Assembly: GCA_902778665.1 (NCBI GenBank)
Contig: CACYYN010000026.1
Location: 1 to 55,803, forward strand
Origin: Oscillospiraceae bacterium
GTDB taxonomy: Bacteria > Bacillota > Clostridia > Oscillospirales > Oscillospiraceae
Reading direction: 5' to 3'
Length of the DNA stretch: 55,803 nucleotides
Shown here in pieces: positions 1 to 55,803 of this stretch. Position 1 is the first letter of the stretch. Each line of letters opens with the position of its first letter. The translations under genes were made by a program, and so were the position numbers. Below the pieces are notes generated by a model, which worked only from the letters and a program-made list of their open reading frames with translations, searched no databases and was not told the origin of the DNA.

Positions 1-1
1 T

Positions 2-2443
2 GTGGGCTCGTCCAACCTCTCCAATGCTGCCCTGACCAGCGGCCTGGAATGGAACACAAAGATCACGAAGAAGGATCTGCCGGAGACCATCGATAAGGTG
101 GCGGCCACCTTTGAGTTCTACTGGAACGACAAGGAATTCGAATACTACGATGAAGGACAGCGGGAGCGTCTGGCCCGCGCGCTGCAGGCGGAGAAGTATT
201 TCGAAAGCAACAACGACGAGATTTTCAACAGGGAGATCCGGCCGTACTCGTATCAACAGGAGATTCTGGATAAGCTGCAGGCGGAACGCACCGTCCGTGG
301 CTATACCCGCAATCTTGTGGTTGCCGTAACCGGCACTGGCAAAACGGTCATTTCTGCGCTGGACTACAAGGCGTTCCAGAAAAAGAATCCTGGTAAACCA
401 TGCCGGCTGCTGTTCGTTGCCCACCGAGAAGAGATTCTGAAACAGAGCCTGTACACGTTTCGGGCTGTGCTGAGAAATGCCAATTTCGGCGATATGTTCG
501 TTGGGGGATATCGGCCGGACAGCATCGACCATCTGTTTATGTCCATCCAGACTTTTAACAGCCAGGACTTTACAGCGAAGACCTCGCCGGATTTCTATGA
601 TTACATTATCGTGGACGAGTTCCACCATGCGGCGGCACCTACTTATCAGAAGCTGCTGGAATACTATCAGCCGAAGATTCTTCTGGGACTGACTGCCACG
701 CCGGAACGAATGGACGGCAAGAGCATCCTCGGCTACTTCAATAATCGTATTGCAGCGGAAATCCGCTTGCCGGAAGCTATCGACCGCAAACTCCTGTGCC
801 CCTTCCAGTATTTTGGCGTGACCGACACGGTGGACCTGGACAAGCTGAAATGGTCAGCCGGTGGTTATGATAAATCGGAGCTATCCAAGATTTACACACT
901 CAGCGGCATGATGGCTGAACGCCGCGCGGATCTGGTTGTGTCTTCACTGCTGAAATACGTGACAGATATTGACGATGTGAAAGGCTTGGGCTTCTGTGTC
1001 ACGGTGGATCATGCGGAGTTTATGTGCCGGTATTTCAATGAACATGGGATTCCGTCCATGTTCCTGACCGGCAAGTCCCCGGATGAAGAGCGTCGCAGCG
1101 CGAAGGATAGTCTCGTTTCCGGCAAGGTGCGTTTTATCTTCGTCGTGGATATCTATAACGAAGGAGTGGACATTCCGGAGGTCAATACGGTCCTGTTCCT
1201 CCGCCCGACAGAATCGCTGACGATTTTCCTGCAGCAGTTAGGCCGAGGCCTGCGACTGGCAGAGGATAAAGAGTGCCTGACCGTTCTCGATTTCATTGGC
1301 CAGGCAAATAGGAAGTATAACTTTGAAGACAAGTTTGCTGCGCTTCTCTCCAACACCACGCGCAGCGTGACCCGCGAGATCAAGGACGGCTTTGTATCCG
1401 CGCCCAAGGGCTGCTATATCCAGTTGGAGAAAAAGGCGGCTAAGTACATACTCGATAACATCCGAGCCTCATATGGCAACACCGCCGGCCTGGTGACGAG
1501 AGTTGCATCCTTTGAGGAAGATACCGGCATGAAGCTCAACCTTGTCAATTTCCTGGACTATTATCATCTCGATCCACGGAGCGTTTACAAGTTTGCCACG
1601 TTCTCCCGGCTGTGTGCCCGTGCCGATGTGATCGACGATTTCAACGAACCGCTGGAAGAGACGATTACAAAGGCGATGGCAAGGCTAGCCGTGATCGATT
1701 CCCGCCGCTGGATCTCGTTCCTGCTGGATTTGCTGCCGCGGTTGAAAGATGTGGATTTCGATAAGCTTTCCTATATCGAAAAACGGATGCTGCAGATGTT
1801 TTATATCACAGTCTGGGGCAAGGCTGCTGAAGACTGGAGCAGTGACGAGGTTTGGGATACTCTCTATGCCTTGGCGGATAGCCCGGTGCTGCTGAGTGAG
1901 CTGATCGACCTGCTGAGATACCAATACAATCGCATCGACTTTATTGACGCTCCGGTGGATGTGGGCTTTGATTGCCCGCTGGATCTGCATTGTACCTATA
2001 CCCGTGACCAGCTGCTTGTGGCGCTGGACTTCCTGAAGCCCGCGACTGTGCGTGAGGGCGTGAAGTGGCTGCCGGATCATAAGCTGGACGTGTTCTTCGT
2101 AACGCTGAATAAGGCGGACAAGGACTATTCGCCCACGACCATGTACAACGACTATTCGATCAACGAGTGGCTGTTCCACTGGCAGAGCCAGAGCACCACG
2201 GCAGAGCGTTCCTCCACCGGCCAGCGGTACATCCACCATAAAGAGCAGGGGAGCCGTGTGCTGCTGTTTGTCCGGGAGTTCAAGGCTGACCGGATCACTA
2301 ACGGCGCTGAGGCCTATACCTATCTCGGCACGGCCAACTATGTAAAGCACGAGGGTGAAAAGCCCATGAATATCACCTGGCGTCTGGATGCCCCGATCCA
2401 GGCGAAGTATTTGAAGAAGACGAACAAGCTAGTGGTGGGGTAA
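2..2443 (+). CDS. SF2 helicase with PLD remnant and DUF3427-type C-terminus (5' partial)
   Basis: An ATP-dependent nucleic-acid helicase or translocase of superfamily 2. The reading frame is open from the window edge, so the true start lies upstream. The first visible residues (GSSNLSNAALTSGLEWN) resemble the end of a phospholipase D-like HKD domain, which normally precedes the helicase in DUF3427-type proteins. Visible motifs are Walker A TGTGKT near residue 110, DEFHH at 205-209, TATPER at 231-236 and QQLGRGLR near 411. The C-terminal part, from about 480, fits the DUF3427 family by architecture. Such PLD-helicase proteins occur in defence and repair islands, and the PLD part may act as a nuclease. 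It is followed after 73 bp by a second helicase gene on the same strand. Helicase assignment is firm. The PLD and DUF3427 parts are family-based inference. Confidence 0.88.
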   Translation: MGSSNLSNAALTSGLEWNTKITKKDLPETIDKVAATFEFYWNDKEFEYYDEGQRERLARALQAEKYFESNNDEIFNREIRPYSYQQEILDKLQAERTVRGYTRNLVVAVTGTGKTVISALDYKAFQKKNPGKPCRLLFVAHREEILKQSLYTFRAVLRNANFGDMFVGGYRPDSIDHLFMSIQTFNSQDFTAKTSPDFYDYIIVDEFHHAAAPTYQKLLEYYQPKILLGLTATPERMDGKSILGYFNNRIAAEIRLPEAIDRKLLCPFQYFGVTDTVDLDKLKWSAGGYDKSELSKIYTLSGMMAERRADLVVSSLLKYVTDIDDVKGLGFCVTVDHAEFMCRYFNEHGIPSMFLTGKSPDEERRSAKDSLVSGKVRFIFVVDIYNEGVDIPEVNTVLFLRPTESLTIFLQQLGRGLRLAEDKECLTVLDFIGQANRKYNFEDKFAALLSNTTRSVTREIKDGFVSAPKGCYIQLEKKAAKYILDNIRASYGNTAGLVTRVASFEEDTGMKLNLVNFLDYYHLDPRSVYKFATFSRLCARADVIDDFNEPLEETITKAMARLAVIDSRRWISFLLDLLPRLKDVDFDKLSYIEKRMLQMFYITVWGKAAEDWSSDEVWDTLYALADSPVLLSELIDLLRYQYNRIDFIDAPVDVGFDCPLDLHCTYTRDQLLVALDFLKPATVREGVKWLPDHKLDVFFVTLNKADKDYSPTTMYNDYSINEWLFHWQSQSTTAERSSTGQRYIHHKEQGSRVLLFVREFKADRITNGAEAYTYLGTANYVKHEGEKPMNITWRLDAPIQAKYLKKTNKLVVG

Positions 2444-2516
2444 TTCTATTCAGCACTACGTGTTTTCTCAAAAATCAGTTATTCAGGTTCTTTGTATGTA
2501 GAGAGGGAGCCTTCGT

Positions 2517-5500
2517 ATGACAAGTGTTTGCAGAGAAATATTCAAAGCGATCCACGAAGGAAAGTGGCTTAGCATTGAATATAAAAATCAAACAGGCAAG
2601 ATTACAAAGTATTGGATTGGTATCAAATCCTTAAATCTTCGTGATCTTAGTTTGATCGTGGATGGACTGCACCTTGGAGAACTAAAGGTTCAGCAGCTGA
2701 AAATCTTTATCATATCAATTTTGAATGCCGCCATTGTCGAAGGAAGCTATTGCGAAGTAAACAGAAAACTTGTTGAGGACATAAAACTTAATCCGACAAA
2801 ATACGCTGGCGTGTTTGACCAAATCCCGAATCTGAAAATCCTAAACTATCTCGTGGACTGCAATCGGTTGGACGCGACTCCGTATAGCTGCGAATACAAA
2901 CTGATTCACTGCTTTGACGCGGATCGTTTTGAAAACGGGAAATATCAGCTCGACGATGACCAGTTCGCGGAAATAGTCAGAGCCTTTCAATATCAGACAA
3001 ATAGTGAAGACGGGAAAATCCGGGTGAAACAACTTGGCTTAAATGCAATCAGCGTCCCGGTAAGGCAGGGCCTTTATGTCCTCGCGTACCACAAACTACA
3101 TTTGGATGTAGCAAACCGCATAATGCGTGTAGACGAGGATATCACATTCTGCAGAGAGTTTACTATTGAAGGCGATAAGCTGAGCATTCGACAGTTTCTC
3201 GAACCATATGATATGGATTTGTTAGATGATCCGCATGCAAATTTAGAAACTATCAAGGACTATATAACCCTGAATAATCCTAATCTCCGCGGCGTAGATG
3301 ACATGCCCTATGTGATTGCTATCGCCATGGATTATGCACTCGATCTGGAACATGAATATTCTGCAATCATGGAAATGTACCAGGAAGAGAAAGTTACTGC
3401 GACGATTAGGGCGTTCTTTGGAGAGTATCTTAAGCGGTCGGTTCGCCGGAAACAATACCCCTTGGCTCTTCTAAACCGCAAAGTCAATTTGGACCAATTA
3501 CTTGCGATTAACAATGCGATGAGATATCCACTGGCGTACATTCAGGGGCCGCCGGGAACTGGGAAAACAAATACAATAATGAATACGATCATGACAGCCT
3601 TTTCCAATGATAGGACTGTCTTGTTTGCATCCAATAACAACCACCCCATCGATGAGGTTTATAAAAAGATGCGCCAGCTACGGTATCAGGGAAGACCTAT
3701 TCCTTTTCCGATGATTCGGCTTGGTAATGTTGAGGTGGTTAAAAAAGCGCTGAATGAAATGCGCACGCTCTATGAGCAGGTAAAAAATGTAAATGTTTAC
3801 GATTCTACTTTGGACAAAAGAAAGGGACAGGAAGTCCAACGCACAGCACAGCTTACGAAGCTGTTAGAAGAATACTATGAGATACTTGATCTTCGGGAAC
3901 GCAGGGAAGTAACCCAGCATTTGTTAGAAGAGAACAATCAGTTTAACTTTCAATTTGAACTGAGGGGACGGCAACTTGCTGAAATTGACCAGCGACTGGC
4001 AGAGATAGGCAATATCACCGATGCAGACGCCTTGAATCTCCTTGAAGAAAACGAAAAAGACTATCTGCTTTATCTTAACTTTACATCAGTCAAACACATT
4101 AAAAGAATAGGGGAGCCGAAAAACAAAGAGTTATTTGACATTATCTATATGGATGCTGATGATCCGGAGAGGGTCAACCGATTCAATCAGTACTTAAGCA
4201 ATCCGGAAAATGTCCGGCTATTCCAGCGAATCTTCCCAATTATCGCCACGACATGTATCTCTGCACATCGCATTGGTGATCCAGAAGTCTATTTTGATAT
4301 GGTCATTATGGATGAAGCGAGTCAGTGTAATACTGCGGTGTCCTTAGTACCTATCTTGCGTGGGGAGAGCTTAATGCTGGTTGGCGATCCTCAACAATTA
4401 CAGCCGGTTATTCTTCTGAATGAGGCCGACAATCAAACGTTGAGGAAGAAATATGCAGTTGCACCAGAGTATGATTACATAGCAAATTCAGTATATAAAA
4501 CTTTTCTTGCCTGTGATCCTGTTAGCGATGAGGTGCTGCTACATCATCATTATCGATGCCATCCCAAGATTATCGGGTTTAATAACAAAAAGTACTATAA
4601 CGGAAAACTGGTTATCGAAAGCAACGTTGAATGCAAGACCCCTCTGACATTCGTGGATGTAGAAGAATCGGATGCCGATATAAAGAATACATCCCCTGGA
4701 GAGGCAGAGCAAATAATCAACTATGTGAGAGCCTACCCCGGAAAGAACATTGGCATAATTACTCCTTTTGCAAACCAGAAAATGCTGATAAGCGATGAGC
4801 TTGCTAAGATAGGCCGACGTGATGTTGCGTGTGGTACAGTCCACGCATTTCAAGGAGATGAGAAAGACGTAATTCTTTTCTCGCTTGGCCTCTCTGATGT
4901 AACGCAGATAAAAACCTATGATTGGCTAAAAAACAACAGAGAGCTGATCAATGTTGCCACGTCACGAGCTAGGCAAGAGTTGATTGTTTTAGGAAGTTCA
5001 AAGAACCTGGATCGCCTGCACAGCAAATCGGACCAGGATGATCTTTACGAGTTGGTGGATTATATAAGATCGAATGGCATGAGTCAGGTGTCCCAGAGAA
5101 CAGCTCTGTCGCGAGCTCTTGGCATTAAGCCTTACAGTACGGAAACTGAAGCAGCATTTATGGAAAACCTGAATCATGCGATCGACAACATCCAGCCATC
5201 TGGTTCACGATACTCAGTCCACAAAGAAGTTCCTGTGGCCCAGGTGTTCGTTGACAATCCTTCCTATGCGGATTTGTTTTATACAGGACGTTTTGATTTT
5301 GTCGTCTATGAACGCGGCCCAGCAAAGACAGAGTTTCCGGTGTTGGCAATCGAGCTAGACGGTAAGGAACACTTTGAGGATGAAATCGTTAAAGAGCGAG
5401 ATCGGAAGAAGAACCAGATTTGTAAAGAGCATGATTTTGAACTGATTCGCGTCGAAAACACATATGCCAGACGATATCACTACATCAAAGATATTCTGAT

Positions 5501-5531
5501 CCGTTACTTCACGAACGACCGAGCAAGTTAA
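2517..5531 (+). CDS. SF1 (DNA2/UPF1-like) helicase with C-terminal nuclease-like domain
   Basis: A 1004-residue SF1B-type helicase fused to a restriction-endonuclease-like domain. The first 340 residues match no family I recognise. The helicase core shows GPPGTGKT at 344-351, DEAS at 599-602, GDPQQL at 623-628, QGDEKD at 779-784 and TSRAR at 815-819, with a helical insert between motifs I and II. The C-terminus (about 900-1000) has Asp927, then ELDGKEH with Glu946 and Asp948, then a basic RDRKKNQ stretch. This is the pattern of VSR/DUF2726-like PD-(D/E)xK nucleases. The start ATG has a GAGGGAG ribosome site. Base composition is visibly more AT-rich than the helicase genes on either side of the block (2-2443 and 6376-8634), suggesting a different origin. 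The likely job is DNA or RNA unwinding coupled to cleavage. The target is unknown. Confidence 0.88.
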   Translation: MTSVCREIFKAIHEGKWLSIEYKNQTGKITKYWIGIKSLNLRDLSLIVDGLHLGELKVQQLKIFIISILNAAIVEGSYCEVNRKLVEDIKLNPTKYAGVFDQIPNLKILNYLVDCNRLDATPYSCEYKLIHCFDADRFENGKYQLDDDQFAEIVRAFQYQTNSEDGKIRVKQLGLNAISVPVRQGLYVLAYHKLHLDVANRIMRVDEDITFCREFTIEGDKLSIRQFLEPYDMDLLDDPHANLETIKDYITLNNPNLRGVDDMPYVIAIAMDYALDLEHEYSAIMEMYQEEKVTATIRAFFGEYLKRSVRRKQYPLALLNRKVNLDQLLAINNAMRYPLAYIQGPPGTGKTNTIMNTIMTAFSNDRTVLFASNNNHPIDEVYKKMRQLRYQGRPIPFPMIRLGNVEVVKKALNEMRTLYEQVKNVNVYDSTLDKRKGQEVQRTAQLTKLLEEYYEILDLRERREVTQHLLEENNQFNFQFELRGRQLAEIDQRLAEIGNITDADALNLLEENEKDYLLYLNFTSVKHIKRIGEPKNKELFDIIYMDADDPERVNRFNQYLSNPENVRLFQRIFPIIATTCISAHRIGDPEVYFDMVIMDEASQCNTAVSLVPILRGESLMLVGDPQQLQPVILLNEADNQTLRKKYAVAPEYDYIANSVYKTFLACDPVSDEVLLHHHYRCHPKIIGFNNKKYYNGKLVIESNVECKTPLTFVDVEESDADIKNTSPGEAEQIINYVRAYPGKNIGIITPFANQKMLISDELAKIGRRDVACGTVHAFQGDEKDVILFSLGLSDVTQIKTYDWLKNNRELINVATSRARQELIVLGSSKNLDRLHSKSDQDDLYELVDYIRSNGMSQVSQRTALSRALGIKPYSTETEAAFMENLNHAIDNIQPSGSRYSVHKEVPVAQVFVDNPSYADLFYTGRFDFVVYERGPAKTEFPVLAIELDGKEHFEDEIVKERDRKKNQICKEHDFELIRVENTYARRYHYIKDILIRYFTNDRAS

Positions 5532-5571
5532 AGACTGCAATTCTTGATATTATCAAAGGAAAGATGTTTAC

Positions 5572-5901
5572 ATGGAGCACCAGAAAGTGACGAAGTACAA
5601 CAAACTTGTTCGTGACCGTATCCCGGAGATTATCGAATCCTCCGGCAAGTCCTGTACAACAGAAATTCTATCCGCCGAAGACTATCTCCGTATGATTGAT
5701 GCAAAGCTGGATGAAGAGCTCGCGGAATACCATAAGGATCAGAATATCGAGGAATTAGCAGATCTTTTGGAAGTAATTCGAGCAGCAGCTATTGCTCGAG
5801 GCTATACGATAGAAGATCTGGAGCGGGTGCGCGCAGAAAAGGCCGCCAAACGAGGCGGCTTTGAAAAGCGGATTCTGCTGAAAGAAGTAGTGGAGGAATA
5901 A
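5572..5901 (+). CDS. MazG-like / PRA-PH-like nucleotide pyrophosphohydrolase
   Basis: A 109-residue all-alpha NTP pyrophosphohydrolase of the MazG superfamily. The N-terminus YNKLVRDRIPEII is typical of the phosphoribosyl-ATP-pyrophosphohydrolase-like branch. The metal-binding pattern EExxE (48-52) followed by ExxD (61-64) is intact, so it is probably active on a nucleoside triphosphate or modified nucleotide. It lies 40 bp after the SF1 helicase-nuclease gene and 1 bp before the next gene, so it is almost certainly co-transcribed. MazG-type enzymes serve nucleotide-pool cleaning and also appear in phage-related contexts, where nucleotide depletion or (p)ppGpp removal has been proposed. Its position inside a helicase/nuclease cluster is the interesting point. 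The substrate cannot be read from sequence. Confidence 0.85.
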   Translation: MEHQKVTKYNKLVRDRIPEIIESSGKSCTTEILSAEDYLRMIDAKLDEELAEYHKDQNIEELADLLEVIRAAAIARGYTIEDLERVRAEKAAKRGGFEKRILLKEVVEE

Positions 5902-5902
5902 G

Positions 5903-6364
5903 ATGCCGCGTACAAATTGGTCGAAGCTTTCTCCGTTACAACTTGGCCGGTATGCTGAATACTACGCAAAAATGGAGTTCGCTTCCTATGGCTTTGAAGT
6001 GTACACATCGGAAGTTGACGATCACGGAGTAGATTTTATTGCCAAAAATCCGCATAACAATCAGTTCTATGAAGTGCAAGTTAAATCTATTCGGAATACG
6101 GGATATGTCTTTGTTCAGAAAGACAAGATAGAGCTTCAGGAGAATTGGCTCCTATGCCTTCTGCGGTTTGTCGATGGCACTTTGCCGGAGGTGTGCATTA
6201 TTCCTGCAACAACATGGGCTACAGCAAAGGAGCCTTTCGTAAGCAGAGACTATGACAAGGAAGGACAGAAGAGCAAACCGGAGTGGGGGATCAATCTATC
6301 AAAGAAGAATCTCCCCAAACTTGAAGCCTATGCGTCAGATGATTTCTTTAGTAAATGGCTGTGA
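5903..6364 (+). CDS. Small PD-(D/E)xK-like nuclease (DUF4365/Mrr-like)
   Basis: A 153-residue protein. The N-terminal helix GRYAEYYAKMEFASYGFEVYT, the acidic HGVDF (Asp44) and the strand YEVQVKS (Glu57, Gln59, Lys61) match the core of Holliday-junction-resolvase and Mrr-like folds (D...QxK or ExK). Proteins of the DUF4365 type have the same G-x-x-A-E helix and D...E/QxK layout. It begins 1 bp after the MazG-like gene and ends 11 bp before the next helicase, in the same AT-richer block. The probable role is a structure-specific or restriction-type DNase working with the neighbouring helicases. An inactive DNA-binding version is possible, because the motif II residue is Gln/Glu rather than a clean ExK. 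Confidence 0.7.
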   Translation: MPRTNWSKLSPLQLGRYAEYYAKMEFASYGFEVYTSEVDDHGVDFIAKNPHNNQFYEVQVKSIRNTGYVFVQKDKIELQENWLLCLLRFVDGTLPEVCIIPATTWATAKEPFVSRDYDKEGQKSKPEWGINLSKKNLPKLEAYASDDFFSKWL

Positions 6365-6375
6365 GGTGAACCACC

Positions 6376-8634
6376 ATGCCTGAATACAGATCGGCCTCCG
6401 GCAGCACGGCCGAGGATCTGTTCATAGATCTTTTCGCAGATACCTTTGGAGCAGAAAAAGCCGGGTATCTGTATTCACAGTACCCGTTTTACGACATTTA
6501 TCAGAATGCCCGCTTCGCCGACTTCGTGCTGGAAAACGGCGCGACTCGCGTTGCCATTGAGATCGACGACGAAGCCTCCCACAACCCGCGCCTGGTGTCG
6601 CAGGACAAATTCTACGATGATCTGCTGAAGCAGAACAGTATGATTCACTTGGGGTGGGATGTATACCGCTGGGCAGTCCGGCAGATGCAGAAGCAGCCGG
6701 AAACCGTAAAGGACGAGTTGCGCGTGTTCCTTGGCAGCGATCCGCGGTTCAAGGAGATCGAGGACTATCTGCCTACTCAGCAGGGCCGGGCGCTGAAAGC
6801 CGATCAGCTGGAGCTGCGAGAGTATCAGCAAGAAGCGCTGGATTCACTGCAGGCCATGCGGCAAAACCGGGAGACCATCGCGCTGCTTTACCATGCAACC
6901 GGAACAGGTAAAACCGTTACCGCAGTCATGGACGCCAAACGCTGCGGCGGGCGGGTGCTGTTCGTGACGCACACAATGGAGCTGGTGAACCAGGCTTACA
7001 ACACCTTCCGAGACCTTTGGCCGGAGGTGATGGTCGGCAAGTTTGCGGACAACCTCAAAGAGCCAGACGCCCACGTGGTATGCGGCAGCATCCAGAGCGT
7101 GGCGCTGAACCTGGATCAGTTCCAGGAGGACGCTTTCGACTATCTGATCATCGACGAGGCTCACCACGCCTCCGCGGATACATATCAGAAGGTGCTGGCC
7201 TATTTCAAACCGCAGTTTACGCTGGGGCTCACTGCAACGCCGGAGCGGGCGGATGACGTAAATATCCTGGAGATCTTCAAGAACACCGCTCACAAGCTGG
7301 ATATCCAGACCGCCGTGGAGATTGGTGCCCTGGTGCCGGTCCGCTGCATCCGCATCCATACCAACATCGATATGACCAAGGTGCGCTTCAACAGCGTCCA
7401 GTACAACATCCGTGATCTGGACGTGAAGATCTGTGTGACCGAACGCAATCAGCTCATTGTGGATACTTGGCTGGACTATGTGAAGGACAAGCGTACCGTC
7501 GTGTTCTGCGCCTCCGTGAAGCACGCCGAGCAGATCGCGGAGCTGTTCCGGGCGGCGGGTGTCGCTGCGATTGCGGTTTCCGGCAGCATGAAAACTTCCG
7601 AACGCAACGAGCAGCTTGCCAAGTTCGCAAGTGGTGAGATCAAGGTTCTCTGCGCCTGCGATCTGTTGAATGAGGGCTGGGACTGCCCGCAGACCGAAGT
7701 GCTGTTCATGGCGCGCCCCACTATGTCAAAGGTGCTGTATACGCAGCAGCTTGGCCGCGGTATGCGCACGGCCGAGGGCAAGGATCATCTGATGGTCTTC
7801 GACTTCGTGGATAATGCCAGCCAGTACAATATGCCCTATTCGCTTCACCGCCTGTTCAAGCTGAACGAGTATCACGCAGGCGGCACGGTTGTCGGTAAAA
7901 AGGGCCAGCGCGAAGCCGAGGACGACCTCTACCGAAAGGGCGAAAAGCCGGACGTCATCATCGACTATCCCGTGGACGCCACCGATTACGAGCTGGTTGA
8001 CATCTTCAACTGGCAGGAAGAGGCTGCCGGGATGATCTCACAGATGGAGTTCGTGCACCGGGTCGATGTGCAGACCGAGACCATCGAGCGCTATGTGCGG
8101 GAAGGCAAGCTGGTGCCGGATCTGATCGTGCCCATGAGTGAGCACCGCACCTTCAAGTATTTCAAAGAGGAGACCCTGCAGGCCTATGCCGAGCAATACG
8201 GCTGGAAGCTCATTGACGACAGCAACCGCAAGCAGCTGTTCATGGAAATGGTCGAACAGATGGACATGAGCTATTGCTATAAGCCGGTGCTGCTGAAAGC
8301 GATCCTGACCTATGCCGACGCTGCCGGGCGTGTGAAGATCAGCGATATTGTTTCCTATTTCCGTAGCTTCTACGAGGCCAGACGCGCTGCAGGTCTGAAG
8401 GTTGAGAAGGCCAACAGCATCTTTGCCAAGGGAGGCTACACTGACAAGGAGGCCGAGCGGAACATTCTTTCCAATCCTTTCAAGCGCTTTGAGGACATGA
8501 ACATGATGCGCCATACCAAAACGCTGGGTATCATCGAGGTTGACGGCACCGTGTGGAAGAAACTGAGCGAGGATGAGAAGAAGAGGATTGAAGAGATTTG
8601 TGATGAAAAGCTTACCGAGTATTATTTGCGATAA
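6376..8634 (+). CDS. Nuclease-SF2 helicase fusion (HsdR-like DEAD/DEAH protein)
   Basis: A 752-residue protein with an N-terminal nuclease-like domain and an SF2 helicase core. Residues 1-120 contain FADFVL (Asp49) and AIEIDDEASH (Glu62, Asp64), then a DKFYDD helix and HLGWDVYRW, a VSR/DUF559-like PD-(D/E)xK pattern. The helicase has ATGTGKT at 174-180, DEAHH at 260-264, TATPER at 286-291 and QQLGRGMR at 457-464. The last 250 residues are of unknown fold. The start ATG is 11 bp after the previous stop. The layout resembles type I restriction HsdR subunits, but no HsdM or HsdS gene is present in the window. Base composition is GC-richer, like the first helicase and unlike the three genes between them. 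Confidence 0.88.
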   Translation: MPEYRSASGSTAEDLFIDLFADTFGAEKAGYLYSQYPFYDIYQNARFADFVLENGATRVAIEIDDEASHNPRLVSQDKFYDDLLKQNSMIHLGWDVYRWAVRQMQKQPETVKDELRVFLGSDPRFKEIEDYLPTQQGRALKADQLELREYQQEALDSLQAMRQNRETIALLYHATGTGKTVTAVMDAKRCGGRVLFVTHTMELVNQAYNTFRDLWPEVMVGKFADNLKEPDAHVVCGSIQSVALNLDQFQEDAFDYLIIDEAHHASADTYQKVLAYFKPQFTLGLTATPERADDVNILEIFKNTAHKLDIQTAVEIGALVPVRCIRIHTNIDMTKVRFNSVQYNIRDLDVKICVTERNQLIVDTWLDYVKDKRTVVFCASVKHAEQIAELFRAAGVAAIAVSGSMKTSERNEQLAKFASGEIKVLCACDLLNEGWDCPQTEVLFMARPTMSKVLYTQQLGRGMRTAEGKDHLMVFDFVDNASQYNMPYSLHRLFKLNEYHAGGTVVGKKGQREAEDDLYRKGEKPDVIIDYPVDATDYELVDIFNWQEEAAGMISQMEFVHRVDVQTETIERYVREGKLVPDLIVPMSEHRTFKYFKEETLQAYAEQYGWKLIDDSNRKQLFMEMVEQMDMSYCYKPVLLKAILTYADAAGRVKISDIVSYFRSFYEARRAAGLKVEKANSIFAKGGYTDKEAERNILSNPFKRFEDMNMMRHTKTLGIIEVDGTVWKKLSEDEKKRIEEICDEKLTEYYLR

Positions 8635-8679
8635 ATGACAATTATTCCCGATTCATTTTCTGTGTGGGGAGGTACTAAT

Positions 8680-9084
8680 GTGATGATGAAGATTGACCTT
8701 GAGCTAAAGGGTGTCGGGCCACACGCAGATACTCATTTGGTTGAGAACGTAAAATCTCTTAATATGGTTATTTTTGCAGAAAATGACTCTGGAAAAAGCT
8801 TTATTAGCAAATCGTTTAAGCGCATTTCTGAAAGAAAGGCGCTTGATGAGTCGAATGTAGAAGCAGTTCATGTGAACGACGAGGATAATTCTATTGATAT
8901 AAACCTTGCGATCGAAACGAGCAGGTTTTTCCAGCTTGATAAAAACGAGGCCAAGAAACTAGCGGAAAAGAATTGCTTGATCGTCCGCGAAGGATGGGAA
9001 GGGACAGCAAGAAGATATAGCCTCAGCCGTGGACAAATTGAAATAATGAGACCAGCCTTTGAAGCAAGTAATTGGGGCAAGTAG
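8680..9084 (+). pseudogene. Truncated P-loop ATPase (RecF/SMC-like N-terminus)
   Basis: Only the first 135 residues of a much larger ATPase remain. They start MKIDLELKGVGPHADTHL, with a Walker A ENDSGKS, as in RecF, SbcC and AAA-type SMC-like proteins. Signature, coiled coil and Walker B are absent. The open frame runs back to 8635, but a GGGGAGG ribosome site at 8666-8672 selects GTG 8680 or ATG 8683 as start. After the stop at 9084 about 100 bp of non-coding sequence lead into sbcD. The gene most likely marks the eroded right edge of the helicase/nuclease island. A genuine short protein is less likely, because a P-loop without Walker B would not hydrolyse ATP. Confidence 0.65.
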
Positions 9085-9187
9085 CCAGGCATTATTTGAT
9101 TCAAAAAGCAAAGTATCGCTTTGAATAGTCAAAGAAATAATCGAATGAAGACAGTATAATCGCATCAGCTTTACAAAGGAGAACAGC

Positions 9188-10324
9188 ATGAAACTGCTTC
9201 ACACCTCAGATCTCCATCTGGGAAAAAGAGTATATGAATATTCCATGCTTGAAGATCAGGAGTATATCCTGAAGAGAATTATCAACATTGTTGACGAGGA
9301 AAAACCGGATGGGGTGATCATCGCGGGAGATGTATATGACAAGTCGGTTCCGTCGGCGGAAGCGGTGCAGCTTTTTGACGACTTTCTTGTTCAGCTGGCC
9401 AAGAGAGGGACAGAGGTGTTTGTGATCAGCGGAAACCATGACTCGCCGGAGAGAATCGCCTTCGGCGGGCGGCTGATGAATGGCAGCGGAATCCACATGT
9501 CGCCGGTGTATAACGGGGATGTGACGCCCATTTCGCTGGGGGATGAATACGGACAGGTGAACATTTTTATGCTGCCCTTTATCAAGCCTGCCCAGGTTCG
9601 CCGCTTTTTTGAGGAGGAAATCGTCAGCTATACGGATGCCGTGAGGGCGGCGATCGGCGGGATGAAGATCAATGACGGGGAGCGAAACGTGCTGATCACA
9701 CACCAGTTTGTGACGGGGGCAGCCCGGTCGGAATCGGAAGAGATCAGCGTGGGCGGAACGGACAATGTGGACGGGAGTGTTTTTGCGCCTTTTGATTATG
9801 TGGCGCTGGGGCACATCCACTCTCCGCAAAACTGCGGGACGGAGAAGATCCGCTACTGCGGGACGCCTTTGAAATACTCCTTCTCGGAGGCAAGGGATGA
9901 AAAGTCCGTCACGATTGCGGAGCTTAAGGAGAAGGGGAAATTGTGTGTGAGATGCGTGCCTCTCACGCCGAAGCGGGAGCTGACGGAGCTGAAGGGCACC
10001 TATGAGGAGATCACGCGGAGAGATTTTTACCTGAACACCACGTGGCAGGAGGACTACACCCACATCATCCTGACGGATGAGGAGGACATTCCGGATGCGA
10101 TGGGCAAACTGCGGGTGATTTATCACAGGCTGATGAAGCTGGATTACGACAACAGGAGGACGCGCCTGAATCAGGAGGTCAGCGGGGCGGAGGCTGCAGA
10201 GGCCAAGACTCCGCTGGAGCTTTTCGGAGAGTTCTATGAAAAGCAGAACAACCAGCCCATGAGCGAGGAGCAGACGGAATATATGAGAGAACTGATTGCT
10301 GCTGCCCGGGAGGGAGAGCGATGA
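9188..10324 (+). CDS. sbcD: Exonuclease SbcCD subunit D (Mre11-like nuclease)
   Basis: The nuclease subunit of SbcCD, which cuts DNA hairpins and protein-blocked ends during replication-associated repair. The 378 residues carry the calcineurin-type metal motifs HTSDLHLG at the N-terminus, GDVYD near 47, SGNHDS near 82 and THQF near 170, followed by GHIH. Length is normal for the family. The start ATG follows AAAGGAG at the usual distance, and a TATAAT at 9155-9160 could be its -10 element. The last four bases overlap the start of sbcC (GATGAG), so the two are translationally coupled. Confidence 0.97.
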   Translation: MKLLHTSDLHLGKRVYEYSMLEDQEYILKRIINIVDEEKPDGVIIAGDVYDKSVPSAEAVQLFDDFLVQLAKRGTEVFVISGNHDSPERIAFGGRLMNGSGIHMSPVYNGDVTPISLGDEYGQVNIFMLPFIKPAQVRRFFEEEIVSYTDAVRAAIGGMKINDGERNVLITHQFVTGAARSESEEISVGGTDNVDGSVFAPFDYVALGHIHSPQNCGTEKIRYCGTPLKYSFSEARDEKSVTIAELKEKGKLCVRCVPLTPKRELTELKGTYEEITRRDFYLNTTWQEDYTHIILTDEEDIPDAMGKLRVIYHRLMKLDYDNRRTRLNQEVSGAEAAEAKTPLELFGEFYEKQNNQPMSEEQTEYMRELIAAAREGER

Positions 10325-13086
10325 GACCGATTAAACTGACAATGTGCGCATTCGGCCCTTATGCCGGCAGGACAGTGCTGAATCTGGACGAGCTGGGCAG
10401 CAGCGGGCTTTACCTGATCACGGGAGACACGGGGGCGGGCAAGACCACGATTTTTGACGCCATCACCTATGCGCTGTACGGCGAGGCCAGCGGCGACACA
10501 CGGGAAGCAAATATGTTCCGGTCAAAGTACGCGGAAGAGGGCATGCCGACAGAGGTTGAGCTGGTGTTTGCCTACGCCGGGAAGACCTATACCGTGCGGA
10601 GGAACCCGGAATATCTCCGCCCGAAAGCCAGAGGAACCGGATACGCCACACAGAAGGCGGAAGCCGAGCTGCACTATCCGGACGGGAGGGTGCTGACCGG
10701 GCAGCGGGATGTGGATGCCGCAATTTTTGACATTATGGGCATCAACCGCCGCCAGTTTATGCAGATTGCCATGATTGCTCAAGGGGACTTTCTCAAGCTT
10801 CTTCTGGCGCCGACGGAGGAAAGAAAAGCAATCTTTCGCCAGATTTTTAAAACACAGCTCTTCCAGACGCTGCAGGAAAACCTGAAGCGTGACGCGGGAA
10901 GGCTGAATGAACAGTGCACGGCAGCAAGAAACAGCCTGACACAGTATATCAACGGGATAAGCGTGGACGGGGATGACGTGCTGAGCATTGAGGTGGGAAA
11001 GGCCAAAGCGGGTGCGCTGCCTATAGAGGAGACGACGGGGCTGCTGGAAACGCTGATTCAACAGGACGAGGGCCGGGAGAAGGCGCTGGCGGAGGCAATC
11101 ACCCGGGCGGACAGGGAGCTTGAGACTATCAACGGGAACCTGGGCAAAATAGAAGCCGGGGAAAAAACGGCAGCGGCCATTGAAAAGGCAAAGACCGACA
11201 GAGCCCGGGAAGAGCAGATCTGCCTGAAGCTTCAGGAAGCCTATGAGAAGCAGAAAGAGAACGCACCGGAAATTGAAAAGCTGACGGATGAAAAGAGCAA
11301 GGCGGAAGCGGAGCTGCCGCAATATGACACGGCGGAAAAGCTGAGGGAGGAGATCCTCCGGCTGAGAAACAACCTGGAGGGAAGCATCGCCAGAGAGCGG
11401 GAGGAAAAGGCCCGGCAGGAGGAAAATGCACTGGAAGCGGAGCGGCTGAAGAAGGAGCTGGCCGAGCTGGCGGATGCCGGGGAGAAAAGACAGCTTCTGC
11501 TGGGGCAAAGGGAGAAAACCGATTTAAGAAAGCAGGCGGTTGAGGGGCTGGCAGGCCTGGCCGCTGAATACAAGAGTAAAAAAGAAGCGCTTTCAAAGCT
11601 GCAGACGGCATATGCTGCTGCATCTGAAAAAAGCGCGGCGCTGACGTTTGATTATGAGGCGAAAAACAAAGCCTTTCTGGACGAGCAGGCGGGTATTTTA
11701 GCCGAGAGGCTGGAGGAGGGGAGACCGTGCCCGGTGTGCGGCTCGACGGCGCACCCGAAGCCTGCAAAAAAGTCTGAACAGGCACCGAGCGAGGCACAGC
11801 TGAATCAGGCAAAAGAGGAGGCCGAAAAAGCGCAGAAGGAGGCAAGAAGCCTGAGCGAAAGATGCGCTTCGGCCCGTGCGGAGGTTGAGACGGCGGAAAA
11901 AACAATCCTCGGGCAGGCGGAGCAGATCCGGGAGGGGATAACACCGGACTCTCTCGAAGGCGCAATCAGGACAGAGCTGACTGAGCTGAGCCGGAAGACG
12001 GCTGAGCTGGACAGGGCCATCAAAACGGAGGATGAAAGAATCGGGCGGAAGGGAAGGCTTGAGGAGATTATACCGAAGCGGGAGCAGCAGATGGCGGAAG
12101 GAAGCCGGGCGCTGGAGGAGCTTGCAAAGGAGATTGCGGGCTTCAGTGCGGCAATCGAAGCGAAATCTGCCCAGCTTGCGGGAGAGAAAAAGAGACTGCG
12201 CTTTGAGAACCGGCAGAAGGCAGAGGCGTATATCGCGCAGACGGAGGAGACAATCGGTAGATACCGGGCCATGATGCAGCGGGCGGAAAAGGATTTTCAG
12301 GACTCCGACAGGAGACTGGGGCAATTAAACGCCACCATCAGGAGCCTTGAGGAGCAGCTTTCGAAGGAACCGGGGATTGACAAGGAGAAGGAGCTGCAGA
12401 AAAGGGAAGCCCATACAAAAAGCAGAAAAGAGGCAGAGGAGAAAAGCAAACAGGTGCATGCAAGGCTTGTTGCAAACCGGGCGGCACTGGGCAACATCCG
12501 GCTGCAGACGGGAGACCTGGAGCGGCTGGAGAAGGAGTATGCCCGGGTGAAGGCCCTTTCAAACACGGCAAACGGGACCATTGCCGGGAAGGAAAAAATC
12601 ATGCTGGAGACATACATCCAGATGACCTACTTCGACCGGATCATCGCGAGAGCGAACACCCGGCTTATGGTGATGTCCGGGGGGCAGTATGAGCTGAAGC
12701 GGCGCAGAGAAGCCGAAAACAACCGAAGCCAGAGCGGGCTGGATCTGGATGTGACAGACCATTACAACGGCACGGAGCGAAGTGTAAAAACACTGTCCGG
12801 CGGGGAGTCATTCAAGGCGTCGCTGTCTCTGGCGCTGGGGCTTTCCGATGAGATACAGGCCTCGGCAGGAGGGGTGAAGCTTGACACCATGTTTGTGGAT
12901 GAAGGGTTTGGCTCACTGGACGAGGAATCGCTGGATCAGGCGCTGAGAGCACTGGCTTCTCTGGCGGAGGGGAACCGGCTGGTAGGCATCATTTCCCACG
13001 TGGGGGAGCTGAAGAACAGAATCGACAAGCAGATTGTTGTGAAAAAGGACCAGAGCGGCGGAAGCAGAGCAACAATTATCGTATAG
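10321..13086 (+). CDS. sbcC: Exonuclease SbcCD subunit C (Rad50-like ATPase)
   Basis: The SMC-family ATPase partner of SbcD. Walker A GDTGAGKTT is at 35-43. Two very long Lys/Glu/Ala/Arg-rich coiled-coil arms flank the zinc-hook CPVC at 470-473. The ABC signature LSGGES is at 825-830 and Walker B MFVDEGFG at 857-864. The 921-residue length is complete. ATP binding clamps DNA and controls the SbcD nuclease. It ends just before a strong bidirectional terminator separating it from convergent thrH. The coiled-coil codons produce many long antisense frames, which I treat as shadows. Confidence 0.97.
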   Translation: MRPIKLTMCAFGPYAGRTVLNLDELGSSGLYLITGDTGAGKTTIFDAITYALYGEASGDTREANMFRSKYAEEGMPTEVELVFAYAGKTYTVRRNPEYLRPKARGTGYATQKAEAELHYPDGRVLTGQRDVDAAIFDIMGINRRQFMQIAMIAQGDFLKLLLAPTEERKAIFRQIFKTQLFQTLQENLKRDAGRLNEQCTAARNSLTQYINGISVDGDDVLSIEVGKAKAGALPIEETTGLLETLIQQDEGREKALAEAITRADRELETINGNLGKIEAGEKTAAAIEKAKTDRAREEQICLKLQEAYEKQKENAPEIEKLTDEKSKAEAELPQYDTAEKLREEILRLRNNLEGSIAREREEKARQEENALEAERLKKELAELADAGEKRQLLLGQREKTDLRKQAVEGLAGLAAEYKSKKEALSKLQTAYAAASEKSAALTFDYEAKNKAFLDEQAGILAERLEEGRPCPVCGSTAHPKPAKKSEQAPSEAQLNQAKEEAEKAQKEARSLSERCASARAEVETAEKTILGQAEQIREGITPDSLEGAIRTELTELSRKTAELDRAIKTEDERIGRKGRLEEIIPKREQQMAEGSRALEELAKEIAGFSAAIEAKSAQLAGEKKRLRFENRQKAEAYIAQTEETIGRYRAMMQRAEKDFQDSDRRLGQLNATIRSLEEQLSKEPGIDKEKELQKREAHTKSRKEAEEKSKQVHARLVANRAALGNIRLQTGDLERLEKEYARVKALSNTANGTIAGKEKIMLETYIQMTYFDRIIARANTRLMVMSGGQYELKRRREAENNRSQSGLDLDVTDHYNGTERSVKTLSGGESFKASLSLALGLSDEIQASAGGVKLDTMFVDEGFGSLDEESLDQALRALASLAEGNRLVGIISHVGELKNRIDKQIVVKKDQSGGSRATIIV

Positions 13087-13111
13087 GCATGACCTTATTA
13101 TTAAGGTATAG

Positions 13112-13144
13112 AAAAGGCGGCAGGTTTTCAGCCTGCCGCCTTTT
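13112..13144. terminator. Bidirectional terminator between sbcC and thrH
   Basis: AAAAGGCGGCAGG (13112-13124) pairs perfectly with CCTGCCGCCTTTT (13132-13144) around a 7-nt loop. The A-run and T-run flank the stem, so it can stop transcription from both convergent genes. Confidence 0.9.
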
Positions 13145-13164
13145 CCGGTCGGGACATATGAATT

Positions 13165-13764
13165 TTAAAGGCTCTGCATGATGGCCTCATAGAGAGAATC
13201 AAAATCGTCTATGGGGATGAGGTTCGGGTTTTCGGCTTTCATTTTTTCGGATGCGTGGAAGAGAAAGCCTTTTTTGCTGGCATTGAGCATTTCAAGGTCA
13301 TTATAGCTGTCGCCAACGGCGATGGTTTCGTAGTTGATGCTCTGAAAGGCCCGCACAGCCGAGAGCTTGGAATGGGAGATTCTCATTTTGTGGGAGAGAA
13401 TTTCGCCGGTGGGGGAGACCTCCAGAGAGTTGCAGAGGATGGGGGGATAACCCAGCTTCCTGACGAGAGGGGATGCGAATTCCTCAAAGGTGTCACTTAA
13501 GATGACACACTGCACATGTTCCCGCAGCTTTGCAATAAACTCGGGCGCACCCTCCAGCGGGTCGATGGTGGCGATGACGGCCTGCACCTCTTTCAGGCCG
13601 AGGCCGTGCTCTTTCAGCGTGGCGATGCGCCAGCGCATGAGCTTGTCATAATCCGGTTCGTCTCTGGTTGTGCGGCGAAGCTCGGGGATGCCGCTTGCTT
13701 CGGAGAATGCAATCCAGATTTCCGGGGTGAGAACGCTTTCCATATCCAGACATACAATATTCAT
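13165..13764 (-). CDS. thrH: Phosphoserine phosphatase / homoserine phosphotransferase ThrH
   Basis: A 199-residue HAD-family enzyme. The N-terminus NIVCLDMESVLTPEIWIAF matches the ThrH subgroup (DxE nucleophile region Asp7, Glu9), and GDSYNDLEML is the HAD motif IV. ThrH removes phosphate from phosphoserine and, in characterised relatives, can pass it to homoserine to give O-phosphohomoserine. It lies 29 bp downstream of thrC on the same strand with an AGGAGAGG ribosome site, so the two form an operon. That pairing supports a role in supplying the threonine synthase substrate. Whether a normal ThrB exists elsewhere cannot be seen. Confidence 0.88.
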   Translation of the reverse strand: MNIVCLDMESVLTPEIWIAFSEASGIPELRRTTRDEPDYDKLMRWRIATLKEHGLGLKEVQAVIATIDPLEGAPEFIAKLREHVQCVILSDTFEEFASPLVRKLGYPPILCNSLEVSPTGEILSHKMRISHSKLSAVRAFQSINYETIAVGDSYNDLEMLNASKKGFLFHASEKMKAENPNLIPIDDFDSLYEAIMQSL

Positions 13765-13793
13765 GTGTTACCTCTCCTTTTACTATTATGACA

Positions 13794-15251
13794 TTATGAC
13801 AAAGCGTAGGAAACCACGTCTTCGATATTGACCACATCGTGGTGAAGCACCGGCTTGTGCCTGAGAGCGGCAATGCTTTCCGGCACGGGGATTTGGGTCA
13901 GCTCAGAAAGCCGGAGGGCTGTTTCAAACTCATCGTCCGAAGGCGTGCCGCCTATGGCTGAGAGAACCGCTGCGGGGAACTTGAAGGGGGATGCGGTGGA
14001 GAGGACGACGCAGGGATTGCCGGTGTAGGAGGCGGAGCGGCGGTATTTATCCAGCACGGCGAAGCCCACGGCGGTGTGGGTGTCGCTGAGCCAGCGGTGG
14101 TTATGCCAGAGCCGGGAGATCGCAGCGGTGACTTCATCCTCCGTGCAGCAGCCTGCGGCGAAGACGGACTGAATGGCTTCAAGAGCGGAGCCGGTAAGGG
14201 TATAGGAACCGTCACGGGAGAGGGAGGTCATGAGGGAAGAGACCTCATCGGTGTCGCCGCCGGTGGCATAAAAGAGCATGCGCTCCAGATTGGAGGAGAC
14301 GAGAATGTCCATGGAGGGGGAGCTGGTTTTCAGGAAGGGCCTGCAGCGATTGTAAACACCGGTGGTGATAAAATCAGTCAGGACATTGTTGGCATTGGAG
14401 GCACAGACCAGGCTGCCCACCGGCAGTCCCATCTCACGGGCGAGATAGCCGGCCAGAATGTCGCCAAAGTTGCCGGTGGGAACGACAAAATCAACCTTAT
14501 CGCCGAAATGAAGCTTTCCGTCACGGAGGAGCTGAGCGTAGGCGGAGAAATAATAAACCACCTGAGGCACCAGACGCCCGATGTTGATGGAGTTGGCGGA
14601 GGAGAGCATGCGGGAAGAGGCTGCATCGGCAGACTGATTGTATTTGGCAAAGGCTTCCTTCACACCACGCTGGCAGTCATCAAAATTGCCGCGAACGGCA
14701 CAGACACGCACGTTGGAGCCCTCCTGGGTGACCATCTGGGCCTGCTGCATGGCAGAAACGCCGCCGTAGGGGAAGAAGACGGTGATGTCAGTGCCGGGGA
14801 CGTCATGAAAGCCCTCCAGAGCGGCCTTTCCCGTGTCGCCGGAGGTGGCAGTGAGAATGGAGATCTGCCTGTCGATGCCCTCTATCTGCTTTGCAGCGGT
14901 GATAAAGAGGGGGAGCACGGACAGGGCAACGTCTTTAAAGGCGCAGGTGGGGCCGTGATAAAGCTCAAGGGCGTAGGCGTCTCCCACTGGGCGAAGGGGC
15001 GTGATTTCCGGAGAGGAAAACTTTTTCGGATAGACCGAGGCGATTTCCTTTGCCATGCCGGCAAAGCCGGGAAGAAGGTGGGAGAATACTTCAGCCGCCA
15101 TCTCCGTATAGGGCAGAGAAAGGCAACGGGAAACATCAAAGGGGCGGGAGGAGATATCGGGATCTACAAACAATCCGCCGTCCGGCGCAATGCCCTGAAG
15201 GACGGCAGCAGTGTCTGAGACGCTGTAGCTGCTGCGGGTGCTCTGAACCAT
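13794..15251 (-). CDS. thrC: Threonine synthase
   Basis: A PLP enzyme converting O-phosphohomoserine to threonine and phosphate. At 485 residues it is the long, yeast/E. coli-type form. The N-terminal domain (SYSVSDTAAVLQGIAPDGGLFV) is followed by HGPTCAFKD, whose Lys106 should bind PLP, and by TATSGDTGKAALEG and VPTGNFGDILAGY, which hold the cofactor phosphate and ring. First gene of a two-gene operon with thrH. The start has AGGAAAT upstream, and the promoter is shared face-to-face with the divergent lipoprotein gene over a 22-bp palindrome. Confidence 0.96.
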   Translation of the reverse strand: MVQSTRSSYSVSDTAAVLQGIAPDGGLFVDPDISSRPFDVSRCLSLPYTEMAAEVFSHLLPGFAGMAKEIASVYPKKFSSPEITPLRPVGDAYALELYHGPTCAFKDVALSVLPLFITAAKQIEGIDRQISILTATSGDTGKAALEGFHDVPGTDITVFFPYGGVSAMQQAQMVTQEGSNVRVCAVRGNFDDCQRGVKEAFAKYNQSADAASSRMLSSANSINIGRLVPQVVYYFSAYAQLLRDGKLHFGDKVDFVVPTGNFGDILAGYLAREMGLPVGSLVCASNANNVLTDFITTGVYNRCRPFLKTSSPSMDILVSSNLERMLFYATGGDTDEVSSLMTSLSRDGSYTLTGSALEAIQSVFAAGCCTEDEVTAAISRLWHNHRWLSDTHTAVGFAVLDKYRRSASYTGNPCVVLSTASPFKFPAAVLSAIGGTPSDDEFETALRLSELTQIPVPESIAALRHKPVLHHDVVNIEDVVSYALS

Positions 15252-15286
15252 AAGTCATTTCCTCATCTTTCCTGTAAAAAAAGAGT

Positions 15287-15343
15287 TTGTTTTTTTCTTT
15301 GCGTATGCTATATTAATATAGCATATTTTGAACCATTCAACAA
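15287..15343. promoter_or_regulatory. Divergent promoter pair overlapping a 22-bp perfect palindrome
   Basis: Positions 15304-15325 form a perfect palindrome (half-site TATGCTATATT). It contains TATATT as a -10 on both strands. For thrC (minus) the -35 is TTGTTG (complement of 15338-15343), 17 bp from the -10 at 15315-15320. For the lipoprotein gene (plus) the -35 is TTGTTT at 15287-15292, 16 bp from TATATT at 15309-15314. A dimeric regulator bound here would block both promoters. Confidence 0.6.
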
Positions 15344-15358
15344 GCGCAGACATGTACT

Positions 15359-16477
15359 ATGAATATGAAAAGAATGAATAGAATAGCGGCGATTTTTCTT
15401 GTTCTTCTGCTGGCGGTGAGTGCGGCAGGCTGCGGGGGGACGAAAAAGCCGGCGGTGACGGAAACCCCGGCACCGGCAGCAGCCACCCCGGAACCGAAAG
15501 TTGCTTCGGTGGAACGCTACAACCGAACCGGAAAGATCCAGAGGGAGGATTTCTATACCTATGACAGCGGAACCCCTCAGATCAGCCACAGCATTGAATA
15601 TGCCTATACGGATTCCGGCAGGCTTTCCACCGTGCGAAAGAACGGGGGAGGGCTCGGCGAAAACAAGGCGATAGAATCCTACCTCTATAACGGAGACAAC
15701 TGCACGCAGCGCATTATCTATGACAGCAACGGCAGCACGGAAACCGTTTATTACTGGACATATCGGAAGAACGTGCTGACCAGCGAGCGGGTTGTGCGGA
15801 TGATCCCGGCGGAAAACGGATTTTCCTACATCGGGAAGGAAGAGACCGTAACCGAATATAACGAGGACGGGACGGCGAAAAAAACAACCCGTTCCGCGCC
15901 GGATGACTACGAAACGGATGAATATGAATATGACGATCTCGGCAGGCTGAGAGAGGATGTGTATTCCCACAGCAGTGACGGGAAGACTTACCGGGTGTTT
16001 GAAACCAGAAGCTACAGCTATGATGAGAACGGGAAGCTGAGGCAGCAGACCAACAGGGATGCGCTGGGGCAGATCACGCTGTGTGAGATTCTTGAATACA
16101 ACGAGGCGGGGGACATCCTGACGGACACAACCTATTCCTCCGGAGAGATCAAGGACGACAACATCACCCTGCGCAAGGTTTATGAATATGCCGACGGCGG
16201 GCTGCTCAATTCCGTCACGGAATATCAGGGAATGGAAACCACCCAGACCTTCTACGAGTATAACGCGGCGGGGGAAAACACCGTCATCACCGTGGTAAAG
16301 ACAACCGGAGACAGGCCACCCGAAAAAATGATGACGGAAACGGAATATGACAGCCGGTCCAACCCGGTGAAAAGGACCGTGAGAAGATCTGACGGCTCCG
16401 AAACAATTGATTTCTTCTGCGCCTATGAATACTATGACGACGGAAAAATCATGAACAAGATCAATTATGCGGTTTAA
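15359..16477 (+). CDS. Lipoprotein with YD-like repeats
   Basis: A secreted, membrane-anchored protein of unknown function. The N-terminus has a basic start, a hydrophobic stretch and the lipobox SAAGC (Cys near residue 25), then a Pro/Ala/Thr-rich linker. The rest is built of Tyr/Asp/Gly-rich units such as [24 protein letters not shown] and [10 protein letters not shown], the kind of beta repeat seen in YD/RHS-like and MORN-like surface proteins. No toxin domain follows. The start is uncertain because ATGs at 15359, 15365 and 15374 are all in frame and no strong ribosome site is visible. glyA begins 11 bp downstream, so the two may be co-transcribed. Confidence 0.8.
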
Positions 16478-16488
16478 ACCCGAAAAGA

Positions 16489-17760
16489 ATGAACCGGAAA
16501 GAGAAGGATTTTAAAGATATGGACTATTCACATGTGAAAGCACAGGACCCGGCAGTGTTTGCCGCCATGCAGCGTGAGCTGGAGAGACAGCGGGATCATA
16601 TAGAGCTGATTGCCTCGGAAAACTTCGTGAGTGAAGCGGTGATGGAGGCGGTGGGCAGCCACCTGACCAACAAGTATGCGGAAGGATATCCCGGCGCGAG
16701 ATATTACGGCGGATGCCAGTACGTGGACGAGGTGGAAAACCTGGCACGGGACCGGGCCAAAGAGCTTTTCAGCGCTGAGCATGTGAATGTGCAGCCACAT
16801 TCCGGCTCACAGGCCAACACGGCGGTATATCTGGCACTGCTGAAACCGGGGGATGTGTTGATGGGGCTGGATCTCTCCCACGGCGGGCACCTGACCCACG
16901 GATCCAGAGCCTCGATTTCCGGAAAGTACTTCCAGTCGGTTTTCTACGGGGTTTCGCCCAAAACGGAGACCATCGACTATGAGGCGGCGATGAAAACAGC
17001 CGAGGAGGCCCGGCCGAAGATTATCATTGCCGGAGCAAGCGCCTATCCCCGCTTTATTGACTGGGCAAAGATGCGTGAGATCGCCGATGCGGTGGGGGCG
17101 TATCTGATGGTGGACATGGCGCATATAGCAGGGCTTGTGGCAGCAGGGATCCACCCATCGCCGGTGCCCTATGCCGATGTGGTGACGACCACCACCCACA
17201 AAACACTGCGGGGCCCGAGAGGGGCCATCATCCTCTGCAGGGAGGAGCTGGCAAAGAAGATTGACTCGGCGGTGTTTCCGGGCAGCCAGGGTGGGCCGCT
17301 GATGCATGTGATCGCCGGTAAGGCGGTGGCCTTTGGCGAGGCACTGAAGCCGGAATTTCGCGCCTATCAGCAGCAGATAGCCGACAATGCCCAGGCCCTG
17401 GCAGAAGAGCTGATGCAGGACGGAATCCGGCTGGTCTCGGGCGGAACCGATAACCACCTCATGCTGGCAGACTGCATGAGCAAAGGAAAAACCGGGCTTG
17501 CCGTGCAGGAGTTCCTGGATGAGGCACATATCACGGCAAATAAAAACACAATTCCCTTTGACACCCAGGGCGTCAAACTCACATCGGGCATCCGCCTGGG
17601 CACGCCTGCCGTAACCACCCGGGGCATGAAGGAGAAGGAGATGCATGTGATCGGCAAGCTGATTGCCGACCTGATGGAGAGAGGGGAAGAGGCCGTGCCG
17701 GGTGCAAAGGAGACTGTGCTGCAGCTGTGCAGGGAATTCCCTCTGTACGAAAACCTTTAA
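16489..17760 (+). CDS. glyA: Serine hydroxymethyltransferase
   Basis: A PLP enzyme interconverting serine and glycine while loading one-carbon units on tetrahydrofolate, in the cytoplasm. [10 protein letters not shown], the substrate and folate region [15 protein letters not shown], and [13 protein letters not shown] with PLP Lys238 are all present. Length (423, or 413 from the internal start) is normal. An in-frame ATG at 16519 (MDYSHVK) has GAAGG upstream and may be the real start. Nearby thrC-thrH also belongs to the serine/glycine/threonine family of pathways, although on the other strand. Confidence 0.96.
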
Positions 17761-17766
17761 AAAACA

Positions 17767-17794
17767 GAAAGCTGCCGGTATACCGGCAGCTTTC
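17767..17794. terminator. Palindromic terminator between glyA and tetR
   Basis: A perfect 28-bp palindrome built on half-site GAAAGCTGCCGGTA. On the minus strand it is followed by TGTTTTTT, a good U-tract for tetR. On the plus strand the tail is weaker. Confidence 0.75.
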
Positions 17795-17817
17795 GAATAA
17801 AACAGGGTGATGCAGAT

Positions 17818-18345
17818 TCAGGCGGAATAGTGCACGATAGCGGCGATGATCTCCTCCAGCTCGGTAATGAGAATGTCGAGATCATAACTCCGGTTAATGT
17901 GCATCTCCTTAAAGGCGTGGATGACGCCTGCAAGGATAAAGTCCGTCTTCAGGGGTGTGATGGTAATGGGATGCTCTTCCAGATAGTGCGCCTTCAGTGA
18001 TTTCTCCAGCATGCTGAAGAAAACGTCAATTCTGTCGGAAAACAGAATGGTGAAAATACCCTCCTGTTTTTTGAGCGCTTCAGCCAGGCCTCTGATAAAC
18101 GCTTCCGTGTCACTGAAGAGCATGCCGAAAGATTTGAAGTCCTCCAGAAATGTGGCAAAGACCTCGTTTTCAATGGCAGAATTCAGGTCAAAAATATCTG
18201 TGTAGTACTTGTAGAAAGTGGTCTTGTTGATGACGGAAATGGAGCAGATATCAATAACCTTTATCTCTTCCAGTGGCTGATCTTTTCTAAGATCAAGAAA
18301 TGCGGAACGGATGGCGCGCTTTGTCCTGATAATACGTTTATCCAT
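17818..18345 (-). CDS. TetR/AcrR-family transcriptional regulator
   Basis: A 175-residue repressor-type protein. The N-terminal helix-turn-helix reads RTKRAIRSAFLDL..IKVIDICSISVINKTTFYKYYTDIFDL, the pattern of the TetR_N domain with the tyrosine-rich recognition end. The C-terminal half is an all-helical ligand or dimer domain. It is transcribed away from guanine deaminase, suggesting it controls itself and perhaps guaD. The ligand is unknown. Start ATG has AGGAGG upstream. Confidence 0.9.
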   Translation of the reverse strand: MDKRIIRTKRAIRSAFLDLRKDQPLEEIKVIDICSISVINKTTFYKYYTDIFDLNSAIENEVFATFLEDFKSFGMLFSDTEAFIRGLAEALKKQEGIFTILFSDRIDVFFSMLEKSLKAHYLEEHPITITPLKTDFILAGVIHAFKEMHINRSYDLDILITELEEIIAAIVHYSA

Positions 18346-18378
18346 GCAGGCCTCCTTTTTGAACCAATAATGGAATTT

Positions 18379-18412
18379 TGTATATAATACAGAATGCGCT
18401 CGGAAAAAGCAA
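18379..18412 (-). promoter_or_regulatory. tetR promoter with embedded inverted repeat
   Basis: On the minus strand TTGCTT (complement of 18407-18412) and TATTAT (18384-18389) are 17 bp apart. The -10 lies inside the inverted repeat TGTATATAATACA (18379-18391), a plausible autoregulatory operator. Confidence 0.55.
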
Positions 18413-18572
18413 GTATTATTTTGCCCAAAAATGCCGAAATTTCGGTTTTTTTTATTGTTTTCGCCGTAGTTTGGAAAAAGAATATAAACAAAATCACAAT
18501 TATTCCCAAATAATACACAACTATAATATCGATAAATAAAAATTCAGGAAGAATGCGAAGGAGTAGAACAGC

Positions 18573-19838
18573 ATGGCAGTGACAGTTTACCGGGGTGACA
18601 TTGCTTACGCGGAGAATGAAAAAACGCTGAGGACGGCGGAAGCATCCTATCTGGTGGTGGAGGATGGGTTCGTGAAGAATATCTTCCCCCAGCTGCCGGA
18701 GGAATATGGAGAGCTGCCGGTGACGGATTTCGGGAGGGGACTGATCATTCCGGCCTTCTCAGATCTGCACATCCACGCTTCCCAGTATGTGCAGCGCGGA
18801 ACGGGAATGGATAAGCTGCTCTTCGACTGGCTGAATGACTGCACCTTCCCCCAGGAGGCCAGGTTTGCGGACATGGAGTACGCGAGGCGGGTATATGACG
18901 CGCTGGTTCGGGATCTGATCCGGAACGGGACCTTCCATGCCTCCATTTTTACAACCGTGCATTATGAGGCGTCTGACTATCTCTTCCGTCTGCTTGACCG
19001 GAAGGGGCTCTACGCCTACACGGGTAAGGTGAACATGGACGTCAATTCGCCGGATTTCCTGCGGGAGGAGACAGAAGAATCTCTCAGGAGCACGGAGCGC
19101 TTCCTCGCAGAGCACGGCGACAGCCCGACGGTAAAGCCGATGCTGACACCCCGCTTTGCCCCAACCTGCAGTGAAAAGCTGCTGAAGGGGTTGGGAAAGC
19201 TGGCAAAAAAATACGCCTGCGGTGTGCAGACCCATCTGGTGGAATCTATTGCTGAGGTGAAGTGGACGCTGGAGCTCTTCCCCCAATACCGCTGCGACGC
19301 TGAAATCTATGAGAAATGCGGCCTGTTGGACGGCGGGCAGTCAATCTTTGCGCATGTGATCTTCCCGTCGGAGGAGGATCTTTCCATCCTGCGGAAGGCA
19401 GGCAGCATTGCCGTGCACTGCCCGGATGCAACCGCCAACGTCACCGCAGGGATTATGCCGGCTGCCGCCCTGAGCAAGCGGGAACTGCCGATCGCCCTCG
19501 GCACAGATATCGGAGCAGGGGCTGAGGCTGCGGTGTACCGCCAGGTCTCCAGGGCGGTGCAGCTATCCAAGCTGAAGGAGTTTTTTGAACCGGAGGGGAA
19601 CGGGCGGCTTTCCTTTGCGCAGGCGTTTTACATGGCTACGAAAGCAGGCGGCAGTGTGTTTGACCGGGTGGGGTCTCTGGAGCCGGGATACCGCTTCAAC
19701 GCCCTGGTGCTGGACGGCCTGGAGGATGACGTTGGCCCGATGGCACCGGCGGACCGGTTGGAGCGCTTCTGCTATGCAGGGGATGACCGAAATATCATCG
19801 CCCGCTTCCTGGACGGAAAACCGCTGGAGGCAGAATAA
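18573..19838 (+). CDS. guaD: Guanine deaminase
   Basis: An amidohydrolase converting guanine to xanthine and ammonia in purine salvage or catabolism. DLHIHASQ (His66, His68) gives the first metal ligands, QTHLVES the substrate and metal region, AHVIF the next His and GTDIGAG the final Asp. PTVKPMLTPRFAPTCS is characteristic of the guanine deaminase branch. The 421-residue length is complete. The ribosome site is AAGGAG. It stands alone between the divergent tetR gene and a probable minus-strand small RNA whose terminator overlaps its stop codon. Confidence 0.94.
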   Translation: MAVTVYRGDIAYAENEKTLRTAEASYLVVEDGFVKNIFPQLPEEYGELPVTDFGRGLIIPAFSDLHIHASQYVQRGTGMDKLLFDWLNDCTFPQEARFADMEYARRVYDALVRDLIRNGTFHASIFTTVHYEASDYLFRLLDRKGLYAYTGKVNMDVNSPDFLREETEESLRSTERFLAEHGDSPTVKPMLTPRFAPTCSEKLLKGLGKLAKKYACGVQTHLVESIAEVKWTLELFPQYRCDAEIYEKCGLLDGGQSIFAHVIFPSEEDLSILRKAGSIAVHCPDATANVTAGIMPAAALSKRELPIALGTDIGAGAEAAVYRQVSRAVQLSKLKEFFEPEGNGRLSFAQAFYMATKAGGSVFDRVGSLEPGYRFNALVLDGLEDDVGPMAPADRLERFCYAGDDRNIIARFLDGKPLEAE

Positions 19839-19975
19839 AAAAAACAGCCCTCCGCTTTCGCGGAGGGCTGGAAAGCTCATCGGAGCATTGAGCTGCCTTA
19901 CGGGGCTTTGGTGAAGGTCAAATTTATCACCGCCCTGTAAGCAAAGGACGTTTCATTTAACCCGTCCTTTGGACA
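19837..19975 (-). ncRNA. Probable small RNA gene with four hairpins
   Basis: A compact minus-strand transcription unit with no credible protein. Promoter TTGACT-17 bp-TATATT (20010-19982) predicts a start near 19975. The RNA would hold hairpin A (19942-19950 with 19963-19971, 9 bp), hairpin B (19897-19906 with 19932-19941, extended by 19910-19914 with 19927-19931), hairpin C (19874-19879 with 19889-19894) and an intrinsic terminator (AGCCCTCCGC/GCGGAGGGCT, 19846-19869) followed by eight U. Nearly every base lies in or near a stem. I do not recognise the family: no SRP tetraloop, 6S rod or known riboswitch core is apparent. Confidence 0.65.
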
Positions 19976-19981
19976 GCTATT

Positions 19982-20010
19982 AATATACTACGGCAGACGG
20001 CAAAAGTCAA
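19982..20010 (-). promoter_or_regulatory. Near-consensus sigma-70 promoter for the small RNA
   Basis: Minus strand TTGACT (20010-20005) and TATATT (19987-19982) with a 17-bp spacer. No open frame of useful size follows before the terminator at 19846-19869. Confidence 0.75.
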
Positions 20011-20073
20011 CCGGTTTACATAAGTGTTCACACTTTCTTCATATTTGTATTCACTATTTTGATAAAACCGGTC

Positions 20074-20102
20074 TTGCGAAAAGGACGAGATTCGTGTATG
20101 AT
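20074..20102 (+). promoter_or_regulatory. Promoter of the AEC transporter gene
   Basis: TTGCGA (20074-20079), a 17-bp spacer and TATGAT (20097-20102), 29 bp before the start codon. Confidence 0.6.
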
Positions 20103-20131
20103 CTGCAAAAAATAGGAAAAGAGGCAACGGT

Positions 20132-21070
20132 ATGCTCAACAGCTTTCTGACCATCGGCGAACAGATTTTTATTGTGTTTCTGCTGATGGCGGTAGGATAT
20201 ATCGGAGGAAAAACAGGCCTGATCACAAACGCTCTGGCTGACGGCATGAGCCTGCTGGTGATGAACATTGCAATTCCGGCCTCCATCATTATGGCCTTTC
20301 AGAGAGAGTTCGAGAGCAGGCTGGTGCACGAGTTTCTCCTCTCCATTGTGCTGGCACTGCTGGGCTATGTGCTTTTTCTCACGGTGGCATTTCTCACCAT
20401 ACGGGATAAGGACCGGAAGCGGCGGAACACGCTGATCTTCACGGCTGTGTTTGCCAACTGCGCCATGGTGGCTCTGCCGCTGCAGTCATCCCTCTTCGGG
20501 GCAGACGGCGTTTTCTTCGGGGCAGTGGCCGTTGCCATGTTCGACCTGATTTTCTGGCCTCTGGGCACGCTGATGATGACACCGGGGGAGAAGCCGAAGA
20601 AGGGTGAATTGCTGAAAAAGTGCATTGTGAACCCCTGCGTGATTGCAAATCTGGTTGCGCTGGCGCTGTTTTTCGGCAGAATCACCATCCCGTCGGTTCC
20701 TGCACAGGCGCTGGACAAACTGGGCAGCCTCTGCCTGCCGCTGTGTATGCTGGTGCTGGGGCAGAAGCTGACGCGCCGCCCTCTCGCCGAGCTGTTCACT
20801 GACCGGGGCAGCCTGCTGGCTGCTGCGGAGAGACTTGTGCTTTTCCCATTGCTGATCATCGCGGTGATGAAGCTGCTGCACATCGGCGGCACAGCAGCCA
20901 TGAGCGCACTGATTGCCATGGCGTCCCCTTCCGCAGCTTCGGTTGTTATGATTGCGGTGGCCTATAAACAGGATTCGGAGCTGGCGGCCAGCAGCGTTGC
21001 ATTGAGCACGGTGCTCTCGCTTCTTACCATGCCGCCTGTCATCTTCCTCGGCAGCATCCTGCTGCTGTGA
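20132..21070 (+). CDS. Auxin efflux carrier (AEC) family transporter
   Basis: A 312-residue inner-membrane protein with about ten hydrophobic segments. LMAVGYIGGKTGLI at the N-terminus and NIAIPASIIMAF match the AEC family, whose characterised bacterial members export or import organic acids such as malate. The two-fold repeated arrangement with a polar loop in the middle (DKDRKRRN) fits. Start ATG has AGAGGC upstream. It is monocistronic, with its own promoter and a strong terminator. The substrate cannot be told. Confidence 0.88.
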   Translation: MLNSFLTIGEQIFIVFLLMAVGYIGGKTGLITNALADGMSLLVMNIAIPASIIMAFQREFESRLVHEFLLSIVLALLGYVLFLTVAFLTIRDKDRKRRNTLIFTAVFANCAMVALPLQSSLFGADGVFFGAVAVAMFDLIFWPLGTLMMTPGEKPKKGELLKKCIVNPCVIANLVALALFFGRITIPSVPAQALDKLGSLCLPLCMLVLGQKLTRRPLAELFTDRGSLLAAAERLVLFPLLIIAVMKLLHIGGTAAMSALIAMASPSAASVVMIAVAYKQDSELAASSVALSTVLSLLTMPPVIFLGSILLL

Positions 21071-21089
21071 AGACTATATACTAAGTTTC

Positions 21090-21127
21090 CCACTTTCCCT
21101 CCGGCAAAGGAGGGGAAGTGGTTTTTT
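21090..21127 (+). terminator. Terminator after AEC transporter
   Basis: CCACTTTCCCTCC (21090-21102) pairs with GGAGGGGAAGTGG (21109-21121), one G-U pair, then six T. Confidence 0.9.
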
Positions 21128-21208
21128 GTTTATTTTTCCAGTTTCGGGCGGAGGAGAGCAGGCTATCGGAACCGTATGCCGTAAAAATAGATAAAAATGA
21201 AAAAATGC

Positions 21209-21256
21209 TTGATTTTGACCCGTCTGGAGTGTATACTCAACGCATAAAAATTCAAA
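21209..21256 (+). promoter_or_regulatory. arg operon promoter with ARG-box-like operator
   Basis: TTGATT (21209-21214), 17 bp, TATACT (21232-21237). Immediately downstream, overlapping the predicted start of transcription, GCATAAAAATTCAA (21242-21255) resembles the AT-rich ArgR/AhrC half-sites (TnTGAATWWWWATTCAnA), so arginine-dependent repression is likely. No argR gene is in the window. Confidence 0.65.
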
Positions 21257-21269
21257 CGGAGGAATAATT

Positions 21270-22484
21270 ATGAATAAAGCTGATATAAAGAAAGTGGTTC
21301 TTGCATATTCCGGCGGTCTGGACACTTCGGTGATCATCCCCTGGCTGAAGGAAAACTACAACAACTGCGAGGTCATCGCCGTGGCAGGCAATGTGGGCCA
21401 GGCGGATGAGCTGGAGGGCCTGGAGGAGAAGGCACTGAAGACGGGGGCTTCCAAGCTCTATGTGCTGGATCTGACGGATGAATATGTGGATGACTATATC
21501 ATTCCCTGCATGAAAGCTGGGGCAATTTATGAGGACTATCTGCTGGGCACAAGCCACGCAAGGCCCTGCATCGCCAAGGGGCTGGTGGATATTGCCCTGA
21601 AGGAAAAGGCAGACGCCATTGTGCACGGCTGCACGGGCAAGGGCAATGACCAGGTGCGTTTTGAGCTGGCCATCAAGCACTTCGCCCCCAACATGCCGGT
21701 GATTGCCCCATGGCGTGAGTGGAGCATCAAATCGAGGGATGAGGAGATTGACTATGCCGAGGCACACAACGTGCCGCTGCGCATCAACAGGGAGACCAAC
21801 TATTCCAAGGACAAGAATCTCTGGCATCTCTCCCATGAAGGGCTGGATCTGGAGGACACCGGCAACGAACCCCAGTATGAAAAAGAGGGATTTCTGGAGA
21901 TGGGCGTTTCCCCGATTCAGGCTCCCGATGAACCCACCTATGTGACGCTGGAGTTTGTGCAGGGCGTACCCACAACGCTTGACGGCGAGAAGATGAGCTG
22001 CAAGGAGATTATCCTCAAGCTCAACGAGCTGGGCGGAAAGAACGGCATCGGCCTGCTGGACATTGTGGAAAACCGCCTTGTGGGCATGAAATGCCGCGGC
22101 GTTTATGAAACCCCGGGCGGCACCATCCTCTACGCTGCCCACAGCGCCCTGGAGAGTATCTGCCTGGACAAGATGACCCTGCATGAAAAGCAGAAGCTGG
22201 CCATCACCTTCGGCGAGCTGGTGTACAACGGGCAGTGGTTCACCCCCCTGCGGGAGGCACTGAGCGCTTTTGTGGACAAGACGCAGGAGCGTGTCACCGG
22301 CAAGGTGAAGCTGAAGCTCTACAAGGGCAACATCATCAAGGCCGGGCTCTGGAGCGATTACTCGCTGTACAGTGAGTCTATTGCCACCTTCGGCGAGAGC
22401 GACTATGACCAGGCACAGGCTGCAGGATTCATCAACCTCTATGGTCTGCCCATCAAGGTGCAGGCTATGGTGGACGGCAAGTAA
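21270..22484 (+). CDS. argG: Argininosuccinate synthase
   Basis: Joins citrulline and aspartate with ATP to give argininosuccinate. The pyrophosphatase-type loop AYSGGLDTS near residue 11, the citrulline/aspartate region [30 protein letters not shown] and RDLWHLSHE-like [10 protein letters not shown] are all visible. Length 404 is typical. It is the first gene of an arginine operon read in one direction to 30110, behind a promoter with an ARG-box-like site and a GGAGG ribosome site. Confidence 0.97.
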
Positions 22485-22489
22485 AGACG

Positions 22490-23863
22490 ATGCCGAAACT
22501 CTGGACGGGTGTGACCGCCGGCAATACCAGTGCGCTGGCGGATGACTTCAACTCATCCATCCGTTTTGATAAACGGATGTTCCGGCAGGATATCGAAGGG
22601 AGCATGGCACATGCGGCCATGCTCGCTTCCCGGCATATTCTCTCCGATGAGGACAGAGACAGCATCATTGCTGGGCTTGCGGGCATTCTGCAGGACCTGC
22701 AGGACGGCACGCTGGCTGTGGATGAGCAGGCGGAGGACATCCACATGTTTGTGGAACAGGTGCTCACCGAGCGTATCGGAGAGGCAGGGAAGCGGCTGCA
22801 CACCGCCCGCAGCCGGAATGACCAGGTGGCGCTGGACCTGCGGATGTATCTGCGGGGAGAGTGTGACGAGATCACTGCCCTTATAAAAAAGGTGCTGGAG
22901 GCACTTGCGGACCTGGCGGATGCCAACAAGGACACCATTATGCCCGGCTACACCCACCTGCAGCGGGCCCAGCCGGTGAGCTTCGGCCATTATATGATGG
23001 CCTACGCCATGATGCTGCTGCGGGATCTGGACCGGCTGAAGGACTGCCGCCGGCGCATCAATATTTCACCCATCGGATGCTGCGCCCTGGCGGGCACAAC
23101 CTATGACACTGACAGACGCATGGAGGCAGAGCTGCTGGGGTTTGACGATATCTGCCTGAACAGCATGGACGGGGTCTCTGACCGGGATTTCGCTGTGGAG
23201 CTGATGGGAGATATCTCCATATTGATGATGCATCTTTCCCGCATGGCCGAGGAACTGATCCTCTGGGCAAGCTGGGAGTTTCAGTTTATCAGCATTTCGG
23301 ACGCCTTCACCACCGGGTCCTCCATCATGCCGCAAAAACGCAATGCGGACATGGCGGAACTGATCCGGGGAAAGACGGGAAGAGTCTACGGGGACCTGAT
23401 GGGGCTGCTCACCACGCTCAAGGGCCTGCCGCTTGCCTATAACAAGGACATGCAGGAGGACAAGGAGGGTGTGTTTGATGCCTGTGACACCGTGAAGATG
23501 TGCCTGCAGATTCTTGCACCCATGCTGGCCACCATCACGGTGCGCAAAGAGAAGATGATGGAGGCGGCGCAGAAGGGATTTATCAATGCCACTGATCTGG
23601 CCGACTGGCTGGTAAAGAAGGGGATGTCCTTCCGCAGTGCCTATAAGATTTCAGGTCAGATTGTCAGCATGTGCATGGAAAAGGGCAGCGTGCTGGAGAG
23701 TGTGCCTCTGGAAGAATACAGAAAGTACAGTGATTTGTTCGACGAGACGATTTATCAGGCCATCGATCTGAAGGTCTGCATGGAAAAACGGATTTCGGAG
23801 GGCGGAACTTCAGCGGCGTCTGTGGAGAAACAGATTGCCGCGGTGAGGAGTGTGCTGAGATGA
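22490..23863 (+). CDS. argH: Argininosuccinate lyase
   Basis: Splits argininosuccinate into arginine and fumarate. The fumarase/aspartase superfamily signature GSSIMPQKRN is at 276-285 and the conserved TARSRNDQVALDLR and PGYTHLQRAQP segments are intact, as expected for an active tetramer. Starts 5 bp after argG and overlaps argC by 4 bp (ATGA). 457 residues is normal. Confidence 0.97.
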   Translation: MPKLWTGVTAGNTSALADDFNSSIRFDKRMFRQDIEGSMAHAAMLASRHILSDEDRDSIIAGLAGILQDLQDGTLAVDEQAEDIHMFVEQVLTERIGEAGKRLHTARSRNDQVALDLRMYLRGECDEITALIKKVLEALADLADANKDTIMPGYTHLQRAQPVSFGHYMMAYAMMLLRDLDRLKDCRRRINISPIGCCALAGTTYDTDRRMEAELLGFDDICLNSMDGVSDRDFAVELMGDISILMMHLSRMAEELILWASWEFQFISISDAFTTGSSIMPQKRNADMAELIRGKTGRVYGDLMGLLTTLKGLPLAYNKDMQEDKEGVFDACDTVKMCLQILAPMLATITVRKEKMMEAAQKGFINATDLADWLVKKGMSFRSAYKISGQIVSMCMEKGSVLESVPLEEYRKYSDLFDETIYQAIDLKVCMEKRISEGGTSAASVEKQIAAVRSVLR

Positions 23864-24774
23864 CAAAAATCTATATTGACGGGAGTGCCGGCACCACAGG
23901 CCTTCGCATCCGGGAGCGGCTGAACGGACGTGAGGGGCTGGAGATCCTCTCCCTGCCGGCTGAGATGAGGAAGGACAGCGCAGCGAGAGAAGAGGCCATC
24001 AACGCTGCCGACATCGCTTTTTTCTGCCTGCCGGATGCGGCCGCTGTTGAGGCTGCCGCCATGGTGCATGGAAGCACCGCGGTGATTGACACCTCCACTG
24101 CCCACCGGGTTTCGGAGGGATGGGCATACGGCTTTCCGGAACTGAAAGGGTACCGTGAAAAAATACAAAACAGCAGACGCATTGCCAACCCGGGCTGCCA
24201 TGCCAGCGGTTTTATATCACTGGTGCAGCCGCTGGTACAGGAGGGGCTGATCGCACCCGACACGGCACTGACCTGCTTCTCCGTCACCGGCTATTCCGGC
24301 GGCGGACGAAAGATGATAGAGGAATATGAGGCGGAAGGCAGAGACACAGCCTTCTCCTCACCCCGGCAGTATGCTCTGGGCCAAAGCCATAAGCATCTGC
24401 CGGAGATGCAGAAGATCTGCAGGCTGGAAACGGCACCCGTTTTCTGCCCCATTGTGGCAGACTATTACAGCGGCATGGCGGTGACGGTTCCGCTCTCCCG
24501 GAAGGATCTTCGGGGCAGCATGGAAGATATCCGTGCCCTCTACAAGGCGTGTTACCACAGCCCGGTTGTGCATTATGAGCCGGAGCTTGAACCTCTGGTG
24601 GCTGCTAATTGCATGGCTGACCGGGACGATATGATGATCGGCGTGGCGGGCAATGAGGAGCGGATTTTACTGATTTCGGTGTTTGACAATCTGGGGAAGG
24701 GCGCCTCCGGTGCAGCGATCCAGAACATGAATATCCTGCTCGGGCTGGAGGAAACCACCGGCCTGACACTTTGA
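23860..24774 (+). CDS. argC: N-acetyl-gamma-glutamyl-phosphate reductase (short type)
   Basis: NADPH-dependent reduction of acetylglutamyl phosphate to the semialdehyde. At 304 residues it is the short (type 2) form: IDGSAGTTGLRIRERL at the N-terminus is the nucleotide-binding loop, and Cys113 in NPGCHASGF is the catalytic nucleophile. GYSGGGRKMIEEYE is typical. Coupled to argH by a 4-bp overlap, with 10 bp before argJ. Confidence 0.95.
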   Translation: MTKIYIDGSAGTTGLRIRERLNGREGLEILSLPAEMRKDSAAREEAINAADIAFFCLPDAAAVEAAAMVHGSTAVIDTSTAHRVSEGWAYGFPELKGYREKIQNSRRIANPGCHASGFISLVQPLVQEGLIAPDTALTCFSVTGYSGGGRKMIEEYEAEGRDTAFSSPRQYALGQSHKHLPEMQKICRLETAPVFCPIVADYYSGMAVTVPLSRKDLRGSMEDIRALYKACYHSPVVHYEPELEPLVAANCMADRDDMMIGVAGNEERILLISVFDNLGKGASGAAIQNMNILLGLEETTGLTL

Positions 24775-24784
24775 GGAGGCAGTT

Positions 24785-26002
24785 ATGATCAATATGACAG
24801 CGGGCGGCATCTGTGCTGCGAAAGGGTTTTCTGCCGCAGGCATCCACTGCGGAATCCGGAAAAACCACAGTAAAAAAGATCTGGCACTGATTAAAAGCTG
24901 TGTGCGCGCCAGCGCAGCGGCTGTGTATACCACCAATCTGGTGAAGGGTGCGCCCATCACCGTGACGAAGTGGCATCTGGCAGACGGCAAAGCGCAGGCG
25001 GTGATCTGCAACAGCGGCAACGCCAACACCTGCAATGCCGACGGCATTGAGATTGCCGAGCAGATGAGCTGCCTCACGGCTGAGGCATTGGGCATCGAGG
25101 CAGAGGACGTGGTGGTGGCATCCACCGGCGTGATCGGCCAGCCGTTGAATCTTGCTCCGATTGCGGCAGGGATCCCTGTGCTGGCAGAGCAGCTTTCAGA
25201 GCAGGGGAGTGATGACGCCTGCGCCGCCATCATGACCACTGACACAAAGGAGAAGCAGGCTGCGGTGGAATTCACCATTGGTAACGCCGTGTGTCACCTT
25301 GGCGGCATCGCAAAGGGGAGCGGGATGATCCACCCCAACATGGCGACTATGCTGGTCTTCCTCACCACGGATGTGAATATTTCACCCGCTATGCTGCAGA
25401 AGGCGCTTTCCGGCGATGTGCAGAACACCTTCAACATGACCAGTGTGGACGGAGACACCTCTACCAATGACATGGCAGTGATTCTGGCAAACGGCCTTGC
25501 AGGCAATGAAGAGATCACGGAAGAGGGAAACGACTTCAACGTTTTCATGAGGGCCCTCAACACAGTGACGGTTGCCCTCTGCCGCATGATTGCCGGAGAC
25601 GGTGAGGGCGCCACGAAGCTGCTGGAATGCGTGGTATCCGGCGCAAAGACTCTTGCTGCGGCGAAAACCGTGGCCAGGGGCGTTATTTCCTCCAGCCTGA
25701 CCAAGGCTGCCATGTTCGGAGAAGACGCCAACTGGGGCAGGGTGCTCTGTGCCATCGGTTACTGCGGGGCGGATGTGGATATCAGCAAGGTGCATGTGGC
25801 ATTTCAGTCTGCCGCCGGAACGGTGACCGTATGCGAAAGGGGAGCGGGCGTGCCCTTCTCGGAGGAGGAAGCTGCAAAGGTCCTGCATGAGAAGGAAATT
25901 GATATTATCATAGACCTGAACGACGGTCCGGCTGCCGCCACGGCGTGGGGCTGTGACCTGACCTATGACTATGTGAAAATCAACGGAGATTACCGGACGT
26001 GA
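24785..26002 (+). CDS. argJ: Bifunctional ornithine acetyltransferase / N-acetylglutamate synthase
   Basis: Moves the acetyl group from acetylornithine to glutamate, recycling it, and in bifunctional members also makes acetylglutamate from acetyl-CoA. The autocleavage and catalytic Thr188 sits in HPNMATMLVF, so the precursor should self-process into alpha and beta chains. The FNMTSVDGDTSTND segment is also diagnostic. No argA or argE is seen nearby, consistent with the acetyl-recycling version of the pathway. Ribosome site GAGGAGG. Confidence 0.97.
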   Translation: MINMTAGGICAAKGFSAAGIHCGIRKNHSKKDLALIKSCVRASAAAVYTTNLVKGAPITVTKWHLADGKAQAVICNSGNANTCNADGIEIAEQMSCLTAEALGIEAEDVVVASTGVIGQPLNLAPIAAGIPVLAEQLSEQGSDDACAAIMTTDTKEKQAAVEFTIGNAVCHLGGIAKGSGMIHPNMATMLVFLTTDVNISPAMLQKALSGDVQNTFNMTSVDGDTSTNDMAVILANGLAGNEEITEEGNDFNVFMRALNTVTVALCRMIAGDGEGATKLLECVVSGAKTLAAAKTVARGVISSSLTKAAMFGEDANWGRVLCAIGYCGADVDISKVHVAFQSAAGTVTVCERGAGVPFSEEEAAKVLHEKEIDIIIDLNDGPAAATAWGCDLTYDYVKINGDYRT

Positions 26003-26895
26003 TGAATGAATTTACCAACGCCCAGCGTGCACAGGTGCTGACGGCTGCACTGCCCTATATCCGCAGATACAGCGGGAAGATTGTTGTGGTGAAGTACGGC
26101 GGCAACGCCATGGTCAGCGAAGAGCTGCGGCAGCAGGTGATGGAGGATATCGTCCTGCTGTGGCTTGTAGGTGTGAAGGTGGTTCTGGTGCACGGCGGCG
26201 GCCCGGAGATCAGTGACATGATGAAGCGCCTGGGCAAGAAAGCGGAGTTTGTTGACGGCCTTCGGGTGACAGATGCGGAAACTGTGGACATCGTGCAGAT
26301 GGTTCTGGCCGGCAAGGTGAACAAGACGCTGGTAAAGCTGCTGGAGCTCAAAGGCGGCAGGGCCATGGGCATATCCGGCATGGATGGCGGCCTCATCGAG
26401 GCAAAAATGAAAAACCCAGATCTGGGCTATGTGGGCAGCATCACTAAGGTCAACATTGGACCGGTGATGGATCTGCTGGAGAAGGGATATATCCCGGTGG
26501 TGTCTACCCTCGGCTGTGACGGAGAGGGGAACACCTATAACATCAACGGGGACACGGCAGCAGCATTTATTGCCGGAGCGCTTGGCGCTGAAAGACTCAT
26601 CATGATGACGGACATTGCCGGCGTGCTGCTGGACAGGAATGACCCCTCTACCCTGATCCCCAAACTCACCATCCCTGAGACGGTGAAGCTTTTTGAAAAC
26701 AACGTGATCGCCGGGGGAATGATCCCCAAAGTGGAATGCTGCATCGACGCCATTTTGAGAGGTGTTGAAAGCGCAATTATTATGGATGGGCGTGTGCCCC
26801 ACTCAATTCTGATGGAAATACTGACGGATGAAGGCGCAGGCACCATGGTGGTGCGTGGAGAGGAGAAAGAAAATGACGGATCTGAAGAGCATTGA
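25999..26895 (+). CDS. argB: Acetylglutamate kinase
   Basis: Phosphorylates N-acetylglutamate, the committed and usually arginine-inhibited step. VVKYGGNAM and VHGGGPEIS are the ATP and substrate loops of the amino-acid kinase fold, and NINGDTAAAFIAGALGA the C-terminal nucleotide site. 298 residues. The start is either GTG 25999 (4-bp overlap with argJ) or ATG 26002. Both give translational coupling. The N-terminal helix (NAQRAQVLTAALPYIRRYSGK) is the extension typical of arginine-inhibited hexameric forms. Confidence 0.96.
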   Translation: MMNEFTNAQRAQVLTAALPYIRRYSGKIVVVKYGGNAMVSEELRQQVMEDIVLLWLVGVKVVLVHGGGPEISDMMKRLGKKAEFVDGLRVTDAETVDIVQMVLAGKVNKTLVKLLELKGGRAMGISGMDGGLIEAKMKNPDLGYVGSITKVNIGPVMDLLEKGYIPVVSTLGCDGEGNTYNINGDTAAAFIAGALGAERLIMMTDIAGVLLDRNDPSTLIPKLTIPETVKLFENNVIAGGMIPKVECCIDAILRGVESAIIMDGRVPHSILMEILTDEGAGTMVVRGEEKENDGSEEH

Positions 26896-28048
26896 CAAAA
26901 CATATATTGCCAACACCTATGCCAGGTTCCCTCTGGAGCTGATCTCGGGCAAGGGCTCCATCGTGAAGGATGAGACCGGCAAGGAATATATCGATATGGG
27001 CAGCGGAATCGGCGTGACAGCCTTCGGCATCGCGGACGATGTCTGGAAGGCTGCCGTGAGCGAGCAGCTGGGAAAGCTGCAGCACATGTCAAACCTCTAT
27101 TATACTGAGCCCTGTGCCTTGCTGGCTCAGATGATATGCGAGAAGACGGGGATGAAGAAGGTGTTCTTCTGCAACTCGGGCGCGGAGGCTAACGAGGGCA
27201 TGATAAAAGCCGCCCGCAAGTATGCCGCCGAGAAGAAGGGGGCAGATTATTACACCATTGTGACGCTGGAGAACAGCTTTCACGGCCGCACACTGACGAC
27301 ACTGGCAGCAACCGGACAGGATCATTATCACGAGCTCTTCCAGCCCCTGACGCCGGGCTTTGTGCATGCACCGGCGAACGATCTGGAAGCTGTGAAGAAG
27401 GCCGCTCTTTCCAACAAGACTGCCGGCATCATGATTGAGTGCATCCAGGGCGAGGGCGGTGTCATCCCGCTGGAAGAGGACTTTGTGAAAGGGCTTGCTT
27501 TGTTCTGCAAGGAGCAGGATATCCTGCTGATGGTGGATGAGGTGCAGACCGGTAACGGGCGCACCGGCAAGCTCTATGCCTATATGAATTACGGCATCGA
27601 GCCTGATATTATCTCCACAGCCAAAGGGCTGGGCGGCGGATTGCCGTTGGGAGCAGTGATCTTCGGGGAGAAGACCGAGTATACTCTCGGCGCAGGCGAG
27701 CATGGCAGCACATTCGGCGGCAACCCGGTGTGCTGTGCCGGCGCTCTGAGCATTCTGAGCCGGATTGATGACAGCCTCCTGGCTGAAGTGAAGCAGAAGA
27801 GCAAGCTGGTGTTTGATGCACTGCAGGGGGCAAAGGGCGTAGAAGCTGTGAGCGGCATGGGACTGATGATCGGCGTGAAGACGGTTAAGCCTGCCGCTGA
27901 AGTGGTGAAAGAATGCATGGAGAAGGGTGTGCTGTGCCTGACGGCCAAAGACAAGGTACGTCTGCTGCCTGCACTGAATATCCCGGAGGATGTGCTGATG
28001 AAAGCGGTGGAGACCATCAAAGCAGTTTGTGCGGAGGATGAGGCATGA
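26873..28048 (+). CDS. argD: Acetylornithine aminotransferase
   Basis: PLP-dependent transamination producing acetylornithine. The class-III aminotransferase core is intact: [12 protein letters not shown], the [12 protein letters not shown] loop and Lys251 in [14 protein letters not shown]. Start chosen at ATG 26873 ([11 protein letters not shown]) because GGAGAGGAG precedes it at the right distance and homologues begin here. The longer frame from 26828 lies inside argB. The chosen start overlaps argB by 23 bp. 391 residues. Confidence 0.95.
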
Positions 28049-29028
28049 ACCTGAAAAATCGGAGCTTTCTGAAGCTTCTGGACTATACACCGGAGGAGAT
28101 CAACTATCTGCTGGAGCTGGCGGCTGATCTGAAGGCAAAGAAAAAGGCGGGCATTGCCCACCGGATGCACGAGGGCAAGAACATCGCGCTGATCTTTGAG
28201 AAGACCAGCACCCGCACCCGCTGCAGCTTTGAAGTGGCAGCTGCAGATCTGGGGATGCACCCTGTCTATCTGGACCCGTCCTCCTCCCAGCTGGGGAAGA
28301 AGGAGAGCATTGCAGACACGGCAAGGGTTCTCGGCCGGATGTTTGACGGCATCGAATACCGGGGTTATGAGCAGGAAAGGGTGGAGAAGCTGGCCCAATA
28401 TGCCGGCGTGCCGGTGTGGAACGGCCTGACCAACGAGTTTCACCCCACGCAGATTCTGGCAGATTTTCTGACCGTGCAGGAGCACTTCGGCTCCCTTGCC
28501 GGGCGGAAACTGGTGTACTTCGGAGATGCCCGCTATAATATGGGCAACTCTCTGATGGTGGGATGTGCCAAGATGGGGCTGCATTTTGTGGCCTGTGCAC
28601 CGGAAAACTACTTCCCTGATGCTGCATTAATCGGGAAGTGTAAAGCTGTTGCCGCCGAAACCGGGGCTACGCTGTGCTTTGACACCGATCCCTTGCATGC
28701 TGCCGAAGGCGCAGATGTGCTTTACACGGATATCTGGGTTTCTATGGGCGAGCCGGAGAATGTTTGGGAAAAACGCATTCGGGAGCTGCTGCCCTATCAG
28801 GTCAATGCTGCAGTGCTCAAAGCGGCGGGAGAGCAGAGCGTATTTATGCACTGCCTGCCGGCTTACCACGATCTGGAGACCGAGAACGGGCTTGCCATCT
28901 ACGAAAAGTACGGTCTCAACGGCCTTGAGGTGACAGACGAGGTGTTTGAGGGACCCCGGTCTATCGTGTTTGATGAGGCGGAAAACCGGATGCACACCAT
29001 CAAAGCCGTGATGGCTGCCACACTCTGA
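28045..29028 (+). CDS. argF: Ornithine carbamoyltransferase
   Basis: Carbamoylates ornithine to citrulline. STRTR at 55-59 is the carbamoyl phosphate loop, [12 protein letters not shown] the second site, and HCLPAYHD holds the ornithine-site Cys. 327 residues, biosynthetic size. Overlaps argD by 4 bp (ATGA). Confidence 0.97.
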
Positions 29029-29051
29029 TGGACTCAGCGAGGGCCTGATCT

Positions 29052-30110
29052 ATGGACGGGAATGTTTATCTTGTGCTGGAAAACGGCACCTCCTTTGCAG
29101 GGCAGCCAATCGGCTACTGGGAGGAAGGCGGCAGCATCGGCGAGCTGGTTTTCACCACCGGTATGACCGGATATCTGGAAACGTTGACCGATCCCAGCTA
29201 TGCGGGACAGATCATATTGCAGACCTTCCCGCTGATCGGCAATTACGGGATCATTTCGCCGGATTTCGAGGGGGAGTGCCTGGCAAAGGGCTACGTGGTG
29301 CGGGAACTGTGTGATGCTCCGTCCAACTTCCGCAGTGAGGGAGATCTGGACGGCTTTCTGAAAGAGCACAGAATCCCCGGCATCTGCGGGGTGGACACCA
29401 GAGCCGTGACAAAAGTCCTGCGGGAAGAGGGTACGATGAATGCCTCCCTTTGCCTCTCCGTGCCGGAGAATCTGACGGATATCCGGGCATACCGAATTTG
29501 CGGTGCGGTTGAACAGGCAAGCGCAAAGGAGATAAAAGAGTATCCCGGTACAGGCCCCCATGTGGTGCTGGTGGACTACGGCGCAAAACAGAATATCATC
29601 CGCTGCCTCTCTAAGCGCACCTGCCGTGTGACGGTTGTGCCCCACAACACGCCTGCAGAGGATATCCTGGATATGAATCCGGACGGGGTGATGCTTTCCA
29701 ACGGCCCGGGAGACCCGGAGGAGAACACATTTGAAATAGCCCAGATCAGAAAAATGATTGGTAAGGTGCCGGTTTTCGGCATCTGCCTCGGCCATCAGCT
29801 CACAGCTTTGGCCATGGGCGGCAGAACCGTGAAGCTGAAATACGGCCATCACGGAGCAAACCAGCCGGTGACAGACGGGAAAAACACGTGGATCAGCAGT
29901 CAGAACCACAATTACGCCGTGCTTTCAGACAGCCTGCGCCATTCGGCAAGGGAGATCTTCCGCAACGCCAACGACGGCAGCTGCGAAGGACTGGAATACC
30001 CGGGGCTGCAATGCTTCACGGTGCAGTTTCACCCGGAGGCCTGCGGAGGCCCTCATGACACGGAATTTCTCTTTGACCGGTTTCTTGCGATGATGCAGCC
30101 GGATGAATAA
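29052..30110 (+). CDS. carA: Carbamoyl-phosphate synthase small (glutaminase) subunit
   Basis: Supplies ammonia from glutamine for carbamoyl phosphate synthesis. The class-I amidotransferase triad is present: Cys245 in FGICLGHQ, and His/Glu in VQFHPEA near the C-terminus. The N-terminal small-subunit domain (FTTGMTGYLETLTDPSYAGQ) is complete. It ends the arg operon and is followed by a terminator. The large subunit carB, normally adjacent, is not in the window, so the partner must be encoded elsewhere. Ribosome site GCGAGGG. Confidence 0.95.
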   Translation: MDGNVYLVLENGTSFAGQPIGYWEEGGSIGELVFTTGMTGYLETLTDPSYAGQIILQTFPLIGNYGIISPDFEGECLAKGYVVRELCDAPSNFRSEGDLDGFLKEHRIPGICGVDTRAVTKVLREEGTMNASLCLSVPENLTDIRAYRICGAVEQASAKEIKEYPGTGPHVVLVDYGAKQNIIRCLSKRTCRVTVVPHNTPAEDILDMNPDGVMLSNGPGDPEENTFEIAQIRKMIGKVPVFGICLGHQLTALAMGGRTVKLKYGHHGANQPVTDGKNTWISSQNHNYAVLSDSLRHSAREIFRNANDGSCEGLEYPGLQCFTVQFHPEACGGPHDTEFLFDRFLAMMQPDE

Positions 30111-30115
30111 AAAAA

Positions 30116-30150
30116 TTCACGCTGCCTGGATTTTCTTCCGGCAGCGTGAA
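30116..30150 (+). terminator. Terminator of the arg operon
   Basis: TTCACGCTGCC (30116-30126) pairs with GGCAGCGTGAA (30140-30150), a perfect 11-bp stem. The T-tail is short (ATTT), with an A-run on the 5' side. Confidence 0.75.
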
Positions 30151-30230
30151 ATTTATGGTTTATCTTTTCCTGTTTTCTGTGTATAATAGAAATATCACAT
30201 ACCTGAAAAACAGAAAGGAGGAGGGAAAAC

Positions 30231-30818
30231 ATGAAAAACATCATAACCATCAGCCGAGAATACGGCAGCGGCGGATATGAGATCGGCCAGAGGGCAGCGG
30301 AGGCGCTGGGCTTTAAATTTTACGACAAGGAGCTGATTGCCCAGATAGCGGAGAAGCTGCTGGTGTCAGAGGCCTATATGCGCAGCACGGAAGACAAACT
30401 GATCCGCAGGAATATTTTCCGAGAGGTGTTTCCGACACTTTCCGGCAACGACAATGCGGATGCCGACTTTATCTTTGCCCAGCAGGGAAAGTTTATTGTA
30501 GACCTGGCAGAGAAGGGCAACTGCGTGATTGCCGGGAGGCGGGCTGATTACTATCTGCGGGATAATCCCAATGCTTTGCACCTGTTCTTCTATGCGGATA
30601 TGGATTTTAAAATTGAACGGATCTGCCGCACGGAAAATTGCAGCGAGGAAGAGGCTGCACGGAAAATCAGCGATATGGATAAGCGCAGAAAAACCAGCTA
30701 TGAGTATGTAACCGGCCGCAAGTGGGCTGACAGACACAACTATGATCGAATGATCTGTACATCATCCCTCGGCCTGCAGAAATGCGTGGATGAGATTGTA
30801 AATCTGATTAAAGAATAG
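30231..30818 (+). CDS. Cytidylate kinase-like family protein
   Basis: A 195-residue P-loop kinase of the cytidylate-kinase-like type common in Clostridia. TISREYGSGGYEIGQRAAEAL is the degenerate phosphate loop, FYDKELI the following strand and helix, and AGRRADYYL and DMDKRRKTSYEYVTGRKW the lid and base region. True Cmk proteins are longer and differ here, so a function in nucleotide phosphorylation is likely but the substrate is uncertain. TATAAT at 30182-30187 and AGGAGG provide expression signals. Monocistronic. Confidence 0.85.
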   Translation: MKNIITISREYGSGGYEIGQRAAEALGFKFYDKELIAQIAEKLLVSEAYMRSTEDKLIRRNIFREVFPTLSGNDNADADFIFAQQGKFIVDLAEKGNCVIAGRRADYYLRDNPNALHLFFYADMDFKIERICRTENCSEEEAARKISDMDKRRKTSYEYVTGRKWADRHNYDRMICTSSLGLQKCVDEIVNLIKE

Positions 30819-30828
30819 GGAAGCCCCC

Positions 30829-30866
30829 ATGAAAAGCCGACTCGCAGCAGCGTGCCGGCTTTTCAT
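30829..30866 (+). terminator. Terminator after the cytidylate kinase-like gene
   Basis: ATGAAAAGCCG (30829-30839) pairs with CGGCTTTTCAT (30856-30866) around a 16-nt loop. The T-tail is weak. Confidence 0.6.
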
Positions 30867-30990
30867 TTCATAGGGAAATTAAACAAATGAACTGGTTTCC
30901 TGCCGGGACGGATTAAAGTGTTCCAAAGAACTGTTATTAAAAAATCAATAAGCGTGGATGTAAATATTCTGTGAATCGAGGATAAAACGC

Positions 30991-31019
30991 TTGAATTTTT
31001 ACCGCGTTTCTGCTATAAT
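30991..31019 (+). promoter_or_regulatory. Strong promoter of the second small RNA
   Basis: TTGAAT (30991-30996), exactly 17 bp, TATAAT (31014-31019). It lies inside a spurious 85-codon frame beginning at 30991. Confidence 0.75.
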
Positions 31020-31025
31020 TCCTAT

Positions 31026-31170
31026 ATCTTCCATAGGTGAGTCGGTTTCAATGCATTGGCTTACCAGTCTGAATGGAGCTGATAAATTTTACCTTCAGTA
31101 TTCATCAGACCCGTTCCTCCATCATTCTCTCCTTGCTCTCCGCTTTGAAACGCGCGGAGAGCACTTTTTT
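31026..31170 (+). ncRNA. Probable small RNA gene (about 145 nt)
   Basis: Promoter at 30991-31019 predicts a 5' end near 31026. A terminator stem TGCTCTCCGC/GCGGAGAGCA (31134-31143, 31154-31163) with six T (31165-31170) gives the 3' end. Between them are hairpin GGTGAGTC/GGCTTACC (31036-31043, 31058-31065, using G-U pairs) and hairpin GTCTG..CAGAC (31067-31071, 31106-31110). No ribosome site or plausible short protein is seen. The 85-codon frame crossing it begins at the -35 box. A leader of the downstream gene is less likely, since that gene has its own promoter at 31245-31274. Family not recognised. Confidence 0.6.
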
Positions 31171-31244
31171 ACCCGAAGGGGACTGATCGGATGGGAATGG
31201 CTTACTTTAAGGGAACTCCTGATCAGGCAAAAGGGACAGCTTTA

Positions 31245-31274
31245 TTGACGAGAGCACTATTTATGTAGTATAAT
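31245..31274 (+). promoter_or_regulatory. Promoter of the double-glycine leader protein gene
   Basis: TTGACG (31245-31250), 18 bp, TATAAT (31269-31274). It is followed by about 90 nt of leader and an AAAGGAG ribosome site. Confidence 0.65.
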
Positions 31275-31370
31275 CAATTTAATAAAATGATTTCTGTGAC
31301 GGTTTTGTGACAGTTCTCATGTTAAAATGTTTGTGCAAATTTTGAAAAAATTGAAAGGAGACTTCAGCTA

Positions 31371-31685
31371 ATGGAAAATATCAACGAAAAGGATACGGTT
31401 CAACTGAATGACAGCCAGCTGGACCAGGTGAACGGCGGTGCATTCTCATCATATGTAGGGACCTGGGAGTGCTGTGAAAACAAGGAACTCGGTGCCAGAA
31501 TCACGGTTTACGGAAACGGTACGATCACGCTGTTCAGCTCCAAGAATCCCGCGTTCTCCGGCAATTATACCTATGGCATCAACAGCAACGGTTTCATGGC
31601 CACCTCCAACGGCACGGTCTTTGCCCCCAACGGTTTTAATCACCTGATAGACAGCAACGGCAGACACTGGGACCGCATCGGCTAA
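31371..31685 (+). CDS. Small secreted-type protein with double-glycine leader
   Basis: A 104-residue protein. Residues 1-23 form a leader of the class processed by C39-peptidase ABC exporters: an acidic N-terminus, then QLNDSQLDQVNGG, where Leu/Val spacing and the final Gly22-Gly23 match bacteriocin and quorum-peptide leaders. Cleavage would release an 81-residue product starting AFSSYVGTWECC. It is Gly/Asn/Thr-rich with alternating hydrophobic residues (ITVYGNGTITLF), so it looks beta-rich and not like a helical bacteriocin. Two adjacent Cys follow the Trp. No exporter, immunity or modification gene is adjacent. Function unknown. Bacteriocin, signalling protein or inhibitor are all possible. 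Confidence 0.75.
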   Translation: MENINEKDTVQLNDSQLDQVNGGAFSSYVGTWECCENKELGARITVYGNGTITLFSSKNPAFSGNYTYGINSNGFMATSNGTVFAPNGFNHLIDSNGRHWDRIG

Positions 31686-31712
31686 ATCGGGAAAAAGTAC
31701 GACAAATAATTG

Positions 31713-31741
31713 TTGACAGCGGATAATCAATCGGATATAAT
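31713..31741 (+). promoter_or_regulatory. Consensus promoter of the third small RNA
   Basis: TTGACA (31713-31718), 17 bp, TATAAT (31736-31741): both hexamers and the spacing are perfect sigma-70 consensus. Confidence 0.8.
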
Positions 31742-31747
31742 AAGATT

Positions 31748-31828
31748 ACAGGACACGGTTAAATGTTCCGAATCCGAAATCTTACAGACAGTGATGAAAC
31801 GACGATCACATGCCTGTAAGATTTTTTG
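31748..31828 (+). ncRNA. Probable small RNA gene (about 80 nt)
   Basis: A perfect consensus promoter fires into an 80-nt segment ending in stem AATCTTACAG/CTGTAAGATT (31778-31787, 31814-31823) with six T (31822-31827). The terminator loop carries an inner stem GTGAT/ATCAC (31791-31795, 31805-31809). No start codon with a ribosome site lies inside. The unit follows the double-glycine protein gene by about 60 bp, and could regulate it or be its antisense-free neighbour. No known family recognised. Confidence 0.6.
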
Positions 31829-32040
31829 CTCTTAAATGAAAAATCTTTGCCGCCGCGTGATAGATCCGTGAAGATTATAATGAAAATCCAGATATGACAG
31901 GTCCGAAGTGAGACTGAATGTTCCGCTTCGGGCCGGTGCTTTATTTTGCCACAGGGAGGAGAAGCCTCCATGTGTGACAGTTCTATGAGGATTGCTGTGT
32001 TATACTTGCGCCATCAAATGAAAATATAAGGAGAATAAAG
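31829..32040 (+). other. Gene-free stretch with two unassigned hairpins
   Basis: No credible coding frame. GGTCCGAAG/CTTCGGGCC (31900-31908, 31926-31934) and GGAGG/CCTCC just downstream could fold. TATACT at 32001-32006 is a possible -10 for the small membrane protein that follows. Confidence 0.4.
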
Positions 32041-32258
32041 ATGAACTTCAAAGATATTGCAAAAAATGTTGGGATGTCCCTTCTGCTTTTAAATGCAGTT
32101 TATGTTCTTTTTGTTTAGTGACCGGTGAAGACTATGATTTTGAAATCCTTCACTGTGTAATAACACCAATTCTCTGTGGATTAGGAATATCTTATGGAGA
32201 GTATCTTAGGACCAAGAGATTTATGGCGGATAAGAATTCTGCGGAACAGGAGGTTTAG
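32041..32258 (+). pseudogene. Small two-helix membrane protein with a frameshift
   Basis: AAGGAG precedes ATG 32041, which opens a 25-codon frame (MNFKDIAKNVGMSLLLLNAV...) ending at TAG in a T-rich run near 32117. The +2 frame then continues without a stop, reading EDYDFEILHCVITPILCGLG, to TAG 32256-32258. Restoring one base in the T-run would give a protein of about 72 residues with two hydrophobic segments and a basic tail (YLRTKRFMADKN). The simplest reading is a single-base deletion in a homopolymer. A sequencing or assembly error would look the same. Confidence 0.55.
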
Positions 32259-32290
32259 TTTTTCCCTTTTCATTTTTCTTTTTGTTTACC

Positions 32291-32321
32291 GTCTGCACTT
32301 CAGTTCATCTGAGGTGCAGAC
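32291..32321. other. 13-bp hairpin of unknown role
   Basis: GTCTGCACTTCAG (32291-32303) pairs with CTGAGGTGCAGAC (32309-32321) with a 5-nt loop and one G-U pair. There is no T-tract after it on the plus strand, so it is not a clear terminator. Confidence 0.5.
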
Positions 32322-32371
32322 AATTTATATCATCAGTATTGCAGTTTTTCATGTTTTTCTGAAATTTGGTG

Positions 32372-32400
32372 TTGACATTTTGGAAAGTATCTGGTAATAT
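32372..32400 (+). promoter_or_regulatory. tRNA-Ala promoter
   Basis: TTGACA (32372-32377), 17 bp, TAATAT (32395-32400), 35 bp before the tRNA 5' end. Confidence 0.7.
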
Positions 32401-32435
32401 AATTCCCGCTTTGAGAAATCAATTTTCCGGCATCT

Positions 32436-32511
<76 letters not shown>

Positions 32512-32514
32512 AGA

Positions 32515-32550
32515 AAAAAGTTCCAAGATTTAAACGTCTTGGAACTTTTT
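32515..32550 (+). terminator. Terminator of the tRNA gene
   Basis: AAAAAGTTCCAAGA (32515-32528) pairs with TCTTGGAACTTTTT (32537-32550). Confidence 0.9.
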
Positions 32551-32614
32551 CTTTGTTATTCGCTTTAATATGTTCAGGTTTTCTATGTTTGTTTGCTGTT
32601 CTGATTTCCTTTCA

Positions 32615-32634
32615 TGTAGCAACGATGTAGCAAC
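32615..32634. repeat. Short direct repeat beside the integrase relic
   Basis: TGTAGCAAC occurs at 32615-32623 and again at 32626-32634, an 11-bp period. Such repeats next to a tRNA and an integrase often are recombinase arm-binding sites. Here it would be a remnant. Confidence 0.5.
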
Positions 32635-32643
32635 AGGATTTTT

Positions 32644-32871
32644 TCAGATTAAGTCCGTTATTCTCCGGAGATCAGCTATCTCTACGTCCTGGTAATACTT
32701 TAGCTGCTCTTCTGAGGCGTGACCGATCAGTTTCTGCTTTTCCTTGGTAAGCTTTTCTTTTGGACAGGCATTCATGCATTCCTGAAGGACTTCATCAGGA
32801 CGATTCCGCTGATGCAGTCATACGAGTGAAGCGAGGCTCTTGGTGAGCGCAGAGTGCCGGAACCTGCCAAA
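32644..32871 (-). pseudogene. Tyrosine integrase C-terminal relic
   Basis: The minus strand reads FRHSALTKSLASLV, an in-frame TGA (32818-32820), then about 57 codons including KQKLIGHASEEQLKYYQDV and ending ITDLI-stop at 32644. RH, GH and the Tyr (tandem YY) in the right order and spacing are the box II residues of phage-type tyrosine recombinases. Everything N-terminal is missing. Its end faces tRNA-Ala(GGC) about 130 bp away, the usual arrangement for an integrative element using a tRNA 3' end. I read it as the scar of a lost island. Confidence 0.75.
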
Positions 32872-32932
32872 TGATTACGGGTAATGATATTATGAGAATA
32901 ATGTTATGGTAACCAATCTGCGGTAAAAGAGA

Positions 32933-32957
32933 TGCACCACAGGCGGGCTGTGGTGCA
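32933..32957 (-). terminator. Terminator of the 41-residue membrane protein gene
   Basis: TGCACCACAG and CTGTGGTGCA form a perfect 10-bp stem with a 5-nt loop. On the minus strand it is followed by TCTCTTTT. Confidence 0.75.
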
Positions 32958-32965
32958 AGAGGAGA

Positions 32966-33091
32966 TCAGCGGAAAATGAAAACCGAAGCGACAATGGCAA
33001 TCACCATACCGACGATTGTCCATGACACGAGACTTGGGAGAATCTCAGATTCATGATTTACTCTTTCTTTCACCTGTTCATATTCGAGCAT
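32966..33091 (-). CDS. Small single-span membrane protein (41 residues)
   Basis: MLEYEQVKERVNHESEILPS is a charged cytoplasmic-type segment. It is followed by one hydrophobic helix (WTIVGMVIAIVASVFIF) ending in Arg. The start is ATG 33091, with AAAGGAG at ideal spacing; a longer frame to 33148 lacks a site. A clean terminator follows. Function unknown. Small proteins of this form can be membrane-complex modulators or toxins, but nothing here decides. Confidence 0.65.
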   Translation of the reverse strand: MLEYEQVKERVNHESEILPSLVSWTIVGMVIAIVASVFIFR

Positions 33092-33207
33092 AGATATTCT
33101 CCTTTCTTTCTGCTGTTGCATTGAGGAATTTAAAAAACAGGAATTCATCGGGATGATAATGAAGAACGCAATATTTTATGAATGATTTAAACCTAACGGC
33201 TAATATA

Positions 33208-34209
33208 TCACGCAGCGGGAAGAAGTGCTTCCTGTTCTTCAAGCCAAGCGCTCCAGGGAATATCATAGTTCGATTCATGCTGGTCCTGAACATACGCATA
33301 GAACATCGGCGTCATTCTGGCCTTTTCCTCAGAGTACGGCGCTTTATAGCTGTCGGAATCCCCTGTATATAAAGGATAGCTTCCGCAAAGCAGCGTTTGC
33401 CGGACAACAATATCCTCCATCGGTACATCAGGATTGATCATCATATCATACAGGGTCATCATAATTCCTGTCCGGCCTTTGCCTGCCTGACAATGGAAAT
33501 GAAGCCAGCTCTGCTCCGGGTCAATGCTCCTGATCAGAGAAACAAATGCATCGATCTCTTCCGCCTTTGGCCAGGTATGATCTTGTATCGGAAGCCGGAT
33601 ATACACAAATCCCTCGCCCTCAACCAGGTCCCTTTCTGTTATGACGTGCCGGACTTCGATTTCAAGGGGATCAGAGGGGAAATCGCTTTTTACATAGTAT
33701 GCGGAGATCGTCTTCCCGATCATCATCTCAAATCGATTTATCTCATCTGCCTCAATCTCTGCAGTTGACATGTCAAGATTTGTCCAATTGTGCAGCCCAT
33801 ACCAGGAAAGGGGAAATCCTTCGTTCACAAGCACGTGGCTTTCCCGGCGAAGATCAAGAATATAGACGGTTCTGTTTCCGGCATATGAACGCAAATCTTC
33901 TGCCAGAGACTTGAACTGAGGTATCGAAAACTGAGCACTGCCGGATATGCACAGGGTATTCAGACCTTCCTTGCTCGGTGTGAAATCAGGGTCGATATCT
34001 TATTTCCCGTTCGGTTCCTGAAACTCAAAAAGATCATCGGCCAGAAATCTGACATTGCTCAGTTCGCCATAAACAACATCGGATCCGTGTTTGTCAACGC
34101 GGATTTAGGGATCAGTTGATTCGCCAAAAGCTGCCGGAACTAAATACAATAGGGAAGCAGAAAACACCAGTAGGAAAACAGTAACAAAAGAATATTTCTT
34201 GTATGCCAT
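33208..34209 (-). pseudogene. Secreted PTP-like phytase/phosphatase with two in-frame stops
   Basis: From ATG 34209 (ribosome site GGGAGG) the minus strand encodes a signal peptide (MAYKKYSFVTVFLLVFSASL...) and continues in one frame for 334 codons, interrupted by TAA at 34105-34107 and TAA at 34000-34002. Sequence on both sides of the stops is clearly protein-like (VDKHGSDVVYGELSNVRFLA). The catalytic P-loop HCQAGKGRTG (Cys240, Arg246) and the general-acid region LPIQDHTWP are intact, the pattern of cysteine phytases and related phosphatases of gut anaerobes. The 228-codon frame from TTG 33894 is only the part after the second stop and lacks a start signal. Inactivated gene, unless TAA is read through. 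Confidence 0.8.
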
Positions 34210-34317
34210 TGATTGGACCTCCCTTTTTACAATGTCTTATTTTTGCTCTTCTCAGTTGTATGAAAAATGCTGTCGTGCTATAATGACGGTTATGATGAAC
34301 AGAGAAAAGGAGAAACT

Positions 34318-35073
34318 ATGAAACGATTTATATCATGGAATGTGAACGGACTGAGAGCATGCATGGGAAAAGGTTTTATGGAAGCATTCCGGAGCCTGGA
34401 TGCAGATATCTTCTGTCTGCAGGAGACAAAGCTTCAGGCCGGGCAGATTGAACTGGAACTCCCGGGATATCATCAGTTCTGGAATTATGCGGAGAAGAAA
34501 GGTTATTCAGGAACGGCAATCTTTACGAAAGAGGAGCCCGTCAGCGTCTGCTATGGGATCGGAATAGAAGAGCACGACCATGAAGGCAGAGTGATTACGC
34601 TGGAGTTTCCGGATTATTATTTCATCACGGTTTATGTTCCCAACTCACAGGACGGGTTAGCCAGACTGGATTATCGTATGACGTGGGAGGATGACTTCCT
34701 TCATTATGTGAAGAAGCTGGAAGAGCACAAGCCGGTAATCTACTGCGGGGATCTGAATGTGGCACACCGGGAGATTGACCTGAAAAATCCGTCATCCAAC
34801 CGTCATAATGCGGGGTTCACCGATGAGGAACGCGCTAAAATGGATACAGTTCTGGGAAACGGACTTATCGACACATTTCGGTATTTCTATCCGGATATGG
34901 AAAACATTTATTCCTGGTGGAGCTATCGCTTCAAGGCAAGAGAGAGAAACGCCGGGTGGCGCATTGACTATTTTATTGTAAGCGATTCTCTGCGGGAGAG
35001 TCTGAAAGACGCAAAAATACACACGGAAATCACGGGGTCGGATCATTGCCCTGTGGAGCTGGATATTTTTTAG
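34318..35073 (+). CDS. xth: Exodeoxyribonuclease III / AP endonuclease
   Basis: Cuts DNA at abasic sites and removes 3' blocking groups in base excision repair. The EEP-fold motifs are [48 protein letters not shown] and GSDHCPVEL. Start chosen at ATG 34318 because AAAGGAG precedes it and homologues begin MKRFISWN. The longer frame from 34267 adds 17 unrelated residues. 251 residues. Its stop overlaps the 3' end of convergent mutY by 4 bp. Confidence 0.95.
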
Positions 35074-36134
35074 GAGCGGGAAACCTCCTCTGCTTTTCTC
35101 TGCCAGAAGCGCAGGGCAGTTGGAATAGAGTAGCCGGCAGAAATCTCCTCCGGTGAAAGCCAGAGAAGACTATCGGCCTCGCAGGCGCAGGAAATCAGAT
35201 AACCGGTCATTCTCCACTCGACGTGGGTGAAGATGTGTTTTGCAGTTCCGCAGGGTTCGGAAGAAAGAGGACAGACGCCGAGTTTTTCCGCTTCCTGCAG
35301 GGCTTGGGCAGCAGAGAGCCGGCCTTCAACACCGGGAAATTCCCAAAGCCTGGCCAGGATGCCGGAAGCAGGGCGTTTTCGAATGGCAAAACGGCGGCCG
35401 GAATGAAGAAGCAGAATTGTTCTTTCCTCAATGCGGCGTTCTTTCGGTGCGGATTTTACGGGAAAGCACAGTTCTTCTCCCTTCTCGTGGGCGAGACAGA
35501 GAGAGCGAAGCGGGCAGGAGGAGCAGAGAGGTGATCCGTTAGGCAGACAAATCACTTCACCGAGTTCCATCAGACCTTCTGTCAGAAGAGAGGCTTCGCG
35601 ACCGGAAGGGTAGTATGATCGCAGAAGTTCGGCAGTCTCCTTTTTCGTCCGGGGATCTGCAATATCGTCAGGAAGGGCGAGGAGCCGCATAATCAGGCGA
35701 AGCACGTTCCCGTCTACTGCGGGTTCACTCTCGCCGTATGCAATGGATGCAATGGATGCTGCAGTATAATCACCGATACCCGGCAGCTTTTTCAGAGCTT
35801 CAGCCTTTCGGGGTAACATGCCGTTGTGTTGCGCCATAACGATTTCGGCAGTTTTTTTCAGATTTCTGGCCCGGCTGTAGTAACCCAGACCTTCCCACAG
35901 CTTCAGCAGCCTGTCTTCGGGAACTGCTGCGAGAGCGGGAATATCCGGCAACTCCTGCAGGAAACGCCTGTAATAGGGAATCACAGCTTCGATCCGTGTC
36001 TGCTGGAGCATTATTTCCGATATCCAGATATGGTAGGGTGTAGGATCATCGCGCCAGGGGAGGGACCGCCGGTTAAGCGAATACCAGATAATGACAGCAG
36101 GAAGGGCTTTCTCAATTCTTTCCGTATTTTTCAT
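35070..36134 (-). CDS. mutY: A/G-specific adenine glycosylase
   Basis: Removes adenine mispaired with 8-oxoguanine. [17 protein letters not shown] carries the catalytic Glu, [19 protein letters not shown] the helix-hairpin-helix, and AVDGNVLR the catalytic Asp. The four cluster Cys occur as [18 protein letters not shown]. The C-terminal part is the Nudix-like domain that senses 8-oxoG. 354 residues. Convergent and overlapping with xth, another base excision repair gene. Confidence 0.96.
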
Positions 36135-36223
36135 AGACTGTATTACTCCGTTTTTATAATCGGATTCTAACGGAAAAAATGAAAAAAATCAATGGGAAAC
36201 GCAGGCAAGAGCCGGAGGGATGA

Positions 36224-36604
36224 ATGATGAACATCAGAGAGCGGGCGGCCTATGCATGGAGCAGAATTGTGGAGCTTTTCAGTCCCAGAAAACCTGAGAT
36301 TGAGGTGGAAGTGGAAGAGATAACGGATGATTTTTCTTTTGCAGAACTGGATGAGGAGGAAGTCGAGCAGGATTATTCTCCCAATGATCTGGATGAGGAT
36401 ATGACGGAGGAGACTGCCGAGGGAGAAACAAAGCCGGAGGCTGAGAGCGCAGATCCATTCAGGATGGATGAGACTGCCGAGAATCCGGAGAAGATTCCAA
36501 ACCGGATGGAAGAGGACGAGATACCTTCCCGAATGACAGAAGAGTATAAAGCATGGCTTGCCGAGCAGCGCGAGGCGGCAGATGCAGACAATAGCACAGA
36601 TTAA
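36224..36604 (+). CDS. Acidic hypothetical protein
   Basis: A 126-residue, strongly acidic protein. A basic and aromatic N-terminus (IRERAAYAWSRIVELFSPRK) is followed by a Glu/Asp-rich low-complexity body and the tail MTEEYKAWLAEQREAADADN. GGAGGG lies just upstream of ATG 36224 and a terminator follows. No family recognised. The disordered acidic middle suggests an adaptor or binding protein. Confidence 0.7.
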   Translation: MMNIRERAAYAWSRIVELFSPRKPEIEVEVEEITDDFSFAELDEEEVEQDYSPNDLDEDMTEETAEGETKPEAESADPFRMDETAENPEKIPNRMEEDEIPSRMTEEYKAWLAEQREAADADNSTD

Positions 36605-36611
36605 GAAATCC

Positions 36612-36644
36612 ATACCGACCTTTTACGAGGGCGGTATATTTTTT
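36612..36644 (+). terminator. Terminator after the acidic protein
   Basis: ATACCG with CGGTAT and inner CCT/AGG pairs, then a T-run. The rest of 36645-36828 is AT-rich promoter sequence. Confidence 0.7.
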
Positions 36645-36736
36645 ATATAAATATTACATAATAATTACAAAATATAATAAAAATGGTGATAAAACGGATG
36701 AAAATGTTAATTAATAATGAACTGATTTAAATTTCG

Positions 36737-36765
36737 TTGATTTTTAAAAACAAACCGGTTATTAT
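36737..36765 (+). promoter_or_regulatory. Promoter of the surface protein gene
   Basis: TTGATT (36737-36742), 17 bp, TATTAT (36760-36765), 63 bp before ATG 36829, whose ribosome site is AGGAGGAG. Confidence 0.6.
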
Positions 36766-36828
36766 AAAGCTGTAAATCTCAGACGGCAGTTCTTCTGAAA
36801 CAATTCTGCTTAAAGACAGGAGGAGAAT

Positions 36829-39800
36829 ATGAAAAAAATAAACCGTCAACTTGCCATTTTGCTTGTAATGGTGCAGCTGTTCTGCCTTGGAGCGGTTGCA
36901 GCAGGAGCAGAAGGCGGCATGAATTTCGGAATCAAAGTGGGTGACACCATCCTGGAAACCGGAGTGTATTATACTTCTCCAGACGGGAGAACGCTTGAAA
37001 AAGCAGAGAGTGAGCCTGCCCAGTATATCATGGTGCGTATTGAGGACAATGCTCCGCACCTTGTGATGAAAGACTTCACGATTGAAGTGAATACAGAAGG
37101 CACACAGGATCCTACCTATGCAGGTGTTTACTGCCCGATTCCTGTGGTGATGGATATTTCCGGTGAGAACAGAATCATGAACAAAGGATATTTTTCACCG
37201 GACGGAATGCAGAAGTTCAGTATTGGCCTGAATCTGAATGATCAGGGAGCTATCATTACCGGTGACGGTTCTGTGGCTTTTCTCACCAATACTGAAAGCG
37301 ATTATAACGGATACGGGTACGGCATTCTCACCAGCCAGACCATTCTCCTGAGAGGGGACGGCCTGAGTGTGGATGCTTCCGGCGCTACTGCTGCCATGCA
37401 GACAATGCCTATGATTGACGATAACGTCCGTATCCAGGTGAATGCCGGAGAATCAGAAAGCCAGAGCAGCAGTGCCTGGAGCTTCCTGCCGGAGACGTAT
37501 ACCCAGAGCAGATATGTCTCTATGAATGTCGGAGAAGGCAGCACCGTGCAGCAGGCCTATCAGGCCTATGTGACAGGACAGCAGCAGAGCCTTCTGGATG
37601 ATCAGCAGAATCAGCAGGAGGAATTGCTGGCAGAGCAGCAGGCACAGATCGATGCGGAGAATGCGCGCAGGGAAGAAGAAGCAAGGCTTGCTGAAGAAGC
37701 GAGAATTGCAGAAGAACAGCGTCAGGCGGAAGAAGCCGCCCGGTTAGCAGAAGAGCAGCGCCAGGCCGAAGAAGCTGCCCGGAAAGCAGAAGAGCAGCGC
37801 CAGGCCGAAGAAGCTGCCCGGAAAGCAGAAGAGCAGCGCCAGGCCGAAGAAGCTGCCCGGTTAGCGGAAGAGCAGCGCCAGGCCGAAGAAGCCGCACGGT
37901 TAGCGGAAGAGCAGCGCCAGGCCGAAGAAGCCGCCCGGTTAGCGGAAGAGCAGCGCCAGGCTGAAGAAGCCGCCCGGTTAGCGGAAGAGCAGCGCCAGGC
38001 CGAAGAAGCAGCTCGGTTAGCAGAAGAGCAGCGCCAGGCCGAAGAAGCTGCCCGGAAAGCAGAAGAGCAGCGCCAGGCCGAAGAAGCTGCCCGGAAAGCG
38101 GAAGAGCAGCGCCAGGCTGAAGAAGCAACCCGTTTAGCGGAAGAGCAGCGTCAGGCGGAAGAAGCCGCTGCTGCTGCCCGTCAGGCAGAAGAGGCTAAGA
38201 AAGCCGAAGAAGCTCGTCTGGCCGAAGAAGCACGCCTGAAAGCCGAAGAGGAAGACAGAAAACGAGCTGAGGAAGAGGCAAACCAGATTAATTTGTTTGC
38301 GATTAACCCATCGGCAATTGAACAAATGCAGGTGATGACAGCTACACCGGAATCATTTGCTGAGATCCAGGCCTTTGAAGAACAGCAGCCAACTGTCGAG
38401 CAGCAGATTGAGGCACAGTTTGTTACGGTTGCCCCATCAAATGAGCAGCTTGTTGCAAGCCTTTCAGTAGACCCAGCTCCGGATTCCTCTCTTTCGAATG
38501 TTATATTTACTGTAAAAGATGATACTTCCGGCGTATTGGATCATGTCGATTCTACAATGGTGTATCAAATCGGATTTAAGAAAGAAGGAAATGAATTATG
38601 GCCAAGTGGCTGGAGCAAGCCTGCAGGCACAATGATAGAACTTACGGGGTTGGAAGACGGTAGACTGATTCGAGTGAAGAAAGAAGACGGAACAGATGCA
38701 TCTGCGAAGATATTTGAGATTACACAGCAGCCGCAGATTTCTAAGGTCGCGACTGTAAGCTCGACGCCTGTTTCAGGTAACGGAAAGACGGACGGCACCA
38801 TCACAATCAATACATCTTCCGGCAACTATATCTACCAGATTCGAGGGAAAGGCAGTGCTGCGACGTTTGTGGATATTACTGGAAACCAGATTTCCGGTCT
38901 GCCTGCCGGTACTTATGAAGTGCGCATCAAAGCGGAGAACAAAGTACAGGATGACGGAAAAAATATCTGCATTCTGGCATCCGGAGAGCCATATCTTGAG
39001 GTCACGGTTGGTTCCTACACCGCTCCGGTCAAACTGCCGACTCCGACAGCAAGATTCACGGCAACAGGTGAGAGCAGCGGTATTCTTACCGGTGTGAATG
39101 CCACCATGCAGTACGCGCTGGGAAGCGGTGCACCGTGGGTTCCGATTACAGGGGAAACGACAGTGATCCCTTCCGGCGTTACCGGCCAGATTCTGGTGCG
39201 TGCACTCGGCAGAGAGTCGGAGCACACGGCAGATTCTGATATCCAGGCGATTGAAATCAGGCAGTATTCCGCTCCTATTCCGGCAAATGTAGCGGTAAAC
39301 AACGCATCCGTAACGGTGGCTTACGGCACGCCCATGCAGATCAAGCGCAGCTCAGACAGTGAGTCGGGCTATGTGGATATTACAAATAAAATTGTGCGTA
39401 ATCTTCCACAGGGCAATTATGATGTGCGTTTCAAGGCGGATGGAAACATTCTCGCTTCCAAACCGCTGACGGTTTCTGTCACCAATATTGAGGCACGTTC
39501 ACTGATGATGAACCCGACCTCCGTTACACTGACGTCTACTGAATCCAGCGCAAAACTTGCCGTAGCATTCAACCCTCTTAACACTACCAACCAGACTGTT
39601 TACTGGACATCCTCCAACGAAAATGTGGTAAGGATCCATGAAAGCTACCGCACAACCTACGGTACGAACGGTGTGGCTATGGCTAGCGTTATTGCGGTAG
39701 GCGCAGGCACTGCAACCGTTACAGCCCGCACGGCCAATGGCCTCACCGCATCCTGCACGGTAACGGTTCAGGCAAACTACTACTTTACATACCACAAAAA

Positions 39801-40182
39801 CGGGAGCTGGTATTATGATGTGGGGGGTGCGTATACTGTGCAGGCCACCGGCCCGGCCAGCAGGCTTGTAGGAACAGGAGCCGCAGTGAAGATCAATGGC
39901 AAGACCATCAATCCGTATTACTACACGGTTTCAGCTGCAAATGACGGCACTTCCATTGTTACCATCTCCGAAACGGCAATGAAAGCGATGGAGCATCGGG
40001 CATATCAGACGCTTCAGTTTGTCTACTCTGACGGAGGGGTTGCAACATGCTATCTGCATATCCTCTCTGTACGAGATCGGCCGATCACAGGAGATGAAAG
40101 CAACGTCAGTTTGTGGGCTTGTCTGATGGTTCTCAGTGCTGCAGCCTTTGCGGTTACTGTCCGCAGACGGAAAGAGAATTGA
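36829..40182 (+). CDS. Large cell-wall-anchored protein with helical repeats and Ig-like domain
   Basis: A 1117-residue exported protein. The signal peptide is MKKINRQLAILLVMVQLFCL... ending near AGAEGG. Residues about 30-270 form an N-terminal beta-rich domain of unknown type. Residues 294-450 are a charged helical rod built of a 13-residue repeat (AEEQRQAEEAARL/K), 12 copies. Several beta-sandwich-like segments follow, including a BIG2-type Ig-like domain near 890-980 (NPTSVTLTSTESS..WTSSNENVV). The C-terminus has RPITG (1084-1088), a hydrophobic helix and RRRKEN, a noncanonical xPxTG sortase signal. Probably an adhesin or stalk protein. The repeat likely changes copy number. Confidence 0.88.
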   Translation: MKKINRQLAILLVMVQLFCLGAVAAGAEGGMNFGIKVGDTILETGVYYTSPDGRTLEKAESEPAQYIMVRIEDNAPHLVMKDFTIEVNTEGTQDPTYAGVYCPIPVVMDISGENRIMNKGYFSPDGMQKFSIGLNLNDQGAIITGDGSVAFLTNTESDYNGYGYGILTSQTILLRGDGLSVDASGATAAMQTMPMIDDNVRIQVNAGESESQSSSAWSFLPETYTQSRYVSMNVGEGSTVQQAYQAYVTGQQQSLLDDQQNQQEELLAEQQAQIDAENARREEEARLAEEARIAEEQRQAEEAARLAEEQRQAEEAARKAEEQRQAEEAARKAEEQRQAEEAARLAEEQRQAEEAARLAEEQRQAEEAARLAEEQRQAEEAARLAEEQRQAEEAARLAEEQRQAEEAARKAEEQRQAEEAARKAEEQRQAEEATRLAEEQRQAEEAAAAARQAEEAKKAEEARLAEEARLKAEEEDRKRAEEEANQINLFAINPSAIEQMQVMTATPESFAEIQAFEEQQPTVEQQIEAQFVTVAPSNEQLVASLSVDPAPDSSLSNVIFTVKDDTSGVLDHVDSTMVYQIGFKKEGNELWPSGWSKPAGTMIELTGLEDGRLIRVKKEDGTDASAKIFEITQQPQISKVATVSSTPVSGNGKTDGTITINTSSGNYIYQIRGKGSAATFVDITGNQISGLPAGTYEVRIKAENKVQDDGKNICILASGEPYLEVTVGSYTAPVKLPTPTARFTATGESSGILTGVNATMQYALGSGAPWVPITGETTVIPSGVTGQILVRALGRESEHTADSDIQAIEIRQYSAPIPANVAVNNASVTVAYGTPMQIKRSSDSESGYVDITNKIVRNLPQGNYDVRFKADGNILASKPLTVSVTNIEARSLMMNPTSVTLTSTESSAKLAVAFNPLNTTNQTVYWTSSNENVVRIHESYRTTYGTNGVAMASVIAVGAGTATVTARTANGLTASCTVTVQANYYFTYHKNGSWYYDVGGAYTVQATGPASRLVGTGAAVKINGKTINPYYYTVSAANDGTSIVTISETAMKAMEHRAYQTLQFVYSDGGVATCYLHILSVRDRPITGDESNVSLWACLMVLSAAAFAVTVRRRKEN
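37708..38175 (+). repeat. 12 tandem 39-bp repeats in the surface protein gene
   Basis: Twelve in-frame units, period 39 bp, each encoding AEEQRQAEEAARL or the Lys variant. The units are nearly identical at the DNA level in the middle and drift at both ends. Copy changes keep the reading frame. Confidence 0.95.
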
Positions 40183-40223
40183 CGCTGTTTACAAAAAAGA
40201 TACAATTTATCCACAAAATTGTC

Positions 40224-40252
40224 TTGCCGAGCAGAATCACTTGTGGTATTCT
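40224..40252 (+). promoter_or_regulatory. Promoter of the PLC leader
   Basis: TTGCCG (40224-40229), 17 bp, TATTCT (40247-40252), about 210 bp before the PLC gene start. Confidence 0.6.
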
Positions 40253-40258
40253 GTTTCG

Positions 40259-40447
40259 CGGTTGAAAGAAAGCGGAGTGTACTCATAAGCTGCATTTCGT
40301 ATCGGCTTTGCACTGACAAGGAAGGCGATCCGGACCTCAAAAGTTCCGGCGCGACCTTGTCCTGATGCAAAACCAAAACAAGACTTGACTGATTGGCAAA
40401 CCTTTGAGATAATATCCATATCTTCACAGATATGGATATTATTTTTT
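40259..40447 (+). ncRNA. Structured leader or attenuator upstream of the PLC-like gene
   Basis: About 190 nt from the predicted transcription start to an intrinsic terminator. A long interrupted hairpin is built from TTTGCA/TGCAAA (40307-40312, 40366-40371), GACAAGG/CCTTGTC (40315-40321, 40355-40361) and CCGGA/TCCGG (40330-40334, 40345-40349). The terminator ATATCCATATCT/AGATATGGATAT (40412-40423, 40428-40439) with six T ends one base before the AAGGGG ribosome site of the next gene. That position suggests conditional read-through (riboswitch or protein-controlled attenuation). An independent small RNA is the alternative. No known riboswitch core recognised. Confidence 0.55.
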
Positions 40448-40461
40448 AAGGGGTCTTTTCT

Positions 40462-41535
40462 TTGCGGTTTATAGGGCGGTTCATCCGCAGAATAATCTCG
40501 TTTGCGCTTCTTGTGGCATGTATTTTTGCCATTTTATATCTCCTGCCTTTGACGGAACGTGTTGACACAGCGGGGCTCGGAGCAGATGCATCCTGGATGG
40601 CACGCATTCCGGATAACGTCAGGCTCAATGAAATGACGATACCGGGAACGCATCAGAGCGCTTCACAGTTTACGCAGCTGCCTTTCTTTTTCAAATGCCA
40701 GGGGTGCAGTATTAAGGATCAGCTCACTGCCGGTTTTCGATTCCTGGATATCTGCCTTGCGGTTGAAGCCGGGGATGGTGGGGCAAGGCTGAAGTGCATG
40801 AACCGGTTTTCTGACTGTCTGACAGCTGCCATGCCGGATTCTCCGGTGCTTTATCTGGATGAGGTGCTTGCCCAGTGTTATGCCTTTCTGGAGGAACATC
40901 CGACTGAGACAGTGCTTTTCTCTGTAAAACAGGAGCATGGCTCAGAATCTGCTTCGGATTTTCAGCGGCTTCTATTTAATTATATACTGATGAATCCGGA
41001 ACGCTGGATACTGACAGAGAGCATACCGACAATGGGAGAGACCCGAGGGAAGATTGTGCTGCTTCGCAGATTTCAGGATGCGGCAAAACTCGGCACTTCG
41101 GCAGGAATCCCGATGATCTGGGATGATCAGGGAGGCGGTGCGAGCACAACGCTGAACACCATGTCTTACCAGAACAGCACTTATACGCTTTTTGTGCAGG
41201 ACCGTTATGATTACAGCAATGATGAAAAGTGGACTGCTTTTGCAAACGGAATGGCTATCGGCGGGAGGGAGATGGGGAACGGCAGTGTGAGCCTGAATTT
41301 CCTCAATACCAACGGAACCTTTTTCTTTGGACATCCGCATAATCACTCCTCCGTGCTTAACAGTGCATTGCGAAACAGAGGCGAGAATCTCCGGGGATGG
41401 ATTGTCCTGGATTTCGGGGAGCCTTATCTTGCACGAATGATTTATTCGTCAAATGACCTTCTGCCGCCGGAACAGGCAATCACGGTATTGCCTGACAGCG
41501 CGGGAATTTTTCTGCCGGAAACAGCAGGAGAATAA
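40462..41535 (+). CDS. PI-PLC X-domain-like membrane/secreted protein
   Basis: A 357-residue protein with a basic N-terminus and one hydrophobic segment (IISFALLVACIFAILYLL), so exported or membrane-tethered. The TIM-barrel start LNEMTIPGTHQSAS carries the first catalytic His of phosphatidylinositol-specific phospholipase C, and IKDQLTAGFRFLDICL and LDEVLAQCYAFLEEHPTE follow as in the family. The second catalytic His, expected after the next strand (usually HG), is replaced by the sequence LKCMNRF. Activity may therefore be changed or lost. Start TTG 40462 chosen because AAGGGG lies 8 nt upstream. It lies directly behind a terminator-ended leader. Confidence 0.82.
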   Translation: MRFIGRFIRRIISFALLVACIFAILYLLPLTERVDTAGLGADASWMARIPDNVRLNEMTIPGTHQSASQFTQLPFFFKCQGCSIKDQLTAGFRFLDICLAVEAGDGGARLKCMNRFSDCLTAAMPDSPVLYLDEVLAQCYAFLEEHPTETVLFSVKQEHGSESASDFQRLLFNYILMNPERWILTESIPTMGETRGKIVLLRRFQDAAKLGTSAGIPMIWDDQGGGASTTLNTMSYQNSTYTLFVQDRYDYSNDEKWTAFANGMAIGGREMGNGSVSLNFLNTNGTFFFGHPHNHSSVLNSALRNRGENLRGWIVLDFGEPYLARMIYSSNDLLPPEQAITVLPDSAGIFLPETAGE

Positions 41536-41539
41536 TAAA

Positions 41540-41588
41540 CGGCATTGCCTATTCTGTATAGCTGCAGATTAGGCAACGCCGATTTTTT
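41540..41588 (+). terminator. Terminator after the PLC-like gene
   Basis: GGC-A-TTGCCTA (41541-41551) pairs with TAGGCAA-C-GCC (41570-41580), then ATTTTTT. Confidence 0.85.
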
Positions 41589-41596
41589 ATTATTTT

Positions 41597-43240
41597 TTAC
41601 GATTCCGGCCGATACTCACAGCTGCCCACCGGCACAGAACCGGGATCTCCGTCGTAACGGAGATAGGTGAAATGACCCAACTGATTCAAACGTACATAAT
41701 AGCGGGACCGATCAGTGCCAAGAACAAAATTCGTCTCTCCGAAGGGAGAGTCCAGCGAGATGATTTCCTTTCCGTCTGTATCCGAAATATGAATGGTAGC
41801 GGTATCGCCGGCAATGGTGACGACGGTGCGGATACTGTCCAGATTCCGGAAGGTAATGCCTGCGGAATAGGCAATAAGGGACTGGTCACCTTCATAGAGC
41901 TTCCATTTGCCGCAGAAAGGCAGGTAATCCTCAATCCATTTGCGGTATCCGGAAGGAGCGATGGGAGTGCCGGCGTGCTCTGTCAGCCAGTCGGCTGCCT
42001 CCGTCAGCTTGCCCTCGCGGAGAAGAGCGTAAAAAGTGTCGGCTGTTTCAGAAGGCTTCGGGGAAGGAGTGACGGCAGGGGACGGCGAGGTGGCGGTCGT
42101 CTCTCCGCCGGGCAGCGGAGAAGGCTCGAATGCGGGAGAGGGGGATGCTGTGGCGGTCTGGTCCGGCAGAGAAGCTGTGGGTGAAGCCGAAGGAGGAATG
42201 CTGCCCTTCTGCCAATCACTGTAGAGCAGAAAACCGTAGACTGCCATAATCAGAGCGATCACTCCAAGAATGGGATAAATCCGTTTCCTGTTTCTGCCCT
42301 TTCCTTTCACATTCTGATGCTGGGGAAGGGAAGATGGTGAGGAGAGAGAAGTGAGATCTGCAAGCAGATCTTCGGCTGTGGCATACCGATCCTTTGTTTC
42401 AAAGGCGCAGGCCTTCAGCACGATCTGCTTCAGCCTTTGACTGCCGTGTACAGGAGGAGGAAGAGGCCTGCCATCAAATCGCTTCATAAGGGATTTTTCC
42501 ATCTCTTCAGCAGACGGAATATCCGGAGGCAGCGGAACAAAGGGCAGGCGTCTCTCGTTGAGCATCCAGTACATCACGAGGCCAAGAGAATAGAGGTCCG
42601 CCGCGTGCCCGTATGGCTCGCAGTTGAAAATCTCCGGCGCCATATAATGGTAAGTGCCAATCCTCGTGCCGCGGGTGCTGTATTCGGCAACTTTGGCAAT
42701 GCCGAAATCACCCAGTTTATAGTCGCCATCTTTGGAGACAAAGATGTTCTGAGGCTTGATATCACGATGAAGAATATTCCTGCTGCGGCAGAGAATCAGA
42801 GCGTTGCAGAGATCTTTTCCGAGCCGGATAACCTGATCTTCCTCTGCATTATCATCTACAGTGCGGGAGAGGGGAGAGAGAAGCTCCATACGGATATAAA
42901 TGGTCCATCCGATGCCGTCACCTTTGGGGAGAACCTGAATATCATCGCAGTAGACAATGTTGGTATGTCCTTTCATTTCGGACATCAGCTGATACTCCCG
43001 CACCACGCTCTCGAGAACAGAGTTGAAATGCTCGATGATATCATCCCGATCATAGCCGTTACTGACAAGATCTTCCACTTCACTGTCGCTTTTTGGGATA
43101 GAAATGATTTTCAGAGCGGCTTTTTCGGTTTTGCCGAAGAGTTCCCGCTCTATTTCGTAAACGGTTCCGTAGCTGCCCGAACCAATCTTCCGAATGATCT
43201 TCCAGTCAGGAAAAACCGGTAAATTGTTGTTCTTTGCCAT
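41597..43240 (-). CDS. Membrane Ser/Thr protein kinase
   Basis: A Hanks-type kinase with an extracellular part. The kinase domain (about 10-300) has IGSGSYGTVYE, the Lys in AALKII, HRDIKPQN, DFG and APE, so it should be active. It is followed by a basic juxtamembrane stretch (KGKGRNRKR), one transmembrane helix (IYPILGVIALIMAVYGFLLY), a Pro/Ser/Thr-rich linker and an extracellular domain of about 150 residues. PASTA repeats are absent, so it is not the usual PrkC/Stk1. No phosphatase gene is adjacent. The sensed signal is unknown. 547 residues. Confidence 0.92.
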   Translation of the reverse strand: MAKNNNLPVFPDWKIIRKIGSGSYGTVYEIERELFGKTEKAALKIISIPKSDSEVEDLVSNGYDRDDIIEHFNSVLESVVREYQLMSEMKGHTNIVYCDDIQVLPKGDGIGWTIYIRMELLSPLSRTVDDNAEEDQVIRLGKDLCNALILCRSRNILHRDIKPQNIFVSKDGDYKLGDFGIAKVAEYSTRGTRIGTYHYMAPEIFNCEPYGHAADLYSLGLVMYWMLNERRLPFVPLPPDIPSAEEMEKSLMKRFDGRPLPPPVHGSQRLKQIVLKACAFETKDRYATAEDLLADLTSLSSPSSLPQHQNVKGKGRNRKRIYPILGVIALIMAVYGFLLYSDWQKGSIPPSASPTASLPDQTATASPSPAFEPSPLPGGETTATSPSPAVTPSPKPSETADTFYALLREGKLTEAADWLTEHAGTPIAPSGYRKWIEDYLPFCGKWKLYEGDQSLIAYSAGITFRNLDSIRTVVTIAGDTATIHISDTDGKEIISLDSPFGETNFVLGTDRSRYYVRLNQLGHFTYLRYDGDPGSVPVGSCEYRPES

Positions 43241-43487
43241 TCCTTATCCCTCATATTCTAACGGCGCAGCGATGTTTATTCCTCCACGAAAAGGAAGAGA
43301 CGCGATGCGCTTTTTACAACATCTGCCAATCAGGCAGGAAAATAATAGCACACGAACCGAAGGAAAACAAGAGCCACCTGCCGCCGGCGTGGCGGATTAC
43401 CGGCGGGAGAAAATGGGGAATACCTGTTTATCAATAAAAATGGTATAAAAAAACACAAAAAATGTCATAAATAATAAAAAACTGTTG

Positions 43488-43516
43488 TTGCAAAATGGCG
43501 CTTTACCGTATATAAT
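43488..43516 (+). promoter_or_regulatory. rpe-recR promoter
   Basis: TTGCAA (43488-43493), 17 bp, TATAAT (43511-43516), 28 bp before the rpe start. The remainder of the 43241-43544 gap is AT-rich, with no gene seen. Confidence 0.7.
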
Positions 43517-43544
43517 AACATAACTTAAAATGAGGTAGTTTGCT

Positions 43545-44210
43545 ATGATAAGAGTTGCGCCTTCCATTCTGTCGGCTGACTTTACCGTTCTTGGCCAGGA
43601 AATAAAGAGTATAACTGACGCCGGGGGAGACTGGATCCATTTTGACGTAATGGATGGGGTGTTTGTCCCCAATATCTCCATCGGAATCCCTGTGCTGGAA
43701 TCGGTCAGAAGAATTACCGGATGTTTTATTGACGTTCATCTGATGATAGTTGAGCCGCAGAAGCTTGCCGCGGCATTCTGCAGGGCGGGGGCGGATCTTG
43801 TCACAGTACATTATGAGGCGGCGGAAGAAGAGAATATTCTTGCGGCGATTGAGACGATACATTCCTGCGGAAAAAAGGCAGGGCTCTCCATCAAACCGGG
43901 AACACCTGCCGAAATAGTGCACAAGTTTCTGCCAATGGTCGATCTCGTGCTGGTTATGACCGTTGAACCAGGATTCGGCGGGCAGGGATTTATGCATGAT
44001 ATGCTCCCTAAAATACAGCAGGTTCGTAAGATGATTGAGGAGTTCCATCCGGGCTGTCTGCTGGAGGTGGACGGAGGGATCAATCCCGAAACGGCAGAGC
44101 TGGTGATCCGCCACGGTGCGGACACACTGGTGGCAGGGAGCTATTTCTTTAAGGCGAAAGACAGAAAAGGCGCGGTAGAAGCGCTGAAAATCCCCTTTAA
44201 GGGTGAATAA
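43545..44210 (+). CDS. rpe: Ribulose-phosphate 3-epimerase
   Basis: Interconverts ribulose 5-phosphate and xylulose 5-phosphate. The TIM-barrel motifs PSILSADF, HFDVMDGVFVPNIS, DVHLMIVEP, VTVHYEA, MTVEPGFGGQGF and LEVDGGIN hold the catalytic Asp and metal His/Asp ligands. 221 residues, complete. Start ATG has GAGGT upstream. Followed 11 bp later by recR. Confidence 0.96.
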   Translation: MIRVAPSILSADFTVLGQEIKSITDAGGDWIHFDVMDGVFVPNISIGIPVLESVRRITGCFIDVHLMIVEPQKLAAAFCRAGADLVTVHYEAAEEENILAAIETIHSCGKKAGLSIKPGTPAEIVHKFLPMVDLVLVMTVEPGFGGQGFMHDMLPKIQQVRKMIEEFHPGCLLEVDGGINPETAELVIRHGADTLVAGSYFFKAKDRKGAVEALKIPFKGE

Positions 44211-44221
44211 CCGAGGTTCGA

Positions 44222-44821
44222 ATGGCTTTTTTTCCTTCTTCACTTGAAAACCTGATTGATAAATTTGCCTCTCTGCCCGGTGTAGGGAAAAAGAGCGCGC
44301 AAAGGCTGGCCTTTCACATGCTCTCCCTGCCGGATCAGGAGGCGGACGCTTTTGCCGATGCCATCACAAGGGCGAAGCATTCGGTGCATTTCTGCAGTGT
44401 ATGCCAGAATTTTACGGAGGATGAGATCTGCGGAATCTGCGCCAGCGAGAGAAGGGATCACTCGGTCATTTGTGTTGTATCCGAGCCGCGGGATGTGCTG
44501 AGCATTGAGAGAGGCAGAGAGTATAACGGAACCTATCATGTGCTGCATGGGGTGCTCTCGCCGATGTCACACATCGGGCCGGACGATATCAAAATCAAAG
44601 AGCTTCTCAACCGTGTTGCGGAAGGCGAGGTGGAAGAGGTTATTATGGCAACAAACCCGGACACGGAAGGGGAGGCTACGGCTCTCTACATCTCCCGGCT
44701 GCTCAAGCCCTTTAACATCAAGGTAACGCGCCTTGCTTACGGAATTCCGGTGGGATCCAACCTGGAGTTTGCGGATGATGCCACCCTCAATCGGGCGATT
44801 GAGGGGCGCACTGAAATGTAA
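44222..44821 (+). CDS. recR: Recombination protein RecR
   Basis: Helps RecF/RecO load RecA at gaps. The N-terminal helix-hairpin-helix (FASLPGVGKKSAQRLAF) leads to a four-Cys zinc site (CSVCQNFTEDEICGIC) and a Toprim domain (VVSEPRD..ATNPDTEGEATALYI). 199 residues is typical. Probably co-transcribed with rpe. Start ATG 44222 has CCGAGG upstream. Confidence 0.96.
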   Translation: MAFFPSSLENLIDKFASLPGVGKKSAQRLAFHMLSLPDQEADAFADAITRAKHSVHFCSVCQNFTEDEICGICASERRDHSVICVVSEPRDVLSIERGREYNGTYHVLHGVLSPMSHIGPDDIKIKELLNRVAEGEVEEVIMATNPDTEGEATALYISRLLKPFNIKVTRLAYGIPVGSNLEFADDATLNRAIEGRTEM

Positions 44822-44864
44822 ATATACGTTTTTGGATATATACAGTACGGAGACAGGAGGTAAA

Positions 44865-46520
44865 ATGGTTCCGAAATTAAAGATTATTCCACTGGGCGGC
44901 CTTGGCGAGATCGGAAAGAACATGACGGTGTTCGAGTACGGAAATGATATCATCATCGTGGACGCGGGAATGGGATTCCCGCGGGAGAGTATGTACGGGG
45001 TGGATGTGGTTTACCCCGACATCAGTTATCTGAAAGCAAATGCGGAAAAAGTCCGGGGGCTCATTCTGACACATGGGCATGAGGACCATATCGGATCGGT
45101 GGCACATCTGCTGAAAGAAGTGGATTGCCCCATTTACACCACGGCGCTGACCGCTGCGCTTGTTGAGCTGAAACTGGAAGAAGAGGATATGCTCACCACG
45201 ACGCAGATCTTCACGAAGAAGGCAGGCAGTGTGTTCCGACTCGGATGTTTCACAGTGGAAATGATCAATGTGAACCACAGCATTCCGGATACTGTTGCCC
45301 TGGCGATCAACACGCCTCTGGGCATGGTTGTTCACACGGCTGACTTCAAATTTGATATTACTCCGGTTGGCGGGAACAGGATTGACATCGCTCGCCTTGC
45401 GGAAATCGGCAGAGACGGCGTTATGTGCCTGCTGAGCGATTCCACCAATGTGGAGAAGGCAGGACACTCTGACCCGGAGATGAAGGTGGGGGATAGCTTT
45501 AATAAGCTCTTCATGGGGTGCAATAAGCGCATCATCATCACAACCTTTGCATCCAACGTGCATAGGCTGCAGCAGATTATTAATGTAGCCGTCAAATACG
45601 GACGCAAGGTTGCTGTAACAGGCAGAAGCATGGAAAACATTCTGCGTGTATGCACTGTCCTGGGATACATGGCACTGCCGGAAGGCGTCATTATGAGTGT
45701 GGACGAGATCAATAAGATGCCGAAGAACAGGGCAGTGATCATCTCCACCGGAAGCCAAGGCGAATCCATGTCGGCGCTCTACAGAATGGCATTTTCCGAG
45801 CATAAGCAGATCCAGATTGATGCGGGAGACCGCGTGATTATTTCCGCATCGGCGATTCCGGGGAATGAGACCATGATTACCCGTGTGATCGATGAGCTTT
45901 ATCGCAAGGGTGCAGAGGTCATTTATGACAGGCACACCGATCTTCATGTTTCCGGGCATGCTCCGCAGGAAGATCTGAAAATGATGCTGGCGCTGATCCG
46001 GCCAAAGTATTTTATTCCGGTTCACGGTGAATACCGTATGCTGGTGAAGCATGCGCAGCTGGCACAGCTGATGGGTATACCCGCCAAAAACTGTGCCATA
46101 GCGGACAACGGCGATGTGATTGAGATAACCAAGAACGGACTGCGCCATGAAGAAACGGTCCAGGCAGGAGCAATTCTGGTAGATGGCGGGATCGGAGAGG
46201 TTGGAGAGGTCGTTCTGAATGACAGGCATCGTCTTGCCTCCGATGGTATGCTGGTGATTGTGATGCTTGTCTATTCCGACACACACCTATGTGCCGGAGA
46301 ACCGGAGATCGTCACCCGCGGGTTTATCTATGTAAAGGATTCGGAAGACCTGATTGCTGAGTTGAAGCGTGTGGCCGTAGCTGCCGTTGATCACTGCCTT
46401 GAACAGAATATCAACGATATTGGCCTGATCAAAGGAAAAGTCAAGTCCGGCGTGTCTTCCTTCCTCTATAAGCAGACGAAGAGAAGCCCCATGGTATTGC
46501 CGGTTATGTTTGAGATATAA
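44865..46520 (+). CDS. rnj: Ribonuclease J
   Basis: A metallo-beta-lactamase/beta-CASP RNase that performs 5'-3' exonucleolytic and endonucleolytic mRNA decay and rRNA maturation. The metal motif is HGHEDH at 70-75, followed by DFKFDITPVGG, SDSTN and a C-terminal VHGEYRML. Start at ATG 44865 (MVPKLKIIPLGG) because AGGAGGT precedes it. The longer open frame from 44733 lies inside recR. 551 residues. Present once here, so J1 versus J2 cannot be assigned. Confidence 0.95.
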   Translation: MVPKLKIIPLGGLGEIGKNMTVFEYGNDIIIVDAGMGFPRESMYGVDVVYPDISYLKANAEKVRGLILTHGHEDHIGSVAHLLKEVDCPIYTTALTAALVELKLEEEDMLTTTQIFTKKAGSVFRLGCFTVEMINVNHSIPDTVALAINTPLGMVVHTADFKFDITPVGGNRIDIARLAEIGRDGVMCLLSDSTNVEKAGHSDPEMKVGDSFNKLFMGCNKRIIITTFASNVHRLQQIINVAVKYGRKVAVTGRSMENILRVCTVLGYMALPEGVIMSVDEINKMPKNRAVIISTGSQGESMSALYRMAFSEHKQIQIDAGDRVIISASAIPGNETMITRVIDELYRKGAEVIYDRHTDLHVSGHAPQEDLKMMLALIRPKYFIPVHGEYRMLVKHAQLAQLMGIPAKNCAIADNGDVIEITKNGLRHEETVQAGAILVDGGIGEVGEVVLNDRHRLASDGMLVIVMLVYSDTHLCAGEPEIVTRGFIYVKDSEDLIAELKRVAVAAVDHCLEQNINDIGLIKGKVKSGVSSFLYKQTKRSPMVLPVMFEI

Positions 46521-46521
46521 A

Positions 46522-46854
46522 ATGAACATTCAGATTTTCGGGAAGACAAAGTCATTCGATACCAAAAAAGCAGAGCGCTGGTTCAAAGAACGCCGGATCA
46601 AGTATCAGTATATTGATCTGATCCGGTACGGTATGAGCAGGGGAGAATTGAACGCAGTGGTCGCAGCTGTCGGGCTGGACAATCTTGCAGACCCTGAAGA
46701 TCAGGACTATGAGCTTTTTATGCGTCTTGCACGCCGGGAGGATAAGCTGGAGAAGCTTTTTGAGATCCCTGAAATGATTGCGGCGCCTGTTGTTCGCAAC
46801 GGAAAGCAGGCAACGGTGGGATACTGCCCGGACGTTTGGAAAACCTGGGAATAA
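46522..46854 (+). CDS. ArsC/Spx-family protein lacking the catalytic cysteine
   Basis: A 110-residue thioredoxin-like protein. NIQIFGKTKSFDTKKAERWFKERRI corresponds to the start of the ArsC family, where active members read CDTCKKA; here Cys is replaced (GKTKSFD). VVRNGKQATVGYCPDVW matches the family end. Arsenate reduction by the standard mechanism is therefore unlikely; a regulatory (Spx-like) or binding role fits better. Begins 1 bp after the RNase J stop, so probably translated from the same message. A terminator follows. Confidence 0.8.
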   Translation: MNIQIFGKTKSFDTKKAERWFKERRIKYQYIDLIRYGMSRGELNAVVAAVGLDNLADPEDQDYELFMRLARREDKLEKLFEIPEMIAAPVVRNGKQATVGYCPDVWKTWE

Positions 46855-46860
46855 GTAGAC

Positions 46861-46888
46861 AAAACTCCTGCTTTGAGCGGGAGTTTTT
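46861..46888 (+). terminator. Terminator after the ArsC-family gene
   Basis: AAAACTCCTGC (46861-46871) with GCGGGAGTTTT (46877-46887), one G-U pair, and a T-run. Confidence 0.85.
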
Positions 46889-46974
46889 AGTGCATTTATG
46901 CACTTTATGCAAGTATTCTAAATGTAAGTCCTTATTTTTCGTTGAAAATTAACGAAATTCGGATGAATCGACAA

Positions 46975-47012
46975 TTGCCTTGTCTTGCAGTGAATGCTAT
47001 AATAATTCACTG
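46975..47012 (+). promoter_or_regulatory. oad operon promoter with inverted repeat
   Basis: TTGCCT (46975-46980), 17 bp, TATAAT (46998-47003). The -10 sits inside the perfect inverted repeat CAGTGAAT (46988-46995) / ATTCACTG (47005-47012), a likely operator. A further TGTGAAT copy follows directly. Confidence 0.7.
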
Positions 47013-47060
47013 TGAATTGTTTTGCGACTTACCCAATTTCATCTTTTTCTGGAGGATTGT

Positions 47061-48455
47061 ATGAAGAAACAAAAAGTCGGTTTTACTGAGACCGCTCTGC
47101 GCGATGCAAGCCAGAGCCTGATTGCCACCAGACTGAGTTATGACAAGATGGAGCCGATCCTTGAGACCATGGATAAGGCCGGTTTCTACTCCTGCGAGGT
47201 CTGGGGTGGAGCAACGTTTGACGTCTGCCTTCGCTTCCTGAACGAGGATCCCTGGGAGCGCCTGCGCAAGATCCGTGAGCATATGCCCAACACCAAGCTG
47301 CAGATGCTGCTTCGCGGCCAGAATATTCTGGGCTACAAGCACTATCCCGATGATATTGTCAGACGTTTTGTACGTGCATCCGTCCGCAACGGTATTGACA
47401 TCATCCGTATTTTCGACGCACTGAACGACGTGCAGAACCTCAAGGTCGCAATTGAGGAGACTGTGAAGTCCGGCGCAATGGCATCCGGTGCTATTTCCTA
47501 CACCACAAGCCCTGTTCATACACTGGATAATTATGTCAAGCTCGTCAATGAGATGGCTGCAATGGGCGTGTCTTCCGTCTGCATCAAGGATATGGCCGGT
47601 ATCTGCACACCCCAGAGCATGTATGACCTGGTTTCTGCCATCAAGGATGCTCAGCCTGACCTCCCGCTGGTTATGCACACCCACTGCACCACCGGCATGG
47701 CTTATATGACCTATCTCAAGGGCATCGAAGCCGGCGCAGACGTAATCGACACTGCAATCTCTCCGTTCTCCGGCGGTACTTCTCAGCCTGCAACCGAGAC
47801 CATTTTCTGCGCTCTGCGTGAGATGGGCTATCCCGTTGATCTGGATGAGAAGACGCTCTATAAGATGGCTGACTACTTCAAGCCCATCCGCAATGACTAT
47901 CTGAAAGACGGCACCCTCAACCCCATCTCCATGGGTACCGACACTCAGTGCCTGAACTATCAGATTCCGGGCGGCATGCTCTCCAACCTCCTCAGCCAGC
48001 TGAAGATGATGAACGCTCTTGATCGGTTTGATGAAGCTCTGAAGGAAACTCCTCTTGTCCGTAAAGACCTGGGCTATCCTCCTCTCGTAACCCCGACCAG
48101 CCAGCTCGTCGGTACGCAGGCCGTGCAGAACGTGCTTGCAGGCGAGCGCTATAAGAATGTAGGCGCTGAGATCAGAGCCTACTGCCGCGGTGAATACGGC
48201 AGAACCCCCGCTCCTATTGATCCTGACATCCGCAAAAAGATTCTCGGCGATGAGCAGCCTCTGACCGTTCGTTACGCAGATACCCTCCCGACAGACACCT
48301 TTGAAAAGGCTCAGAAGACCCTCGGCGACACCGCAAAATGCGAAGAGGATGTGCTCAGCTACATCGCATTCCCGCAGGTAGCAGAGAACTTCTTTGAGAA
48401 ACGCCGTGAACAGGAAGAGAAGAAGGTTCACTATTCCATCACGGAGGTAAAATAA
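47061..48455 (+). CDS. oadA: Oxaloacetate decarboxylase alpha subunit (carboxyltransferase)
   Basis: Transfers CO2 from oxaloacetate to biotin, giving pyruvate. The DRE-TIM barrel motifs are FTETALRDASQSL, CEVWGGATFDVCLRFL, IRIFDALND, the CIKDMAG Lys, HTHCTTG metal ligands and SPFSGGTSQPATE. At 464 residues it lacks the C-terminal biotin domain, which is a separate gene here. Start at ATG 47061 (MKKQKVGFTET) because GGAGG lies upstream. The longer frame from 47022 does not look coding at its N-terminus. The close relative methylmalonyl-CoA carboxyltransferase 5S is excluded mainly by the neighbours. Confidence 0.92.
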   Translation: MKKQKVGFTETALRDASQSLIATRLSYDKMEPILETMDKAGFYSCEVWGGATFDVCLRFLNEDPWERLRKIREHMPNTKLQMLLRGQNILGYKHYPDDIVRRFVRASVRNGIDIIRIFDALNDVQNLKVAIEETVKSGAMASGAISYTTSPVHTLDNYVKLVNEMAAMGVSSVCIKDMAGICTPQSMYDLVSAIKDAQPDLPLVMHTHCTTGMAYMTYLKGIEAGADVIDTAISPFSGGTSQPATETIFCALREMGYPVDLDEKTLYKMADYFKPIRNDYLKDGTLNPISMGTDTQCLNYQIPGGMLSNLLSQLKMMNALDRFDEALKETPLVRKDLGYPPLVTPTSQLVGTQAVQNVLAGERYKNVGAEIRAYCRGEYGRTPAPIDPDIRKKILGDEQPLTVRYADTLPTDTFEKAQKTLGDTAKCEEDVLSYIAFPQVAENFFEKRREQEEKKVHYSITEVK

Positions 48456-48818
48456 ATGAAAGCAGACCTTGTTAACCTTGGCGTTGGACAGGCCGGTGCA
48501 ATAGCCATCCTGGGATACCTGGTGGTGTTTCTCGGTCTTGTGCTGCTGATGCTGGTTGTGCTGGCTATGGCAAGCTATTTCATCAGCAAAGCAAAGAAGC
48601 CTGCGCCTGCAGCCGGACCTGCAGAGGAGCCTGTTGCGAAAGCGGCACCTGCTGCAGAGAAGCCCAAGGCTCCTGCAGCACCGGGTACAGCCGGCGAGCT
48701 GAAGCTCTATGACACCGACCCCAAAGACGCGGCCATGATTATGGCAATTGTTGCCGATGCAACCGGAAAGCCGCTCAATGAGCTGCGCTTCAAGTCAATC
48801 AAGGAGGTAAAGGAATAA
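48456..48818 (+). CDS. oadG: Oxaloacetate decarboxylase gamma/delta-type membrane subunit
   Basis: A 120-residue assembly subunit. One N-terminal transmembrane helix (IAILGYLVVFLGLVLLMLVVLAMASYF) is followed by an Ala/Pro/Lys linker and a C-terminal tail that binds the alpha subunit. The start codon follows the oadA stop directly, with GGAGG inside oadA. Needed to hold the soluble transferase at the membrane pump. Confidence 0.88.
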   Translation: MKADLVNLGVGQAGAIAILGYLVVFLGLVLLMLVVLAMASYFISKAKKPAPAAGPAEEPVAKAAPAAEKPKAPAAPGTAGELKLYDTDPKDAAMIMAIVADATGKPLNELRFKSIKEVKE

Positions 48819-49228
48819 TGAAGTATAAAGTAACACTCAACAAGAGAGTATACGAAGTGGAAGTTGAGCAGGGCGAGGCCATGCTGGTGGATGAATATGA
48901 TGCAGTGGCACCCGTCCCGGCAGCGGCACCCGTGGCAGCAGCTCCCGTAGCTGCGGCTCCCGTTGCGGCAGCAGCACCTGCACCCGCAGCGGCTGCACCT
49001 GCAGCAGTGGCAGCAGGCGAAGTGGTCAAGTCCCCGATGCCCGGCAACATCCTGAAGATTCAGGTAAGCCAGGGCCAGCAGGTAAAAGAGGGCGATGTGC
49101 TGATCATTCTCGAAGCAATGAAGATGGAAAATGAAATCGTAGCTCCGAAGACCGGTTCTGTAGCTCAGATCATCGTGACAAAGGGACAGGTAGTGGAGAC
49201 TGGTGCGCCTCTCGCGGTTATCGCATAA
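48818..49228 (+). CDS. Biotin carrier subunit of oxaloacetate decarboxylase
   Basis: A 136-residue biotinyl protein. After an N-terminal beta segment ([18 protein letters not shown]) comes a long Ala/Pro/Val hinge, then the biotinyl domain with EAMKMENE, Lys102 being the biotin site. Carries the carboxyl group from OadA to OadB. Starts at the last base of oadG. Confidence 0.94.
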
Positions 49229-49238
49229 GGAGGCCGTA

Positions 49239-50462
49239 ATGAACGTATTAGAAACCCTGAAAACCCTGGCACTGGAATCCGGCTTTGCCTCATTCTTCAT
49301 GGCAGGCGGCTGGAAGAACTTCATCATGATTATCATTGCCTTTGTACTTCTGTACCTGGGCATCGTGAAAAAGTTTGAGCCTCTGCTTCTGTGCGGTATT
49401 GCCTTCGGGTGCCTGCTGAGCAACCTGAGCTACTTTGTGGTGCACATGGGCGGCGATAACGCTCTGTACCATCCGGAGCTTTGGGAGGCATTCCTGGATT
49501 CCTCCAGCCCTTATTACCACAGTTACGGCCACATTATGAGCAACGCCGGCCTGCTGGACTTCTTCTATATCGGGGTAAAAGCCGGTATCTATCCGTCCTT
49601 GATCTTCATGGGCGTCGGCGCAATGACGGACTTCGGCCCTCTGCTCTCCAACCCGAAGAGCCTTCTTCTGGGTGCTGCTGCACAGCTGGGCGTGTTCGTT
49701 GCCTTCTTCGGCGCTGTTCTGCTGGGCTTCACGGGTCCGCAGGCGGCTTCCATCGGCATCATCGGCGGAGCGGACGGCCCTACAGCCATCTACCTCACCA
49801 CAAAGCTTGCACCTGAACTGCTTGGGCCCATTGCCATCGCAGCTTATTCCTACATGGCTCTGATCCCGCTGATTCAGCCCCCGATCATGAAGCTCTTTAC
49901 TACTCCTGAGATGAGAGTGGTCAAGATGGAGCAGACGAGAGAAGTATCCAAGACAGAGAAGATCGTATTCCCGATCGTGGTTTCCACCTTCGTTATCCTT
50001 CTCCTGCCCAGCACGGCTCCTCTGATCGGCTGCCTGATGTTCGGCAACCTGGCTCGTGAGACGGGCGTGACGGATCGTCTTTCCGACACAATGCAGAATG
50101 CACTGATGAATATTGTCACCATCTTCCTGGCGACTTCTGTCGGTGCGACAATGGTGGGCGACAACTTCCTGAAGCTCGACACCATCAAGATCATCATCCT
50201 CGGCCTGATCGCATTCTCCATTTCCACCATCGGCGGTCTTCTGGGCGGAGTCGCGATGTACTACGGTTCCGGCAAGAAGATCAACCCGCTGATCGGCTCT
50301 GCAGGCGTTTCCGCAGTACCGATGGCAGCACGTGTGTCCCAGGATGTGGGCCGGAAGTATAATAAGACCAACTTCCTGCTGATGCACGCCATGGGCCCCA
50401 ACGTGGCAGGCGTTATCGGCTCTGCTATCGCTGCTGGCTTCCTGCTCTCCGTTTTCGGCTGA
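49239..50462 (+). CDS. oadB: Oxaloacetate decarboxylase beta subunit (sodium pump)
   Basis: An integral membrane protein that decarboxylates carboxybiotin and moves Na+ outward. Nine or so hydrophobic segments, with the family signature [22 protein letters not shown] holding the key Asp, and the second conserved region [24 protein letters not shown] near the end. Start at ATG 49239 because AGGAGG precedes it; the frame from 49203 runs into the biotin carrier gene. 407 residues, complete. Confidence 0.94.
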
Positions 50463-50507
50463 GCAACCTCATTCTCTGTTAATTCTTTTATGTAAGGAGT
50501 ATTTATA

Positions 50508-52112
50508 ATGGCAAATCTTGACCTGACCAAGTATGGCATTACCGGCACTAAGGAAATCTATTACAATCCCTCCTATGAGCAGCTTTTCAAGGATGAGATG
50601 GACCCGTCCCTCACCGGCTATGATGTTGGCAAGCTGACCGAACTGGATGCAGTCAATGTTATGACCGGTATCTACACCGGCCGTTCCCCCAAGGACAAGT
50701 TCATCGTTATGGACGAGAACTCCAAGGACACCGTGTGGTGGACTACCGAGGGCTATAAGAACGACAACCATGTTGCAACCCAGGAAGCCTGGGCAGCCTG
50801 CAAAGAGATCGCTCTCAAGCAGCTCTCCAACAAGAATCTCTATGTGGTGGATGCATTCTGCGGCGCCAATAAGGATACCCGCATGGCAGTGCGCTTCTTC
50901 ATGGAAGTTGCATGGCAGGCACACTTTGTCCGCAATATGTTCATCAAGCCGACCGAAGAGGAACTGGCAAACTTCGAGCCTGATTTCAAAGTTTACTGTG
51001 CATCCAAGGCAAAGGTTGAGAACTACAAGGAACTGGGTCTCAATTCCGAGACGGCAGTTATCTTCAACATCACTTCCCGTGAGCAGGTTATCCTGAACAC
51101 CTGGTACGGCGGTGAGATGAAGAAGGGTATGTTCTCCATGATGAACTACTACCTCCCGCTCAAGGGCATCGCTTCCATGCACTGCTCCGCCAACACCGAC
51201 ATGAACGGTGAGCACACCGCTATCTTCTTCGGCCTGAGCGGCACGGGCAAGACCACTCTGTCCACCGACCCGAAGCGTCTCCTCATCGGTGATGACGAGC
51301 ACGGCTGGGACGACAACGGCGTCTTCAACTTCGAAGGCGGCTGCTATGCAAAGGTTATCAATCTGGATAAGGATTCCGAGCCCGACATCTACAACGCCAT
51401 CAAGAGAAATGCACTTCTTGAGAACGTTACCGTTGATGAGAACGGCAAAATTGACTTTGCAGACAAATCCGTCACGGAGAACACCCGCGTTTCCTACCCC
51501 ATTGATCACATCAAGAACATTGTTCGCCCGATCTCTGCTGCACCTGCTGCCGAGAACGTGATCTTCCTCTCTGCAGATGCATTCGGCGTTCTGCCTCCTG
51601 TTTCCATCCTGACCCCGGAGCAGACCAAGTACTACTTCCTCTCCGGCTTCACCGCAAAGCTTGCAGGCACCGAGCGCGGCATTACAGAGCCGACCCCAAC
51701 CTTCTCCTCCTGCTTCGGCCAGGCCTTCCTGGAGCTGCATCCCACCAAGTATGCAGAGGAGCTGGTTAAGAGAATGGAAGCAAGCGGTGCAAAGGCATAC
51801 CTCGTTAACACCGGCTGGAACGGCACCGGTAAGCGCATCTCCATCAAGGATACCCGTGGCATTATTGATGCAATCCTTGAGGGCGACATCAAGACTGCTC
51901 CCACCAAGATGATTCCTTACTTCAACTTTGAAGTTCCCACCGAGCTCAAGGGTGTTGATCCTGCAATTCTTGACCCGCGTGACACCTATGCTGATCCTTC
52001 CCAGTGGGAAGAGAAGGCAAAGGATCTCGCTGGTAGATTCATCAAGAATTTTGTCAAGTACGAGACCAATGAGGCCGGCAAGGCTCTTGTTGCAGCAGGC
52101 CCGCAGCTTTAA
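50508..52112 (+). CDS. pckA: Phosphoenolpyruvate carboxykinase (ATP)
   Basis: Interconverts oxaloacetate + ATP and PEP + ADP + CO2. [12 protein letters not shown] (Lys248) is the kinase-1a loop, GDDEHGWDD the metal and kinase-2 region, and [10 protein letters not shown] the oxaloacetate-site Arg. 534 residues is normal for the ATP form. Next to the oxaloacetate decarboxylase genes it forms an oxaloacetate node: PEP carboxylation can feed oxaloacetate to the sodium pump. Ribosome site AAGGAG. Confidence 0.97.
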
Positions 52113-52131
52113 TCTTTTAAAAACAGTAATA

Positions 52132-52161
52132 AGAGAGCTTCCCGTAAATGGGAGGCTCTCT
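52132..52161 (+). terminator. Terminator of the oad-pckA unit
   Basis: AGAGAGCTTCCC (52132-52143) with GGGAGGCTCTCT (52150-52161), one G-U pair. T-tail weak. Confidence 0.7.
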
Positions 52162-52189
52162 CTTCATTTCTTCAGGGAGTATAGAAAAA

Positions 52190-52212
52190 CCCTCTGCCTA
52201 AAAGGCAGAGGG
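52190..52212 (-). terminator. Terminator of secG
   Basis: CCCTCTGCCT and AGGCAGAGGG (10-bp stem). On the minus strand it is followed by TTTTTC. Confidence 0.85.
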
Positions 52213-52231
52213 AATTGAAAATCACAAACTG

Positions 52232-52468
52232 TCAGATCAGGTTGAGGATGAGGGTAAGCAGAACAAATGCCAGTGCAAACCACTTTGTCATCTTGGCAAG
52301 TTTTTCATCCCAGGTCTTGGCTTTGCCCTTGGAGAAGAAGTTTTCGGCACCGCCTGCAACTGCACCGGAGAGGCCAGCACTCTTGCCGCTCTGCATCAGA
52401 ACAATCACCGTAACGGAGAGACCGGAGAGAACCTGAAGAATTGTGAAGAAAATTTTTAAACCAGACAT
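52232..52468 (-). CDS. secG: Preprotein translocase subunit SecG
   Basis: A 78-residue membrane protein of the SecYEG channel, with two transmembrane helices (TILQVLSGLSVTVIVLMQSG and WFALAFVLLTLILNLI) around the conserved GLSGAVAGGAENFF loop. Start chosen at ATG 52468 (MSGLKIFF). AAAGGA lies about 12 nt upstream, whereas the alternative ATG 52480 would abut that site. It stands alone with its own terminator. Confidence 0.92.
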   Translation of the reverse strand: MSGLKIFFTILQVLSGLSVTVIVLMQSGKSAGLSGAVAGGAENFFSKGKAKTWDEKLAKMTKWFALAFVLLTLILNLI

Positions 52469-52616
52469 CGTATATAACATTCCTTTCGAAATTTCTACTA
52501 AACAAGCTTTGTTACTATACCACATGATGTGGAAAGTTTCAAGTCTTTTTCTCCAATTTCCTGAAATACTTTTTCATTTCTTGAAAGAATCTTAGTTCTG
52601 TGATATCATCACTGAT

Positions 52617-53978
52617 ATGGATATGATAAAGAAAAACAAAGAATATATTGTTACCATTGAGGGCTATAACTCCGAGGGTGCCGGTGTTGCCAGAATCGAC
52701 GGGAGAGCTGTTTTCATCCCGAATACATTGAAGGGCGAAGTCTGGCATATCAAGATTCTGAAGGTCACCGCGGGGGCGATTTACGGCAAAGCACTTGAGA
52801 TCTACAAGGCTTCACAACATCGTGTGAAGCCGGAATGCCGGTATTTCTCCGCTTGCGGTGGATGCTCCACCTGGCAGATGGATTATGAGGAGGAGCTTCG
52901 CTTCAAACTGCAAAAGGTCAACGATGCCCTCCAGAGAATCGGAAAGCAGGATTTTTCTGCCCGGGAGATTATCGGCTGCGACCAACCCCTTCGATACCGT
53001 AATAAGGGTATCTTCAATATAGCCGAGATCGACGGACGGGTATGCTACGGGTTCTACCGGGAGCGAAGCCATGCCCTGGTGCCAGTGGAGCAGTGCCTGA
53101 TTCAGATGCCGCTGGGCGAAAAAGTGTCCCGGGTGGTGTGCGGCTTCATGAATCGAAACAGAATCCGGCCCTATCATGAAGAGGACGGAACCGGTACCGC
53201 CCGGCACATTTTCTGCAGGAGTGCGGTATACACGAAAGATGCTGTTGCATGCATCATTTCGGCAAGAGGGTTCGGCGCATTTACGCAGCCTCTGGTGGAC
53301 GAACTGAGAGATCAGTGCCCGGAGCTGACGGGCATTGTCCTTTGCATCAATAAAGAGCCCGGCAATGCAGTGCTTACTGGGGATTATTATACGCTTTTCG
53401 GAAATCCGGATCTGACGGATTACCTCGGAAGGAATGAGTTTGTGATTTCCCCGCAGGCCTTTTATCAGGTTAATCCCATCCAGGCGGAAAAACTCTATGT
53501 GAGGGCAGTAGAGTATGCCTGCAGAGGATTGACCGACTCTGTGCTGGAACTTTACTGCGGGGCGGGAACCATTACCATGTTCCTTGCAGAAAAGTTTGAA
53601 CAGGTGACCGCGACAGAAATTGTGCCTGAGGCGATTGAAAACGCCAGGGCCAATGCAGGGCGTAACGGCTTTTCCAATATTTCCTTTTTCTGCGGCGATG
53701 CTGCCCAGACAGCTGAGAATTATCGAAATACTGCCAAGAGACCGGACTGTATTGTGGTGGATCCTCCAAGGAAGGGAATGGATGAGGAGGCAGTAAAAGC
53801 TGTAGCGTCTATCGGGCCGGACCGGGTGGTCTATATCTCCTGCAGCCCTGCAACTCTCGCCCGGGATATTCTCCGTTTCAATGAATTCGGCTATCAGCTC
53901 ACTGATGCTACAGTGGTTGACATGTTCCCGAAGACATTTCACGTCGAGACTGTCGTTTTGCTGACAAGAAATACATAA
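52617..53978 (+). CDS. rlmD: 23S rRNA (uracil-5-)-methyltransferase RumA/RlmD family
   Basis: Methylates C5 of uracil in 23S rRNA or tRNA using SAM. An N-terminal TRAM-like beta barrel (residues 8-65) is followed by Fe-S Cys74, Cys80 and Cys83 (CRYFSACGGC) plus a later Cys in VEQC. The SAM domain has LELYCGAGTITMFLA, and DPPRKGMDE and ISCSPATLARD carry catalytic Cys409. 453 residues. The start is ATG 52617 or 52623. Which uracil is modified cannot be decided within the family. Confidence 0.93.
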   Translation: MDMIKKNKEYIVTIEGYNSEGAGVARIDGRAVFIPNTLKGEVWHIKILKVTAGAIYGKALEIYKASQHRVKPECRYFSACGGCSTWQMDYEEELRFKLQKVNDALQRIGKQDFSAREIIGCDQPLRYRNKGIFNIAEIDGRVCYGFYRERSHALVPVEQCLIQMPLGEKVSRVVCGFMNRNRIRPYHEEDGTGTARHIFCRSAVYTKDAVACIISARGFGAFTQPLVDELRDQCPELTGIVLCINKEPGNAVLTGDYYTLFGNPDLTDYLGRNEFVISPQAFYQVNPIQAEKLYVRAVEYACRGLTDSVLELYCGAGTITMFLAEKFEQVTATEIVPEAIENARANAGRNGFSNISFFCGDAAQTAENYRNTAKRPDCIVVDPPRKGMDEEAVKAVASIGPDRVVYISCSPATLARDILRFNEFGYQLTDATVVDMFPKTFHVETVVLLTRNT

Positions 53979-54006
53979 GAGGGGCCGCAAAAGCCCATGA
54001 TTACAG

Positions 54007-54060
54007 GGGATTCCTGCCTTCCGGGGCCATCACGCGCCGGGATGACAGGAGTCCCTTTTT
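54007..54060 (+). terminator. Terminator after rlmD
   Basis: GGGATTCCTG (54007-54016) pairs with CAGGAGTCCC (54046-54055), with an inner CCGG/CCGG stem, then a run of T. Confidence 0.85.
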
Positions 54061-54098
54061 CTTTTCATCAGAACATATCCACCGGCAAAAATCCGAAG

Positions 54099-54150
54099 GG
54101 TTGTGGCTCTACTTTTGCTTTTTATAGGTTGTGGACACGATTTTGCTTTT
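54099..54150. repeat. Imperfect 24-bp direct repeat upstream of the sigma factor gene
   Basis: GGTTGTGG-7 bases-TTTGCTTTT occurs at 54099-54122 and 54127-54150 (28-bp period). Possible binding sites for a regulator of the sigma factor/ABC unit. The rest of the 54061-54336 gap is AT-rich and shows no gene. Confidence 0.55.
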
Positions 54151-54336
54151 GCTCCTGAATTCATGCTTTATGCAACCTGGTGTTCTATAAGGACCACTTA
54201 GTAAAAACAAAGGACAGAAAAGATGATCTCTGATATTCTTCAGTCAAAATCGAAATATTTTTTGTTGAATAGCGCACAAACAGGGTTTAATTCCGTTATA
54301 CATATTGAAGATTACACTGAGGAAGGAGGTCGTTCG

Positions 54337-54798
54337 TTGAATCTGGAAGAGCAATATGACCGGATCTATAAATATCTGTATTTCCGCCTTCATGACCAAC
54401 ATACAGCGGAAGACCTGACACAGGAAACCTTCCTTCGGTTTATAGGGAGTAGGACGTATCAGGACGAGAATCGACAGCTGCAGTACCTGTATACGATTGC
54501 ACGCAATTTATGCAGTCAGTATTACAGAGACAAGATGATTGTTTTTAACATTGATGAAGCGCTGGATATCCCACAGCTGGAGGAATCGGAACAGTCATTG
54601 TTAGAGCGTATCAGCCTGATAGATGCTCTCAAGAAGCTTTCAGAGGAGGAGCGGGAAATGCTGCTTCTGCGGTATGTTAATGATGTCCCTGCCTCTGTGA
54701 TAAGCCGTCTGTACCATATATCAAGGTTTGCTGTATACAGAAGGCTGAAAAGGATACTGAAAAAGGTCAAGGATGAAATGGAGGGAGAAAATGGATAA
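54337..54798 (+). CDS. Sigma-70 family (ECF-like) RNA polymerase sigma factor
   Basis: A sigma factor of about 153 residues. Region 2 is YLYFRLHDQHTAEDLTQETF with YLYTIARNLCSQYYRD, and region 4 is SEEEREMLLLRYVNDVPASVISRLYHISRFAVYRRLKR. Start placed at TTG 54337, since GGAGG lies 7 nt upstream. The open frame back to 54223 adds 38 residues unlike any sigma factor. It overlaps the next gene by 8 bp, so sigma factor, membrane protein and ABC ATPase form a unit. The membrane protein may act as its anti-sigma factor. Confidence 0.85.
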   Translation: MNLEEQYDRIYKYLYFRLHDQHTAEDLTQETFLRFIGSRTYQDENRQLQYLYTIARNLCSQYYRDKMIVFNIDEALDIPQLEESEQSLLERISLIDALKKLSEEEREMLLLRYVNDVPASVISRLYHISRFAVYRRLKRILKKVKDEMEGENG

Positions 54799-55516
54799 TG
54801 ACAGGATTATCGAGCATCTGAAAGAAATTTGTTGGACTCCGGAACCGGAAGAGAAGAAGGCTTTCTTTCAGGGATTAGAAGAGCGGGGTCTGACAGCCAG
54901 ACGGCCTGAAGCCATAAATCATTGGGACTTTCTTCTGAGACAGTTTTTTTATGTTGGCAAATGGATATGGTTGCTGTCGGCAGTCTTATTGTTGTGCATT
55001 ACGGGAATCTGTTACGGTAGCACAGGAAACTATCCATTTGCCTTAACTCCTCTTCTGGCAGTTGGAATCCTTGTGGAGACAGGAAGATCTTTTCGGTGGA
55101 AAATGGCTGAACTGGAGTATACTGCCAGATTTTCATTAAGGAGCGTAATGCTTGCAAGGATGTTTCTGGTGGGGGTCGTGGAGACGGCAGGACTCCTGGT
55201 TGTTATCTGGGTGGTACGACCATGGTTTTCGTATTCTCTGAGTAGAGTATTCCTTTACATGATGGTTCCGTATCTGGCAGCCTCACTGTCAGGCTCGGTG
55301 TATGAAAGGAAGAACAGGTCGCACAGTGGCTGGGGAAGCATAATAATTTGCTTTATGTCATCTGGGCTTTTTGCAGCGGCACCATATTGTTTAAGCAGTT
55401 TATATGAAGAGAGGTTTTCTTTCATTTGGACAGTGGCGTTTATCTTGATTATTATATGTCTTTTCGTCAGCGTACGCAGATGGATTTGTGAGTTGGAGGA
55501 AGCGGTATGGAACTAA
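54791..55516 (+). CDS. Integral membrane protein, possible anti-sigma or ABC-linked
   Basis: A 241-residue protein. A soluble N-terminus of about 55 residues (MDNDRIIEHLKEICWTPEPE) is followed by about six transmembrane segments. Start at ATG 54791 because GGAGGGAG precedes it. It sits between a sigma factor gene (8-bp overlap) and an ABC ATPase gene (10-bp overlap). The short cytoplasmic N-terminus with helices would suit a membrane-bound sigma inhibitor. An ABC-2-like permease is the other option. No family recognised with confidence. Confidence 0.7.
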   Translation: MDNDRIIEHLKEICWTPEPEEKKAFFQGLEERGLTARRPEAINHWDFLLRQFFYVGKWIWLLSAVLLLCITGICYGSTGNYPFALTPLLAVGILVETGRSFRWKMAELEYTARFSLRSVMLARMFLVGVVETAGLLVVIWVVRPWFSYSLSRVFLYMMVPYLAASLSGSVYERKNRSHSGWGSIIICFMSSGLFAAAPYCLSSLYEERFSFIWTVAFILIIICLFVSVRRWICELEEAVWN

Positions 55517-55803
55517 TAGCAGACAGAATCACCAAACAGTATAAAAACAAGATTGCGGTTGACCGGATGTCATTTACATTGACAAAGGGAGTAACGGGAC
55601 TTCTGGGTGCAAACGGAGCGGGAAAAACAACCCTGATGCGGCTGCTCTGTGGGATTCTTGCTCCTGACAGCGGAACCGTCTCCTGTGACGGAATGAGCGT
55701 GGGGACAGAGGAATATCGAGATATTTTGGGGTATCTTCCCCAGGACTTCGGTTTCTATCCGGAATTCTCCGGAAAGGATTTCCTGCTCTATATGTCCGCT
55801 GTA
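55507..55803 (+). CDS. ABC transporter ATP-binding protein (3' partial)
   Basis: The first 99 codons of an ABC ATPase, cut by the window end. MELIADRITKQYKNKIAVDR starts the family beta sheet, GANGAGKTTLMRLL is Walker A and GYLPQDFGF the Q-loop. This subtype often exports antibiotics or lipids or gives self-protection. The start overlaps the previous gene by 10 bp. Signature and Walker B lie outside. Confidence 0.92.
   Translation, partial: MELIADRITKQYKNKIAVDRMSFTLTKGVTGLLGANGAGKTTLMRLLCGILAPDSGTVSCDGMSVGTEEYRDILGYLPQDFGFYPEFSGKDFLLYMSAV

Follow-up and report, generated by a model that had tools for sequence, protein, structure and literature searches.

Positions 2-9084 of the window, by which we mean the whole stretch of DNA analysed (the entire contig G000:C26, 55,803 bp), form a patchwork defence island of separable modules, in which a two-gene pair is the conserved unit. 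The pair consists of M, a small MazG-like hydrolase, and E, a helicase with a predicted Vsr-like nuclease. In the phylum of the window, E and SauUSI-like helicase-nucleases recurrently have M, or a HIT protein in the place of M, as a linked neighbour on one side or the other. The association recurs from locus to locus, the partners are exchanged and also fused, the catalytic motifs are intact and the setting is one of defence. The recurrence of the pair suggests that certain enzymes that destroy DNA depend on a partner to keep the host's own DNA precursors clean.

Six open reading frames, all on the + strand, lie in this region at the coordinates given in the initial annotation, and sbcD and sbcC come next downstream. 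They are co-directional and tightly spaced as described there, with successive gaps of 73, 40, 1, 11 and 0 bp. It also holds that no methyltransferase, specificity-subunit, Cas or antitoxin family appears as a match of its own in profile scans of any of the six. Because the window is the entire contig, the first gene has no true start. Elsewhere in the window, the protein encoded at positions 36829-40182 (1,117 aa) begins with a signal-like segment and has an extended tract of EEQRQAEEAAR-type repeats.

E (6376..8634, + strand) is the core of the pair. By profiles and alignment it is composed of an N-terminal Vsr/MTES_1575-like nuclease, an SF2 helicase and a C-terminal domain. The nuclease match (E 3.7e-5) lies below the Pfam cut-off. 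All 97 rows that have the N-terminus conserve the predicted nuclease residues D49, E62 and D64, and the Walker residues K179/T180 are conserved in 99 of 99. The predicted structure has a pLDDT of 67 overall and is poor at the N-terminus, so the nuclease assignment rests on sequence. In profile comparison, residues 147-490 match SauUSI best and RadD next. The earlier label of HsdR-like for this gene is thus replaced: the type I models score far below their curated cut-offs (TIGR00348, 43 bits against 284.55; EcoAI-type model, 136 against 550), and neither hsdM nor hsdS is among the six genes. Membership of the SauUSI family was likewise rejected. PLD and DUF3427 are both missing (no match to either at E 0.01), and the profile match is limited to residues 147-490.

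E gave no match on plasmids at 1e-80. In phages, 50 records match at 1e-40, all at <60% identity and one covering at least 80% of E; among the matches listed, the similarity lies mainly in the helicase core. In another phylum, E was found in one of 246 genomes drawn round a planctomycete MAG, and that one is the centre of the draw itself. Five loci (L047, L065, L049, L050 and L054) come from MAGs labelled as other phyla and carry E at 74-75% identity to that of the window. Some of these contigs (labels alphaproteobacterium, Chloroflexi and Desulfomonile) may be misbinned Clostridia.

M (5572..5901, + strand) encodes 109 aa and is E's conserved partner. It has no Pfam or other sequence-family match at E 0.01, and PADLOC has no model that matches it. 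Its assignment to the MazG-like all-alpha NTP pyrophosphohydrolases is based on an EExxE...ExxD metal-site motif, invariant in 26 of 26 aligned rows and present in 40 of 42 further members, and on a suggestive-only fold comparison in which the MazG, dCTPP1 and MazZ all-alpha NTP pyrophosphatases are prominent among the rows. In four loci (L022:9094-9984, L037:8599-9498, L040:8512-9522 and L075:2928-3941) M is fused in one open reading frame to an extra domain of about 190 aa after M or 225 aa before M. These extra domains gave no convincing Pfam or PDB match.

A scan with E returned 79 loci, some of them cut by contig ends. Beside E stand M alone in 46 loci, A with M in 12, A with M and D4 in three, A with B and M in one (L011, which has no D4), M with D4 in one (where D4 is a 26-aa remnant) and none of these in 16. 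M lies upstream in 55 of the 63 E loci that have at least 1.3 kb of upstream sequence. The other eight are L026, L061, L070, L076, L082, L083, L084 and L087, and E is split or partial in five of them (L070, L076, L082, L083 and L084). Among the 74 tree rows with upstream M, the gap between M and E is at most 51 bp in 45; in the other 29 it ranges from 128 bp to 1.9 kb, often with an extra gene between. The initial annotation had all the genes acting together and had proposed looking for the block in other genomes. The five-gene block fails this comparison, for no E relative (0/79, some loci truncated by contig ends) carries all of A, B, M, D4 and E, and it is the M-E pair that strongly co-occurs.

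Of the remaining genes, B and D4 are variable cargo. Gene B (2517..5531, + strand) matches as an SF1 helicase with a C-terminal DUF2726/MTES-like nuclease domain, and a close homologue (>60% identity) is present in one of the 79 E loci. Mokosh-like PADLOC models reach at most 174 bits over the core only. Gene B was rejected as Mokosh, as the MkoA model is covered only at positions 620-1100 of 1112 and no full MkoA or MkoC with its partner gene was found. D4 (5903..6364, + strand) occupies the slot between M and E and is a small PD-(D/E)XK-like protein by weak profile matches. The DUF4365 identity proposed for this "D...QxK" protein survives as a weak resemblance to DUF4365 or Mrr-like families (Pfam, E 0.016-0.048), next to a match to phrog_5018 at E 1.8e-9. 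It is found in four of the 79 E loci, one copy being the 26-aa remnant. Gene six (8635..9084, + strand) had been called a truncated ATPase, and this is borne out. Its residues 18-92 match positions 5-79 of the 752-aa PDC-S06 AAA family, and a full PDC-S06 ATPase is rejected on that coverage; the gene is therefore an N-terminal remnant. It has no homologue in the 79 E loci. Lying between E and sbcD, the remnant is perhaps a sign of turnover at the island edge.

The surroundings of E are a defence island with exchangeable cargo. Which genes separate A from M and M from E differs among loci. Sixteen of 20 hand-picked neighbours match PADLOC models at 1e-10, some partially; the models include JetA, JetC, HamA, HamB, DruE, MzaC, MzaE, REase_I and HEC-06, and genes of Wadjet, Hachiman, Druantia, MZA and type I R-M are found near E. 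A PADLOC tally of 419 families for 93 neighbours, against 15 for 30 control genes of the window, is given little weight because families and not genes were counted. Family names of neighbours that were read by eye from sequence are tentative unless a profile match backs them. The defence reading of the initial annotation stands as to the island setting and as to a MazG-type, nucleotide-level partner tied to a helicase-nuclease; a single joint system is not borne out by the 79 E loci. The slot directly upstream of E holds recurrent small genes, e.g., L012:538-900 and L032:9532-9987. One, present in 13 loci and directly upstream of E in 12 of them, encodes 115 aa, the C-terminal part of which matches a D5-like regulator. 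DUF6998 is also among the small genes of this slot.

Gene A (2..2443, + strand) links the island to modification-dependent restriction. It matches ResIII and DUF3427 in Pfam and the PADLOC model mREase_IV at 633 bits, and its family profile aligns to residues 135-920 of SauUSI (7clg) at E 3e-86. An SF2 helicase core and a DUF3427 C-terminus, as expected of the SauUSI type, are both present. Intact relatives have about 1,049 aa, and the PLD nuclease half is missing from the window at the contig edge. These matches place gene A with the restriction helicases of SauUSI type (type IV, directed at modified DNA), and cleavage of m5C/hm5C DNA is predicted for it. The initial annotation knew no named system of this composition: gene A by itself does match a defined one (mREase_IV/SauUSI), and PADLOC gave no model for M and solely models of other systems for E.

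The partnership of M extends to helicases of this kind. The census covered every M match in 396 genomes of the phylum, 62 in total, and counted M as being in one run when it is next to a helicase gene or has one small gene between. By this count 32 of the 62 share a gene run with E or a SauUSI-like helicase. Five are with E (the window, two in G069, one in G325 and a remnant in G155). Of the remaining 57, 27 are in a same-strand run with a SauUSI-like helicase (14 of 28 and 13 of 29 in two sets, frames checked); L230, where M faces a broken PLD gene, was left out. M is next to the helicase in 18 of these runs, and the helicase is frame-broken in L232 and L270. The other nine are helicase-HIT-MazG runs (L236, L245, L250, L255, L256, L258, L260, L262 and L268), of which L245 looks degraded. 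HIT is an adjoining gene or a fused domain for 13 of the 62 M. In L249, L259, L260 and L264 a single open frame of 236-258 aa encodes both HIT and MazG, and the fusion of L260 lies behind a SauUSI-like helicase. A NUDIX gene is just upstream of the fusion in L249, and NUDIX precedes M in L254 and L257. Other same-strand neighbours of M encode HNH proteins (L233; L219 weakly; L239 by similarity), a PDDEXK_7 protein (L246) and a MrcB_N protein (L225). The last (L225:2-1456, - strand) has the C-terminal domain of E (residues 630-751, 38 bits) ahead of its MrcB_N domain, and the domain shared with E is therefore mobile between restriction-type proteins. About half of the M genes lie away from E and SauUSI-like helicases; apart from the cases named above, these have no such neighbour or are ambiguous.

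Seen from the helicase side, 30 loci of A-type helicases in a draw of 398 genomes have NUDIX adjacent in seven, HIT in one and no detected hydrolase in 22, a class that includes the window itself, cut at the contig end. A partner is therefore not obligatory. One of the seven NUDIX loci also has M, and in two an unmodelled PLD half stands between. The flanking NUDIX proteins are MutT/NudG-like. Among solved structures, the NUDIX partner of A in L031 comes closest to the CTP pyrophosphohydrolase 2rrk, which is E. coli Orf135/NudG, and to MutT proteins; it also matches MutT2. None of six A-linked NUDIX proteins scanned reaches a curated NCBIfam cut-off. None of the 23 RecQ-family loci used as a control showed a HIT, NUDIX or M model in its flanks, which spanned 1.5 kb or less and in some cases were truncated by a contig end; nor did any give a SauUSI- or E-type model above 70 bits.

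HIT takes the place of M beside E as well. Judged from sequence, the identity of this alternative partner is certain: the two proteins scanned match PF01230 at E 5.8e-25 and 1e-22, and all 14 proteins checked have HxHxH. Twelve E loci came from 398 genomes drawn evenly across the phylum, four with M, five with HIT directly beside E, two with a frame-broken E and one (L100) in which neither partner was apparent until an M remnant was recognised. The class of G134, another class of the phylum (63 genomes, 88 HIT matches overall), has ten E loci: eight with HIT directly upstream, one with M and one (L114) with neither. Read by eye, L114 presumably has a HEPN-nucleotidyltransferase pair. The class of G155 (82 genomes) has 29 E loci, made up of 11 with M upstream (two of them weak, L126 and L133), four with M downstream, two with HIT on the other strand, six with a cut or broken E and six unbroken E without a partner within the fetched flanks. 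Among these partnerless six, a clear M remnant is present in L090 and a weak one in L136.

A quick tree of E was built from 99 rows, including the window and two duplicate rows. Its labels are M upstream 74, HIT upstream eight, HIT downstream two, M downstream two, HIT opposite one, none nine and unlabelled three. It requires at least three switches between M and HIT, a rough count because the tree is quick and carries a long-branch warning that includes L112. A strict swap of M for HIT had to be revised, since the helicase-HIT-MazG runs and HIT-MazG fusions have both together. From the class of G134, 15 HIT loci that are not beside E were chosen; two of them adjoin a SauUSI-like helicase and one adjoins a NUDIX gene. 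In L151:3704-4453, genes for HIT and a NUDIX hydrolase are adjacent, with no helicase in the fetched stretch.

The best explanation overall, which we hold tentatively and with less than even confidence, is that E attacks modified DNA while the hydrolase clears modified dNTPs, so that self is protected at the nucleotide pool. Going by their families, E would be an SF2 translocase that is powered by ATP, carries a Vsr-like nuclease and has no methyltransferase, and M would be a MazG-type hydrolase that converts (d)NTPs to NMP and PPi. E would attack DNA bearing a modification as SauUSI does, an analogy because only the helicase core is shared with SauUSI. Modified dNTPs could arise by salvage from broken phage DNA or from phage enzymes. 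The hydrolase would remove them before a polymerase incorporates them into host DNA, and protection of self would lie at the pool and not with a methyltransferase.

The substrates reported for related enzymes are consistent with this mechanism. According to the available text of the sources, SauUSI cuts m5C/hm5C DNA (PMC3874153), and E. coli Orf135 and mammalian RS21-C6 and DCTPP1 are called 5-methyl-dCTP hydrolases (PMC10742078). MutT2 is there described as most active on 5-methyl-dCTP, yet it also digests dCTP and other dNTPs (PMC10742078), and DCTPP1 is placed in the MazG-like superfamily (PMC4491611). As far as these texts go, members of two unrelated hydrolase families, MazG-like (DCTPP1) and NUDIX (Orf135 and MutT2), therefore act on the same nucleotide that SauUSI attacks once it is part of DNA. 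The mechanism is weakest for HIT, which does not yet fit; the nearest solved relatives of the HIT partners include FHIT and Ap4A phosphorylase. We know of no 5-methyl-dCTP activity of HIT proteins. A wider form, which we regard as doubtful, is pool immunity, in which modification-dependent helicase-nucleases would be paired with MazG, HIT or NUDIX hydrolases that purge modified dNTPs, leaving the mark only on invaders. M-E and HIT-E would then be two-gene systems, and the helicase-HIT-MazG runs and HIT-MazG fusions fuller versions.

It might instead be that the hydrolases often travel in defence islands and are not functionally coupled to the helicases. M, HIT and NUDIX do occur away from helicases and the islands carry many other defence genes; yet the tight same-strand gaps recur in separate lineages and on either side, HIT and MazG are fused, a clear M remnant is left where the partner decays, and the RecQ control gave 0 of 23, which makes mere hitch-hiking rather unlikely. 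We think it unlikely, too, that the hydrolase is an off-switch that breaks down a nucleotide signal governing the helicase-nuclease. Among the neighbour clusters seen, which vary, no domain or gene for a signal synthase recurs beside M-E. Such a role would suit the HIT-MazG fusions and the fact that nucleotide anhydrides can be acted on by HIT, NUDIX and MazG alike, and the available text of one study proposes it for the HIT protein ThsC of Thoeris II (PMC8565338). Quite unlikely, in our estimate, is a depletion effector, with E sensing or cutting phage DNA and the hydrolase draining (d)NTPs so that phage replication is blocked. Defences that deplete dNTPs exist, NTP hydrolysis is known for the MazG and MutT families and the hydrolases share gene runs with E or SauUSI-like genes; against this, the hydrolases are small house-cleaning enzymes of a single domain, in most of which no sensor domain was seen, HIT proteins are not known to drain dNTPs, and toxicity would be expected from a depletion that is always on. 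That the six genes are one defence or DNA-processing system is very improbable despite their co-directional, tight spacing in the window, given that the full set is in none of the 79 loci, B in one and D4 in four, and that gene six is a remnant.

A cognate methyltransferase is lacking in type IV restriction. To our knowledge, it is rarely asked how cells escape self-damage from stray modified nucleotides. A recurrent, exchangeable hydrolase beside such nucleases makes the question direct: is the same base destroyed as a dNTP and cut in DNA? If the proposed clearing of modified dNTPs is true, restriction without a methyltransferase would have its own form of self-protection, pool immunity, and it would link genes that current tools leave unnamed (M has no PADLOC match and E matches only other systems' models).

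The families themselves are already known; their recurrent coupling and the idea of pool immunity are new as far as the literature searched goes. Among the matches listed, which were available in part, no description of a MazG, HIT or NUDIX partner of SauUSI-like helicases was recognised. MazG, dCTPP1 and MazZ are prominent in the suggestive fold comparison of M and have the EExxE...ExxD motif in common with it, whereas M has no sequence-family match at E 0.01 and is often in gene runs of restriction-type nucleases. In the available text of DefensePredictor, a MazG NTP pyrophosphohydrolase is listed as a predicted, unvalidated defence domain, and no helicase partner, HIT/NUDIX swap or mechanism is named there (PMC13092281); this domain may be the same locus type as M-E. 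SauUSI of Staphylococcus aureus, a type IV restriction enzyme, is alike to gene A from helicase through C-terminus and has its SF2 core in common with E. It differs from E, which has a Vsr-like nuclease instead of PLD, no DUF3427 match and M as a partner, whereas the available text describes SauUSI as a single sufficient polypeptide (PMC3874153). Thoeris type II, in the available text, likewise has a HIT protein, ThsC, as an accessory in a defence operon (PMC8565338). There the operon is built on ThsA and ThsB, whereas the HIT proteins of the present loci accompany a helicase-nuclease and alternate with MazG or are fused to it.
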